A stretch of 64,000 nucleotides of DNA. It comes from Ampullaceana balthica (lineage: Eukaryota; Mollusca; Gastropoda; Lymnaeidae). Of this stretch, positions 1 through 64,000 are shown one piece after another. Each line of letters starts with the position of its first letter. The first letter of the stretch is position 1. The stretch is from assembly GCA_944989445.1 (NCBI GenBank), contig CALYLW010001075.1, forward strand, positions 1 to 64,000, read 5' to 3'. The translations under genes and the position numbers were made by a program. Under the pieces are notes generated by a model. It saw nothing but the letters and a program-made list of their open reading frames with translations. It did no database searches and was not told where the DNA came from.

Positions 1-125
1 ATGGCACCCTGCCTCCTACTGTTGGCACCCTGGCTTCTATTGTTGTCACCCTGGCTTCTACTGATGGCACCCTGGCTTCTGTTTTTGGCACTATGTCTTC
101 TACTTTTGGCTCCTGGCTTCCACTA
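1..125 (+). repeat. 21-bp minisatellite cut by the window edge
   Basis: About six degenerate copies of a 21-bp unit (core GGCACCCTGGCTTCTACTGTT) run from the window edge to about 125. Because 21 is a multiple of three, the plus strand stays open as a leucine/proline/tryptophan-rich peptide until a TAG at 124. The array may continue upstream. I see no sign of a real gene. Confidence 0.75.
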
Positions 126-1507
126 GATAGCTCTCTGGCTACTACTCTCTAATCTAACATCTCCATGTCATTATATCACACAAGCTGAGTACCCAGTGGT
201 TACTCATAGCATTCATGGATGTCCCGAGACATGCACTCAAAACATTGATTAATCACCAATTTAGTTTCTCAATGTTATTTTTCCCCTAATGTAAAAGCAC
301 ATTTGTGTCAATGACACCACACTTTTTTATACCCCCCCCCAAAGTTATTTTGGTCCTCTAAATACAATCAATGCTTCTCCTCGGCAAATCACGCTACGCG
401 TTTCTCATCAGTATCACATTACTCTATTCTTTAATTTTTTTCTACCTGAATGATAATGACCTATTTGCTGTTGATGTTGTTGGAGAAGGAACCATTAATG
501 TGATACGCAGTGGATCCCAATAAGAGGGAACTTTCGAACAGAACAAAAACTGAAAATATATAAATCATAATATTATTTTACTAATAAACGGTGCTACGAA
601 ATTATATTTCACTTTTTTAAGATACAAAACACATATACATGATAAAATCTTAGTTAGTATAATTAATGAATTAAAATTTGATATCACTTTCAATATATTA
701 TGGAAATTTATTTTATATTTCTTTTTTCAAAACTTGGAGTCATTATCTTTGTTTAATTAAATTAACTAAACTTAGTGACTAAGAAAATAATAATACAATC
801 TTGTAATTGAAATTATAATAAGCATCCATATCATTTGAAAAAAAAGATGTTTCTTAGTAAGATATTACACGTCTCATTGTAAGTATCATAAAACAATCCA
901 TATATTTTTATACAAACATGTTAGCATTGATCAACAAAAAATTATAAGCTCAAGGGATAAGGCCATTTGCTTACAACGTATACACCAGGAATACTGACAA
1001 TACAAACATAGAGAGTGTGAGTGAGATGGCTTTAATGGCTAATACGGTGTCTTTATTACGTTATGATATTATGTGATAGTCACTGGTTGGAACTAAGATG
1101 ATACATTGTAATATAGAACTAATGAGTGCTGAGTACGGTTTGTTTTGTAGAGTATTGTTTGTACATTATTTTGAGAAAGATAAATGGTAGAAGCTACAGT
1201 ATTAGTGATAATATTTTTGTCATAAAATTAAAAGACTATGATCATTGCTACACAGTTACATATATATATTTATATAGAGATAAATATGTATATCCCGCAT
1301 TTCAACCGAGTAACAAGTAATATTGAAATATTAATTTTAAATAAATATTATATTTTTAATGGCTCTTTCAGTTATCACTTTATAGAAATAATAGATTATT
1401 TAAAGATTTTTACTACTGACAAACTTATCAACACTTATTAAAAATATTTTTTTTAAATGTTTACTAATTTTATTACTTATTACCGATATGCTTACTGTAA
1501 TTTAGCT

Positions 1508-1509
<2 letters not shown>
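126..1509. other. AT-rich stretch without recognisable gene
   Basis: Nothing I recognise. There is a short C-run near 336, then AT-rich DNA. The open frames at 1126-1441 are AT-rich, overlap each other in two frames and resemble no protein family. Confidence 0.5.

Positions 1510-1571
<62 letters not shown>
1510..1571. repeat. (TA)n microsatellite
   Basis: About 62 bp of uninterrupted TA dinucleotides directly abutting the hAT relic that follows. Such tracts recur at 17.13, 25.88 and 60.05 kb. Confidence 0.95.
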
Positions 1572-1576
<5 letters not shown>

Positions 1577-1578
1577 TA

Positions 1579-2380
1579 AGGCTGTTAACGAATAATTTAC
1601 ATTTAATCGTTAACTTTTAAAAAAAATATCGATTAATTAATCCTTAATTTCGTTTAAAGCCAAAAATTGAAATTTATGGTGTCATAAGTAACATTTTTAA
1701 ATATTTATCGAACATCAAAATAAAACTGGAATGTCTTGTGTATATGACTTCTTTTAGCCAACAACCCAAACAGACAAGTGTGTTGGCATTATTTGGTTCA
1801 ATTGATGATTGGGTCTTATTGACAATATAACCAGTCGAGCTGAACAATCGTTCACATTGCTTTAGATTATCTCAGCCGAACTTTCGGATACTTTAATGTT
1901 TGTCTGGTTTGCAAGTGATATGTAAGCGAAGTGTTACAACCATGGTAGCAATGTTCCATTTAAGCAGAGCGGCTGCGTAGACATTTGACCGAGTTTAGAA
2001 TCACCACGAAGAAACTTTTGTAAAATATTGCACAAAAAATTGACGTTATGCAACTTTGCAAACGAGGTGTTTTTTTTAACTTTGCATACGGACCAACGAA
2101 GCTTAGACTTAAAAGGAACATTGCATGGTAGGCAAACGATTTCTCTCAATGGACACATAAACTTTAGCAAAATTTTGAACATTCACGTCAGTAAATAGTA
2201 TAAAACAAAAATGTTCGGGTAATGGTCCTGACATTAGTTTATATTTATCGGCCGAAATATTTATATATTTTTACTTCCAGTACATTTATAAGTGGTGTGT
2301 CGAATATACGTTAAAAAATGTAATCGTTAAAAAATGTTAAAGATTAATCGAGAAATTAATCGTTTTTTTAGCAGCCCTAA
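1579..2380 (-). mobile_element. hAT-family transposon relic (copy a)
   Basis: The ends are inverted: AGGCTGTTAACG on the left and CAGCCCTAA on the right, each followed inward by TTAATCG-type words. On the minus strand, about 1875 to 1740 reads as the hAT C-terminal dimerisation region, with ERLFSSTGYIVNK followed by SSIEPNNANTLVCLGCWLK in one frame. In hAT transposases this segment lies near the C-terminus. The rest is degraded; the open frame at 1934-2182 (minus) is not recognisable. Related fragments lie at 9.83-10.02 and 57.63-58.31 kb. The element is too short (0.8 kb) to encode a transposase and is a deleted relic. Confidence 0.75.
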
Positions 2381-2639
2381 TATATATACATTATTTTTGT
2401 CAATTACAAAAAGTATGCACTTGAAATGTAATTATTTTAATGTTAATTACAGTAAACAATTTTAATTAGCCCATTAACTTATTGCTGATTTGGCTTTTAA
2501 GATCTTCATTTATTTCATTACAGCTATGTTTCAATATCAATTGTTTCTAATGTCTTTAAAAGGATTATTATTCATAATCTTTTATAACTATTGTTATAAT
2601 TGCAATTTTTTCCCTAATTTTCTAATGTTATTATTTATA

Positions 2640-3091
2640 AATAATAAATAATAAATTGATTATTTATATAGCGCCATATCCCAGTAAGGAACTGGGCTCA
2701 CAGCGCTTTACATGAAATAAATAACATTCCTATTAATATTGCATTAACTTTCATATCATAACAAACACAAAAATTACAGTACATTATACATAAGCTACGT
2801 TAATCATTTACAAGAAATGTTGTTTCATTAATTTTGAAAATAAATGTTGAAAAGATGTGTCTTAAGTGCAGTCTTGAAGGACTTGGTTGTTTGAATACTA
2901 CGTATGTGTAATGGTATAGAATTCCATTGCTTGGCTGCACAAAAAGAGAACGACCTTTCACCAAATGTTTTGGTGCGTGTCGTAGGAACAGAGAGAACCC
3001 GTGTGTCTGCAGCAGATCGTAGCTGGCGAGTGGGTGAGTAGACCGACAAAAGTTCAGTAAGATACGATGGGCATGAGTCCGTTTGATCCAT
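2640..3091 (-). mobile_element. 5'-truncated LINE, ORF C-terminus and 3' UTR
   Basis: The minus-strand frame 3091-2828 (87 codons) has the tail typical of CR1/L2-like non-LTR retrotransposon ORF2 proteins: an LLxxYxPxRxLRS stretch, then GERSFSF, KQWNSIPLHIR and FKTALKTHLF just before the stop. About 190 bp of 3' UTR follows, including a GCGCTATATAAATAATC segment, and it ends in a TAA/TTA-rich tail at about 2640, as in L2/CR1 3' ends. RT and endonuclease are absent, so this is a dead 5'-truncated insertion. The exact clade is not decided. Confidence 0.8.
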
Positions 3092-3719
3092 TCAAATAAA
3101 CATGTAAATATGTATGAACATTTATTGCTATTTGGAATTATTATGTTTTGTGTGACTTATTAAAGCGTAGTTATAGTTAAAGCTAGTAAAATTTACACAT
3201 GTAACCAATATTTGTAACCTTTCAAAGTTATGAAAGGAATAATAATAAACTTTAGAACTTTTTTTCCTTAAGTTCTAAAAAAATTATAGATATTTCAATA
3301 AAGACTTTTTTAATACATATGTGTTTTTTTCTTGCTTGTTGTTATAAACAGACTACACAATCAACCAGCCCGCATTATGTTACATTCTAATCATTATGAC
3401 GAACTTTCTAAATGCTTTTCAAAATGTAATATTTGTATTACATTATTCCATGCTGCTCGTTTATTTTAATCTAGGTTACATTATTGAGGGAGTGGCAACT
3501 AAGACCTCAGGAACTAGAGCATTCAAGATAAAACAGTGATATGAACTTGATCATAAAATATTAACTTTGTCCAAAGCTAAAATACCACATATGATAAATT
3601 TAGTCTATATTTAACTTTACAAATAAAAAAGTTATTGCATGATAAATAGCGAAAATAAGCACAGAATCATAATTTCATTGACTAAATAGTCTCGTGAGAC
3701 AGTCAGATATCGCACTCTT
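3092..3719. other. AT-rich stretch, nothing recognised
   Basis: AT-rich DNA directly upstream of the LINE tail. I see no motif that identifies an element or gene. Confidence 0.4.
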
Positions 3720-4134
3720 GTGGATAAGTTAAACTACCCCGTAATGTTTACTGTGACACTTGTGGCATGTTCTCTAGGTGCAGACTCTATTGCATCTCAA
3801 GCAGGTAAGTCCACTGGAGTTAAGCCAGGTAATTTTTGTTTTGTTTTTTTGTTTTGCTTTTTTTACTGGTTTCTCTATTCTAATCCGCATCAAGACAATT
3901 GTCCCCCATTGATTGCTCTCATCCTAATAGAACTTTCCAGCCACATCTCTCACGGGAAAAGGTTTTCTAACTTTGCTAAGTCCATGCCAGAAGACCTCGG
4001 TTTCCTCTTGCACATGTCTTTATATCTAAGAATTTCGCGATCCGTGTGTCTTTTAGCATCTGCAAGTACTGCGTAGAAGGCGTAGAGCATGTCCTTTGTA
4101 TTCTTCCATCTTTCATTCTTTCGACATGGCCTCG

Positions 4135-4445
4135 TTACCTAATATGACAGTGGTGTAGGAGAGTTGTCATATTATGAAGATTTACTTGTTCTTGCCCCTC
4201 GTATTTTGATACATGACCCTTCCAACAGATATCGAGTATTTGTTTAAGACAGCGCTTGCAGTTAGAGCTGAGTCTGCTTCCTTGTGTGGCGGACAAGCAC
4301 CAGGTGGTGCTGGCATACAAGAGAGAACTGACCAAGCTTGTGCGATAAACTGAAACGTGTGTTTTTGTGGTCGGCATCTTATTGTCACATGCTCTTTTCG
4401 ATAGGCGAAACATAATTGTGGCTTCCTTTTTAATTTCAGCGTCAA
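4135..4445 (-). pseudogene. LINE ORF2 C-terminal relic
   Basis: The minus-strand frame around 4413-4135 contains VYRTSLVSSLLYASTTW, then a basic stretch with LKQILDICWKGHVSKYE. This matches the region after the RT domain in a widespread invertebrate LINE group (pattern VYRxxVLxTLLYxxExW then LRxILxIxWxDxVxN). Two overlapping minus frames share it, so frameshifts are present. No catalytic motif remains. It belongs to a different lineage from the 2.6-3.1 kb relic and is only distantly related to the LINE at 14.6-22.5 kb. Confidence 0.65.
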
Positions 4446-4569
4446 GTTAACGGATGCTTGTGATAATGGAGCTAAGTTATGTAAACTGTTCTACTACAAC
4501 TAATTGTGAAGGCGTTCTACTGTTGCCTTAAATCTGGTGTATTCGAGTAAACCTTGATGAGTAGCGCAA

Positions 4570-4860
4570 GGGGACGCGGTGGTCGAGTGGCAGCGCGCTC
4601 GACTGGCGTACCGATGGTCACGGGTTCGAATCCATGTGAAGTCAAGGATTTGTTACCCGGGCCTAGGGAGTCCCTGAGTCACCCAGCTCCGACGGGTACC
4701 TAACACTAGTTAGGCGGCTGGGTAATGCGTGGAACCCACAAAGCCGTGGCCTGTGAACGCTGCATCACTTGCCAACATATCATATGTCATGGTCTGTGGA
4801 CGCAATTATCTTCTGCATAGAAGGAGCGTCTGTATAGATAAGAAGATAAGAGATCTAGAT
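4570..4860 (+). mobile_element. tRNA-derived SINE
   Basis: The head looks like a tRNA with pol III promoter boxes: A box TGGTCGAGTGG (4580-4590) and B box GGTTCGAATCC (4623-4633). The downstream body (GGGTACCTAACACTAGTTA and onward) is not tRNA-related and ends in a GATAAGAAGATAAGAG-type simple tail near 4850. The head lacks a properly pairing acceptor stem, so it is a SINE and not a tRNA gene. From memory it resembles SINEs common in gastropod genomes. Confidence 0.8.
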
Positions 4861-7540
4861 ATGATGGAGATAAATATCATTATCTATTAAAATCATTTAT
4901 ATATAAAAAATTAAATAACGTTTTTAAAATTGTATGCAAACATTTTTGGGCCTCCGGAACAGACGTAATTACTCTGGGAGTCAAATGTTTTAATGGTATT
5001 TTATGATATGCTATAAATTTTTTATGTATTAAGTTTGGTCAAGATCCATCCATTAGCCCAGCTCAAATATTTCAAATAATTTTTATTATAGCTAAAATTA
5101 GAAGGAAATCACATTGTGGGACGCAGACAAACGGTTTTTATTTTTAAATCTTTGTATGTCAAAAATGCCTATTTAGAGTGATTTCAACACTTTCACAAAA
5201 TCTCATAAAATGAATGAAATAAAATTTACCTTGCTAGTATGAGCGATAAACGACTTTAATGGCCTCCGAGTCCAATCGGTTTAACATTTAAATTTTAAAA
5301 CACCAGACCATTTCCATGTGGATTCTAAAAAATGGATATTTTAAATGGATACATTTATCAATGTTTGTAAAGATCCTAAATGTTATCCATTGCAACGAAG
5401 AGTTAATATGTGATATTTTTTATACAATTTTTAAATGTTATCTATTGCCCCATGGCATTGTCTGTTTTGTGCCACAGCTCTCTTTACGTTAAATATAATT
5501 TTCTATATATCAGAAAATAAAAAGTATTATAACATACTTACAGCTACTCTTAATTGCATGCTCAATAGTAGTCTTAGCGCACAATGTAGTCATAAACACA
5601 AGCCAATGGTTGAACTGAAATCATCTTATACAAAACAATCGTTAACAAATAGTTATAGACATATACATGTTCACCTCTGTTTTAAAACCCTTAAGGCAGT
5701 ACACGTCCGTTGCAGCGCTCATACATGTCTAGGACTAGTTTATAATAAATGTACAGTTTTTCTTAATAGCAGGAGAAACACTTTTTCAAAATTGTATTTT
5801 CCGATTTAAAAACAAATATTTGTTATTTATAAATACATAATTTTATTTTTCGTTTTACCGAATAAATTGCATATATAAATGATATACAATTAAAGAACAA
5901 GAGTTTTCTCAAATATATATTCTTTTAGAAAATATTTTAAACATGTAACAGTAACATGAGCTTTTACAGCTTGAATTTTGTGTAAGTAATTTTAATAGAA
6001 GTTTTAATTCCTGAACTGAGTGCGCTTTAAAATTACACAATTACACAATTAAAATATAAATTAGAACATTTTATTAAAAATAAAATACATTGTGTAGATG
6101 ACTTTACTGTACACTTTTGATCTGCTTCATTCGCGTCTATATTTTATTTGTATGTATAACTTTTAAAAAAAATATCTTACTCCTTTTGTATTTTTAATTT
6201 TCTCTCAGAGAGAATAGAGAATATTGTAATTTTAATTTATATGGAGAAACACTTGTTTCAAGCATTAATATTTGTATTTTGTAGGAAATGTTAGTTTGGT
6301 GTTTTTACTTTTTAATAATTGTAAATTACGAAAAAGAAAACAAATGCTGCAAATTAGTGTTACATAATTATTTTTCTAAATAATATTTATTTCATAAAAT
6401 GTGACTCACTAATCTTAAGGTTAGATGAAAAATGATTTTTAATAAAAGCATTAAAAAAATACAAGAGAGTTAAATTGACGAGCTTAGCGATAAAGTACTT
6501 AAGTCACAAATTGCGCATTTTGAGACATTCAAGTTATAATTTATATTTATTTACTAATTTATATTTAGTCCCTTTAATAATAGCAATTTTTTTTAAAATG
6601 TTGCCTGTCAAAAAAATTTGAACTAGTAACATAGCATTGTTTTCAAATTAACACTGTAGATTGGTTTAAACCAGAATTTAAATGTTCCTGTTTTTATTGA
6701 ATTTGAAAAAAAAGTGTGATTTAAATATTTTTAGCATTAAAGTCTTAAATTAAACATGTATTTTTAAAATCAAACGTCTTAGCTTCTTATTAAATACATA
6801 ATGATTGATCATGTAACCAACCGCAAGATGTGTTTTGTGGACGAACATTTCGTTTATGGTAACTGAAACTTTTTTGTTGGAGCTGCTGGTATTGATTGTT
6901 TTTACTATATGATGATTAAACGAAAACAAAAAAAACGATTAAAACCTTCTGCCAATAACGAATAGAAGAAGGAGAGAACGATCATTTGTATTGTATGGTT
7001 TGGGTAGGGTATTTACTTCAAAAGACGGGAAAGGTTTTAGATACAAAATTAACTTTATTTCTTTAACTTGTTAAATAATATACATTTATTTGCTGTATAT
7101 ATACATTCATTGCTACAGCGAATAAAGGGATTTGGGCTTCATCTCGACCTTTACTCAGACTTAATAAATGTTGTTGATTTTCTCTTCATGATTGAATGCC
7201 CGGTTGTTGTATTTGGCACGAATAAGACAAACATTATTTTTTGGAATCTCACATTTTAATATTTTCTTCTCGGTCATTTTAATTTTTTTAAATAAAAGTA
7301 TATTATTTGAAAACTGAATTTGTATCTAATTTAATTACTGTTTTTATTGCAATCAAGCTACACATTTAAAACATATTTATAATTCATTTTATTACACACA
7401 TTTTTTTATTTATAAGTTGACTTTAGCTTTTCGAAAATCAGCTTATAAATATGTCCTGATGTTCAGTTTAATACTATGTTTCAGACTGCAAACTCTAGAT
7501 GTATGTATCAAATAAATATGGAATATAACATTCGAATTAT
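4861..7540. other. 2.7 kb AT-rich DNA, no gene recognised
   Basis: Long AT-rich stretch. The 124-codon plus-strand frame at 5435-5809 has no family resemblance and is composed of AT-rich codons; I treat it as chance. A short frame at 7068-7259 is likewise unsupported. Confidence 0.5.
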
Positions 7541-8330
7541 CGCTCACACTGTTATAGACTATCGTAAATTCAAATGTTCGGACAGTTGCGTACTTTTAAC
7601 ATATTTTATAACTGTTCATCAATGTTGCCAGCTGATGATTCCATTTAGAATATAGTGCATGTACTTTGTTATGACGCAGCTGTCATCCTTCTGGACTAAG
7701 CAGTTCTTCCAGTTATCGACAATTGCATATCTGTTGACAGATTTTAAAAAAAATTGATATCGATTACATGCCTTACCAAAAGTTGTCATGATGGTAAGCA
7801 TTATGAGTAATGGGGAGACCTCGAATATTTGCAACCACTGTATGAAAGCTGTAGGCATTTGAAAACAAATGCATGAGAAAAATTCTCCACATTCCTTATC
7901 AAGTACACAATCCAATGACTATGTCTAGGACAGAATAATCCCCCTAGCAGGTCATCAAGAAATCATTATTCAAGCTGGCAAAGTTCGGTCATGTGCTGTG
8001 ACATGATAGCCTGACAATATCATCCTTAAAGGAACTGTACAAGGGGGCCAGTAAAGAGGTCGACAGCGAACAATTTGACTTGAGAACATACAATAATTTA
8101 AATGGCTGATATTTGCATGAATTTTTGACCGCCGCTCAAGATAGGCAAATGTCTGTTAATATGTCCATGCACTCCCTCACAACCACACGGTCACTGGACT
8201 GGAAATGATGATGGGTTCATACATATTCAGATAGTTATTCGTCTCTATCACGTGATGTTATCTACTAATTATGCTGATATCATAAAGAATAAAATGCACA
8301 ATGCATGCCAGCATCAATAATAATACAGTT
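7541..8330 (-). other. Unassigned segment with a 98-codon minus frame
   Basis: This block is less AT-rich than its surroundings. On the minus strand an open frame runs 7915-7619 (98 codons). The sequence upstream to about 8210 also looks protein-like, in fragments in other frames. I do not recognise the protein. It could be a decayed gene or transposon fragment. No flanking repeats are visible to define borders. Confidence 0.3.
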
Positions 8331-8428
8331 TAGACTTTTGGAAAGAAAATACACTAATGTGTAATTGGTTTCATAATAAAAATTGCACTTGAAATGTATC
8401 ATTTCAAATATAAATTTGAGAAAAAGTC

Positions 8429-9438
8429 AAGTGGTACCTCGGTATACGTCTGCTTTGGTATAATTCCAACTTAGTATACGTCATGTTTGGATGCGAAATA
8501 TATTGCTTGGTATACGACCTTTGTTTAGAATATGACCCGCGTGGTAGAACTTGTAAATGAGTCAAAGTGACACGTGTAACATTTATTAATAACAACATAC
8601 CTCTTGGTATGCGACCTTTGTTTTGAATACGACCCTCGTGTTAGAACTTCTAAATGAGTCAAAGTGACACATGTGTAACATTTATTAATAACAACATACC
8701 TCTTGGTATGTGACCTTTGTTTTGAATACGACCCGCGTGGTAGAACTTGTAAATGAGTCAAAGTGACACATGTGTAACATTTATTAATAACAACACACCT
8801 CTCGATACTCATGTGTGTTAGTACGTCTGTTACAACCATGCAGTGAACGAGTCGCACATTAACTCTAATTTTGTCACGTGATCCTTTTTTTCTACTATTT
8901 TTTTAGTAAATTCAATTTCCGTAAATTCTAAGAAAGTTAATGAGAGGAGCAAAGCAACGAAAAAAAATGGCTAGGATCACCACGGAGTTGAATAAAAAAG
9001 ATTATAATATATGATGTAATTGGTGTGAGTATCTGGGACTTACTTAAAGCATGTCAAAATGACGATTGTTATGTTTTTGAAAAAAAAACAATGCCTATTT
9101 TAATTTGGCAAATGGGGTTAAATCGATTACAAAACAAATATTAGGGATAATAGAGCGTGTTGAAAAATAGTTTTTGATCTGGATAACAGGAAAACAGAAT
9201 TAAAGTTTATTTAAATTCTTTTAATTGATGCATTTTTGTATTAAGCAATGTTTAAATTATTTTATACAACGACTTTAATAATTGTATTAATATGTAAATA
9301 ACTTTATGCTTTTTTTCATGGGAACGTATTAATAATGTTCCTTCTATTTCGTATAGTAAAATACGTTTGGTACATATCCTTTTTGGTATATGTTCATGGG
9401 TCTGGAATAAATTAAGGACGTATATTGAAGTCCCACTA
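8429..9438. mobile_element. Pogo/Tigger-like non-autonomous element A
   Basis: The left end GTGGTACCTCGGTATACGTC (8431-8450) matches, inverted and with four mismatches, the right end at about 9415-9436. Ends with the sense 'acctcggtatacgtc' are typical of pogo/Tigger elements of the Tc1/mariner superfamily. About 1 kb long with no transposase frame. The left half contains a three-fold tandem repeat described separately. A second element with the same ends lies at 29.19-31.77 kb. Confidence 0.7.
8507..8801. repeat. Three tandem ~98-bp units inside the pogo-like element
   Basis: Units begin at 8507, 8604 and 8703 (97 and 99 bp apart), each starting TTGGTATRYGACCTTTG and ending in AACAACAYACCTC. 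Units 2 and 3 are nearly identical. The element at 29.2 kb has a single copy of this block, so the triplication is secondary. It produces the spurious minus-strand frame 8525-8857. Confidence 0.9.
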
Positions 9439-9823
9439 TATATATATTTATATGTAAAACTATTTTAAAAAAAATAAAATAAATAAAATTAAAATACAAA
9501 GGGTAAAATATTTAATAATACATTTATTTTAAAAAATATATTATGCCGGAATCGGTGAAAACTTCGTGAATTTATTATTATTAATTTTTATTACACAGTT
9601 TGTGTTTCATAAATACAGGTGGAACTGTATCATAAAGAGTTAGCATTTCATTATATATATGTTTGCTTAAATGTATACATATACATTAAAAATTAATTAG
9701 GTTGTATACAAATGTTCCGGATTATTAATTTTTTTTTATATTCATTGTTCACACTTGATGTGTGCTTAAGTAATTTAAAATTGAGCTTTTTTACGTGAAA
9801 CTAATTAATTTCAGCTGAGACAA

Positions 9824-10025
9824 TCTAAAGCTATGTTAACGATTGTTCAGCTCGACTGGTTATATTGTCAATAAGACCCGCTCATCACTTGAACCAAATA
9901 ATGTCAATACACTTGTCTGTTTTCGTTGTTGGTTAAAAGATAACATATAAAGAAGACATTCCAGGGTCATTTCGATTTTCGACAAGTACGTGTAATAAGT
10001 GTTACTTATGACATAATAAATGTAT
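9824..10025 (+). mobile_element. hAT transposase C-terminal fragment (copy b)
   Basis: On the plus strand one frame reads RLFSSTGYIVNKTRSSLEP, then NNVNTLVCFRCWLK: the hAT C-terminal dimerisation motif with an in-frame stop just upstream. The DNA is collinear with the reverse complement of 1660-1875, including the GTTACTTATGACA segment near 10000. No terminal repeats remain. Confidence 0.75.
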
Positions 10026-10507
10026 CCGTATGTCTATCTGAATTTTGTATTAGGTTATCTCTGTGTTGAAGTTCCGAGATAGTATTGATTTCCTTAATAG
10101 TATTACAACCTTGCTCTTTGTTCATCTATCCTCTAGTATTTCGAAGTTTTATGATTAAACTAATGGTGTTATTTTTGTCAGCTTTGAATATTCTCCTCTA
10201 ATGAATATGGCAGCTCTTTTTTTTTAAAAAAATGTTCTAGTTTATCAATGTTTTTATCAATGGGTCACATAAAGAAGATACATATTCTAGCACAGGTCTC
10301 ACTAAAGCGAGATAGTGTTTTAGGTTGTTTTTTTAAATTCTTACTAGAAATAAGCCTGCTTGGCTTGGGCCATCGCTTTCAGCATAAAGATCCCACAATA
10401 ATTACATAATGATGTTTTTATTACATGTTGAGTTACGAATTACAGCATAACTTAACAAAATTTGCAATTTCATTTACACTTGTACACTCTTTAAACCCCC
10501 ATGCATC
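10026..10507. other. AT-rich stretch before the ankyrin exon
   Basis: No gene seen. The last 60 bases are pyrimidine- and TA-rich and lead into a candidate splice acceptor at 10569. Confidence 0.4.
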
Positions 10508-10569
10508 TTGAACAATTCTAAAGAACTTTTTTTTTACGTTTCTATATATATATATAAAGACCTTCTCAG

Positions 10570-11128
10570 TAATGAAGTACAAGTCAGTGTAAGAAATGGA
10601 AATGATATAACTGCTCTTATGATTGCCTCACAATATGTACACACACACGTTGTGGAATTACTTATCAACAAAGCTGCAAAAATAAATGAGAAAAATAAAT
10701 GTGGAATAACATCATTAGATATTGCATCTTTTTATGGGCATAAAGACATCGTTAAAATGATGATAACACAAAGTGTAAATGGTCTACGGGATCATACAGA
10801 CGTGTCCAATTCGTTGCATTTTGCCTTAAAAAACAGAAAAACGGATTTAGCCGAACTGTTATTTTTAGAATAATTCAAACGTTAATGAGATCAACATGGA
10901 TGAATCTGATATTCTAATGAGATGTTTTGAGAGAAACAATCATGATGTTAACGAGTTGATTGTAATAACTGAAAACTGTCATAAATTTATTAGAAACGAC
11001 CCTTGTTGCAAATACATCGAAAAATACAAGGATTTAATGAAATAAACTTTTGGTTTAAAGCTATTAGAGAAATTACTTCAAGAGAATCTATTGGAACGAA
11101 AGATGTTTACTTCTCAATATCTCGAGTA
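10570..11128 (+). pseudogene. Decayed or exonic ankyrin-repeat coding segment
   Basis: The frame up to 10873 encodes two recognisable ankyrin repeats: NGNDITALMIASQYVHTHVV with ELLINKAAKINEKNK, then CGITSLDIASFYGHKDIVKM. A third, degenerate repeat follows (LHFALKNRKTDLAELLFLE). A candidate acceptor, ACCTTCTCAG, ends at 10569, so the coding part probably starts there and not at the ATG. The frame stops at 10873, but a +1 shift restores protein-like sequence (MDESDILMRCFERNNHDVN and onward to about 11043). After a further TAA, LEKLLQENLLERKMFTSQ continues to 11128, where CGA/GTAAGT forms a consensus donor. Either it is a pseudogene with a 1-base indel and a nonsense change, or the assembly carries errors. 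It is related in kind to the ankyrin exon at 51.4-54.6 kb but is not a close copy. Confidence 0.6.
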
Positions 11129-11129
11129 A

Positions 11130-12125
11130 GTTGTATAAACATAAATGCATATTTTATGTAAGGCACATCATATATATTCAACTTCACAAAATTATTTTAA
11201 AATATTTTTTCCCTCTTTCCATAATTTTAATGACAACATGATCTCTCTAAAGTACTTTCTACTAAATTTAAATTTAAACGAACTAATTGGAAAATAAGAA
11301 TTTTAAAAATTTTTTACGGTTGCAGTTGATTTATAAAAAAATTAAAAAAGAAATTTTAAAAATATATTTAAAAAATAAAGGAAAATAAAAATATTTATAG
11401 CTAATCATTTTCATTTCCATATGTTCAGCGAGGATACGCATGGAATATCAGAGGAAAAATAACAAACACAAACTGAAAGTTATACACTTAATAAACGAAA
11501 TAGCATTCCTTATATGTAAGTTAAAAGAAAGTATACGTACATTACTGTCACTTGAAACCTAACACTGTTTTATACAGACACATTTAATGCATTTTATTTT
11601 CAAAGTCTTAAGTCTTTTACTTCAAAATAGTTCTTATTTTTAAATATATTATAAACAGAACTTATGGAATAAAATGTATCATTTTTAAAAAATACCCATG
11701 TTAAAGATTTTAATATGTTATTATTTCGCCAGAAAAACAATTTAAGTAAATATACGCTTAAAAAAAAGGTTTCTTTTTAAGTGGGTAAAAAATGTATTTG
11801 TTATTTTTATCTTATAAAATAGAAACGCACTTCTCATAAGGAGGATTTTGCATCATGTACGGAACAATTCATTATGTCTAGTCTTCAATATTTTTTGAGT
11901 TTTGAAAGTTTAGTGTGTGTTTGTTTTCCTGGTTAAGGCTACCAACGGCACTTTCGAATTCCAGTCGGGATGAAAAATAATGTACTTGTGATTTTTATGC
12001 ATACGGAACAAGTACAATGGTTTGTTACTCCAAGATATATTGAGTTTTGCACTATTGTATCTTTATATTACATTCATAATGAAATTATTCTATATAATAA
12101 GAAGCAGTTTTCTGTCCGTTCTGTT
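11130..12125. other. AT-rich, presumed intron or intergenic
   Basis: AT-rich with several A-runs. No coding or repeat signal recognised. Confidence 0.4.
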
Positions 12126-12170
12126 CCGTCATCTTATACGCCGGGTATCGTCTCATCGTATTTGTACATG

Positions 12171-12405
12171 TCTATACAGTACAGCACCAGTACCGTAAAA
12201 CAGTACAGCAACAGTACCGTAATACAGTACAGCACCAGTACCGTAATACAGTACAGCACCAGTACCGTAATACAGTACAGCACCAGTACCGTGATACAGT
12301 ACATCACCAGTACCGTAATACAGTACAGCACCAGTACCGTAATACAGTACAGCACCAGTACCGTAATACAGTACAGCACCAGTACCGTAACACAGTACTG
12401 TTTAC
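12171..12405. repeat. 24-bp minisatellite, about 9-10 copies
   Basis: Unit CAGTACAGCACCAGTACCGT plus AATA, repeated without spacers at a 24-bp period. Variation is limited to a few substitutions (for example GTGATA, AACAGT). As 24 is divisible by three, both strands stay open: 11970-12434 plus gives a YSTSTVIQ octapeptide repeat and 12418-12134 minus gives YCITVLVL. I regard these frames as by-products. Confidence 0.92.
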
Positions 12406-12525
12406 AAATGGCAAACATTCAAGATCTCATATGAAGTTTGATTCAACCTGAGGGTGTGTTGGAAGAGAGGTGTACTTTTAAGGCGAAACTAGCTTAAAAC
12501 CTATCTATAATAGGAAAAGAAGGAG

Positions 12526-12568
12526 GTCGTCTTATACGCCCTTGTCGTCTTATACGCTGGGATATACT
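12526..12568. repeat. GTCTTATACGC direct repeats, possible transposon end
   Basis: TCTTATACGC words occur at about 12131, 12537 and 12550, all in one orientation and bracketing the minisatellite. Words of this kind occur at the ends of some pogo-like elements, but no inverted partner is visible. Confidence 0.3.
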
Positions 12569-14285
12569 TTATTTCTTGTGATTTTAAAGCTCGTATAAAT
12601 TATAATGTTTAATAAACAAATAACTTTGTTCCAACATTATTTTTTTTGTCCCCAATCCCCACGGAAATTGTATTATGAATTCAAAACCGTTTAGTATTTT
12701 AATACACAACATAAATTTGTGTGTATCATATTTATTCTAGCTTCTTCAATGTATTAGGAAGACACAGTTTAAAATAATTATTAAAACGTAAAATTGACAT
12801 TTATTGCAACTGTTCGAAATTGATTTGATACTAAGTTAATATTCATACTGTATTCAATAAGTTTATAACTTGTAATTGGACTCAAATTTAAACTACAGCA
12901 ACATTGTAACAAAGGAAATGAATGTTGTATTATTTCCTTGGCTTATTGTCTTAAATTAATTATCAATAGTCAACATCCCCAGAGTTAAATGGGATCTTCT
13001 TTTAAGTACATTAATAACCATAATAGCTTTTAATTGGGAAAAAAATATACCTGACTTAAAAGTTTGAGAAAGGGAATATAAAAAGGCAAGGGGACAGAAA
13101 AGGAGAGAGAGAGAGAGATTTGAACTGAATTAATCGTTGTTACAGTGAGAGAAGATTAGCAATTGGTCAACTCAATTTTTTTTTAAATTTAAGTTTAAAG
13201 ACGTTGTTAGAGATATTTTCTGTACGTTTTAAAGATAGTGTTTTTAACTTACAGATTATTGTGAGGGTTGAATTTAATACATTCAATTTACTTACAATAA
13301 AAGTTATAAAGTAAGGGATAATAATAGTAGAAATAAGTGATAATGAAAAGAATATCCATAGTTATATTTTATGCATACAACAAATATTTGAACTCAATTG
13401 AAACAGTGATATTTAAAAGATATGATTTTCTCTGGTCTTTTTTTTGAAGTCATACCAAATACGAAATAATGATTCCACATTTAGAAGTTCAACTTGTTGC
13501 CTAATAAAATTTCAACTTTTAAAAATACACCTTGGAACGAGGTATAAATACAGATTTGCAGTTAATAAAAGATCTTTAAAATGTTAATTTAAAAAAAAAT
13601 ATTAAAAAAAAATAACTGCTTGTATAGTACACCAAGAGATTTGTCTGAAAGTGACTTACTTTTACTTTAATTAAAAAAAATTATTTTTTTAAAAATTTAA
13701 TATACATAATTTTATGTTTACTAATGATAATTAAGTCTTGTTTTTTATTTGGAAAGTAGAGTTATGTTAATAAAAATATGTGAGACATCATTCAGGCTTA
13801 TATATACGTAAATGTATGTCATGTAAACAGGGTATGAATGAGCCTGACGAGAAGTCACAAAATACGAAGTTTTGTGACGTTTTGTCATGCACAAAAATAT
13901 CAACAAGATGCGTTCTTGAAGTTGTCATTGACGTTGAGGATGGTTGCTATTAGCTAAGAAAAACACGGTGTTCTCAAACAAAAGTTTTACATATTCGAGT
14001 TTTCCATTGTGCATGAGAAACTGATACCATTGAAATCAGTAGGCACAGGGAAAAAAATTATTATAAACCATTGGATGTTTTCAACACAGACCGGTGGCAA
14101 AGGCTACACAATGCAATTACATTACTAAGTATGCAAAAATGTACTGCAAATGTATGAATATCAAACAGTTGTGTAATTGAAAATGACATAGAAGTATATC
14201 AAATTGTAATAAGTCATTACATAAAGAAAACAGTTAATTTTACTATTTAATTTTCACTGTTGTGAATGAATTTTATCATTTGAAA
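12569..14285. other. AT-rich stretch with a short (AG)n tract
   Basis: No gene recognised. An (AG) tract of about 16 bp lies near 13104-13120. The segment 13830-14120 is less AT-rich but shows no long frame. Confidence 0.4.
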
Positions 14286-14408
14286 TTAAGCCCGAAATTT
14301 GGGCGTTGGCCGGCGAATTCACAGCAACCTTGGTCACTTCAAGAATAGGCCGCAATTTCGTAAAGAAGACGATTGTAGGCTTTGGCCGTAACATAAATAC
14401 GGGCTTAA
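14286..14408. mobile_element. 123-bp MITE candidate flanked by TTAA
   Basis: The segment starts TTAAGCCCG and ends CGGGCTTAA. The two ends are inverted over about 28 bp with mismatches (GTTGGCC inside on the left, GGCC on the right). TTAA at both borders would suit a piggyBac-type target duplication, but the inner TIR does not show the usual CCCT start. A chance frame (14306-14494) crosses it. Confidence 0.45.
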
Positions 14409-14589
14409 TTCAACATAATTTCTATATCATAATTCAGTGTAAAGACGTATCAAAACAACGTAAAACAATAAAAAATTATCTAAGTGTTTATTAAATTATA
14501 TACATATATATATATATATTTAATCTCTCAAATATTTAAAATATATGCTTACACACATGGAAGTGCCTACAATATGTTTAGCTCCATAT
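14409..14589. other. AT-rich flank with short (TA)n
   Basis: A short TA tract sits near 14502-14519. It leads into the 3' end of the LINE at about 14590. Confidence 0.5.
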
Positions 14590-14735
14590 ATGAATGGCAA
14601 CCGTCCGTCCTCATGGGACGATGGCGTGTACTCCTACTCCTCTGCCCCCCTGCCCTTTCTCCTGGCCCTTCTCTCTTCACTATGAGGGATGCGCTCCTCA
14701 GCAATGGTCTCCCACGTTTTATGATCTATCTGTGC

Positions 14736-15115
14736 CTATGACATGCCTTTATTGCAGACGTTCTTGAAGCGCAAGCAGGAGCGACCTCTTTTTCTCATAC
14801 CGGTTGCCAGCTCACCGTAAAGCAAGGCTTTAGGAATGCTCTCCGAGATCATCCTGCGGACATGACCTAACCACCGCAGGCGCCTCTCACTCAGAATTGA
14901 GTGCATACTTAGCACATGGCTTCTTCTGAGTACCTCGACATTGGTGATCTTGTCCTGCCACTTGATGCGTAGAATACTACGCAAGAATCGTAAGTGGAAG
15001 CTGTTGAGCTGCTCTGTTTGCTTGGCGTAAGTCTTCCAGCACTCACTGCAATAAAGTAGTGTGCTGTACACGCAGGCCTGGTACACAGTGATTTTCGTTC
15101 TATCTGTGAGCTGCG
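14736..15115 (-). pseudogene. LINE ORF2 C-terminal part (copy 1)
   Basis: The open frame starts beyond the insertion junction and covers the post-RT C-terminal domain: VYQACVYSTLLYCSECWKTY, LRSILRIKWQDKITNVEVL, then RRLRWLGHVRRM and KRGRSCLRFKNVCNKGMS. No enzymatic residues are identifiable here. The domain is conserved in this LINE group. The protein is interrupted, not complete. Confidence 0.8.
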
Positions 15116-15125
15116 GCACGGGTTC

Positions 15126-15215
15126 AAAATAGCGACTGTCAAAACAGCGACCGTCATAATAGCGACTTCAAAATAGCGACTGTATCAAAACAGCGACTGT
15201 CATAATAGCGACTTC
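15126..15215. repeat. Left subterminal TAGCGAC array
   Basis: Alternating AATAGCGACT, AACAGCGACC and TAATAGCGACTTC words at roughly 14-bp spacing. They mirror the right-end array at 16295-16436. Confidence 0.9.
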
Positions 15216-15251
15216 ACCACATAGCTATTCTTGTCCAACCGTTCACCTAAC

Positions 15252-15390
15252 ACAGTGGTTCCAAACTTTTTTGACACATAGACCCCTTTTCATTGTCTAA
15301 ACTTACCCAAGGACCCCAAGTGAAAAAACTACATAAATCCATAGGAACAAATAAAAACTCCCAAAAATAGCAACATTTTGATGTAGTATT
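15252..15390. mobile_element. hAT-like end fragment inside the MULE
   Basis: Begins CAGTGGTTCCAAACTTTTTT and continues with GACCCCTTTTCATTG and GGACCCC words. CAGTGGTTCCCAAAC starts are typical of hAT-Charlie-type elements. No matching inverted end was found, so this is a fragment at most. Confidence 0.45.
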
Positions 15391-16294
15391 TATTGAAATT
15401 AAAAAGTGTGTTTAAAATAAAATTTAAAACAATTAACTTATGCTATATATACACACATTAATTGAAATACAAACAACTGCTCAGTAAAAATACAATTTGA
15501 ATCATGGTTACCCGGGCAGCTTTTTTTAACAATATTGACAGCCCCCTTGTCAAAACGTCCTGTGGTCGAACTGTCCGGGGGTTACATAATGACATGTTAC
15601 GAAGGCTAGACTAAGTGACGGCCACGGACCCCGTGTTATGGAAAAGGTAAATAAAGGGATTGGGGTTGAGAGAATGTAGGTACCTTTATAAAGGACTATC
15701 TGACCACATTGCCTTGGGGTGGGGGTGGAGTTGGATAGGTTTGGAAGGACTTGCTACCTCAGAGGAGTGGTGCATTTAACACAATCATGAATTCACACTT
15801 AATGTTGATTGTTGATATACTTTTTAGTGGTAAATTAAACGATGAAAATAAATATTTCATGGGTGTTTAAATTAGAAAAAATAAAAAAATTTGCGAGGTA
15901 AAAACGAAAAGGGTCGAAACATCTGGGAATCAAAAAGTCCTGTAGTCGAACTGTCTCTAGCTTAAAAAAGCAGCCACACGCCACCTATGCTCCTACTACC
16001 GCAATCCCCCTCAATTAATCGACTGCATCCATCTATGTTTGTTAATCTCTATCGAGCATTCTGCAACATATATTTGACCGAAGTAATAGCAGTTATAATT
16101 TTATTTTTTTCACATAATTTTTTTTAAATGTGTCCCGAAAATGTGTTTACACTCTTTACAACACCAAAATTTATGTATACACACCTCCAGTTGATTGTAT
16201 TTAATTTTCTATTGTCCCTTATTTACAAAACTCCATATAAACTCCATTGTAGGCTAGGCACAGTAAGTTTTTCAAAAATTATCACAAACAAACG

Positions 16295-16436
16295 ACAAAA
16301 GTCGCTATTTTGATACAGTCGCTGTTATGATGCAGTCGCTATTAGGACGGTCGCTGTTTTGACAGTCGCTGTTTGGATACAGTCGCTATTTTGAAGTCGC
16401 TATTATGACGGTCGCTGTTTTGACAGTCGCTATTCT
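16295..16436. repeat. Right subterminal GTCGCTA array
   Basis: Repeated GTCGCTATTTTGA and GTCGCTGTTTTGAC words. This is the inverted counterpart of the left array and is longer by about 50 bp. Confidence 0.9.
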
Positions 16437-16825
16437 GCCCGGATGCCGTGAGCTGCGCATTGTTCCACACTCTTTGATTCAGCCTAGCCATTAATGATGC
16501 GGCCTTGCCGATTCTGGTTCCTATTTTCTTATCCAGGGAGAGTGTGGTTGTGGTGTTTCTGCCAAGGTAGGCGAAATCATCGACGACGTCCAAGGTGTTT
16601 CCCTAATTGGAGATTTCTGGAAGGCGGTCAGTGCCTTGTCTCATAATGTTGGTCTTTTTTAGGCTAATCGTTAAACCAAAATCCTTGCATGCCTCTGAGA
16701 ACTTATTGACCAACTGTTGGAGTCCTGTCTCTGTATGTGAGGTAAGGGCTGCGTCATCCGCGAAGAGCAACTCTTTGATTAATACATGTTCCAATTTGTG
16801 TTTATATATATATATATATATATAT

Positions 16826-17060
16826 TGATAGCAAAGGCAATAGTGCGCTTGTCTCATAAGCATCACAAAACTTGAGGTCGTGGGATCTAACCCACGGTAA
16901 GCCACAATAACAGTATTGATTAATGGCTCTTGCTAAAAAATTCCAACGCTGACTTTTGAGAGCAAATTGGCACCGTCAAGTCTATCAGGCCCTGAGAACG
17001 CTCAAATGGAAAACGAACGATCACGAGGTAATGGAACAATATAAATCCCTAGACTTATAT
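16826..17060 (+). mobile_element. SINE with a Met-tRNA-like head
   Basis: The head has a D-arm-like start (ATAGCAAAGGCAATAGTGCG), an anticodon-arm-like CTTGTCTCATAAG with CAT in the loop, and a T arm whose 5-bp stem GTGGG/CCCAC pairs at 16880-16884 and 16891-16895. The body runs to about 17060 without tRNA features. It differs from the SINE at 4.57 kb. The T loop is ATCTAA in place of TTCGAAT, so it is degenerate. Confidence 0.6.
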
Positions 17061-17132
17061 AATTAACCAAAAAAGCACTCATGTCCTACTACAGAAAAAA
17101 AAATAATTACGTGAAATGTACAAAGAATTTAA

Positions 17133-17133
<1 letters not shown>

Positions 17134-17188
<55 letters not shown>
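17134..17188. repeat. (TA)n microsatellite
   Basis: About 55 bp of TA dinucleotides. The Y-I repeat frame at 17079-17330 (minus) comes from it. Confidence 0.95.
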
Positions 17189-17193
<5 letters not shown>

Positions 17194-17275
17194 ATTATAT
17201 GTAAATAATTAGCAGCAATTATAAGTAAAACATTTATTAAAACATAATACAAATGTGTGTGTTTTATTTTTTTAT

Positions 17276-17799
17276 TGGTTCTAATGACACTGCTTCCCTG
17301 TCGCTCCTTCCTGGTAGAATAACTCGACATTCGTACATCTCGTAGCCGACCTTAGGTAACGGGTTTATCTTACGGTGAGCGTTAACTTCTCTTTAAGTCT
17401 GTCCACCTGTTACAGTTACCCTCAGAGGGTTGCTACATTTAGATAGACTGCTAGGCATGAATTATGTTTTCCGGTGCCTGATTTCTATTGGATAGATAGA
17501 TTACTTATCTTCCCTTCAACTCATTATAATCCACTTTTATTTTACTAAACTTTACTTGCTTAACTAAACTGGGACTTAATTTACTGGCTGACGTATGGAC
17601 ACAATCAACACACGTCTTCCTATCAAACAGGCTCAATCCAACTGTCACGTCTAGTACGGTTTAGCTACATGTCTCTCTAGCGTGAGTGGAATGAAGTCAC
17701 CGTAAATTCTTTGCGATCCTGTTTAAATAGGGGAGGAACAAAAACGTCAAATGCAACGCTTGACGTTATTATTGGGTAGTCATGATCCGATGCCCCACA
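17276..17799 (-). mobile_element. Possible solo LTR
   Basis: This block is clearly less AT-rich than its flanks. On the minus strand it starts TGTGGGGCATCGG (17799), has a TATA-like CTATTTAAACAGG about 70 bases in, and ends AGAACCA next to AATAAA at 17276. It begins with TG and ends with CA. The flanking pentamers are ATACA and ATAAA, a four-of-five match. No second LTR or internal region exists in the window, so the call rests on architecture only. Confidence 0.3.
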
Positions 17800-17829
17800 T
17801 GTATCTATGTCGCCCGTGAGTCATCTGCG

Positions 17830-19194
17830 AGTTATAATGCGATGTTTAAATTAATATTAATTGCTTTTTTTATAGCATTAGAAAAACGTTTTCTATACTG
17901 ATAGATACGTGATACCTATTTATTTATAATTATCGAGCGATATAATTAGAATAATAATGCCCTATACAAATCTTAATCAGTTTAAATGATCGTGTAAATG
18001 GTCATTCCAAACCGTCGGAGCAATGACTTGTGCACCTAATAAAACGCGTGTATACTTCTTATGTGCGTCTTGACAACGTATTATACAATACTCTAAAACA
18101 TGAAATACTGGGACCTTGTTTGAACATTTAGCTTGTGTTTAATTACCCACAAATCGAATAGTTATTAAAATGTGTATATAGTTTTTAATTTAATGACCAT
18201 AATATATCATCTGTAAGTTTCATCTGTCAAGGAAATCATAACAGCAACAACAATTTAAATTATTTCATTTGTCTATAACATCACTTGTGTTTGGTATGTT
18301 TATCCCGTTCTTCTTTTTATATTAATGATTGCTTTTATTTAATATCATTTCTGAAAATGTCTGTTCGTAATTAATTATTTTCTTAACTAGCTTCTCCATG
18401 TTGTCATTTTTATGATACGTTTTCTTTAAGTTAAGTTTACGTATTAGTATTAGCTTTTTGTCTTTCAACATTGATGGTTTTAGTATTTGTTACTTTAAGA
18501 TTTTTGTTTTTGTTTTTTGATTATCTTCACTGTTCTTTTGTAAAGCATCTTGTCTTTATTTTTTTATTATTTTATTTTAATTTTTAAAATGTTTTTTAAA
18601 AATTCATTTTGCTTTTAAATTAAACGTACCTTCAATCTTTTAATTTTCACTTGTATCAATACCTATTTTGATTTCATTTCTTAAAATTATATTTCTAATG
18701 TCATTAAATTTGTTTACGCTGTTATTTAAAACATTAAAAATTAAAGTTTTAAAAAATATCATTGTATTTTAATCTTACATGTGTTTAATCCTGTACAGAG
18801 TTTGATTGCACTACTTGAATGACACTGGTCAAGGATGCCGATGATACCCATTGGTCTAAATATGAACGATGTTTATTGTTTCGCTGTCGTCGTTACCAAA
18901 CAGAGTAAAATAGATAATGGAAGTACATTTATCTACATACGTGAAAACGAATCAATATCATACGTTCCGATAATTACCTTCAAAAGTGAAACTAATCTTG
19001 TGCACTTTCTGTAATATCCATAATATTGCACGGCGTGGTCGAGAAACATTTTAAAAAAATAATTATTTACAAATAAATTCAATTTTTATTTCTTCTTAAA
19101 ACTGTGTTTGTGTTTTTTGTCCATTGTGATCGTTGAGGACTAATCTCATCACATTAGTTATGTGCTATGGCAGTTTTGTGTGCCATGTTATGCT
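17830..19194. other. AT-rich stretch, nothing recognised
   Basis: AT-rich with pyrimidine-rich runs near 18480-18600. No coding signal. Confidence 0.45.
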
Positions 19195-19690
19195 TTAATT
19201 GTTATATCCTTCAACGCGAGATAATTGGAAGTTTTCCTGAAGAGAATTTCGGTGTCTTGAATTTTGGTACTCAATACATCTTTCACCTGCGTGCTGTAGG
19301 GTAGGGAGAACAATAAATCTTTTTACTTTTAGTTTAGTTTGTATGCTGATATTCCTTGTTTTCCAGAAACGGGGATATAGTCTGCCTAATGTTGTACTTG
19401 GTTTAGAGTAACTTTATACGTAAACATCGTCATCAATATTTGCTCTGAGAAGTGTTGTGTTGACTCTGTTGGAGAAGCAACTCACTGCGTTGATTTTGTA
19501 CATTTTATTATTAATTGTAAGGTCATTATAGGTCTTGACTGAGACCGGCTGGTATAGACCGTATGTCTCATTCGTTCCGAAGGTTAGCCCATAGTTTAAG
19601 CACACTGTAAAATGTACCCACGCTGTGTTTCAAGTGGTTTTCTAAGCTAGCAATGAAGGCTTTGAGGATGGTGTCTGACTAAAACTTTTT
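19195..19690 (-). pseudogene. Older LINE ORF2 relic, second lineage
   Basis: The minus-strand frame 19605-19414 reads NYGLTFGTNETYGLYQP, then LTINNKMYKINAVSCFSN and IDDDVY. Past a stop the alignment continues with GRLYPRFWKTRNISIQTKLK and VLPTLQHAGE. This corresponds to the 'FGLTIxxKKTEVxxQP ... TxNGxxLxxVxxFxYLGS ... IDDEV ... RGIxxxTKLxVYRAxVLPTLLYAxExW' region of a common LINE family different from the two flanking copies. Heavily mutated. Confidence 0.65.
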
Positions 19691-19727
19691 TCTATTTACC
19701 TCATTAATTAACTGGGAAGACATACTA

Positions 19728-20477
19728 CTATATTTTAGATAATTTATTATATCTATGGCATCCGTCCATCCTCAAGGAATGATGGCGTTTCCTCCTGCCC
19801 CTCCACCCCCTCCTATTTCTCCTGGCCCTTTTCTCCTCGCTCCTGGCTGCAAGGGAAGCATCCGCGACTAGGATGCCCTCACGTACTTTTGCCTGCCAGG
19901 AGGTGCGCTCCTCAGCAATGGTCTCCCACGTTTTATGGTCGATCTGCGCCAGAGTCATGTCTTTCTTGCAGACATCCTTGAAGCGCAAGCAGGGCATCCT
20001 CTCTTCCGCATACCAGTTGCCAGCTCGCCGTAAAGCAAGACTCTTGGAATGCGCTCCGAGCTCATCCTGCGGACATGTCCCAACCACTGCAGGCGCCTCT
20101 GGCTCAGGATTGAGTGCATGCTAAGCATATGACTCCTTCTGAGTACCTAAACATTCGTGATCTTGTCCTGCCACTTGATGTGCAGAATCCTGCGCAAGCA
20201 TCGTAAGTGGAAGCTGTTGAAATGCTGTTTGTTTGGCATAGGTCGTCCAGCAGTCGCTGCCATAGAGGAGTGTGCTGAGCACGCAGGCCTGGTACACAGT
20301 GATTTTAGTCCTATCAGTGAGCTGTGCATTGTTCCACACTCTTTGATTCAGCCTAGCCATTAATGATGCAGCCTTGCCGATTCTGGTTTCAATTTTAATT
20401 TTCCAGGGAGAGTGTGCTTGTGATGTTACTGCCAAGGTAGGTAAAATCCTCGACGACATCCAATGTGTTTCCCTCAA
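19728..20477 (-). pseudogene. LINE copy 2 ORF2 C-terminal domain
   Basis: Two overlapping frames (20477-20121 and 20087-19728) cover the post-RT region: KIETRIGKAASLMARLNQRV, LTDRTKITVYQACVLSTLLY, then after a frameshift KRGR-like AGNWYAEERMPCLRFKDVCK and KTWETIAEERTSWQAKVREG. The order matches copy 1. The second frame ends in a basic tail RSEEKRARRNRRG. The frameshift lies near 20120-20200. Confidence 0.8.
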
Positions 20478-21068
20478 TGGAGATTGCTGGGAGGCAGTCT
20501 GTTCCTTGTCTCATAATGTTGGTCTTTTTTAGGCTTATCGTTAGACCAAAATCCTTGCATGCTTCTGAGAACGTATCGACCAACATTTGGAGGCCTATCT
20601 CTGAATGTGACGTAAGGGCTGCGTCATCCGCGAAGAGCAACTCTCTAATTAAAACCGTTTCCACTTTTCTCTTCGCCCGGACACGGCTGATGTTGTATAG
20701 ATTTCCATCCATCCTGGTATGGATGTTTACACCCTCGAAGCAGTCCTTGAAAGCATGACGCAGTAGCATCGAGAAAAAGATACCGAAGAGTGTTGGAGCC
20801 AGTACACAGCCCTGTTTGACTCCGCTACAAACTGGGAAGGGTTCTGATGTGGCGCATTGAAGAACACTGTGCTTTGCATGTTGGTGTGGAAGGACTCAAT
20901 GATGGAGAGAAGCCGCGGTGGACATCCTATTTTTTTCAAAATACGTAGCAGACCCTTGCGGCTGACCAGGTCAAATGCCTTTGTTAGATCTATGAAGGCA
21001 ACGAAGAGGGCTTTCTGTTGCTCCCGACACTTCTCTTGTAGCTGACGGAGTGAGAAGATCATGTCCAT
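20395..21068 (-). pseudogene. LINE copy 2 reverse transcriptase, C-terminal half
   Basis: Frame 21068-20727 carries ALFVAFIDLTKAFDLVSRKG (RT motif A, catalytic D in FVAFIDL). Frame 20769-20395 carries RELLFADDAALTSH (motif C, FADD near 20634) followed by DFGLTISLKKTNIMRQGTD and EDFTYLGSNI. The two frames overlap out of register, so a frameshift lies between motifs B and C. The catalytic aspartates are retained although the frame is broken. Confidence 0.85.
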
Positions 21069-21098
21069 GGTTGACCGGCCAGCCCGAAAAACGCATTG

Positions 21099-21938
21099 TT
21101 ATTCCGGGTAAACATTATGTGCCAGAGTTTGCAGGCGTGCAAGGATCACTCTTGCAAAAGCCTTTCCCACAATAATCAGTAAGGAGATGCCACGATAGTT
21201 ATTGCAATCGCTGCGATCAACTATGTTTTTATAAAGCGTGACTATTTTGGCGTCACGCATATCCTGTGGGATGTGACCGTGTTCCCAGCAATCACACATG
21301 AGTTCGTGCAGAGGCTCCAGTAGTGCTGTCCGGCCGTGCTTAAGGACTTCTGCATGAATGACATCGTTGCCTGGGGCCTTCCCATTGCTCAGATGATCGA
21401 TATCCCTACTAAGCTCCTCTAGTGACGGTGGAGCATCAAGCTGATCTAGGACTGGTAGATCTGGGATTATATCTATGGCAGAGTCAGATACTAATTTCTG
21501 TGTCGCATAGAGTTCTAGATAGTGCTCAGTCCAGCGCCGCATCTGCTTGTCTCGTTCTGTGATCATCTCATCTGATTTTGCCTTGATAGGAGCTGACTTT
21601 GATGTTGTGGGACCAGGGGCCTTTTTTATGCCTTCGTACATTTTTTTGATATCTCCCTGATCAGCAGCAGATTGAATGCTTTTGCATAGTTCCACCCAAT
21701 AAGTGTTAGCGCAAAAACGTGCAGTCTTCCGGGATGTGTTTCTGGCATTTCTGAGACATTGCAGGTTGTCGTGTCCCGGGGAAGCTGTGTAGGCCAATAG
21801 AGATTTCCTTTTTGCCTCCGTCACGGGATTCATTGTAACCCAGTGGGCCTCAAACCAATCTGCATTTTCTTTCCCTCCTCCCGAGGACGGCAAGAGAGGT
21901 GTTGTAAATAGCGTCTCGAAGATGGAGCCAATTAGCAT
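21099..21938 (-). pseudogene. LINE copy 2 linker and RT N-terminal half
   Basis: Open for 279 codons. It carries the endonuclease-RT linker (DWFEAHWVTMNPVTEAKRKS, WTEHYLELY) and RT motifs 0-2: NGKAPGNDVIHAEVLKHG, MRDAKIVTLYKN, NNYRGISLLIIVGKAFARVI. It ends at NVYPE before the frame shift into motif A. The NYRGISLL motif is typical of non-LTR RTs. Upstream overlap with the endonuclease frame (21850-21938) is in a different register, marking another frameshift. Confidence 0.85.
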
Positions 21939-22530
21939 CGATTAGTTCTGTCCCTATAACATCATGGGGATTGGGGATTGCTTTCTGCGAGGTATTGGCC
22001 TTAAGAGCTTGCTCAAGCTTGGTATTAAGCTGATCCCTTATCTCAGGACATTTGATATTGTGCGTGTTGATGCGAGTTTGACCCTTGCTCTTAGAGTGAC
22101 ACAGTTTGTTTGGTATTAATTTGATTCTACTTGCGACCAAAGAGTGGTCTGTGTCACAGTCGGCACTGTGGTAACTGCGTGTTTGGAGCACACTGGCCAG
22201 GTCAGATCGCCTGGTGAGAACGAGATCAAGCTGGTGCCAGTGCTTGGTGCGGGGGTGTCTCCAAGACACTTTCTGGATGTTCTTGCATTTGAAGAATGTG
22301 TTAGTTACACACATATTGTGAGTACTGCATAGCTCGAGCAGTCGCTGGCCATTGTTATTAATTTTACCAATGCCATGTAAGCCAATGCTGGTGGACCAGG
22401 CTTTGTGATCTCCCCCTACCCTGTCGTTGAAGTCAACGAGGAGGTATATACTCTCATGTGTGGGAATATTTGCTACCGCGGAGTATACGCCAATTGAGCA
22501 GTGGCTTATAACCGGTAACTGCCGTTCCAC
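21850..22530 (-). pseudogene. LINE copy 2 AP endonuclease fragment
   Basis: 226 codons matching the C-terminal two thirds of a LINE apurinic endonuclease: LVDFNDRVGGDHKAW (normally GDFNARVG), NGQRLLELCSTHNMCVTNTF, WRHPRTKHWHQLDLVLTRR and DCDTDHSLVASRIKL, the last holding the DH pair of the SDH motif. The N-terminal part with the first catalytic residues is absent. The upstream sequence switches straight into 5'-UTR-like DNA. It cannot encode an active nuclease. Confidence 0.85.
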
Positions 22531-23060
22531 GTGTTGTGTCTACGCCTTGCAGCGAAGCTGGAGTGACCTCTCCAGGATTGGGTTGAGGAGGTAGAGGAAA
22601 AAAAAGGAGGCTATGATAGTCTAGGCGGAGCTTTAAAGAAGACCAGTTGTTGCCCAGGCAGCAGGCCCTCTCTCTCCACACAAATGGTGATTCCAGGGGA
22701 ACAGCTTAGCTGATACAACAAGGCGCCATCTGTGTCGCAGGAGTTGCCAGAGATATAGCGCATCGCAATAAAACTGCCTAAGGGACTCCGTCTCCTGATT
22801 TTCGGTTAGGGTTTACTCCCTTAGTCTCTCCATGAACAGGTGTGGCCGCGAGACAGCTGAGGTTTGAGATTGGAGTTTCCCTCTCCTAGATGAGCTACCT
22901 ATCAAGGTTTACGAGCCCCATCTGCCCGAAGTGGCTGGTTTTAAGGCGCCAGCGGCCCGCCTTCACCCCTTCTCCTGTCAGTTGAAACGTGATCCGCCAG
23001 ACTTGGTTACAAGTCATACGAGAAGGCCAGGAGTTGGACTTTGGTTAGCAGAGGCTATTA

Positions 23061-23390
23061 TGAGACGCAAGCTATGGGGATATTTCGAGAGGAATGGGTG
23101 CTGTAGTAACATAAAAACATTGTTTCATCGCCAAACTCCATATTTTGTTAGTCCATCATCACTTGAATTTTCATCTTACCCAATCCTTGCATTGAATTCG
23201 CAAATAGGGCGGTCAATATTTATTGAAAAAGCAGCCCGGGTACCCGTCCAAATAACGAACGGGTACCCGGGTTACCCATTGGAAACGTCGAATATTTTAT
23301 CCCTGGCATGACATCTATACAATGCAAACTAGCCACCATCCTTGTACCTCATTTCACATAGTAGCCACCGGGAGGGTTCCAGTAGCATAC
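23061..23390. other. Flank with strong GC-rich palindrome
   Basis: No gene. Contains the inverted repeat listed at 23235-23271. Confidence 0.5.
23235..23271. repeat. 13-bp perfect inverted repeat, CCCGGGTACCCGT
   Basis: Left arm CCCGGGTACCCGT (23235-23247) and right arm ACGGGTACCCGGG (23259-23271) pair perfectly around an 11-base AT-rich loop. Each arm is itself rich in CCCGGG/GGTACC palindromes. It is strikingly GC-rich in this context and looks like a transposon terminal fragment. Confidence 0.85.
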
Positions 23391-23460
23391 TACAGTATAC
23401 CCTCGACTAATCCGCATAATTGTGGGTTATTCCCTTAACCTTATCGCATTATACGTACTT
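23391..23460. mobile_element. Possible pogo-like terminal fragment
   Basis: Begins CAGTATACCCTCGACTAATC and continues with CGCATAA and TTATCGCATTATACG words, in the style of pogo/Tigger ends. No inverted partner was found. Confidence 0.3.
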
Positions 23461-25869
23461 TATTATTATTAACTGAACGGTGTGTACTGTATTCATTAAT
23501 CGTTAATTTCGATTATAGCAAAAATAATTGTATACTAGTAAATTATTTTTTTTTAAAATTGTGCAGGAAATGAATGTTTGAGTCTAAACACGTAATTTTA
23601 TAGCTTTGCAGTTGGAGGCTCCAAGGTAAGAGCTTGTAAAAATTATTATCTTGGCATTCTGTCAATCAGTCGAATAATGGTATACAAAACTCTATAACAA
23701 ATCTTTTTACCGGCACACTATCCAGAGATGGTAGAGGGAAACACATCAAGAAGTGACCCCAGATATTGATAGAAAAGCTGTGATTAATCAAATCAATGTT
23801 GAAATACATGCCATTAAAAGACATGCAGTATTACAGTACTTAATGAAGTAATATACTCATTTTAGCATTTCAACTATTTGTTACTGGTCATAATGCAGAA
23901 AGTCAAAGAAGAGTGTAAGATTTCTGTAAGATCTTTAATTATTTCCAATTACATTGTTGATATTAGTATAATTAAATTAATAAAAAATACATTGGGAAGA
24001 TGTAGAAATACGTTGTCTGTTTTAATGAAATATAATTATTTGTTATTTTTGTTGTCTATATAAGTCTTAGAATTAACATTAAATATTAGTATTAGAGATA
24101 TTAATAAACAATATGTATATTTTCTTGAAAGAAACTAATACAACTATAGTGTAAAAAACATAGAATAGTTTTATAATTACACATGTTATCGAAATAGAAT
24201 TTTCAGGTTCAAAAGGTTCAAATAAAATGTTCAAAGTTTCATATAAAATACAAATTAACACAGAAAAACTTAAATTAAATTATAATCAGAAAGAAGCAAA
24301 TAAAAATTTTAAAAAAATAAAAAAATAAATTTAAAAAAATAATTTTAAAAAAAATAATAAAAATAAAATGTGTTTTAACTAAAGATCAAAATTTCAAAAC
24401 GCGTATATCTAAGTTCGACCCAATATACCATTGTTAATCAAGAGGAGGGGTGTCGATATTGAATTACTCAACATTTTAAGTTTACCTCTTAATAAACCCA
24501 AATATGAATTTTAGACGGATGATTTGATAACTTAAGGAAAAGCAATAAAAATGTTTATCATATATTAAACATTGTTTATGCTTTGTTTGTTAGAGAATAA
24601 TCAAAATAAATTATCCAATGAAACGTAGAAGTTCAGTACTCTATATAGCATATATAAAAAATAATGACGTCAACTTAAATTTGTGATCGTCATCTTAATA
24701 AGGTTGGACTTTCCAAGCCCACCATATAAACGGTGTTTTTCCTCCTCTAAACTAGTTATATTTTTTCTTACATTAATACAATACTTGAAATATATAAATT
24801 AAATAACGTATGCTGAATTTCTTCTCTTGAGCAAAGTTATTATAAAAAAAGCACGTACCTAAGAAAATTTATGTGTGTGTACTGTACTCTTCGCGCTCTG
24901 AGTCAGTGTGACATTCAGGCTAGATACCAATAAAATTTAATCTTAGAAAAATTGTATTATTTTAAAATATATTTTGCATAATCAAAATTGACATTGGAAG
25001 AGAATCAGACATTCGTGTATATCATCAGTATGTAGTATAAAGAGGACATATTTATTTTGGGAGCTATTCAAATTGTTTAAAACACGCAAAAAAAAGTAAA
25101 CAATATTAAAAGAAAACTTTAGGGAAAATGTTGTTACTAATAATTGCAACGCTGTAGACTAAAAAAAATGTTTTTGGATTTGTGTTGTTGTTATTATTAC
25201 AATATATTTCAAACATAATAAAATATTAAATATATGTGTACATTTTACAAATCATATATATCCTTCATATCTTCAAGTAGAATAGTAAAATGATGTTTAA
25301 TAAAAGATATAAATTATTAAAGCAATTAGTGGAAAAAAATAATACTTCTACGTGGAATTAGAAAGCAAAAACAAATGTTTAAAATATAATATTTATCGCA
25401 AAATATAAATAAAAATGTTATATATATAAATAGCTTGATAAATCTAAAGTTAATATCATTAATTATTAAACGTTGAAAGGTTGTATTATATACATGCATG
25501 TAAGCTAGTTCTTGTCAATAAAGAAAATAATATATATGTATTGATAAATGTTTTATGCAGTCATGAAGCTGGCTCTTTGGTTATAAAAAAACAGTTATGA
25601 TGTTTTAAAGTAACAAAATGTCAAGAGGGCTAAGACTATTACAATTAAATTTTGCTTCAGTGAATTTACAGCTGCTACATATTTATACAACTTCCACAAG
25701 CTACTCGCTCTACACATTACTCAGAACAAACGTGAAAATAAAAATTATACCATTTATTATTTATGACTGAAATTAATTTAAGTCATGAACATCTACTATG
25801 CAAATACATTTTACATTCTATAACTTAAATAACACATGACATATTTGATTCACTGAATAAGGTTTTAAA

Positions 25870-25874
<5 letters not shown>
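23461..25874. other. 2.4 kb AT-rich DNA, no gene recognised
   Basis: AT-rich, including an A-dominated low-complexity run at about 24298-24370. Short frames at 23878-24063 and 24261-24079 are AT-driven. Confidence 0.5.

Positions 25875-25939
<65 letters not shown>
25875..25939. repeat. (TA)n microsatellite
   Basis: About 65 bp of TA repeats. Confidence 0.95.
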
Positions 25940-25942
<3 letters not shown>

Positions 25943-27100
25943 TGTTTTTAAAAATAATTTGTAACGACATACATATATATAAAAGACAAATTTGTTTTTA
26001 AAAATAGATACTTAAAGAAACCTTAATTGATATAGATACTTATAACAAAAATAAAAAGCATTCTTCATACAAATTCGTCAAAAATTACATCATTAAATAT
26101 TTCAAATATTGATGTTTAGATGAAAGATATGTGTGTAAAACTTGCTTTTATCTGTTTAAAAACAATATATATATATATTATATGAAAATATTAAGCTTTA
26201 GTAACAAACAGGTTAAATTCATTTAATACTTTTATTAAACTTATGAAATTATAACTAAATTAGCTTTAAAATAAATGACAGTTGTAGAAAATAAGTATGT
26301 TTTAGCCACATTGCTTCTGTAAAGACTGCTTTTTTCTGATATACCATGAAATTGTTTAAATATTATTTGTTTTACCTTAAGAAGATGTTTTTAAACATGT
26401 ACCCATATTATATAAACACAATTTATGTAAATAACAATCAATAGTGATAGCTTTTAGATTATAAGAAAACAGCTATTCGGTTTTAAAACTAAAACATCAA
26501 TCATAAGGACAAAAGTTGTTATAATATAATTTTGCATAGAAAAAAGTTTCACATACAAAAAGGGGGTAAAAGACTTTTATTGCAATGCACTTAAAAGGAC
26601 CAAATCAATTTTCTCATGTCTAAAAAATAAATAATATATCCCAGCTAATATACCAGGTTTTTACTTTGGTCTGCAATATGGATCCACATATTTTACCTAA
26701 CACAGCACTACCGTGTTGCATTTTGTGCTCCATTTTTAGTCAAATCATTTTCCAAATATAATTCCATAATTCTTTAAGATGTCATACAAGATGTGATTCC
26801 AGATCATAATGGAATCCCAATAAAGGTGTTATACCTTTACCTGATATAATCCCATATTGCCCTTGGCAACTGCCCCGATGCCAACCCGTTTTTACGCCAC
26901 TGTCATTATTTATCAATCTTAACATAAACAAATAAGTTCTTACATTTGGTAACAGCCTTTCTTCTATTAATAAAACGTGTCAGATCACTTTAATTTAATA
27001 TACGTCATATTTTATTGATGAGATGAGAATTTATAATCTGACAACTTATACGTTATAACTTAAAAAAAATTACATTTCATTTGCTTTTTATCTTATACTA
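25940..27100. other. AT-rich DNA with a diverged repeat at 26640-26890
   Basis: Mostly AT-rich without genes. The segment 26640-26890 carries words such as CATAATGGAATCCC and CCTGATATAATCCCATATTG that recur at 31.8-32.6 kb. Confidence 0.45.
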
Positions 27101-27625
27101 GCTGACCCGCGGCGTAGCATAAGCCGCTAATGATTTAGTGACGGGTGAAGACTTCCTGAAAGACACGGTTGTCAAAATGGGGTGGGTTTGGGCAAACGAC
27201 TGTGAGTGAATGAAAAGAAGGAACTCTGGAGAGACCCGCGGTGTATCACCCGTAAAAAATGACGGAAGTGTTCAGTTGAAATCTATTTATTTTGAAAAAA
27301 TGCACTTTTTAGGGCGCCTACGGCGCCCACCTTTTTGAAAATCCCAACTAACTTGTCCTTGTTTGATCAATAAGAAATATTAATTTTCTGAAATGTACAC
27401 AAAGTATTTTATAACTTTTTACATTGTTCCCTTTTTGCAAAATTAAAATATCAGCGAAAACAATGACGTCATATATTTTTTTTACAGCACATATTTAATT
27501 TGCACACATTTTGATGCATTGGTGGAGTAATTTGGTGCGCTGGTTTCTAAAATTAGTATCTGTTGAACATACTTGCAGCTTGTCTCGCAGGGTCCGACCA
27601 CGAAGAGAATTATATATATATATAT
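27096..27625 (+). mobile_element. Helitron-like non-autonomous element H1
   Basis: The left end is A-TCTTATACTAGCTGACCCG followed by a GCGGCGTAGC...GCCGC stem. The interior holds GGGCGCC-TAC-GGCGCCC (27312-27328), a perfect 7-bp stem. The right end GGTCCGACC...AAGAGAATTATATATA is shared with 31655-31683. A TC start after A is what Helitrons show, but the 3' end does not show a clear CTRR. The interior 27270-27545 is homologous to 30400-30755 and 58350-58720. Confidence 0.5.
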
Positions 27626-28016
27626 TAATTAAACACAATATAGACTGATACAAAATATGGACTGTTTTTATAAACATGGGATAAAGAATGCATTTCAAAA
27701 TAACATACACATTTATTAGAATATCATATAATAAATGTAAAAGTCCACTTTTAAATTGTCTTAACTAATGATTGACAGCTTTGTTTTAGTGTATAATAAA
27801 GGAAATCATACGAAATTATGATCCTTTTAAAAGAAAATTGCAATTATTTAACAATATATACCATTAGATATGAATATTATTAAAAGTATATTATTAAATT
27901 TCAATTTTTTCAATTAAAATTTGAATTTGTTACACATACAATTAGAATATTTATAGCATGACAAAATAAATACCTATTTAAATGTATATCAATTCAATTA
28001 TTTACACACACCCGCA
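27626..28016. other. AT-rich stretch
   Basis: Nothing recognised apart from an AT-driven minus frame at 27710-27495 overlapping the H1 end. Confidence 0.4.
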
Positions 28017-28108
28017 AACACACGCGCAAACACACGCACACACACAAATAATGTATATATAATACATTATTTGTGTGTGTGCGAGTGTTTTAGCGTGTGT
28101 TTATATAT
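28017..28108. repeat. Imperfect palindrome built on (CA)n/(GT)n
   Basis: ACACGCACACACACAAATAA on the left and TTATTTGTGTGTGTGCGAGT on the right pair around the TGTATATATAATACA centre near 28060. The arms are about 40 bases, interrupted. It probably arose from inverted duplication of a CA microsatellite. Confidence 0.8.
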
Positions 28109-28120
28109 ATATATATATAT

Positions 28121-28245
28121 ATCTGGGAGATTCACTTCACACTTCTAAGGACAGTTATTACCATATTGTATTTCTGTTATATCTATATACAGAAAAGCAA
28201 TACGGTAATAACTGTCCTTAGAATTTTAAAGTGACGCTCCCAGAT
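28121..28245. mobile_element. Foldback MITE, 125 bp
   Basis: The outer ends ATCTGGGAG and CTCCCAGAT are perfect inverse complements. Inside, CTAAGGACAGTTATTACC pairs with GGTAATAACTGTCCTTAG (18 bp perfect). Pairing then continues through CATATTG/CAATACG and TTTCTGT/ACAGAAA to a loop of about 10 bases. Nearly the whole element would fold into a single hairpin. It sits right after a (TA) tract. No coding capacity. Confidence 0.85.
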
Positions 28246-29188
28246 GGCGGAGTGCATGCATTCTAGCTTGTCGTGTTCGCCTAACTTAAAATTAGTCGAA
28301 AATCAGTTAAATAGGACTCTAAATTATATATAATTAAAATATGTTTTAAACGATGACAAGCTAACAGAGAATAAAACTCAGAAATTTGTGGCATATCTTA
28401 ATGCTCCCATCGAATTAAATACATACCAACTATGTTATTACAAGCAAAATCAGACAATTGGCGTAATAATTTAAAACTCATCAACAGAAGTTTTAAAAAA
28501 AGCATCTGCATTTTCTAGAATATTGTTTATATGCATCAAATTAATTTAATGACAAGAATATTATTAAATTCATTCTTTATTAAGCCTAACATTAAAATTT
28601 AAACATTCGTAAAATTTAAAACGTTAAAAATATAGATAATTCAATCAATATATTGTATTTAAGAAATTTTCAAAATATACATAATAAAGTGGATAATCCA
28701 ATTGCTTTTTAAAACATTGTACAGACAGACACCAACAAGGACCATACAGTCCATTATCATCATCAGTGACTAAGGTTTAATTTATGTGTAAACCAATTTT
28801 TTTATATACAACTATTTTAGGGTTTTCTTTTTTTTCCACAAAATACACACAATGCAAATAATATATTTATCGAGTATTAATAGTTTAAATTGATATAGTA
28901 ATTAAATAAAAATCAGGATGTCACTGTGCACAAAGTTATTTTTTCCATATCCAGCCATCTGCCCGATAACAATTCAAAAGAAAATTAATTTGTACTATAT
29001 TAGGAAAGAAAAGATATAGGCCCCGAAAAGTTAACGGGACATGTTGTAAAGTTTAAAATCTCTTAAGATGATAACGGATATAGGGGGCAGGTTTGAGATC
29101 CACTAATTCATTTAAAAACGTTTAAGACACAAAGCCAGCCAGCTCACCAATCCTTATATATATATATATATATATATAGATACATATT
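28246..29188. other. AT-rich stretch
   Basis: No gene or repeat recognised. A (TA)10 tract at about 29157-29177 abuts the next element. Confidence 0.45.
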
Positions 29189-29784
29189 TGCATGGAACCT
29201 CAGTATACGTCTGTTTTGGTATGCATCCTGTTTTGACGTGAAACATTTTGCTTGGTATACAACCTTTTGGTTGGAACATGACCTGCGTGCGTGCTAGAAA
29301 TTGTTGTAGCAGAACTGAAAAAAAAGACAAAAGCGAATGCGTAACTTTTTAAAAAAACAACTCTACGTGATATTCCATGTGTGTAGGTAAATTAGTTGCT
29401 ACAATACAATAAACGACTCGCGAAATAACAGGTAAATCGTAAGTGAATTCAATAAACATGAAATATATAAAAAAAAATTAACGACAGGAGCCATTGAAGG
29501 AAAAATAAAATTGTCCGTCACGTTTTTGAAACATTCTGAAGGGAAACAAAAGTTTTTGAGACATATTTTAAGTAAAATTCAAACCTGGCTAGCCTCAACC
29601 ATGATCTACTAGGGAAAAGAGCAGAAAACAGAAAAAAACAGAATTTCATGTTCTTTACGTTTCATTTGAAGCTCAATTTGCTCCCAAACAATAAAATATC
29701 CTTCTCAACACCATGTTATCAAGCACTTGACTGGTCTAACCAATTTAAATAAAGGCTAACTTTATATTTATTGCACATTAATGA

Positions 29785-29824
29785 CTTTTAAATCCCTTAT
29801 ATTAACTTCACGGCCGTCTCTGTC

Positions 29825-29911
<87 letters not shown>

Positions 29912-30272
29912 GTCTGTCTTGGGCGGGCGGAAAAACAAAAGTAAAAATTGACGCACTTCTCGTGATCTGATCAAGCTGAAATTTGGCACACGGACCCGAC
30001 TTACCTAACAATGCATTGTATCAAAATGCATTTTTAGTTTATCCTTATATAACCTATGTAATTCAAATTCTCTGTTTGTTATTGTTTTTTTCTCCACGTG
30101 AGAGATTGAGTTGACGCGACCCATCAAAGTACCGGCGTGCTTTTGTTTACATTTTACGTGTCATGCTGAGCTCGCCCCCCCCCCTAGGGTTATGAAGCAA
30201 AGTTGAGTTAAGAGTTTGAAAATAATCACTACTGTTAGTTATGTCTCATATATAAGGGATTTATAGTCAAAA
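29785..30272. mobile_element. MITE family X, copy 1, with (CT)n inside
   Basis: The left end TTTAAATCCCTTATATTAAC and the right end ATATAAGGGATTTATAGTC are inverted. The right 60 bp (AATCACTACTGTTAGTTATG, then TCTCATATATAAGGG) is almost identical, in reverse, to the copy that interrupts RT at 48.93 kb. Here the interior is expanded by a CT microsatellite. Confidence 0.7.
29829..29907. repeat. (CT)n microsatellite
   Basis: About 78 bp of CT. The minus-strand frames 29768-30011 with an Arg-Glu run are produced by it and are not genes. Confidence 0.97.
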
Positions 30273-30368
30273 ACTTTGTTTTTACGGGTTTGTTTTATTT
30301 ATATGTCTTATAGTATTAAGAAATTTTAGAATTATGTTTTGCAACTGCGTAAATAAAATATAATATAC

Positions 30369-30810
30369 GAGCGTATCTCCCGTCAAAAATGACAGAAGTT
30401 TTCAGATGAAATATATTTATTTTGAAAAAATGCACTTATTTTAGGGCGCCTACGTCGCAGTCCTTTTTCAAAAGCCCAACTAACTAGTCCTTGTTTTATA
30501 AATACGAAATATTAAACTTGCTTAAATGTACACAAACTATTTTATAATACTGGTTGTAGGGCGCCTACGGCGCCCCCTTTGTTTTTTTATTTTATAATTA
30601 ACCATCATCAAATCCTCTTTTTACATTGTTCCATTTTCCAAAATTAAAATATGAGCTAAAACAATGACGTCATATAATATTTTTTACAGCGCATCTTTAA
30701 ATTGCACACCTTTTGATGCATTGGTGCAGTAATTTGGTGCGCTGCTGTCTAAAATTAATAGCGTCACGGACGGACACTACGTGACATTGCAAATTATATT
30801 GTTTAATGCT
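30369..30810 (+). mobile_element. Helitron-like element H2
   Basis: Collinear with 58326-58780 and with the interior of H1: GACAGAAGTTTTCAGATGAA, GAAAAAATGCACTTA, then two GGGCGCCTACG-type blocks at about 30453 and 30559. It ends with a hairpin GTCACG...CGTGAC near 30765-30786 followed by ATTGCAAATTATAT. The 5' end is degenerate (ATACGAGCGTATCTCCCGTC). Confidence 0.55.
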
Positions 30811-30851
30811 TTTTTCCTGGGATCGGATTAATCATTTATCTTTATTTCTTA

Positions 30852-31360
30852 CTAGACGCCCCGTGGCGTAGCATACGCCGCAGACTTGCTCACGGAGAGT
30901 GCAAAAAAGTTTAGAAGGAACGGACACAAACTACAGCACGAAGAAATCAAAACAACGCGAGTGAACGTCTTTTTTTTCGGGGGGGGGGCTGCTAACTCAT
31001 TGTTTATTTTCGAGACATTTGCAGGCGAAATTCGGTACACCCCTAACTTCTGTGAAGTCAGCTGTAAAACGATAATCGGTTTAAAATCGGAGTTACATAG
31101 TGGATAATCGGTTTTTAAAAAAAACGCAATTAACAACCCTAAATATGACTAAACCTCGCTAGGATCGGCCAAACAAAGTTTATGTTTAAGGGATTGTAGT
31201 AATAAATGGGAGGCGGGTAACAACAACCTAAGTGTGCATGTCTTCACCTTTGCTCGCTGTTTGTTTTTTACTTGGTGCTGCTTTTTGTGTCTGTCTCTCA
31301 CCCCCCACAACCATGCTTTGCACTGTATATGATGAGCCAGTCTGCGGCGTATGCTATACA
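30852..31360 (+). mobile_element. Head-to-head Helitron-like 5' ends
   Basis: Starts TTACTAGACGCCCCGTGGCG. The 16-mer AGCATACGCCGCAGAC at 30870 recurs inverted at 31340-31355 (24 bases with one mismatch when extended into CTGGCTCA). Two H1-type 5' ends therefore face each other about 470 bp apart. A G-run at about 30981 and short frames in both strands are not genes. Confidence 0.5.
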
Positions 31361-31414
31361 ATAAAGAGGTAAAAGAACGGGCACAAACAGACACAAAAAA
31401 ACAAAACAAAAACA

Positions 31415-31500
31415 AACCAATATATTCGCGGGGCTTGAACCCAGGACCTTCCTTGCATGAGTCGGACGTTTTAATAAGTTAACTACGAATCTCACGTTTT
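31415..31500 (-). repeat. tRNA-like fragment, SINE head
   Basis: On the minus strand GGTCCTGGGTTCAAGCCCCG contains a perfect B box (GGTTCAAGCCC). Upstream, CCGACTCATGCAAGG looks like an anticodon arm with CAT, and TAGTTAACTTATTAA like a weak A box. The stems are poor, so this is a tRNA-derived repeat and not a tRNA gene. Confidence 0.5.
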
Positions 31501-31789
31501 CTGTGAAGGAACAATACAAGTGAAATGCAAGGGCCATTGTTGGTCACACCTCCACTATCTTGGCTTGTCAACCGTTAACTGTGTTTAGTTGACCCGAGCG
31601 AGGGTCATTCGTCATGCTCTGTTGCACTTACTTGCAGCTTCTTGCCTCGCATGGTCCGACCATGAAGAGAATTATATATATAGTTGTTAAAAATACGTTT
31701 GGTATATGTACTGCTTTGTATGTCCAAGTGTCTGGAACGGATTAAGGACATATACCAAGATTTAACTGCATTTATATAAACTAACTATT

Positions 31790-32640
31790 TTATCCGGCTT
31801 CCCGGCCTGCATTATGGATCACATGTAGTAACCCATCAAGTAACATCCCGTTTCTTAATGGGATCCCGTTCTTTGTCGAAAACATTTATCCGATATGATT
31901 AAATCTTCGATTTTATGACATTCCCAATTAGATCCCATTGCGTAATAGGATATCGATTGTGATGTTATCCCTGGAATAATATGCAAATGTGTTGGGATTA
32001 CATAACCTACTTTTAAATAATGGGATCCCCTTGAAAATAAAATATTTTCCCTGATATAATCGCATAGTTGTATGACTTCTCATATCCAAGTTGATTTTTT
32101 TTTCAATTGCATAATGGAATAACGTTTTGTTTAGAACACTTCTCTAGTATATTCACGTTGCATACTGGTATGATACGCGTGAAGTAATTCTTTTATTCCC
32201 GTATGGTTCAATACTTTGTTGGAGTTAGATTAATGGCTTAATCCTCAACTACTATAAATTTCAATATATAAGTCTAATCACATACTTCAGTATAATTAAA
32301 TTGAACAACAAGGTCCCTTTTTCTTTAAATCCCTTCCTTGATTGTATTTCCTCATTTGGTTAGATCATATGCATCAGTATGACCTCGATGCATATTGGCA
32401 TCCCATTATGATTCAAATGCAATTCCCTGATAGGACTCCATTTGATCCTGACATCTGTTTACTTGGTAAGTACCCAATCCTTGTAGCATTTAGTTAATTA
32501 GAATCCTTTTCTATATTAAGGGATCCGGTTCCCTTTCAGATCACATTCTGGTTTCTCTCAAGTTGTTTGTTCGATGCAGTTCAAGGTCACATTATGAATA
32601 ATTTTACCAAATATGTTTTGGTGTCATTAGCGCACAAAAT
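31790..32640. repeat. Diverged repeat with recurring TGGGATCCC words
   Basis: Words such as TTAATGGGATCCCGTT, ATAATGGGATCCCC, GATCCCATTGCG, CATCCCATTATG and CCCTGATATAATCGCATAG recur every 40-60 bases in both orientations. The CCTGATATAATCNCAT word is shared with 26640-26890. It looks like an old tandem or foldback repeat. No border is defined. Confidence 0.4.
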
Positions 32641-34020
32641 AACTTTTACTGTTCCTCTAAAATGTCACTCATTTTCCGGCGCATAGCCCAGAACGTAGAT
32701 ATCTTCTAGAACTATCTCACCAAATACAGGCATTACATAAACTTGAAATGACTATTTTAAACAAATCAAACATATATTCTAAATCATTATTTAAAAAAAA
32801 ATAGCTTAACCATTATTTATTTTCAGATTAAATCGAGACCACTGCAGACACATTCTATTTTGGGAGATTTCACAGACTGAAAATAAGTCATAAAAACACA
32901 TTTTCTTATATTTGCCCCATAAAAATAAAAGGAAATAACAGAAAATAAAGACACAGAAATTTCAAAAAAATATTTGAGATCATCCCGAATTGAGGTGAAG
33001 TATACGACTAATATTACATTCACATTCTGACAAAAACTTTTTACACTTTAGAACTTTTACCAATAAAAAAAAAGTAAAAAACACAGTTTTTGGCTATAAG
33101 TTCTTTATTTACGAGACATAACAAAAAGTATTTTCGTTATGATACGCATCGTACGACAATCCAAAAATCCAAAATTAAAGTTATTTTCCATATATAAAGG
33201 ATGTATAGTAAAAAAAAACTACTTCTGTCTGCCTGCAAAATTTCAGCTTGAATTAATCACCGATAAGGGTTATAGAAACGTGTTTAATATAGTGCGCGCT
33301 GCAAGACAGACTAGCAATTACTAGCATTTCCATTTACAGATCGGAATATATATTTTTTTAAAAAATATTGTCAATATAATAAGCACCGCATCACGTGACA
33401 GGAAAGTAATAGAAAAGGTTATTTTACAAAATAATCACGGCGACACTCTAGCACGAAAATTAATATGCTACATAGAAATAAATAGAGATAATTTAAAAAT
33501 TCATTTATTTAATTACAGTACATTCGATCGATCTGAAATTTTGTTAGATCACTTTATCGCCAGCACGAGTCTGCCTGCAAAATTTCAGCTTGCCAGCAAA
33601 CGAGGAAGTGGGTTAAAAAATTGATGCAAAGTTTTTTCGGCAAACAATCAAATAATAAAGCAAGGAATCAAGCAGACGCCGCGAGTGAATATAAAAAAGT
33701 CAAAAATGCTAAAAAACTAACAGATCTTGCAATCATAAAACTTAGAATATTATATAATATTTTACAATGTTTATTCTGTTAGGTTTCTCATTTTAACAAT
33801 TACTCAGAAAAAATATTGGATACGATTTTAAGTTATTTTTAATTTAATATCCGAATCAAGTAAATATTAAGTGTAATGTTACATTCAACCTTTTATAAAC
33901 CATTTGAAATAGTCCCAATCAAATGCGCTGAAAAATTAGATTATGCAAAGATAAAATTTAGAATGTTCTATAATATTTTAAATTAGCCATAAAAAAAGAA
34001 ACTGGTAAGCACCTGTGATA
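32641..34020. other. AT-rich DNA with short repeat fragments
   Basis: No gene. At 33087-33215, TATAAGTTCTTTATTTACGA and TATATAAAGGATGTATAGTA resemble a third, small copy of MITE family X. The word CTGCCTGCAAAATTTCAGCT occurs at both 33228 and 33571. Confidence 0.45.
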
Positions 34021-34214
34021 AAATTTATGGAGTTAGGCCATCTGCGACACGGTAACCGAGTAAACAAAAGGGAAACAATTTATATCTGTCCGAAAGGTCA
34101 CCAATGCGGCAATTTGAACTGATTATATATGCGAACGGGGACCCGTGAATTGTCAAGGTCGCCTGACCATTGCAGGCAATTAAGGACCAATGGGAAAAGG
34201 ATTGAATATATTAC

Positions 34215-35390
34215 CCATCAAGTATAAAGGCTGACGCAACCAAGCCCCCGGCCTCTATCCGCCCAGATGTTAGCAGTTTGCTGTCGCCAGTGTAAATATA
34301 ATTCATAGAACCATATCTGCATCCATCATTGTATTGGAAGAGCCGGAATTATTCTTACGACCACATTCCATGTAAGTTGAACTCTAGCTTTGTTTTCCTC
34401 GTTTATGTATATATATATTTCCAACGATTATCTAAATATTAACCATTGTATAGTGCCGTGTTGAAATTACTAGAATATGTTAACCCCATGATTGCCGTAC
34501 GGGGCCACGTGCGATATTTGAATATCCCACGTCTATTTCCTAACTACATGTGATTACACGCGCTCCATCAAATAGATGGATCGAGCATATATGTGTATAA
34601 TAAATAACAATACTATATGTGTACCTCAATCCACTTACGAGGTGGCAGCAAGATAGATCTGCACCTGTAGTGGTAGAAATGAGATCCTAATTTTATTGTC
34701 ATATTAAGTAATGTATTATATATTCATTTGTTTTATGTGAATGTATTTTGATCCCCTTTTGACACCTTGCTCTGAAGGCTCGATTGCCAAAAAGATGGAT
34801 TAAACAGGCAAAATGGAGAAACTATCGATGTGTGTTTTTCTATTTTAGTCTGGCTCCTGGGCACCCGCCAGTACAGGAGACAACCCGAACTCCTGACGGC
34901 AGTCCCGACCAGACAGAAGTGTCGACAATACTTAGGACAAAGAGCTGGACCAACCGCTGTCCCAAGCACCTTGGATCCGACACTCTACATCATCCCTGCA
35001 CCTACCGACAGGACATTGAAGAGGACGACCCAGCATCTACCAGTTTTTACGTCCAACGTACAACTGAAGCCAACAAACTGCGCATGTTCTTCCTGTACAT
35101 GTACACGCACTACACGTACGGAAGCCGGCTATTCACACCTGAGCCATAGGTGAAACAGCCTACCGAGTACCAGTGAACCGAACGATCCAGCTCGTGAGAA
35201 CCTGCAGTAGCAACTACACACTCCAACACTGAAGGAGCCTAGTGTAGGGCAGAATTACCAAGTGGACCGCTTCATTGCACACAGCTGCAGAGAACAGTAC
35301 AGAAACGACCGAGGGAACACGGAGCGGGGCGAGACGACAAACGCGGACCGTGACCCCATTACATTTGAGAACCAACGCAATAAACATTAG
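34215..35390 (+). other. Gene-like segment, two putative exons
   Basis: A TATA-like AGTATAAAGGC (about 34219) is followed by a less AT-rich stretch ending in a consensus donor CAT/GTAAGT (34371/34372). A candidate acceptor TTTTCTATTTTAG ends at 34848, followed by about 540 bp of GC-richer DNA and AATAAA at 35379-35384. Two overlapping frames (34784-35149 and 34830-35153) are open in the second exon, and neither has a recognisable domain. They are rich in T, P, R and C, which frame-neutral GC-rich DNA would also give. It could be a host gene with an unrecognised product, a noncoding RNA, or part of an LTR element (GGTGGCAGCAAG at 34640 resembles post-LTR sequence in some gypsy elements). I cannot decide. 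Confidence 0.35.
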
Positions 35391-35985
35391 GTCACGTGGC
35401 ATAACCCTGATGATGATAGAGTTATGCCAGATAGGGGACACTTAATTTGTTATATCACTACTCCCATTCGGAACTAGTTTCCGCAAGTGTACAAATTGTA
35501 TAATACATTATTTTATTGTGTTACATTTTATACCCCTTTAGTCTGTTGATAATCGTATGCAAGATATCACTAAAGTTTACGTTGTGAGCGGGAAGGTGAT
35601 AAGTTAAATATTACACCCCTAGACAACTTGCCAAACATAGATATACATCTTTCTCGCCACAGCACCAAAAATGAGAAGGCTATGATCTTTTACTTAAGCT
35701 CAAGTCATGTGTTACCTAACATTGGTGCTTAAGACGATTGTAAGGTGTTATGTATATGTAACTGTTACAAGGAAATCGTAATAACTTTAATTAAAATTGA
35801 GTAAATAATTACCATAACTGTAGACGAAATAGGTATGCATACAACTCTAGCAATCTTTTACGTTAACACAGATTAGGGAACATATGAATTGCCTTTGAGT
35901 TTATTAAAAAAATTAAACAACTTTCCTGAATCATTAAATTAATTTTTCTAGCCTCTCAAATTCAGTGCAATTCAGGTTAAAGAGC
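35391..35985. other. AT-rich intergenic stretch
   Basis: Nothing recognised. Confidence 0.4.
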
Positions 35986-35989
35986 AAAG

Positions 35990-36400
35990 GGATTGAAAAT
36001 TAGCCAATGTAACTCCACTATTTAAAAAGCTGATTAACAAAAAATCATACCCTGGTAATTTTAATACTGACTAAATTACTAGTATAACCTGCAATTGTTA
36101 ATCACATAAACAAACAAAATGTCCAATACCCACATAAACACGGCAATAAATAAGACAGATCATATGCAACACAATTAAATTTTCTAGTATGTTATCTGTC
36201 AAAAAAAGAAGACAATAAAGATAAAAAAGATAATAAAATACTATTAGACTTCTCAAAAGCATTGGGAAAAAGTTCATTCCTTTAGTTTACTAAAAAAAAT
36301 TAACTTCTTTGGAATCTTAGTTCTTAAGTATAAAGTTTTATTAAGATTCGAGCATTTACCCAGACGCAGTTGCATAATTTTTGTTTAATGTATTGCTCAT
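35990..36400 (+). pseudogene. CR1/Jockey-like LINE RT relic
   Basis: In shifting plus-strand frames: LANVTPLFKK, then PGNFNTD followed by ITSITCN (family pattern NFRPISLTSITCK), then ILLDFSKALGKSS (pattern LDFSKAFDKVPH, RT motif A), then LLKKINFFGIL. The order is right for a CR1-like RT. Several stops and indels make it a dead relic, and its orientation is opposite to the LINEs at 14-23 kb. Confidence 0.65.
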
Positions 36401-37941
36401 ATGGGAAAAATCATTTTGAACTCCGCCCAAAAATGAGTGTGTATTAGAATATAATTCTATATATACGTAGACGTTTAATATGGCCCATGATGGTTTTTTT
36501 AAGCTCTATGGTTGGGAAAGATCAATTAATCAAACCGGTAGCCACATTTAGAAAAAACAATTTTTTCTTTATGGTCAAATAAGAAAAACAAAATGTAAAG
36601 GGGCACCGACGAAAAACAATAAATATAGTAAACTTTATAATCCCTATAAATGTCAATATGGATGATGATGTACATATGTGCAATGTTTGTTTTAGATCAA
36701 TCAATCCATATAAGAACATATTCGACACAAACCACAAATAAACATACTTTGTTAAGGTACTATGCAGTCAAATCATCATTGTCAAAATATGTAAAGGTAT
36801 AGTAACCTTTAGCTTTCAAAGCTGATTTATGTTATTTAAAAAAAAATATATTTAAAATAATTTTTGAGTTCCTTCACTTTTTTAAAATAGTTTTTTCTAC
36901 TTTTAGAAAAAGATGTAGAAAATAAAAATTCAAACTTATTGCATTTTTAAAAAATGTCAATTAATTTCCTACCTTAATTTAAATATATTAAATTAAAAGT
37001 TTATTTTTTTAATGAAATGAAAATTATAGCGAAGAGTTAGATTATTTCATTAGTAAAAAATAATGTTAGTTTGGGGAAATAACCTCTCTATCAGATCAAC
37101 TCTGTCTCACGTTAATGGTTCCTTCTCCGACATAATTTTCAACATGTTGAATGTTCACATTTGGAGCTACTAACGGAGGCCTGAAAATAAACGAACATAA
37201 ATTAGATTAAGTTGATTGATTTGAACGTATATTTTAAAATATATTTCAAATGTTAATTCTGTCAATTTTTAAAATGAAATGTAATATACTTTTTTTTAAA
37301 TACTCATTAAAAATAACGATATTATTATTTTTTTTTGGCCAGTTTCTAGCATCTGCTAAACTAATTTATGTATATAATTTTATAATATGTTCAAAAGTGA
37401 TTAATTTTTAAACATAGAATCACCTGCCTCAAATTTATATGTAAATTACACGGGACTGCTCTCTAAAAATCTTGAATGTCTTAGTCATTGGCATGTTTGT
37501 CATCGGTATATACTTCACATCCTCAATTGTCGTTAATTGTTAAAGATTTATTTGAAAAAGAGTTCATTATAGTTGATCGAACATAAAGAATTAAGTAAAC
37601 TTAGATAAAGCTTAGAAATCATAGCATTCCTAAAAAGGGTAGATGCAAACAATATAGTCATTCTTTGTTTAGATTCACAGTTTCTCAAACTGAACTTTAG
37701 CAAACGTAAATACTTAATTTGGTATCAGCATATTCTCCATTAATAAAACATTTCAGATAACACTCAATTAACATAAGTCATATTTTATTGATATGACGAA
37801 CATTTATAATTGGGTAAATTGTAATTTATCAATTAAAAATAATCAGTACTTTTCATTGGCTTATTTCGCTTAAATATATGAATTAAACCAAATAATGTAC
37901 AATGTCTGATAAAAAAATATGAAATGTTATTGTAAAAGCCA
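36401..37941. other. AT-rich DNA upstream of the LTR element
   Basis: No gene recognised. The minus frame 36737-36522 is AT-driven. Confidence 0.45.
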
Positions 37942-38252
37942 TGTCAGGGACATATTATAGCTAATGGGGTTTTCCCGATGTGTATGTGTTTGTACGAGTC
38001 TGTGGTGCAGTGTGGAATAGTGCGCATGGTATGGAACACCATGACGTAGCATGAGAAGATGTGACGCGTGATAGTGAACGTGACGTAGGGACGGTTGAGA
38101 GTCTATAGTCAGTTAGAGATTTGCTGTTGTTGCGTGCGGAAGGACCGTGTTGGACGTTAATAAAACTTATGTATGTTATAATGGTGTTGGAGTTACTTTG
38201 ATTTGTAGCCTGTCATTGTGGTCATTACAAGTACCCAGACAACGACGTAACA
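37942..38252 (+). repeat. 5' LTR (311 bp)
   Basis: Starts TGTCAGGGACATATTATAGC and ends AACGACGTAACA. Contains AATAAA (about 38159) and several TGACG words (ATGACGTAGC, GTGACGCGTG, GTGACGTAGG) that resemble CRE/ATF sites. These are plausible promoter elements but unproven. Confidence 0.95.
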
Positions 38253-38253
38253 T

Positions 38254-38274
38254 TGGGGGCTACCGTTCCGGGAT
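38254..38274 (+). other. Primer binding site, tRNA-Pro-like
   Basis: Directly after the LTR, TTGGGGGCT then ACCGT then TCCGGGAT. The retroviral tRNA-Pro site is TGGGGGCTCGTCCGGGAT. Both halves match, but the middle differs by insertion. Proline priming is likely, not certain. Confidence 0.6.
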
Positions 38275-38394
38275 TATTTGTTGACCGAGGCAGCAAGTAA
38301 CTCAAGGCTCCAGTAGACATTGAACGTCCTTTAAACAAGGTTAGTGTCGTAGTTCGCTCTACCGTGCTCAGTGACGAGCGTGCTGTCGGTGGCG

Positions 38395-38935
38395 TTCCAG
38401 TATTTCAACGTAGGTCTGTTCTACCCACGTCCAGAGTGGTGTAGGTGCCGTTTTAGCCCGTCAACGCAACGTGGGTCTGTTCTGTACACATCCATTGTGC
38501 AGTTGTGATGTTCCTGTAGATCAACGCATAGTGAGCCTGATCAATGCTATGTACACGTTCAATGTGCAGTTGTGATGTTCTTGTAGATCAACGCAACGTA
38601 GGCCTTGTATATCCACATCCAGTGTGAAGTGGGAGCTGTTTCTGTGAATCAACGCACCGTGGACCTGTTCTGTACACATTAAGTGTGCAGTCGTCATGTT
38701 CTTGTAGATCAACGCATTGTGGGCCTGTTCTGTACACATCCAGTGTGCAGTCGTGTTCATGTGAATCAACGCAACGTGAGACTTTATGTACACATCCAGT
38801 GTACAGTTGTGGTGTTCCCGTAGATCAACGCAACGTGGGCCTGTTCTGTACACATCCATTGTGCAGTTGTGGTGTTCCTGTGGATCAGCGAAACGCGGAT
38901 CTGATCTGTCCAGTTCCAGTGTGCTGTGGGGTAAC
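38395..38935 (+). repeat. Leader minisatellite, ~60-bp unit, about nine copies
   Basis: Units marked by GATCAACGCAACGTGGGCCT then GTTCTGTACACATCCAGTGT recur at about 38405, 38462, 38522, 38589, 38648, 38710, 38765, 38827 and 38885. Both strands show chance open frames (38521-38859 minus, 38685-39023 plus). Confidence 0.9.
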
Positions 38936-39173
38936 CGTAGTGTCCATTCATCGAGCCGTTGAACTGTTTGCTTGCCTCCTCGACTTTTTTTTGGACACTT
39001 ATGCTTTTGGTTGTTATGATTGACACTTTTATGGATGTGAATTCTGTTCTATAAACAGGCAAGTGCATATTCTCGTTTATTAAACATATAATAATTTGGT
39101 GGTTATTTGTAATTGATAAAGACGGATTAATGTGTCCCGGTACAGTGAACATAAAAATAGTAAAGAAAAAGCC

Positions 39174-41653
39174 ATGAATGGTGAGGGCACGACATTGGGA
39201 TATAATGGTTTCCCGTATTCAAAATATATAAATGAGCAGAGATTCTGGCGGGAAAAATGGAAGAAGTGCAAATAAAATGGCGGAAAGAAGGTGAAGAAAT
39301 ACAGAGACAAAACGAAGAGAGACAGAGACAACGATAGAAAAAAGATGAAAAGAAACGGGGACAATACGGAAAGAGACAGAGACAATGGCGGGAAAATGAT
39401 GAAGAGAAAGAAGACAAAAATATATAAAATATTTAAAAGTGATGACAGTGACTGTCAGGAAGTTTTGTACGGGGTAGCCAGCATTTATTGCGAAGACCCA
39501 TACTTAATAAGGGACGTTTATAGGGTGGCTGATACATCAGCTTACTGCTTTGACTATTATACATATGACAACCCCTCAAAGCCAGTTTATAGCGTAGAAT
39601 ATAATAGAGAGAACATGCTTAATCAGTTGGACGAGGACAGGGCTTGGCAGTCCACGGAAAAAGAACGTTTTAAAAGGAAAACAGTAAAACAATGTGAAGA
39701 AGATAAACGTGATATAATGAAAGGAAGTAGAGAAATACAAGAAGAAAATAGGGTCCTTAAAAACCTTGATGTCCAAAATAAAATAAAAAAATAGATGGGT
39801 TATACGACGACCTGGCGGACAGTCTTAACCTCAATGGTGCGCTAAAAATTGAGATTTTCGGTAAAGAAAGGGAACTAGCGGAACACAAAGAAAAAATAAA
39901 TGAACTGGAGTCAAAACTCTGCAAAGTTCAAAGTAAACTAACAGAGTTGGAAGAGGAAGGCAGGGAGAACAAAACAAAACTAGAGGAAACTGAAGTTGAG
40001 AAATGGGAATTAAGAATGAAAATTGTCGAAATGCACGGCCTGTTAACTCAAAATGATAAAGAAAAATCAAGCTGGCTCAAAACGATTGAAGATAAAGATG
40101 ATAAACTGGCAGAAATGGATAGGAATCTAATGATTTCAAACAAAAACACAGCAGATCTGAGTAAGGCCTTAACTGAAAGGGACGAACTATTGGAACAATT
40201 AAAGTGGGAACACACAATGAAACTAAAAGAAGCTGAAGTGGAGTCCATGAACTTGAAAATGAAAAATGCTGAAATTGAAAAAGAATATTCTAGCTTGCTA
40301 AAAATAGTAAAGGATAAAAATGATAAACTAGCAGAAATGTGTAGAAACCTAAGCATTATAAACAACAGAACACCATATTTGAGTAAGACTTTAGCTGAAA
40401 AAGATGATCTATTAGAAGAATTAAAGAAGGATCAAAGAACAAAACTAGATGAAGCTGAATTTGAATCGATAAACTTAAAACTGAAAATTAGCAATAAGGA
40501 TAAAGAATATTCGAGCTTGCTAAAAATAGTCAAGGATAAAAACGATGATCTGGCAGACATGTCTAGAAACATAGGCAATGCTAACCACATTACAGCAGAG
40601 CTGAGTAGGACGATAAAGGACAAAGATGAAGTGTTGAACAACTTACAGAGAACTCTAACAGAAAAAGAGATAGAAACCACATATATTCTAGAAAGTCTTG
40701 CTCATAGAGAAATGGAGAATTTCGAGCTAAGCCGAAACATAACACTTAATGATGAAGAAATTGCTGAATTGTGGAGAATGCTGGTAGAAAAAGAAGAAAT
40801 AATTGCTGAAATAAGTCTGAGAATAATGGAAAATGATACAATAATTGAAAGTAGTATGCAGTAAAATACTAAGTTGCTTGAGAGTGTTGCTAAAAAAGAG
40901 AAAGCGGAACATGTAGTTGAGAATAATTAAGTACTCATTGAAAAAGACGTTGAAAAGCAACACAATATTGCGCCAGAGATTAAACATGATGTGAGGCCCA
41001 CTGAAAATCAGTCAGTTTAAAGCGCCCTTGTATCAGATACAAACGTTGATCAAATGGAAGTTAACGCAGATGATTTAGAAGTTAAGGGTGAAAAGTTGGA
41101 AAATAAAGTTCAAATAGATAATGAGGTTACATTTAATAATGCTGAAGAAAATGAAGATGAAGAAACTGAATATAATAATGAGAACCTCTACATTTGGGTC
41201 GGGGAAAGATTGGCTCCTGACCCAACAGATAGCCCTGGCTGTTTACTTGACATATTGTGTGCTTATGACATTATAGACAGGACCCGTGCCACAGAGTCAC
41301 CTAGAACAGTTGACATTTCAATTTTGGGCTTTGGTTTTCTTTTTCAGTTAATGACATTGATAACTGGTTCACTCACAAAAATATGGTCGAATTTTGTGGG
41401 TGGATGTGTCATGTTTTTAAATATGTTGTTTCACGCTACGCGGACGTGTAAAGGGGTGGGTCAAGATGTAATCCTGAAATATGGAAAATGTAATAGCGAC
41501 ACCAGTTGCTATGGTAAACAAGAAAAATGGGAAGGCCTGAACAATATATACAAGGAAAGTGTTCATGAGCATCATGTAAATGATAATATGCACTTTTTAT
41601 TTTTGATGGGTGGTACAGGCAAAAGAAATATACCCCCATATGTACAACTGTGA
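39174..41653 (+). pseudogene. Coiled-coil and membrane-segment ORF carried by the LTR element
   Basis: One conceptual reading frame of about 826 codons. The ATG at 39174 is in frame with the track from 39291 but separated by TAA at 39273. Part 1 (39174-39791) is highly basic (KRDRDN-type repeats) and then has a tyrosine-rich segment around SAYCFDYYTYDN. After a -1 shift at 39785-39791 the frame continues without its own ATG into a long coiled coil (to 40864) with three repeats of about 75-80 residues, each with LLKIVKDKNDKLAEM-type cores. It then passes TAA codons at 40862, 40928 and 41018 into an acidic stretch (EENEDEETEYNNEN) and a C-terminal part with hydrophobic segments (ILGFGFLFQLMTLITGSL, FVGGCVMFLNMLF). 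No gag zinc knuckle. All nonsense codons are TAA, one change from AAA, GAA or CAA. No family recognised. Confidence 0.8.
39785..39835 (+). promoter_or_regulatory. Candidate -1 frameshift site
   Basis: A AAA AAA at 39785-39791 stands in the zero frame exactly as X XXY YYZ and is followed at once by the zero-frame TAG (39792-39794). Five bases on, GGGTTA (39797-39802) can pair with TAACCT (39826-39831), with inner pairing GAC/GTC (39806-39808 with 39822-39824). The -1 frame continues the protein for over 350 codons. An ordinary 1-base loss in an A-run is the alternative. Confidence 0.5.
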
Positions 41654-42439
41654 ATTTTTTTATTTTTGTTCTGGTTTTATGTCATGTGTATTTTTTTCTA
41701 ATGATCATGCATTTTTGCTACACATGTTTTGTTTATGTATGACGTGACTTGTGTAACATTTTAGAATCCTAGGGAATTGTATTGCTTGACATCAGCTGTT
41801 GGCATATTTTATGATGATTGAGTTTAAACTATTTTGTTGTTTGTTACCAATTATTTATGATATAATAATATACTGTTAAAGAAAAGCAGGGTAGTAGTGG
41901 TATGATATGATGTTTTTCCTATAATGTGTCTCGTGCTGGAGACAGAGAAGATATTATTACGTGAGCCAGGAGTGCTCAGTGGCTATTGATGTGTATATGT
42001 ATATATAAAGGTTTAAAGAAGAGTTATGAATAATTACAGGAGGACAATAAACGAAGAATTCTTTATCAGAAAGAATTTGTGTGAGCCGGGAGAGCTCAGT
42101 ATTGAGAATAATAATTTGTTATTATGTGAGCCAGTAGTGCTCAGTGGAAACCGATCTTTGTTGTTATGTATGGATAAGACGTTATCCCATAACTTATGCC
42201 TCGCACAGAGGACGATCAAGGAATAATTCTTTGTCAGAAAGAATTTGTTTAAGCCGGAGAGCTCAGTATTGAGAATAATAAGGTGTTTTTTACGTGTACC
42301 AGACAGGTCAGTATTATGAACGATTCAAGTAAATAATATTCTTGTTGTGAACATATTATTATGTATCTTTAAGATGCTATACATTTCAGGTTGTAGATTT
42401 AACTCCATGAGTTAAATCTAAAGTAAATGAGGGGGGATA
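41654..42439 (+). repeat. 3' internal region with GAGCCGGGAGxGCTCAG repeats
   Basis: GTGAGCC...GTGCTCAGT or GAGCTCAGT words occur near 41961, 42081, 42125, 42247 and (degenerate) 42293. The block AATTCTTTATCAGAAAGAATT plus GAGCC...CAGTATTGAGAATAATAA is duplicated at about 42055-42113 and 42226-42281. GAGC...GCTC could form short hairpins. Confidence 0.75.
42427..42437 (+). other. Polypurine tract
   Basis: ATGAGGGGGGA immediately upstream of the 3' LTR, as required for plus-strand priming. Confidence 0.85.
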
Positions 42440-42750
42440 TGTCAGGGAAATATTATAGCTAATGGGGTTTTCCCGACGTGTATGTGTTTGTACGAGTCTG
42501 TGGTGCAGTGTGGAATAGTGCGCATGGTATGGAACACCATGACGTAGCATGAGAAGATGTGACGCGTGATGGTGAACGTGACGTAGGGACGGTTGAGAGT
42601 CGATAGTCAGTTAGAGATTTGCTGTTGTTGCGTGCGGAAGGACCTTGTTGGACCTTAATAAAACTTATGTATGTTATAATGGTGTTGGAATTACTTTGAG
42701 ATGTAGCCTGTCCTTGTGGTCATTACAAGTACCCAGACAACGACGTAACA
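42440..42750 (+). repeat. 3' LTR (311 bp)
   Basis: Same length as the 5' LTR with about 10 substitutions and no indels. TG...CA ends intact. Followed by AGCCA, the target duplication. Confidence 0.95.
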
Positions 42751-42755
42751 AGCCA

Positions 42756-43570
42756 CAACAAAATTTAAAAACAAAAAATTGGAAAATAAAATATTTAATG
42801 AAAAAATTTAATTAAAACACTTTTCAGACATTTCTACCTTCACATGATACTAATATTTATCGATTTTAATGAAGTATTGAAACAATTTTTAACCACTTTT
42901 TTAATATATCATTTAGAATGGGACTGCGATAAAGCTTTTAAATAAAATACAAAATACACAAACAAACAATAATTGTGCAATGAAAACAATAATTTTAAGC
43001 TTTATTTTTAAACTAACCAGTACAATAACATAAACTAATATAAATGAAGGCATTAGTCGAAACGTCTACTGTCGTATTAACTTAAAATAAAGTTAAAATT
43101 TATTGTTTTCATTGCATAATTTCTTTTTTTGTATTTTGTATTTCATGTAGCTGTAACAAATATGTGCAGCGAATTAGTCATTTAGTCAACTATTACAATA
43201 AGGCATCACACATATTAAATGTAAATGTGTATAACGCTTGGAAGCTACATCAACTTTAATTTTGAGTTGCATATGGGAATAACATATAAATGTATTACAC
43301 CATCTTATAATTAATGTAAAATAAAGATTTCAAATTGTCTGAACTGATCAGTTTATATGTAGTGTATATTAAAAGAAAGTATACGACATTTTTATCCTTT
43401 TTATAATAAGATTACAATTAATCAACAAAGTTTAACATTAAACTTTAATGCTATTAAAATGTTATTTGAGCTTGTATTTATTTACATTAAAATTTAATTA
43501 CTTACAAATTCAATTAGAATATTTAAATCCTGACAAAAATAATTATCCTATTAAAATATATAGCCAATTC
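42756..43570. other. AT-rich DNA between the two LTR elements
   Basis: No gene. Ends in a (CA)n/(TA)n simple-sequence block (43572-43684) that generates a chance frame at 43448-43732. Confidence 0.5.
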
Positions 43571-43638
43571 AAATTATTTACACACACATTCATGCACACA
43601 ACACAGGCACACATACACACACACTCATACACACACAG

Positions 43639-43673
<35 letters not shown>

Positions 43674-43684
43674 CATATATGTAT

Positions 43685-43956
43685 TGTCAATTGAGAATCA
43701 CGAGATTGAAAACAGGGAGAGAGATCACGTGATAGGTGCGTGTTAGAAGGTGGAGAGTGGAAGAAGATGGCTGAGTGTATGAGTACCTGTATGCACCATG
43801 TGAACACTGAAACATATCATTGTATATAGTGATTTATATATTCATAGGAATGTCCAGTATTAAAGTTAATTTTATTAAGTGTCTCAATGAATCAGTGTAC
43901 GAGAGATGTTATTATTTGATAATGCCTAGTACACATATGAAAAGTGTTGTGTGACA
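43685..43956 (+). repeat. LTR A (outer 5')
   Basis: 272 bp, TGTCAATTGAG...GTGTGACA. Followed by TTTGGTGTCAGAAGTGG, the post-LTR primer-site sequence common in gypsy elements. Shares GTGATAGGTG, TGTGAACACT and CCAGTATTAAAGTT with LTR C. Confidence 0.85.
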
Positions 43957-43991
43957 TAATTTGGTGTCAGAAGTGGAATATAGGGGCTGAA

Positions 43992-44267
43992 TGTCACTTG
44001 CGAATCACGAGTTTGAAACTGAGAGAGAGATCACGTATTAGGTGCGTGTTAAAAGGTTCGAGAAAGAATAGAAGATGGCTGAATGTATTGCTTAGTGTCT
44101 CCACCATGTGAAACATCAAGTTTAATGTTGTACATAGTGATTTGTGTATTCATAGGATATTTCATTATTAAAGTTTTCGTAACATTAAGTGTTTCAAGGA
44201 ATTATTGTACGAGATATTGTATTATTTAATAATGCCTACAAACACACATGAAAAGTGATGTGTGACA
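43992..44267 (+). repeat. LTR B (inner 5')
   Basis: 276 bp, TGTCACTTGCG...GTGTGACA, then TTTGGTGTCAGAAATG. It lies only 35 bp after LTR A and is clearly diverged from it. Confidence 0.85.
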
Positions 44268-44588
44268 TTAATTTGGTGTCAGAAATGAAATTGACGCGGA
44301 CATTAAGTCAAAGCGACGAAGGTCAACGTCATGAAGATTTCAGAAAAAGTTGTTGTAAACAAAGGTAAAAGAAAACTAGCATTACGGCAGACCTATGTCA
44401 AGTTCAGATGTCAGTAGTTCAGTTATCTACATTTGTTAATGGAATAATGTAAGCCTAGACATTATTCTTAAAATTAAGATAATCATATCAAGATCGTACA
44501 GTTGACACGGCAAAGAATCATGGTGATGGTGGAATTGTTTTTTTCGTGTTGAAAAGGAAAGGTGTTAATTAAATGAAGAAAATATTGT

Positions 44589-44985
44589 CAGATCAGCTGG
44601 TTTGCATTTCCAAGATATCTTTGATTGAATTACAAGTTTCTGAGATATGGGATGTTGAAAATGTCAATAGATTTGCTGTAATTTTCTCTATATAAACTGT
44701 ATATTATTGTCATTTTTTGACCTTGAAAATTTTGACGAAGATCTTTCAAAAACGACCTGATTTTCAGATTTTTCTAGAGCACTCAGATCAGCTGGTTTGC
44801 ATTTGCAAGATATCTTGGATTGAAATATAATTTTCTGAGATATGGGTTGTTGAAAATGCAAATAGATTTGGTGTTATTTTCTCTATATAAACTATATATT
44901 ATTGTAATTTTTTGACCATGAAAATTTTGATGAAGATCTTTCAAAAACGACCTGATTTTCAGATTTTTTTAGAGCACTCAAATCT
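44589..44985 (+). repeat. Two tandem ~195-bp units in the gypsy leader
   Basis: GATCAGCTGGTTTGCATTT begins units at 44591 and 44786. Both end in ATCTTTCAAAAACGACCTGA then TTTTCAGATTTTT and AGAGCACTCA. The copies differ by scattered substitutions. Confidence 0.9.
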
Positions 44986-45759
44986 TAATTTGTGATTAAA
45001 GGCTGTAAGCAACAATTATATCGAATTTTTGGCAGTTGATGAAATACAAGGAGTGTGCCAGTATATGAGGGAAATCAATGCTGCCAGCGATAGCAATGGT
45101 TGAACTACACACATTGCATTTTGCAGGCACACAGTGACGGTATCTGGATCAGATAAGCCTACTACCCACTAGTCGGTTCTAAGAACTAACATTAAACACA
45201 ACATTTGAACACAGAAGCCATGGACAACTGTGTAAATCAGTGCATCTTGAATCAAGGAGCTGATTTGTGACAATAAACATTTAATCACATTATTAAATTC
45301 CAAATAAACAGAGGAACTGAATTCGTATTCATTTTGGTAATTATGAGAATTGCAATTTTGGATAAATGGATTGAAATAAAGCTACTCTTAATTTTGGAAA
45401 TCTTTGGATTTGACAAGTGGATTGTTTAATTCAAACTTTGGACTATCGGATGTGTTTTGTCAAACTGAGGAAGCGTATGTATATAGTATACTTTATATCC
45501 TGTGATAGGATATTTCTTGCCTCATTTTGCCAAATTAAATTTAATGGTTTAGATGTGCCACTTGTTCAGAGTTAACAATTTTTGAATTTAGAAGTTCTCT
45601 TTTTATATGATTTATGCAATGATGGATAAATAATTACATATATGTATTGTTACATTAATACATAATTATATTGATGCATTACATTGATTACTAAATTGCT
45701 TGACTCATACAATTCTATAAAGCATTGATTACTATAAATAATTTACTACTAAAGCAAAA

Positions 45760-46730
45760 GACTTTGGGTTAGCTGGAAAAGAAATGAAAGATTTTGTCGA
45801 AGAGAAAATCAAAGTAGCCAAAGAAGAATAAAAGCAAAAAATAGCCAACGAAGAAGAGAAGCAAAAAATAGCCAAAGAAGAAGAGAAGCAAAAAATAAAC
45901 ACAGAAGAAGAGATTCAAAAGCTACTAATTTAAAGAAAAGTTAGGGTTGCAAGAATAGAAATTTAACAACTTCAATTGAACAATTAAAACTACAATCTGA
46001 CCTACAGAGCAAAGGCTACATTCCTGGTAATGCCTCAAATGAAAAGTCAACACCGAAGGATATAATCAAAGTTATACAATATGATAGCAAGAAAGAAAAA
46101 TGGATGTTTATCTGGATTATTTTTGAATCCATAATGGCCATCAAAGGTTATGATGAAAAAGATTTGCAAGCACAAGTGATGATTCAACTAACTGTAGAAG
46201 CATTTGAACTTTACAATAGTATAGATAAAGTGCACAAAAACATATATAAAAATGTCAAAAAGGCACTTTTATGTCATTTATGGAAGTCAGAAAATGATTG
46301 CAGAAAGGAATTTCACGAGATTAGAATTAAAATGGGAAAAAGGTCCTCAGATTATAGTACACGAAGCACAGGTTAAATAAATACAACTGCTGGAACTTAC
46401 AGCAATAGATACAAGCAATCCAAAGGCCATACTAGACATTGTGTTAATTGAGAAGTTCTTAGAAAACGCAACACAAGCTTTATTCACATATTTAACCGAT
46501 AAGAAAGTTCGTACCCAACAAGAGCTAACAAATACATTACGTGCATTTAACTACTCTAATCCAAATGTAGAAATGGACAAAAGACAAGATATATTTGCAT
46601 AAGTAAAAAAAAATGAAAAATAAGAACAGAAAAAAGACAATGAATGAGTCTTCCAAACCCAGTCAACATACAAACTATTTGCTGTTACTTTAACAAGTCA
46701 GGACATATGGCAAGGCATTGTTACTACAAC
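45760..46730 (+). pseudogene. gag remnant
   Basis: Begins with a charged segment (DFGLAGKEMKDFVEEKIKVA) and three nine-residue repeats KQKIAxEEE (45830-45905). The capsid-like part follows in frame 46104-46376: AIKGYDEKDLQAQVMIQLTV, ELYNSID, KSENDCRKEFHEIRIK. It ends in a single zinc knuckle near 46680-46722, C-x2-F-x4-H-x4-C, in which the second cysteine is replaced by phenylalanine. Several stops (46374 among others) break it. It belongs to the gypsy-type gag upstream of the protease. Confidence 0.75.
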
Positions 46731-46979
46731 AGAGTGAAACCAAAATAGTGTGTCATCTTATGGGAACACCATATGAAAGAAAACAGAAGAAAGATCTAGT
46801 CAAGGTCACTTTGAAAACAAAAACAGACATTCATGGAGAGGCAGATATAATCATAACTCTAGATACATATAATATGATAGACCATGGAGAAGGAATGACT
46901 ACCAAGACGTGGATAATAGAGGAAAGATGAAACAAGAAGAAACAAGATCTAGTGATACTGTAGCCACCATTGACAGTCA

Positions 46980-47290
46980 TGAAAAGCTGAAATTCTACCC
47001 AGTGTTTATCAGTAATAAGAAATGTATGTGTTTTCGCGATCCAGGGTACGCAACTATTGTGGTACACAGCATGATGGTAGAAGAATAAGAAAATGATGGT
47101 CAAAAAGACATACTTATAATGGCTGATGGAACAAAGAGAGATTTTCCAACTGCTACTCTTACCATCAACTCACCCTGGTTTCAAGATTAAGTTCGATAGA
47201 AACTTTTGAAAGATGCTATTTGTGATCTCATCAAAGGCAATTTTGAAGGTGTTGACAATTCAGATGAAATGTTTAAATCATGCTGTGACA
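46980..47290 (+). pseudogene. Retroviral-type aspartic protease remnant
   Basis: CFRDPGYATIVVHSMMVEE has the shape of the active-site loop (D-T/S-G, here D-P-G). It is followed by ILIMADGTKRDFPTATLTI, then SPWF and DAICDLIKGNFEGV, all in the order seen in gypsy proteases. Stops at about 47086, 47188 and 47197 interrupt it. The D-P-G replacement would probably inactivate it. Confidence 0.65.
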
Positions 47291-47579
47291 AATAACAACT
47301 ACGTGCCAGTGCACCAACAAGAGCCACCACGTAAAAAAAGAAAATATATACATTGATGTTGATGAGAAAATTGAAAAAGGAAGTCAACTAATGTCAAAGC
47401 AAAAATTAAAAAAAAACTAAAAGGATAAGATAAACCTATAATGGAAATACAAATGAAACTCATCAGAGACAATGAAACAAGCCACAACAAACATAACAAC
47501 CTAAATAGAGGCATATTGATTAACATTGCACAAGCAGATACATGTAAAAGAATTTAGTATTCCTGAAAAATTGCAAGAT

Positions 47580-48696
47580 ACCATTAAATAAATGACAAAT
47601 GACAGTCCTTTAGGTGGACACATGGGTGCCAAGAAAACAATTGCTATTATAGCAGAAAACTTTACTGGCCTAAAATGACTAAGCAGATAAACGAATACAT
47701 AAAGAAATGTACTATGTGTTTACGACACAATCCAAAAGATGGAAAGCACACAGCGCCAATACAATCGACTGACATGGCGAAATTCTTATTTGAGAACATT
47801 GCCATAGACCTATTAGGACCATTCAAAAAGATGTTAAAGAAAAAAACATATGTATAATTTACCATAGTGTATCGTGGAAATAGCCACCAGATGGGGTTAA
47901 GCTATTCCACTAAAACGAATAGGTGCAGAAAGTATATGCACTGAGTTACTCAATGTTTTAGCAGATATGGTTTTCCCCAAACCATTCTTTTATACAATGG
48001 CAGCCAGTTCAAATGGCAGATTACACAAGCTATTATGAAAATGCTAAATATTACGAAGGTGCACAGCACAATTTACCATCCACAATCAAATGGAGTGATT
48101 GAAAGACAATCAAGAATATGCTATCAAAAGTTACAATAGACATTGAAGACAAATGGCATGAATATTTACCTTTAGTACTATTTGCATACAACAGAAGAAA
48201 GATTGAAAGCACAGGTTTCGGTCCTTTTGAATTAATGTTTGGTCAAAACCCCTCAAGGGCATGGAACGATTTCAAAGAAAGACTAATACGCAAACAAGAT
48301 GCCATACACGACAGATATCAGTTAATGTCAGAAAGTAGAGATAAAATGATCTACAGTATTGAAACAGCAAAACAAGGACTAATCAAGCAAAGTACAAGAC
48401 ACAGAGAAATCAAAAATAAAAACAGGCAATTAAGAACATATGAGCCAGAAAAACAAGTATTAGTATTGTTGCTAAACGCAAATAATGAAAACACATGGGA
48501 AAGTCCCTACACGATTGAAGAAAAACTTAGTGATGTGACATATAGTGTCAATATAAAAGGGCATGTGAAAAAACTGCACATTGATAAACTAAGAACATAT
48601 GGTGACAATAAAGAAGAAAGACAAACAGTAAATATCTTCAGAAAAGAGAATTATGCACATAATATGGGTGCAATGGAAAAGAAAAATCCAACATAG
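47580..48696 (+). pseudogene. Integrase remnant
   Basis: SPLGGHMGAKKTIA with IKKCTMCLRHN forms the HHCC zinc finger. IAIDLLGPFKK holds the first catalytic Asp of the core. YNGSQFKW stands where DNGSQF is expected, so the second Asp reads Tyr. HPQSNGVIERQSR holds the catalytic Glu. The last open part (48118-48696) carries YLPLVLFAYNRRKIESTGFG and a GPY/F-like module (WESPYTIEEKLSDVTYSV, LHIDKLRTY). This is a gypsy-type integrase, broken by stops and frameshifts. Confidence 0.8.
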
Positions 48697-48779
48697 AAAA
48701 CATATCAGATATACCAGATACTATGAAAGATAGAGCGATGATTTTTTTTTAAAATAAAAAGATGTCATAACAAAAGAAA

Positions 48780-49800
48780 CAGGAAACACAAAAACTGTGA
48801 CTCGTAAGATACCGCTCTTAGAACATGAACCTTTCAAGAATAAAGGGTATCCTATTCCCATGGCAAATAGAGACACAGTAAAACAAGAAATTGATTACAT
48901 ACTCAATAAATAGATGTAAAAAAAAATTTGACTATAAATCCCTTATATATGAGACATAACTAAAAGTAGTGATTATGTTTAAATGCGACGTTTACAGACT
49001 GAAACAGAACTATCTCCTCTGGTTTTAAAACTGGACGCAGGGACAGTAGGGGGTGTAAACATCGACAATCGGCGTCAACGCGTGAACTGAACTGTCACGT
49101 TAAAGAATTATAAACAAATGTTCCGATAGTCCGATCGCTTAAACTTACAAATCAAGTTAATATAAGGGATTTAAAAACACCAAAATAAAAGCAGTTGAAG
49201 CTAACTATACCTCACCAACTGTCATATTCAAAAAGAAAAATGGAAAGATTCGAATATGCTGTGATTACAGACAATTGAATATTATTACACCCTTTGGACC
49301 ATGAACCTATTGGAGACCCAAGAGACATAGTATAGAGAATTGTTAATTCCAAAAAAGTTACTACACATGGCTTGAACATCGGTCTTTTAGTAGATAAACA
49401 TGGATCCTGCTGATGTTAAATATATTGCATTTGTAGCTATCGATGAAGCATATGAATGTTTAGTGATGCCATTTGGATCAGTCAACAATACAGCCACTTT
49501 TAGCAGATTTATGAAAGTGATGTTACAAGGCATTCCAAATGTGGTACATTACATTGACGACAGATCTATTCACACCAAAGATTGGGAAAAGCACATCCAT
49601 ACACTTGAAGCTGTACTGGATAGACTCAAGAAACATAATATTACAATCTCACCTGAAAAAATAAACATTGTTAAAAAATATATTGATTTGCTGGGATACA
49701 GAATAGACGGAGGTAAAGTCACTCCAACTGCAGAGAACAAAAAAATATCTTTAACCTGTCAGTCCCAAAATCAAAGAAACAAGTTCAACCCCTGCTAGGG
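48780..49800 (+). pseudogene. Reverse transcriptase remnant, split by a MITE
   Basis: The RT starts right after the integrase: TRKIPLLEHEPFKNKGYPIP with KQEIDYILN. It is then interrupted by about 255 bp of foreign DNA (48926-49180) and resumes at AVEANYTSPTVIFKKKNGKI and RICCDYRQLNI. The 132-codon frame 49400-49798 has MPFGSVNNTATFSRFM and VVHYIDDRSIHTKDWEKHI, with the catalytic YIDD, then LLGYRIDGGKVTPT. This is a Ty3/gypsy-type RT. It is preceded by a frameshifted stretch at 49290-49400. Confidence 0.85.
48926..49180. mobile_element. MITE family X, copy 2, inside RT
   Basis: Ends ACTATAAATCCCTTATATAT (48931 on) and ATATAAGGGATTTAAA (49160 on) are inverted. The left 60 bp are the reverse complement of 30205-30272. 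It separates RT residues that are adjacent in related proteins, so the insertion postdates the gypsy element. Target duplication not resolvable. Confidence 0.75.
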
Positions 49801-50333
49801 CTATTTAACTGTTATAGACCATTCATTGAAAACTATAGAGAAATTGTTCACCAACTTACAGAAATTACGAAACACACAGATGTTCTGACATTTCAGTTTT
49901 TAGGAGATAGCTTCAAAGGATTGGAAAACATTAAGCAAGCATTTAGGAAGAAACCTATCCTAGTTACACCCCAGTGGGACACACCTTTCATAGTTTCCAC
50001 TGATGCATTATCCGTTGCATTAGGAGCTTGCCTTATGCAAGAACATGATGGTATTCTTTACGTAACTACAGCACTATAGAGAGAGAATGTTTGGCCATAG
50101 TGTGGGCTCTACAAAAACTGCAAAAATACCTACTAGTTAGCAAATTCACTCTACTAACAGACCACAAACCACTTGTTGCATTTATCAAAAAGAAAATAAG
50201 CAACGCAAAAATCAATCGATGGGTTATGTTATTAGCAGGCTACAAATTTGACAATAAACCTGTTAAAGGAAAGGACAATATTGTTGCAGACATTCTAAGT
50301 AGAATGAAAATAATACAGTCATTCTGGCTGTAA
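49800..50333 (+). pseudogene. RT thumb and RNase H remnant
   Basis: GLFNCYRPFIENYREIVHQL (thumb-side region after RT) is followed by FIVSTDALSVALGACLMQE (RNase H first catalytic Asp), then ECLAIVWALQKLQKYLLVSK and FTLLTDHKPLVAFIKKK (TDHKPL motif), ending VKGKDNIVADILSRM. The last 80 codons (50091-50333) are open. Only about 360 bp follow before the 3' LTR, and they contain no integrase. Confidence 0.85.
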
Positions 50334-50691
50334 ATTAACGAACAAGGAAAAGAGAAACTGTATTAGTATTAGTATTTGCCAAACAACTAAAAAGAACCAA
50401 TGTTTGAAATCTACTAGACAGTATATATACAATTTTTGTATTATGATTCTTTAAAGTTATTTGAATTGCAAAAATTACAGGTGTGTTAAAATTTCAGTTC
50501 CATTCTTTTTAATACAAGCAGACTTTTGAAGTCCTGCATATTTTTTTCTTGATTTCAATGTCGGGATATTGTTTGTAAAACAGTGATTGTTAATAGATGA
50601 TGAATATTTGAGTATAGATAAAACATTTTGCTGTAATAAAACCAAAAATTGTTTAAGTAAATAACATTTGTTTTTCAATGATGATGGTGAA

Positions 50692-50982
50692 TTTCACTTG
50701 AGAATCACCATATTGAGAAGAGAGAGAGAGAGAGAGTGAGATCACGTGATAGGTGAGTGTTAGAAGGTTTGAGAGAGGAACAAGATGGTTGAGTGGTACT
50801 CATAACCTGCATCCACCATGTGAACACTAAAATATATTCTTGTACATACTGATTTATATATTCATAGCACATTCCAGTATTAAAGTTCATTTTATTTACC
50901 ATACGTGTTTCATGGAATCATTGTGCGAGAGATGTTAATATTTGATAACGCCTACTAACACACATGAAACGTGATGTGTGAC

Positions 50983-50983
<1 letters not shown>
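50692..50983 (+). repeat. 3' LTR (LTR C)
   Basis: About 292 bp, TTTCACTTGAGAATCACC...GTGTGACA (first dinucleotide mutated from TG). A short (GA)n lies near 50718. No good polypurine tract is seen upstream, which fits decay. Confidence 0.8.
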
Positions 50984-51019
<36 letters not shown>

Positions 51020-51369
51020 ATATATATAATTTATTATGTATGTCATCGTAAATATTTACATATTCATTAATATAAGGTACTTACATGTTAATAACGTTAA
51101 TTGTAACGCTCATGTGTATTTGAAGACTTGATGACTTCTCTTTGCTGTAAACCAAGGCGAAGATAAATAAATCTGATCACTAGCTGTTAGGTACACTTAT
51201 ATTACAATATGAATAAATTCATAAAGCATTGTCTTTTCATATTTATGGCTGTTAATTTACATTTTTTCTCATTAGTAGAGATTACATAATAGAATTTAAT
51301 TTAAAAGCTATGAATATTTGAATTATATACATATATATATATATATGTATATTTATATATATATATATG
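50984..51369. repeat. (TA)n tracts and AT-rich flank
   Basis: TA repeats at 50984-51029 and 51320-51369 with AT-rich DNA between. The first is the right half of the microsatellite that received the gypsy element. Confidence 0.8.
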
Positions 51370-51399
51370 AATGGAAAAAATTGTTTCAATTTAAAAGAA

Positions 51400-51411
51400 G
51401 TATACTTACTA
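51400..51411 (-). other. Consensus splice donor overlapping the ankyrin stop codon
   Basis: On the minus strand TTTTTACGTTAGTAAGTAT: GTAAGT matches the donor consensus and its G is the last base of the TAG stop. The ankyrin frame would continue in a downstream exon not identified here. Confidence 0.5.
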
Positions 51412-54400
51412 ACGTAAAAACAATTCCTGGCGATTATTTAATGTGTTTAAAAAAGCAACAATTTCATCATGGTTATGTTTTGATGCTATTTGAATTGATG
51501 TTTTTCCATTTTTCTGCTTCTCTTTTGCATTAGCTCCCTTTTCAATAAGCAGAGCTACTACATCTTTATGACCATTCTGGGATGCTAAGTAGAGTGCCGA
51601 CAATCCACAATATTTTTTCCCATTTACATTAGCCCCTCTATCAATAAGCAGAGCCACTACATCTTTATGACCATTATGTGATGCTATGTGAAGTGCCGTC
51701 CAACCAGCTTTCTCCTTCAACTTAATTTTAGTGAATTTTTCAATACACACAGCCATTATATTTTTTTTACCATTCCTTGATGCCATGTGAAGTAACTTCG
51801 ATTCAATTACAATTGCATCATTTACATTAGCACCATTTTCAATAAGCAGAACCACTAAATCTGTATGACCTTTATCAGATGCTATGTGAAGAGGCGTCCA
51901 TCCATTATTATTCTTCTCTTGTACATTAGCTTCATTTTCAATCAGCAGAGCCACTAAATCTTGATGACCATTATGTGATGCTAAGTGAAGTGCCGACGAT
52001 CCATACTTGTTTTTCTCATTTACATTAGCATCATTTTCAATCAGCAGTGCCACTACATCTTTATGACCATTCTGGGATGCTAAGTGAAGTGCCGACGATC
52101 CATAATTGTTTTTCTCATTTACATTAGCATCATTTTCAATCAGCAGCGCCACTACATCTTTATGACCATTGTTGGATGCTAAGTGGAGTGCCGTTAATCC
52201 TTTATATCCTTTATCATTTACATTAGCCCCATTTTCAATCAACAGCGCCAATAAATCTTTATAACCACTCTGCGATGCTACTAAAAGTGACATCCTTTCA
52301 TTTGTATATTTTTCATTTACATTCACACCCGCTTTAATTAACAGTGCCATTACATCTGTATGACCATTTTGGGATGCTATTGAGAGTGCAGTCCATTCAT
52401 CTTCATCTTTTGCATTAACATTAGCCCCATTTTCAACCAGCATCTCCACTATATCTTTATGACCACTCTCGGATGATACTAAAAGAGGCGTAGATTCATT
52501 TATATCTTTTTCATTTACATTCGCACCCGCTTTAATTAAAAGCGCCACGACATCTTTATGTCCATATTTGGATGCTATGTAAAGTGACGTATGTTTATAT
52601 AGATCTTTCTCATCTATATTGGCCCCCTTCTCAATAAGAAGGCCCACTACTTCTTTATGACCATTCTGGGATGCTACAAAAAGTGGCGTCCATCCATTTG
52701 TATTTTTTGCATTTACATTCGCACCTGCTTTAAATAAAAGCGCCACGACATCTTTATGTCCTTTTTTGGATGCTATGTAAAGTGACGTCTGTTTATATAG
52801 ATCTTTCTCATCTATATTGGCCCCCTTCTCAATAAGAAGGCCCACTACTTCTTTATGACCATTGTATGATGCTATGTGAAGTGCCGACGATCCATAAATG
52901 TTTTTCTCATTTACATTAGCCTCATTCTCAATCAGCAGTGCCACTACATCTTTATGTCCATTCTGAGATGCTAAGTGAAGTGACGTTAAACCTTTATATC
53001 CTTTATCATTTACATTAGTCCCATTTTCAATCAACAGCGTCACTACATCTTTATGACCATTCTGGGATGCTATAGAGAGTGCAGTCCATTCATCTTCCCC
53101 TATTGCATTTACATTCAAACCATTTTCAATCAGCATCTCCACTACTTCTTTATGACCATTCTGGGATGCTACAAAAAGTGGCGTCCATCCATTTGTATCT
53201 TTTGCATTTACATTTGCACCTGCTTTAATTAATAGCGCCACTACATCTGTATGACCATTTTGGGATGCAAAAGAGAGTGCAGTCCATTCATCTTCCTCTT
53301 TTGCATTTACATTCGAACCATTTTCAATCAGCATCTCCACTACATCTTTATGACCATTATGGGATGCTACAAAAAGTGGCGTCCATCCATTTGTATCTTT
53401 TTCATTTACATTTGCACCTGCTTTAATTAATAGCGCCACTACATCTGTATGACCATTTTGGGATGCTATAGAGAGTGCAGTCCATTTATCTTCCCTGTGT
53501 ACATTACTATTCGCCCCATTTTCAATCAGCATCTCCACTATATCTTTATAACCATTCTTGGATGCTACAAAAAGTGGCGTCCATCCATTTGTATCTTTTT
53601 CATTTACATTCGCACCCGCTGTAATTAACAGTGCCACTACATCTTTATGTCCGTTTTTTGATGCCATGTAAAGTGACGCCTTTCCATTATTATTTTTATC
53701 ATTTATTTTCGACCCCTTTCCAATGAGCAATGCCACTACATCTATATGGCCATTCTGGGATGCTATGGAAAGTGCGGTCATGCCATTATAATTTTTCTCA
53801 TTTACATAAGTCCCATTTTCAATCAGCAGCGTGATTACATCTATGTGACCATTAAGAGATGCCATTGACAATGCCATCCATCCATTATTATTTTTCTCAT
53901 TTACATTAGCCCCCTTTGCAATAAGCAGCGTCACTACATCTACTTGACCATTTAAGGATGCTATGGAAAGTGCCGTACATCCATTATTATTTTTCTCATT
54001 TACATTTGCCTCGTTTTCAATTAGCAGCGACACTACATCTATATGACCATTTTGGGATGCTATGTGAAGTGCCGTCCATTTATCTTTCTCTTTCACATTT
54101 ACTTTAACTCCATTTTCAATCAGCAGAGCCACTACATCTCTATGACCATTTTGTGATGCCATGTAAAGTGACGTCCGTCCATACTTCTCTTTCTGATCTA
54201 CACTAGCCCCATTTTTAATTAGCAGTGTCACTATATCTGTGTTACCATTTTGAGATGCCATTTGAAGTGACGTCCATTCATTAGTATCTTTTACATTTAT
54301 GTTCAACACCGTTTCAATCATCATTTCCAGTATATCTATATGACCATTCTGGCATGCTATGATATGTGTGGGACATCCGTTTTCATTCTTTTCATGTACA

Positions 54401-54561
54401 TTAGCCTTCTTTTCAACAAGCAGATCCACTACAACCGTGTTACTATTCTGGCATAATTTGTTAATTTTTTTCTTTTTTTTGTTCTCATTCCAATTAGCGC
54501 AATATCCAATGACAAACACCTCATCTGTGTGACCATTTTCTGATGCTGTACAAATTGCCAT
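51409..54561 (-). CDS. Giant ankyrin-repeat exon (1050 codons, intact)
   Basis: Uninterrupted open frame encoding about 31 consecutive ankyrin repeats of 33 residues with a strong consensus (NGxTALxIASQNGHKDVVALL then IENGANVNEK). Ankyrin arrays form stacked helix-turn-helix scaffolds that bind proteins; no catalytic domain, signal peptide or membrane segment is present. Repeat 2 region is irregular (KKKKKINKLCQNSNTVVV), so the first one to two repeats are degenerate. An in-frame TAA lies 9 bases before the first ATG. A candidate acceptor TTTGTACAG ends 15 bases inside the ORF, so the true start may be a splice site. At the 3' end CGTTA/GTAAGTAT overlaps the stop codon TAG, so this is probably an internal exon. 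Central repeats show a 66-residue two-repeat higher-order period. No other gene is adjacent within 1 kb. Partners and function unknown. Confidence 0.85.
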   Translation of the reverse strand: MAICTASENGHTDEVFVIGYCANWNENKKKKKINKLCQNSNTVVVDLLVEKKANVHEKNENGCPTHIIACQNGHIDILEMMIETVLNINVKDTNEWTSLQMASQNGNTDIVTLLIKNGASVDQKEKYGRTSLYMASQNGHRDVVALLIENGVKVNVKEKDKWTALHIASQNGHIDVVSLLIENEANVNEKNNNGCTALSIASLNGQVDVVTLLIAKGANVNEKNNNGWMALSMASLNGHIDVITLLIENGTYVNEKNYNGMTALSIASQNGHIDVVALLIGKGSKINDKNNNGKASLYMASKNGHKDVVALLITAGANVNEKDTNGWTPLFVASKNGYKDIVEMLIENGANSNVHREDKWTALSIASQNGHTDVVALLIKAGANVNEKDTNGWTPLFVASHNGHKDVVEMLIENGSNVNAKEEDEWTALSFASQNGHTDVVALLIKAGANVNAKDTNGWTPLFVASQNGHKEVVEMLIENGLNVNAIGEDEWTALSIASQNGHKDVVTLLIENGTNVNDKGYKGLTSLHLASQNGHKDVVALLIENEANVNEKNIYGSSALHIASYNGHKEVVGLLIEKGANIDEKDLYKQTSLYIASKKGHKDVVALLFKAGANVNAKNTNGWTPLFVASQNGHKEVVGLLIEKGANIDEKDLYKHTSLYIASKYGHKDVVALLIKAGANVNEKDINESTPLLVSSESGHKDIVEMLVENGANVNAKDEDEWTALSIASQNGHTDVMALLIKAGVNVNEKYTNERMSLLVASQSGYKDLLALLIENGANVNDKGYKGLTALHLASNNGHKDVVALLIENDANVNEKNNYGSSALHLASQNGHKDVVALLIENDANVNEKNKYGSSALHLASHNGHQDLVALLIENEANVQEKNNNGWTPLHIASDKGHTDLVVLLIENGANVNDAIVIESKLLHMASRNGKKNIMAVCIEKFTKIKLKEKAGWTALHIASHNGHKDVVALLIDRGANVNGKKYCGLSALYLASQNGHKDVVALLIEKGANAKEKQKNGKTSIQIASKHNHDEIVAFLNTLNNRQELFLR

Positions 54562-55320
54562 CCATATTTAAAACAACTTCATGTATAAATTATCTCACTG
54601 CGCGTTTCTATTGAATGTGTTTTTTCCAAGTTATTATTTCCTTCAATGATAGAAAGACATATTTTTAAATGAAATAAAACAAATCTGTATTGTATGAATC
54701 AATTTGATATTCTTTAATGTCCCTATATATATTAATATTGTATGCATACGATTTTTTTTTAAAATGCGAACGTTTATTTTTTAAATGAAGTACTGTTGTT
54801 ATATTGTTAATGAACTTTTTTAAAATTTAAATTTAATTTTAAGTTTTATACATTATTTTTCATGAATATTGATAACAATTTTCAGTTATTGTTATCAGGT
54901 TCTCAATTATTAAGAAAAAAAATGATTTTAATAAAATTACAAATTTTTCAATTATTTAGTATTAACACGGATAAACACTCGTCTTAATGCATGCGGAATC
55001 AATAAATGTACATGCCTCTTGGAAACAAACTCAACCAGTTATAGAATGTTTAAGTTTTTTTCAATCTTTTCTATTTTTATGACTATTTTGGGGGATCAAA
55101 TACTTTTTTAAGACCAACTCCATTACATGTGTAGGAAAAATATACAATTTAGTATGTCTTTCCTACTTGTAACTTGGGGATTTATAATATGTTTATGTAT
55201 GTTAAAAAGTGTTTGTTTTGATATAATTTTACTTTATAGTTCCAAATCATGTATTGATAATACTTCCTAGAAATAGAATGCAGTAACTAAAATGGTCTAA
55301 TATGAAACATAACTCTAATT
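54562..55320. other. AT-rich DNA upstream of the ankyrin exon
   Basis: No promoter or upstream exon is recognisable. A minus-strand pyrimidine tract is weak. No other repeats seen. Confidence 0.4.
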
Positions 55321-55324
55321 GTTA

Positions 55325-55560
55325 TTTTACTAGCAGAATACCTGCGTTATTCAACGGAAAAGTAAGAATTAGTCTGCTTCGGGAACCCGCGTACCAAATA
55401 TCTTGAAAATGGGACCATAAGTAACAAAGACTGTTGGAAAAGTGCAAAATTGTGTTAAAAATTGTTGTAAATCCTTCAAAATAATGTTGTTCAACGGTTT
55501 CGGTTATAGCACGGAAGCCGCTCACAGAATTTCTTGAAAATTTGTCAATAAATATTAATG
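55325..55560. mobile_element. Possible Helitron-like 5' fragment
   Basis: ACTAGCAGAATACCTGCGTT at 55328 resembles the TACTAGCTGACCCGCG starts at 27.1 and 58.3 kb. No 3' end found. The chance minus frame 55525-55322 covers it. Confidence 0.3.
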
Positions 55561-55790
55561 TTTATCATGGCGAACGTTGTCGACACTAGAGACAGTTACG
55601 TGTAGGATTTCGAAATCCTTTGTACCAAATATGATTGAGAAAAATGAATTGTAGTCAGAGACTTTTGCTGGAGTGTACTTAACTTAAATTTATAAAATTT
55701 CATGGCGATCAGCAGGAACGGCCTATGGAGGTGCAGCTGGGGCAATCGCCCAAGGCCCGCGCTGAGAGGGGCCCTGCGAATCAGACTTGA

Positions 55791-55868
55791 GAATATTTCT
55801 CATAACATAAATATTAGAATATTTCTCATAACATAAATATGAGAATATTTCTCATAACATAAATATAT
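55791..55868. repeat. Three tandem 26-bp units
   Basis: GAATATTTCTCATAACATAA plus ATATTA at 55791, 55817 and 55843, nearly perfect. Confidence 0.92.
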
Positions 55869-56439
55869 TTTAGTAAAAAAAGAGTCGGCAGATATTGAAC
55901 TAATGAGTTTGCGCAAGAATTTATCTAATCCATATATTATGACCTTTTGGGCATATTGGTAGTTTGCGATCGTTACCAGTACTCTTGCCCCGCGGATCAT
56001 TGTTGCACCCGGCCTCGCGCGTACTTAACGCTGCCTCTGGCTATCAGTGAGGGGCCATCCATATATTACGTACGCAAGGAGAGGGAGGGGGTCTTAAATT
56101 TACGACATTTTACGGATGCATGCGTACGGGGGTGGGAGGGGGGTCTCAACTGAATGTGTACGTACGCACACCAAATTTAAGTTGCATAATACTAAGCATA
56201 GAAATGTAAACCGCTCTGACTGCAAAAGTCATTCGAGACCGACTGAGTCAATACTGATATGCAATAATGTAATATAATTGATTGTAAATGAAATTTGGAA
56301 CTTTTAATTACTTGGAAGTAAATAATATTTGATTCAAACCAAACGTTTACACATTATTAAAAAATATATCAGTCGGATTTATCTGCCCATTTCTTGAAAT
56401 TAGATGAAGTTTCTCTTTCGCCCACCGGTGCCTTAGCCG

Positions 56440-56844
56440 TTGTAAACACACAACGGGACGGGGATTTCACGCACCTAGTGGAAAAGGGGGGGAGGTTGTC
56501 CACATATTTGTGACGATTTGTGATGTGGGGGAATGAGGTGTTAGAGAAATGTGACGTCACATCAAGACTCTCAACTTTAAATAAAAGTTCCACTTAAATA
56601 TGACTTCACACGTGTTACGATATTAGAATGCCAGCCTACACTAAATAAATACTTAAATGACAAAAAAAGTGATTTTAAACATGCTCTTTTTCAAACAGAA
56701 AGTACAGCTTTTATGGGGGGGGGCGCAAAGTGTTGTCACGTCATATTGGAGGGGGTGGTCTAAGTTTTTGTGACGACGCGTGACGAGGGGGAGGGGGAGT
56801 GAAAAATCTGCCAAATTCGCGTGACGTCATGTATGGATGGCCCC
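56440..56844. mobile_element. Inner TIR element copy ii
   Basis: Right end GACGTCATGTATGGATGGCC plus CC at 56844. Left end degenerate near GGGACGGGGATTTCACGCAC (56453). Interior shares CACGTGTTACGATATTA and AAATGTGACGTCACATC with the next copy, from which it is separated by five bases. Confidence 0.6.
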
Positions 56845-56849
56845 TTCTT

Positions 56850-57242
56850 GGGGCCGTCCGTAAATGACGTTACGCACCTAGAGGGGGGAGGGGGTCGACC
56901 ATTTGTGACGAAGGGGACGGGTAGTTTAAGAAATGTCACGTCACATCAAAACGCGTAACTTAAAATAAAATTTGTACTTAAATATGTTTTTGTTTACATT
57001 TTATTTAATGACGTTTTACATGAGCTTTGCACGTGTTACGATATTAAAGTGCAGCCTTACAAATAAATACATACTTAAACTTAAATGACACAAAAGTGAT
57101 TTGAAACATGCTTTTGTGTGTGCATTTTTATGAAGTAATACTGGAAAAGAGGGGGGGGGTCTAACTTTTAGCGACGATGCGTGACGATGGAGGGGGGATG
57201 AAAATCGTCTATACTAGCGGGACGTCATTAATGGACGGCCCC
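56850..57242. mobile_element. Inner TIR element copy iii
   Basis: GGGGCCGTCCGTAAATGACG at the left and CGTCATTAATGGACGGCCCC at the right are inverted with few mismatches. 393 bp. Homologous to copy ii along its length. A third, reversed end piece follows at 57243-57412. Confidence 0.75.
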
Positions 57243-57631
57243 AAAGCTTTGACACACCCCCAAAAAAAAAGCCATATTTTCAAATAGTTCAGTGCGCATT
57301 TTGATGTGATGTCACATTTCTTAAACACCCCCTCCCCCTCGTCACAATTTCGTGACCTTCTCCTCCGCCCCCTTTTTAGGCGTGGGACGTCATTTATCGA
57401 CGGCTTCAAAGAGTAAAACCAATATCTTCTTTATGACTCAGGCTTAATTGTTTTTTTTTCAAAAACGTGGTGAGCGAATTTGTACGTACGCATGGGGGGG
57501 GGGTGTCCGGAAAATGTACGGGATGCAACGGAGGGGAGGGGGTCAATAATACGAATTTTGTGCGTACGTAATATATGGATGGCCCCTGACTAAAATAAAG
57601 TTTGCACATCGAAACAACTGTAAATATATAT

Positions 57632-58312
57632 TAGGGCTCCGGAAATTAACGAATAATTTATCGATTAATCGTTACAAATTTTAAGGATTAAATTATTTTT
57701 AACGATTAATTGACCCATTGCTTACAACTTATTGGAAGTCAAAAAGAAAAAAAAATGATAATCAATAGCGGCCGATGCATACTAAATAATTTTCTGACGG
57801 TTCCACGAACATCGTGGTTTTAAACTATTGATTTACGGGGATGTTGAAAATATTGATACATTTTGCATACCATATTTCTAACACTTCGCCTACTTATCAA
57901 ACAAAATGAAAAGCGTATAAAGCTAATGGCAGTAATGGAGTCTGACTCAGATACATAAACTGACGACAGCTCTTCTGTTGGATACTGCGTAACAAAATGG
58001 AGATGAAAGATCATGAATCCATTATCCCTCTACAATAGTGGAAACTTAATGAGCAACGATATCCGTTAATGTCATGCTTTGCCTAGATCGTTTTGTGCAT
58101 ATCATTACCTTAGCTCCATGTGAATGATTGTTTAGCTTGGTTGGTTTTATTTTTATTGTCAATTAGACCAGCTCATCACTTAAACTTAAACCAAATAATG
58201 TCAACACACTTGTCTTTTTGCGTAGTTGGTTAAAAGATGACATATAAAGGATACATTCCAGTGTTATTTATAATTTTAACAAGAATTTTTGACTGAATCG
58301 TTAACAGCCCTA
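57632..58312 (+). mobile_element. hAT-family relic (copy c)
   Basis: Ends TTAGGGCTCCGGAAATTAAC and GAATCGTTAACAGCCCTAA are inverted like those of copy a. On the plus strand near 58165-58250, SSSLKLKPNNVNTLVFLRSW is the hAT C-terminal motif, preceded and followed by stops. The interior is otherwise deleted. Confidence 0.75.
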
Positions 58313-58319
58313 ATATATA

Positions 58320-58790
58320 ATATATACTAGCGTGTCACCCGTCCAAATTAAAAGAAGTTTTCAGCTGAAATCTATTTATTATGACAAAATGCACTTTTTT
58401 AGGGCGCCCAAGGCGCCGACCTTTTTCAAAAGTCCAACTAACTTGTCCTTGTTTGTTAAATACGAAACATTAAACTTTCTGAAATGTACACAAAGTATTT
58501 TATAATAAGGGTTGTAGATCGCCGGCCGCCTTCGGCGCCGCCTTTGTTTTTTTTAATTTTATAATTAAAAATCATCAAATCCTCTTTTTACATTGATCCC
58601 TTTTCAAAATTTAAAATATGAGCGAAAACAATAACGTCATATCATATTTTTTTACAGCTCATCTTTAATTTGCACACCTTTTGATGCATTTGTGCAGTAA
58701 TTAGGTGCGCTGCTTTCTAAAATTAGCAGCGTCACGGACAGACACTAAAGACGTGACATTGCAAATTATATTTATTTATAACGTGAGTAT
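58320..58790 (+). mobile_element. Helitron-like element H3
   Basis: Starts ATATACTAGCGTGTCACCCG. Interior collinear with H2, including AGGGCGCCCAAGGCGCC (58401) and a second GGC-rich block (58520). Hairpin GTCACG...CGTGAC at 58732-58758 followed by ATTGCAAATTATAT. Confidence 0.55.
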
Positions 58791-60042
58791 ACACTTAATT
58801 GAATTTGAATTAAATGTTATAGGGAAGAAAACACGTTTTTATTTGCATCCTTTTTATCTCTAAATAAGATACACTGAAATCTATACTAAAAGACGATAAA
58901 TCGCGATTCACCTAAGTCACGATTACATAAATATGGACCGAAAGACCATGGCTTAACGGGGATGCGCAGTACATAATATAGATAAATGTGTTTTCTTTTT
59001 TTAGTTTGTTTTTATTTGGGTCAAAAATAATGAAAAGTTTTATGTTTTGAGCTGGATCATATTGTATTAACTATGTTGTCGGGAGAATGATTATTATTTT
59101 TGTAAATTTTAATGAATACAGTTTAGAGTAGCTTCTATAATTAAAATACGTTTCAAAGCTTATATTTTATTTTATTTTTTAAAATAATGTTTAAACAATT
59201 TAGGGAAGCGTTTTAATTAAGTCACTGGGAGCTTAAAAGGGAGTTCTTAATATTAAAAATGAACAATTGCCATTTTTAAAAAATAAAGATGTCTTTAAAT
59301 TCTGCACAGTGTGATTTAAAAAATTTAAAATAATTTTTTTTAAAAATTAGTTCTAAGGGTTTTCAACTTTGTTGTATTGTCTCTTTTTATAAAACGAAAA
59401 GATAAGTAATTGAAATATATAAAAAAAACATTTTATGCTAATTGTAAGGGCATTGAACCGCGATGGTAATTATTATCTTATTGCTGTTGTGTTGTTTTTT
59501 TATAAATTGTATGATACATATTATTATTATTAATTTTTTTTTATTGTATTACCTTGAAATTGATTTAAACCCATAGGTGATGAAAAACGTGTACAAAACA
59601 TTGAAAAACATTATGCTTTGACTAAAATCCTCTAGAAATACATTATCATATTATTTAGTTGAGAATATATCTAATTTTCTAAAAAAATTACAGAACCCAA
59701 AACACTTCCACAATCCGTATAATACTATAATAAAAGAAGATTTGTTTGAAATTACATAAATGGGATATAATTTACTCACTATATATAAAAAACATTATTT
59801 AAACTTCCTTATTATTTTTTAAGTATTAGCGCTATAGAACAATCGTAAACAAAAAGGACATGAGTCCTTCAGCTGTATCTTTGACTTTCAGGAAACAAAG
59901 AGATTTAAGATAAGTAGTGCACTTTAGGATTGAATTAGTGAGCAGAAACATGTGTTGATGGTATATTTTCTTGTGTTGAATTCAGGATGAATTCAAGCTG
60001 ACCAGGTCATAATTTGTTTGAAAGTATTGCTGAATATACAAC

Positions 60043-60046
<4 letters not shown>
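58791..60046. other. AT-rich DNA, nothing recognised
   Basis: AT-rich, with an (ATT)n patch near 59520. No gene. Confidence 0.45.

Positions 60047-60105
<59 letters not shown>
60047..60105. repeat. (TA)n microsatellite
   Basis: About 59 bp of TA, directly before the first Helitron of the array. The frame 60018-60299 arises from it. Confidence 0.95.
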
Positions 60106-60107
<2 letters not shown>

Positions 60108-60116
60108 AACTATATC

Positions 60117-61562
60117 TCTATACATATAAGACGCATTTGTTGTCTGTCTGTCGTCTGGATGTTCCCTATTAACTCAAGATCCAGACAACCAAATAACGTG
60201 AAATTTGGTACACGTACACAAAATTATACCGGAAAGGTTATTAAACAGGTTTCTTTCCATATATATAAGATACTGGGTGCTGGGGGCCCAAAAATGTAGT
60301 TTTTCCTTATATGATATATAAATAAAAATTATTGAAAATTAAGACGTAAAATAATAAACATTTTGGTGTCGAGATTAACAAGATGGCGTTTATTGCCATA
60401 AAATAATGTGATGTGACGTCATAGTTTGAGTTCATATTAATTTGTAAATAGTAAACAAAGTGAAATGAGCAGTGATTATTTTAATTTATTTTTTTAATTG
60501 TTAATATACCGCTGTGTGTGAGCGTTTAAGTATTTGTGTGCACATGTGTGAATCAGTGAGTGTGTGTGTTTTTTATTGTGAACTAAATGTTATGAAACGG
60601 TTTATTTTTATGTCTGTTAATGTTGCGCCTCTAACAAGATAACGTATATATTTTTTTATAAAATGTGTTTGCAAATTACATCTTTTTTACTTTACACTGT
60701 TTCTTTTATGAATATTCTATATGTATTTTATCCAGTCGTTTGATCTAGCTTTTTCCTTATAAGGTGAGGGTAGGAGTCAATAATATCGTCCATACCTGGG
60801 TGGCATAAACACTGTAGCTAAGAAACGGTGTTTATACTTTTTGCATAACTTAAACTAAACCAGCAGGGCAAATTTTAAGCTCAAACCTTGCGTTTCGAGA
60901 TTTTTCTTTAAAACAAATAAACCCCTTACAACATGTAAATGAATTATATAAATTATCACTTACTCTGGGCGGGGGCCCAAATGTAGTTTTTTTTTCGTAT
61001 ATTTAAAACTGACTCAACACTAATTCTCGAACTTCCCGTGAAGGTAGAAGCATGAAACTTTAGGAACTTGCCGAATACACTAGTATCACGATAATTGTTG
61101 AAAAAGAATATAAACATGTCCACTCATGGGTGGCCGGGGGCCCCAAAACCGGTTTTTCCTAATATGGGTTCTTTTTTCCTTATATGCGCTCCATAAAAAA
61201 TAAAAATCTAAAAATTATCCTACTTCCCGTGTAGGTAGAAGCATGCAACTTTCGGTGGTTGTTAAGTATCATTTAGCGATGGTAACAGGTAAACAAATTA
61301 TATAATTTATCACTCAGTCTCCTGGGATTGCTGGTATAGACTTGCAGACACCATGCTTTTCTCCTGGACAGTTGTATGTGGCCTGCTCCAGAGTTGGCAA
61401 AGAAGAAAATCTTTTTGTACACACTCCAAATGGAACTGCCAAAAATGTTATATATCAAATTGCTTTAAGTTAATTGTACCCTTTATTGCATGCAAATAAA
61501 CAGTACTGTACGCTTCTATAGAAAACCTTATTTTAAACCCGGGATAAGCCGGGTACTTGCCC
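60117..61562 (+). mobile_element. Helitron copy 1
   Basis: 5' end TCTATACATATAAGACGCAT, 3' hairpin AACCCGGGATAAGCCGGGT followed by ACTTGCCC; the final CTAG is mutated (ATATAG). The interior has ~165-bp repeated blocks marked by GGGGGCCC and a helicase C-terminal fragment (61315-61473). Not autonomous. Confidence 0.8.
61315..61473 (+). pseudogene. Helitron helicase C-terminal fragment, copy 1
   Basis: 53 codons including stop: AGIDLQTPCFSPGQLYVACS, RVGKEENLFVHTPNG, then a short tail. GQLYVACSRV is the conserved last helicase motif of the Pif1-like helicase in Helitron Rep/Hel proteins, near their C-terminus. Nothing of the Rep nuclease or the earlier helicase motifs is present, so no function can remain. 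Confidence 0.9.
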
Positions 61563-61564
61563 AT

Positions 61565-62240
61565 ATAGCATACATATAAGACGCATTTGTTGTCTGTCGT
61601 CTATCTGGATGTTCCCTATTAATTCAAAAGATCCAAACTGCCAAATTAAGTGAAATTTGGTACACGTACACAAAATTATTCCGGAAAGGTTATTAAACAG
61701 TTTCGTTCCATATATATAAGATACTAGGGATCGGGGGCCCAAAATGTAGTTTTTCCTTATATGAAATCTATAAATATTATTTTTTTAAAAATTATCCCAT
61801 TTCCCGTGTAGGTAGAAGCATGAAACTTTCAGTAGTTGTTAAGTATCATTTGCTGATGATAACAGGTAAGAAATTATATAAATTATCTGTTACAGGGGCC
61901 CGGGGGTCCTATTGCAGTTTGTTTTCCTTATATTTAAAACTGACTCAACACTAATTATTCAATTCCCCGTGAAGGTAGAAGCATGAAACTATGGGAACTT
62001 GCTGAATACACTCTTATGACGATAATTGTCGAATAACAATTTAAAAATGTTCACTCATGGGTGGCCGGGGGCCCAAAAACCGTTTTTTTTCTTATATGGG
62101 ATATATAAAACTGAATCAACAATAATTCATCATCTTTCTTTGCAGGTAGAAACATGAACTTTGGAAAGTTGTTGAGTACCCTCGCACGATGGTAGCAGTC
62201 GAAAAAAATATCACTAACTGGGGGGCCGGGGCCCAAATGT
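61565..62240 (+). mobile_element. Helitron copy 2 (3'-truncated)
   Basis: 5' end ATACATATAAGACGCATTTG, then four GGGGGCCC-marked blocks of 157-167 bp (61733, 61895, 62062, 62219). It runs into the 5' end of copy 3 without a hairpin/CTAG end. Confidence 0.7.
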
Positions 62241-62807
62241 TATACATATTAGACGCATTTGTGTGTGTTAGTCTGTTCTCTAATACCTCAAGATCCAGAC
62301 AACCAAATAACGTGAAATTTGGTACACATACACACAATGACATGAGAAAGGTTGTTAAACAGGTTTCGTTCCATATATATAAGATGCTGGGGGCCAGGGG
62401 CCCAATATGTACTTTTGTCCTTATATGAGCTCTATAAAAAATAAAAATATAAAAATTATCCTACTTCCCGTGTAGGTAGAAGCATACAACTTTCGGTGGT
62501 TGTTAAGTATCATTTGGCGATGGTAACAGGTAAAAAAATTATATAAATTATCACTCAGTCTCCTGGGATTGCTGGTATAAACTTGCAGACACCATGCTTT
62601 TCTCCTGGACAGTTGTATGTGGCCTGCTCCAGAGTTGGCAAAGAAGAAAATCTTTTTGTACACACTCCAAATGGAACTGCCAAAAATGTTGTCTATCACA
62701 TTGCTTTAAGTTAAATGTACCCTTTATTGCATGCAAATAAACAGTACTGTAAGCTTCTAAAGAAAACCTTATTTTAAACCCTGGAAAAAGCCGGGTCTTG
62801 CCCCTAG
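62241..62807 (+). mobile_element. Helitron copy 3
   Basis: 5' end TATACATATTAGACGCATTT, 3' hairpin CCCTGGAAAAAGCCGGG then TCTTGCCCCTAG with an intact CTAG (62804-62807). Contains the second helicase fragment. Confidence 0.8.
62556..62714 (+). pseudogene. Helitron helicase C-terminal fragment, copy 2
   Basis: Same 53-codon fragment as at 61315, with few changes (AGINLQTPCFSPGQLYVACS). The TAA stop is at the same place. It also keeps the same TTATCACTCAG before the first codon, which looks like a splice acceptor. Confidence 0.9.
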
Positions 62808-62817
62808 TATATATATA

Positions 62818-63823
62818 TCTTTATACATATAAGAATATAAGACGCATTTGTTGTCTGTCTGTCTGTCTGTTTGTTCCCTAATAACTCAAGATCCAGACAA
62901 CCAAATAACGTGAAATTTGGTACACGTACACAAAATTATACCGGAAAGGTTATTAAACATGTTTCGTTCCATATATATAAGATACTGGGGGCCGGAGGGC
63001 CCAAAATGTAGTTTTTCCTTATATGAGCTATATAAAATAAAAATTATTGAAAATTAAGACGTAAAATAATGACGCAAAATAATAAACATTTTGGTGTCCA
63101 GATTAACAAGAAGGCGACTATCGCCATAAAATAATAGTTTTTTTGTTGTTGCTTTGCTGTTGTTGCTTTTGTTGTTGTAGTTGTTGTTTTGTTGTATTTG
63201 CTTTGTTGTTGTTGCTTTGTTGATGTTGCTGTTGTTGTTGTAGTTGTTGTTTTGTTGTATTTGCTTTGTTGTTGTTGCTTTGTTGATGTTGCTGTTGTTG
63301 TTGTTGTTGTTGTTTTGTTGTTTTTGTGTTGTTTTTGCTGTTGTTGTTGTTGTTGTCCACATCCCTTGCCCTGCGACGTCAATGTCCTTCATGTTGTTGT
63401 TGCTTTGTTGTTGTTGCTGTTGTTGTTGCTGTTGTTGTTGTTTTGTTTTTGTTGTTTTGTTTTGTTTTGTTGTTGTTTTGTTTTTGTTGTTCTTGCAGTT
63501 GTTGTTTTGTGTTGTTTTTGCTGTTGTTGTTGTTGTTGTCCACATCCCTTGCCCTGCGACGTCAATGTCCTTCATGTTGTTGTTGCTTTGTTGTTGTTGC
63601 TGTTGTTGTTGCTGTTGTTGTTGTTTTGTTTTTGTTGTTTTTTTGTTGTTACTTTGTTGTTGTTGTTATAGTTGTTGTTTTGTTGTTGTTTTTGTTGTTT
63701 TTGTTGTTGTTTTGTTTTTGTTGTTTTGTTGTTGTTTTTGTTGTTTTTGTTGTTTTGTTGTTTTTGTTGTTGTTTTTGTTGCTGTTGTTGTTAAACCTGG
63801 GAAAGCCGGGTACTTGCCCCTAG
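62818..63823 (+). mobile_element. Helitron copy 4 with GTT-rich insert
   Basis: 5' end at 62818 (TC) leading to AAGACGCATTTG, 3' hairpin AACCTGGGAAAGCCGGGT then ACTTGCCCCTAG ending 63823. The interior from 63139 to 63792 is replaced by (GTT)-rich simple sequence. Confidence 0.85.
63139..63792. repeat. (GTT)-rich satellite with duplicated 182-bp block
   Basis: Mostly GTTGTT/TTTGTTG. A unique insert GTCCACATCCCTTGCCCTGC plus GACGTCAATGTCCTTCATG occurs at 63355 and again at 63537, and a 66-bp unit repeats at 63173 and 63239. All long frames here (63044-63840, both strands) are low-complexity by-products. Confidence 0.9.
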
Positions 63824-63825
63824 TA

Positions 63826-64000
63826 TCTATATACATATAAGACGCATTTGTTGTCTGTCCGTCGTCTGTCTGTTCCCTTATAACTCAAGATCCAGACAAC
63901 CGAAATAACGTGAAATTTGGTACACGTACACAAAATTATACCGGAAAGGTTATTAAACAGGTTTCGTTTCCATATATATAAGATACTGGGGGCTGGGGGC
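63826..64000 (+). mobile_element. Helitron copy 5, runs off the window
   Basis: TCTATATACATATAAGACGC begins two bases (TA) after the CTAG of copy 4. Collinear with the starts of copies 1 and 4 to the window edge. Confidence 0.85.

What the first reader, a model, noticed from the sequence alone, without database searches (positions are those of the whole stretch)
37942..42750. Complete LTR element that carries a coiled-coil/membrane protein instead of gag-pol
Seen: matched 311-bp LTRs, AGCCA target duplication, primer site, polypurine tract, and a 4.2-kb interior with no polymerase, protease or integrase motif. Its one long frame encodes a basic region, about 80-residue coiled-coil repeats, an acidic linker and hydrophobic C-terminal segments. 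Inference: either a captured host gene moved by a helper retroelement, or a structural (gag-like) protein of an undescribed non-autonomous family. The hydrophobic C-terminus is unlike any gag I know.
Basis: partly seen in the sequence, partly recalled or inferred. Interest (0 to 1): 0.88.

Follow-up and report, generated by a model that had tools for sequence, protein, structure and literature searches.

The report
Pol-less retroelement with coiled-coil gag-like protein
This is one decayed copy of a multi-copy jumping element that carries its own coiled-coil protein but no copying enzymes, and it probably moves by borrowing the enzymes of related elements in the same genome.

Summary
The LTR element is real: 311-bp LTRs (301/311 identical), TG..CA ends, AGCCA duplication, polypurine tract, no pol. 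Its "one long frame" is broken here by a frame change and three stops. In 5 of 7 other copies with both parts, N domain and coiled coil share a frame. The 1.1-Gb genome (organism not identified) holds a family: 74 clusters carry leader, N, coiled coil or C; none lies within 12 kb of the 40 DNA-scored pol places except one nest of separate elements. Ty3/Gypsy relatives, integrase before RT (Gmr1-like order, read in one element), share its 3' end and LTR start: 13 of 40 scored pol places. The N domain recurs at about 40-68% identity; 28 of 110 such places have open frames of at least 800 codons. One lies 4.3 kb upstream of pol, in gag position (C1928). Best reading: a gag-only type non-autonomous element whose protein descends from the gag-position ORF of this Gypsy complex, moved in trans. 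A captured host gene is less likely but not excluded. The hydrophobic C-terminus stays unexplained.

The parts
37937..37941 (.). target-site duplication AGCCA, left
37942..38252 (+). 5' LTR, 311 bp, TG...CA
   Evidence: 40 full-length LTR matches at 95-100% (two of them the window's own) and 29 short ones, 40 of 306 candidates scored
38254..38274 (+). primer-binding-site-like stretch TGGGGGCTACCGTTCCGGGAT
   Evidence: variants in other copies; match to tRNA-Pro recalled, not tested
38401..38950 (+). leader with about 60/116-bp tandem repeats
   Evidence: shared by family copies
39276..39794 (+). ORF piece 1: charged/basic stretch plus N domain (N = 39435-39782)
   Evidence: N domain relatives
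39782..40864 (+). ORF piece 2: coiled coil with 222-bp in-frame repeats
   Evidence: model of relative P0002
40862..41020 (+). linker region bounded and cut by three stop codons (40862, 40928, 41018)
   Evidence: in the 9 other copies aligned there, 8 have no stop in the linker's window-frame codons and L034 has one
41021..41653 (+). ORF piece 3: acidic stretch, hydrophobic segments, Cys-containing tail
41654..42439 (+). 3' non-coding region with short repeats; last ~80 bp shared with the pol-bearing relative
42429..42439 (+). polypurine tract GAGGGGGGATA
   Evidence: also in the pol-bearing C401 element
42440..42750 (+). 3' LTR
42751..42755 (.). target-site duplication AGCCA, right

Best explanation
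A decayed copy of a non-autonomous LTR retrotransposon family. SHOWN: the family has shared ends, leader and ORF parts (N domain, coiled coil, linker, C part), no pol in the copies read, and some recent members. SHOWN: pol-bearing Ty3/Gypsy relatives share its 3' terminal sequence and LTR start; in the one read, integrase lies ahead of RT. INFERRED: the parts were one ORF; that ORF descends from the gag-position ORF of this element complex; the coiled coil would let the protein assemble into particles with its RNA; reverse transcriptase and integrase come in trans from pol-bearing relatives that recognise the shared polypurine tract and LTR ends. The role of the hydrophobic C-terminus (membrane targeting or assembly) is a guess.
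For: Same interior, no pol. LTR pairs of 7 elements differ at 1/308 (0.3%) to 14/308 (4.5%) sites, so some insertions are recent. N and coiled coil in one frame in 5 of 7 other copies with both (L033, L034, L035, L038, L042; not L041 and L050, which have indels of their own between or within them) and in relative P0002. Pol relative C401: integrase, RT, RNase H, then a stretch like the end of C, the 3' region, polypurine tract and LTR start; its LTR aligns with the focal one at score 41 against at most 23 in 200 shuffles. 13 of 40 pol places carry the shared 3' end. Distant N domains: 6 of 110 places lie upstream of the shared 3' end (0.018 expected by chance), 2 of 40 leader places are followed by one (0.008 expected), and 1 is followed by a DNA-scored pol place (0.016 expected): C1928, N in an 835-codon open frame, RT 4.3 kb on, shared 3' end 5.6 kb on. 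By eye, adds C1315: N, and a pol match of a second group 2.0 kb on, same strand. C424 and C4: N at 44-47% protein identity directly before a coiled coil at 90-92% DNA identity.
Against: The leader, N, CC and C DNA were not found beside the 40 DNA-scored pol places in any of 74 clusters bar the C401 nest. Of the 110 distant N places only C1928 (script, 40 pol places) and C1315 (by eye, 150 pol places) are beside scored pol; neither was read. N and CC differ in frame in 2 of 7 other copies; CC, linker and C are all in one frame in 3 of 8. No match to any Pfam gag, capsid or zinc-knuckle model, none in PDB for N and C. Selection on the protein is weakly shown: changes shared by copies are 5 synonymous/3 replacement in N, but 7/17 in CC and 9/27 in C, which is neutral-like. 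Mobilisation in trans was not tested.
Confidence: 0.58

Rival explanations
1. A captured host gene: a cellular coiled-coil/membrane protein was transduced into a Gypsy element, replaced gag-pol, and is now moved by a helper (as in maize Bs1).
For: No gag homology; N, CC and C DNA not next to the 40 DNA-scored pol places except in one nest; hydrophobic C part.
Against: The N domain is not single-copy: 468 candidate places, 150 scored, 28 of the 110 more distant ones in open frames of >=800 codons, many with the same score, as young repeats would show (some contigs may be duplicates of each other). One such ORF precedes pol and the shared 3' end. No gene with the N-CC-C order outside elements was seen, but letters for the distant places could not be fetched.
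Confidence: 0.17
2. A plain deletion derivative: the pol part was deleted from an autonomous element that already had this ORF, and the protein has no function of its own.
For: Shared 3' end, polypurine tract and LTR with pol elements; C1928 arrangement; the last ~20 codons of the ORF correspond to sequence just after RNase H in C401; neutral-like changes in CC and C.
Against: The pol-less form is a family with its own leader, many copies and some recent insertions, so it amplifies as such. Its ORF pieces are absent from the scored pol elements at DNA level. It differs from the best explanation mainly in whether the protein still works.
Confidence: 0.2
3. An env-like or other additional ORF kept after loss of gag-pol.
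For: Coiled coil plus hydrophobic segments.
Against: No signal peptide was evident by eye (no predictor was run). The N domain comes right after the leader, where gag lies. In the 13 pol elements with the shared 3' end, the matches leave about 0.3 to 1 kb between RNase H and the LTR, too little for such an ORF.
Confidence: 0.05

Closest known systems
TR-GAG / gag-only non-autonomous LTR retrotransposons (plants)
   Same: LTRs, primer site, polypurine tract and one structural-type ORF, no pol, moved in trans (description recalled; the term was seen only in a search listing)
   Different: Looks like an animal genome (inferred, not identified); the ORF matches no gag model; coiled coil and hydrophobic C part
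Gmr1 clade of Ty3/Gypsy
   Same: The pol-bearing relative C401 has integrase upstream of RT, the clade's hallmark as stated in passages of PMC6238403 and PMC8220671
   Different: The focal element has no pol; no RT phylogeny was done
Bs1 (maize), LTR element with transduced host sequences
   Same: LTR element with foreign-looking coding sequence (passages of PMC7264820; its lack of pol is recalled)
   Different: No host gene found here; the N domain is spread over many repeats and one precedes pol
TRIM, LARD, Helenus/Ajax
   Same: Non-autonomous LTR elements; TRIMs reported in bivalves (PMC6934838, listing and start of abstract)
   Different: As recalled these carry no long protein frame; Rfam's gathering scan found no RNA family in the window

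Membership tests
LTR retrotransposon | paired LTRs with TG..CA and a short target duplication | tested here: met
   for the window copy. 10 other insertions (6 elements, 4 lone LTRs): 5 exact 5-bp duplications (L032, L033 in a C run, L038/39, L044, L047), 2 with shifted or altered borders (L036, L046), 2 with 4 of 5 (L035, L050), 1 none (L045)
LTR retrotransposon | primer site and polypurine tract next to the LTRs | tested here: met
   sequence; the tRNA match is recalled only
Ty3/Gypsy, Gmr1 clade (focal element) | own pol with integrase upstream of RT | tested here: not met
   no pol in the focal interiors read
Ty3/Gypsy, Gmr1 clade (pol-bearing relative C401) | integrase upstream of RT-RNase H | tested here: met
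   (tblastn integrase E 3.9e-8, RT 2.8e-16, RNase H 1.5e-20); Pfam RNase H E 2.8e-24, integrase core only E 0.055
Ty3/Gypsy, Gmr1 clade (pol-bearing relative C401) | placement in the clade by RT tree | not tested
   no reference set was fetched
gag-only non-autonomous LTR element (TR-GAG-like) | no pol, LTRs and cis sites kept, multi-copy | tested here: met
gag-only non-autonomous LTR element (TR-GAG-like) | ORF recognisable as gag | tested here: inconclusive
   no gag model hit; gag position suggested by C1928
transduced host gene (Bs1-like) | host homologue with introns outside the element | tested here: inconclusive
   six-frame searches list many repeats; none was shown to be, or not to be, a host gene

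The most novel reading that the evidence does not exclude
A previously undescribed type of retrotransposon structural protein (N domain, long coiled coil, hydrophobic tail instead of a capsid/zinc-knuckle gag) is shared by pol-bearing Gmr1-like elements and several pol-less families in one animal genome, with the N module exchanged between lineages (C424, C4).
Probability: 0.35. Interest if true: 0.72.

Novelty: new variant of a known kind. Interest (0 to 1): 0.5.

Why it matters
If the ORF is the gag-position protein of a Gypsy lineage, that lineage replaced or remodelled the main structural part of a retroelement, and its pol-less members give a natural test of which parts are needed in cis. 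It also shows how a helper/parasite pair can be recognised by shared ends although their interiors differ.

Tried and rejected
Programmed -1 frameshift at the A-run before 39792: the slippery heptamer is there, but the RNA behind it folds no better than shuffles (z -0.15) and 5 of 7 other copies have N and coiled coil in one frame, as has P0002; rejected as private decay.

Pol hidden in the long copies: the 7.26-kb insert of L038/L039 is a 15-bp minisatellite; inserts in L033 and L049 look like LINEs and those in L048 like hAT elements, by eye. C2361, with 5 kb between coiled coil and 3' end, holds what looks by eye like a LINE endonuclease in the 451 bases read.

Structure: the C piece model is useless (pLDDT 33.5, two sequences); the P0002 model gives long helices, with residues 31-90, the N domain, at block means of 29-54. 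No fold search was run on them. Relatives of C and P0002 in viral contigs and of P0002 in genome contigs: none. N-piece search of the protein database: none (it could not reach longer proteins). SMC-like hits to P0002 are taken as coiled-coil background.

Internal-repeat dN/dS 0.27/0.58 is only weak support for coding. Three stops against 1.3 expected since insertion, P 0.15, fit neutral decay.
Full report
The thing itself. The element at 37942-42750 has two 311-bp LTRs with 10 mismatches, TG...CA ends and the duplication AGCCA. A primer-site-like stretch follows the 5' LTR and a polypurine tract precedes the 3' LTR. The leader holds about 60/116-bp repeats. The window copy's ORF is broken: frame 0 over 39276-39794, frame 2 over 39782-40864 and 41021-41653, with stops at 40862, 40928 and 41018. 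No Pfam or PDB relative was found for N and C; the coiled coil gave only weak background hits and was not compared with PDB.

The family. The LTR found 306 candidate places; 40 were scored, giving 40 full-length matches at 95-100% (two of them the window's own) and 29 short ones. Of the 28 loci other than the window's two, 13 had parts of the same interior next to the LTR and 15 had none within 1.5 kb. 20 stretches were then read further (L038 and L039 are one element): 11 elements held parts of N, CC or C, in the focal order where more than one was present, several of them cut short by the stretch or by deletion, and 4 stretches held the LTR alone. tblastn with pol pieces hit only L036, in a separate neighbouring element. 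LTR pairs of 7 elements differ at 1/308 to 14/308 sites. N and CC share a frame in 5 of 7 other copies with both; L041 and L050 do not, each with an indel of its own. CC, linker and C are all in one frame in 3 of 8 (L033, L041, L050); in L032 and L042 linker and C agree, in L039 linker and the start of C. Every copy shows a stop, frame change, deletion or insertion. In the protein search four N places of 90% identity or more lie in open frames above 700 codons, one of them owing to the minisatellite. Rows dropped: minus-strand and weak CC matches (<200 bits, <90 bits).

Selection. In one search singletons are 55 synonymous, 241 replacement, 17 stop of 313; changes shared by two or more copies are 22 synonymous, 47 replacement, 0 stop of 69 (N 5/3, CC 7/17, linker 1/0, C 9/27). 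About a quarter synonymous is expected without selection. So purifying selection is suggested only for N and by the lack of shared stops; it is not shown for CC and C. The low synonymous share of C singletons (11 of 106) may come from alignment around indels.

Pol-bearing relatives. On contig C401 a decayed element reads integrase, RT, RNase H, then a stretch matching the last codons of the focal ORF, the focal 3' region, polypurine tract and LTR start. Its LTR aligns with the focal LTR at score 41 against at most 23 in shuffles. Its 3' end found 524 candidates, 40 scored; its pol DNA 458 candidates, 40 scored, in a group at 83-90% and a uniform group at 77-78%. 13 of the 40 pol places, all of the first group, have the shared 3' end just downstream; whether the uniform group shares the LTR is not known. 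On C74 the next same-strand LTR match implies an element of about 6.6 kb. At protein level pol has 2176 candidates, 150 scored, many with open frames near 1100 codons. Integrase before RT is the Gmr1 arrangement (passages of PMC6238403, PMC8220671); it was read in C401 only.

Do they share the ORF? At DNA level no: leader, N, CC and C make 74 clusters, none within 12 kb of the 40 pol places apart from the C401 nest. The DNA searches score only the best 40 candidates (N 40 of 170, CC 40 of 522, C 40 of 61, leader 40 of 44). At protein level the N domain has 468 candidates, 150 scored, down to about 40% identity; I took as distant the 110 places that the DNA search had not listed (40-68%). Of these, 28 have no stop in the match and an open frame of at least 800 codons (counted by eye). 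Some contigs give matches at the same coordinates and may be duplicates in the assembly, so these are places, not proven separate insertions. Six lie upstream of the shared 3' end (C59, C1928, C201, C482, C1624, C1170) against 0.018 expected, and C1928 also has pol between: N at 59575-59859 in an 835-codon frame, RT-RNase H at 54427-55258, shared 3' end at 53820, all on the minus strand. That spacing fits a gag ORF of 2.5 kb and a pol ORF of about 3 kb (inference; the DNA between was not read). C1315 (N 85010-85294, pol 87267-87776, both +) is a second case seen by eye. If every distant N place had pol among the 2176 candidates, about 8 of 110 would be expected beside the 150 scored (rough); two places are seen in all, so many N-bearing elements may lack pol.

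The C part has relatives at 48-57% identity, for example C1809 (53%, no stop, frame of 352 codons) and C112 (48%, one stop in the match, frame of 385), so C too is older than this family. In C424 and C4 an N at 44-47% identity stands directly before a CC at 90-92% DNA identity: modules have probably been exchanged.

Database relatives. P0001 (148 aa, 88% to C, contig of 677 bases) and P0002 (489 aa, 92% to CC, with N in the same frame, contig of 3034) are from ENA. No other protein passed E 1 for C or 1e-3 for CC; the searches reach only proteins of similar length that share words, and for CC scored 7993 candidates.

Conclusion. A non-autonomous LTR family with its own ORF of probable gag position, and pol-bearing partners of Gmr1-like order. 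What it works like: gag-only elements mobilised in trans. Membership: it is not itself a Gmr1 element, as it lacks pol; TR-GAG-like membership is met for structure and open for the ORF's identity. In print: the listings showed no title or abstract start describing such an element; only listings, abstract starts and a few passages were seen, so this is no proof of absence. On checking, two facts were mended (5 of 7 copies, not 5 of 5; the uniform pol group is not linked to the LTR), and the odds were moved slightly for them (0.60 to 0.58; host gene 0.15 to 0.17).

Noticed in passing
L038/L039 (G000:C524), coiled-coil region: A 15-bp unit inside the ORF has expanded to about 7.26 kb, with long open frames (YGLLM repeats); shorter expansions at the same site in L035 and L041.
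   Followed up: partly
L002, L012, L020, L024: The LTR tail (about bases 269-311) recurs in arrays of about 33-bp or 75-bp spacing: the element may seed satellite DNA.
   Followed up: no
L033 (G000:C901), 3' region; G000:C1275 C part: A repeat array of about 42-bp spacing in the 3' region and one of 53-bp spacing within the C part.
   Followed up: no
window 45945-50330: A second decayed Gypsy element with gag-like frames (by eye), then integrase pieces, then RT and RNase H: again integrase before RT.
   Followed up: partly
window 51409-54567, - strand: A 1052-codon open frame of ankyrin-type repeats (by eye).
   Followed up: no
G000:C424:374762-381748: Two copies of the N-CC-C part 4.8 kb apart with nearly the same extents and scores: perhaps a tandem duplication.
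   Followed up: no
window 20395-22539, - strand: Broken LINE-like reverse transcriptase frames (by eye).
   Followed up: no
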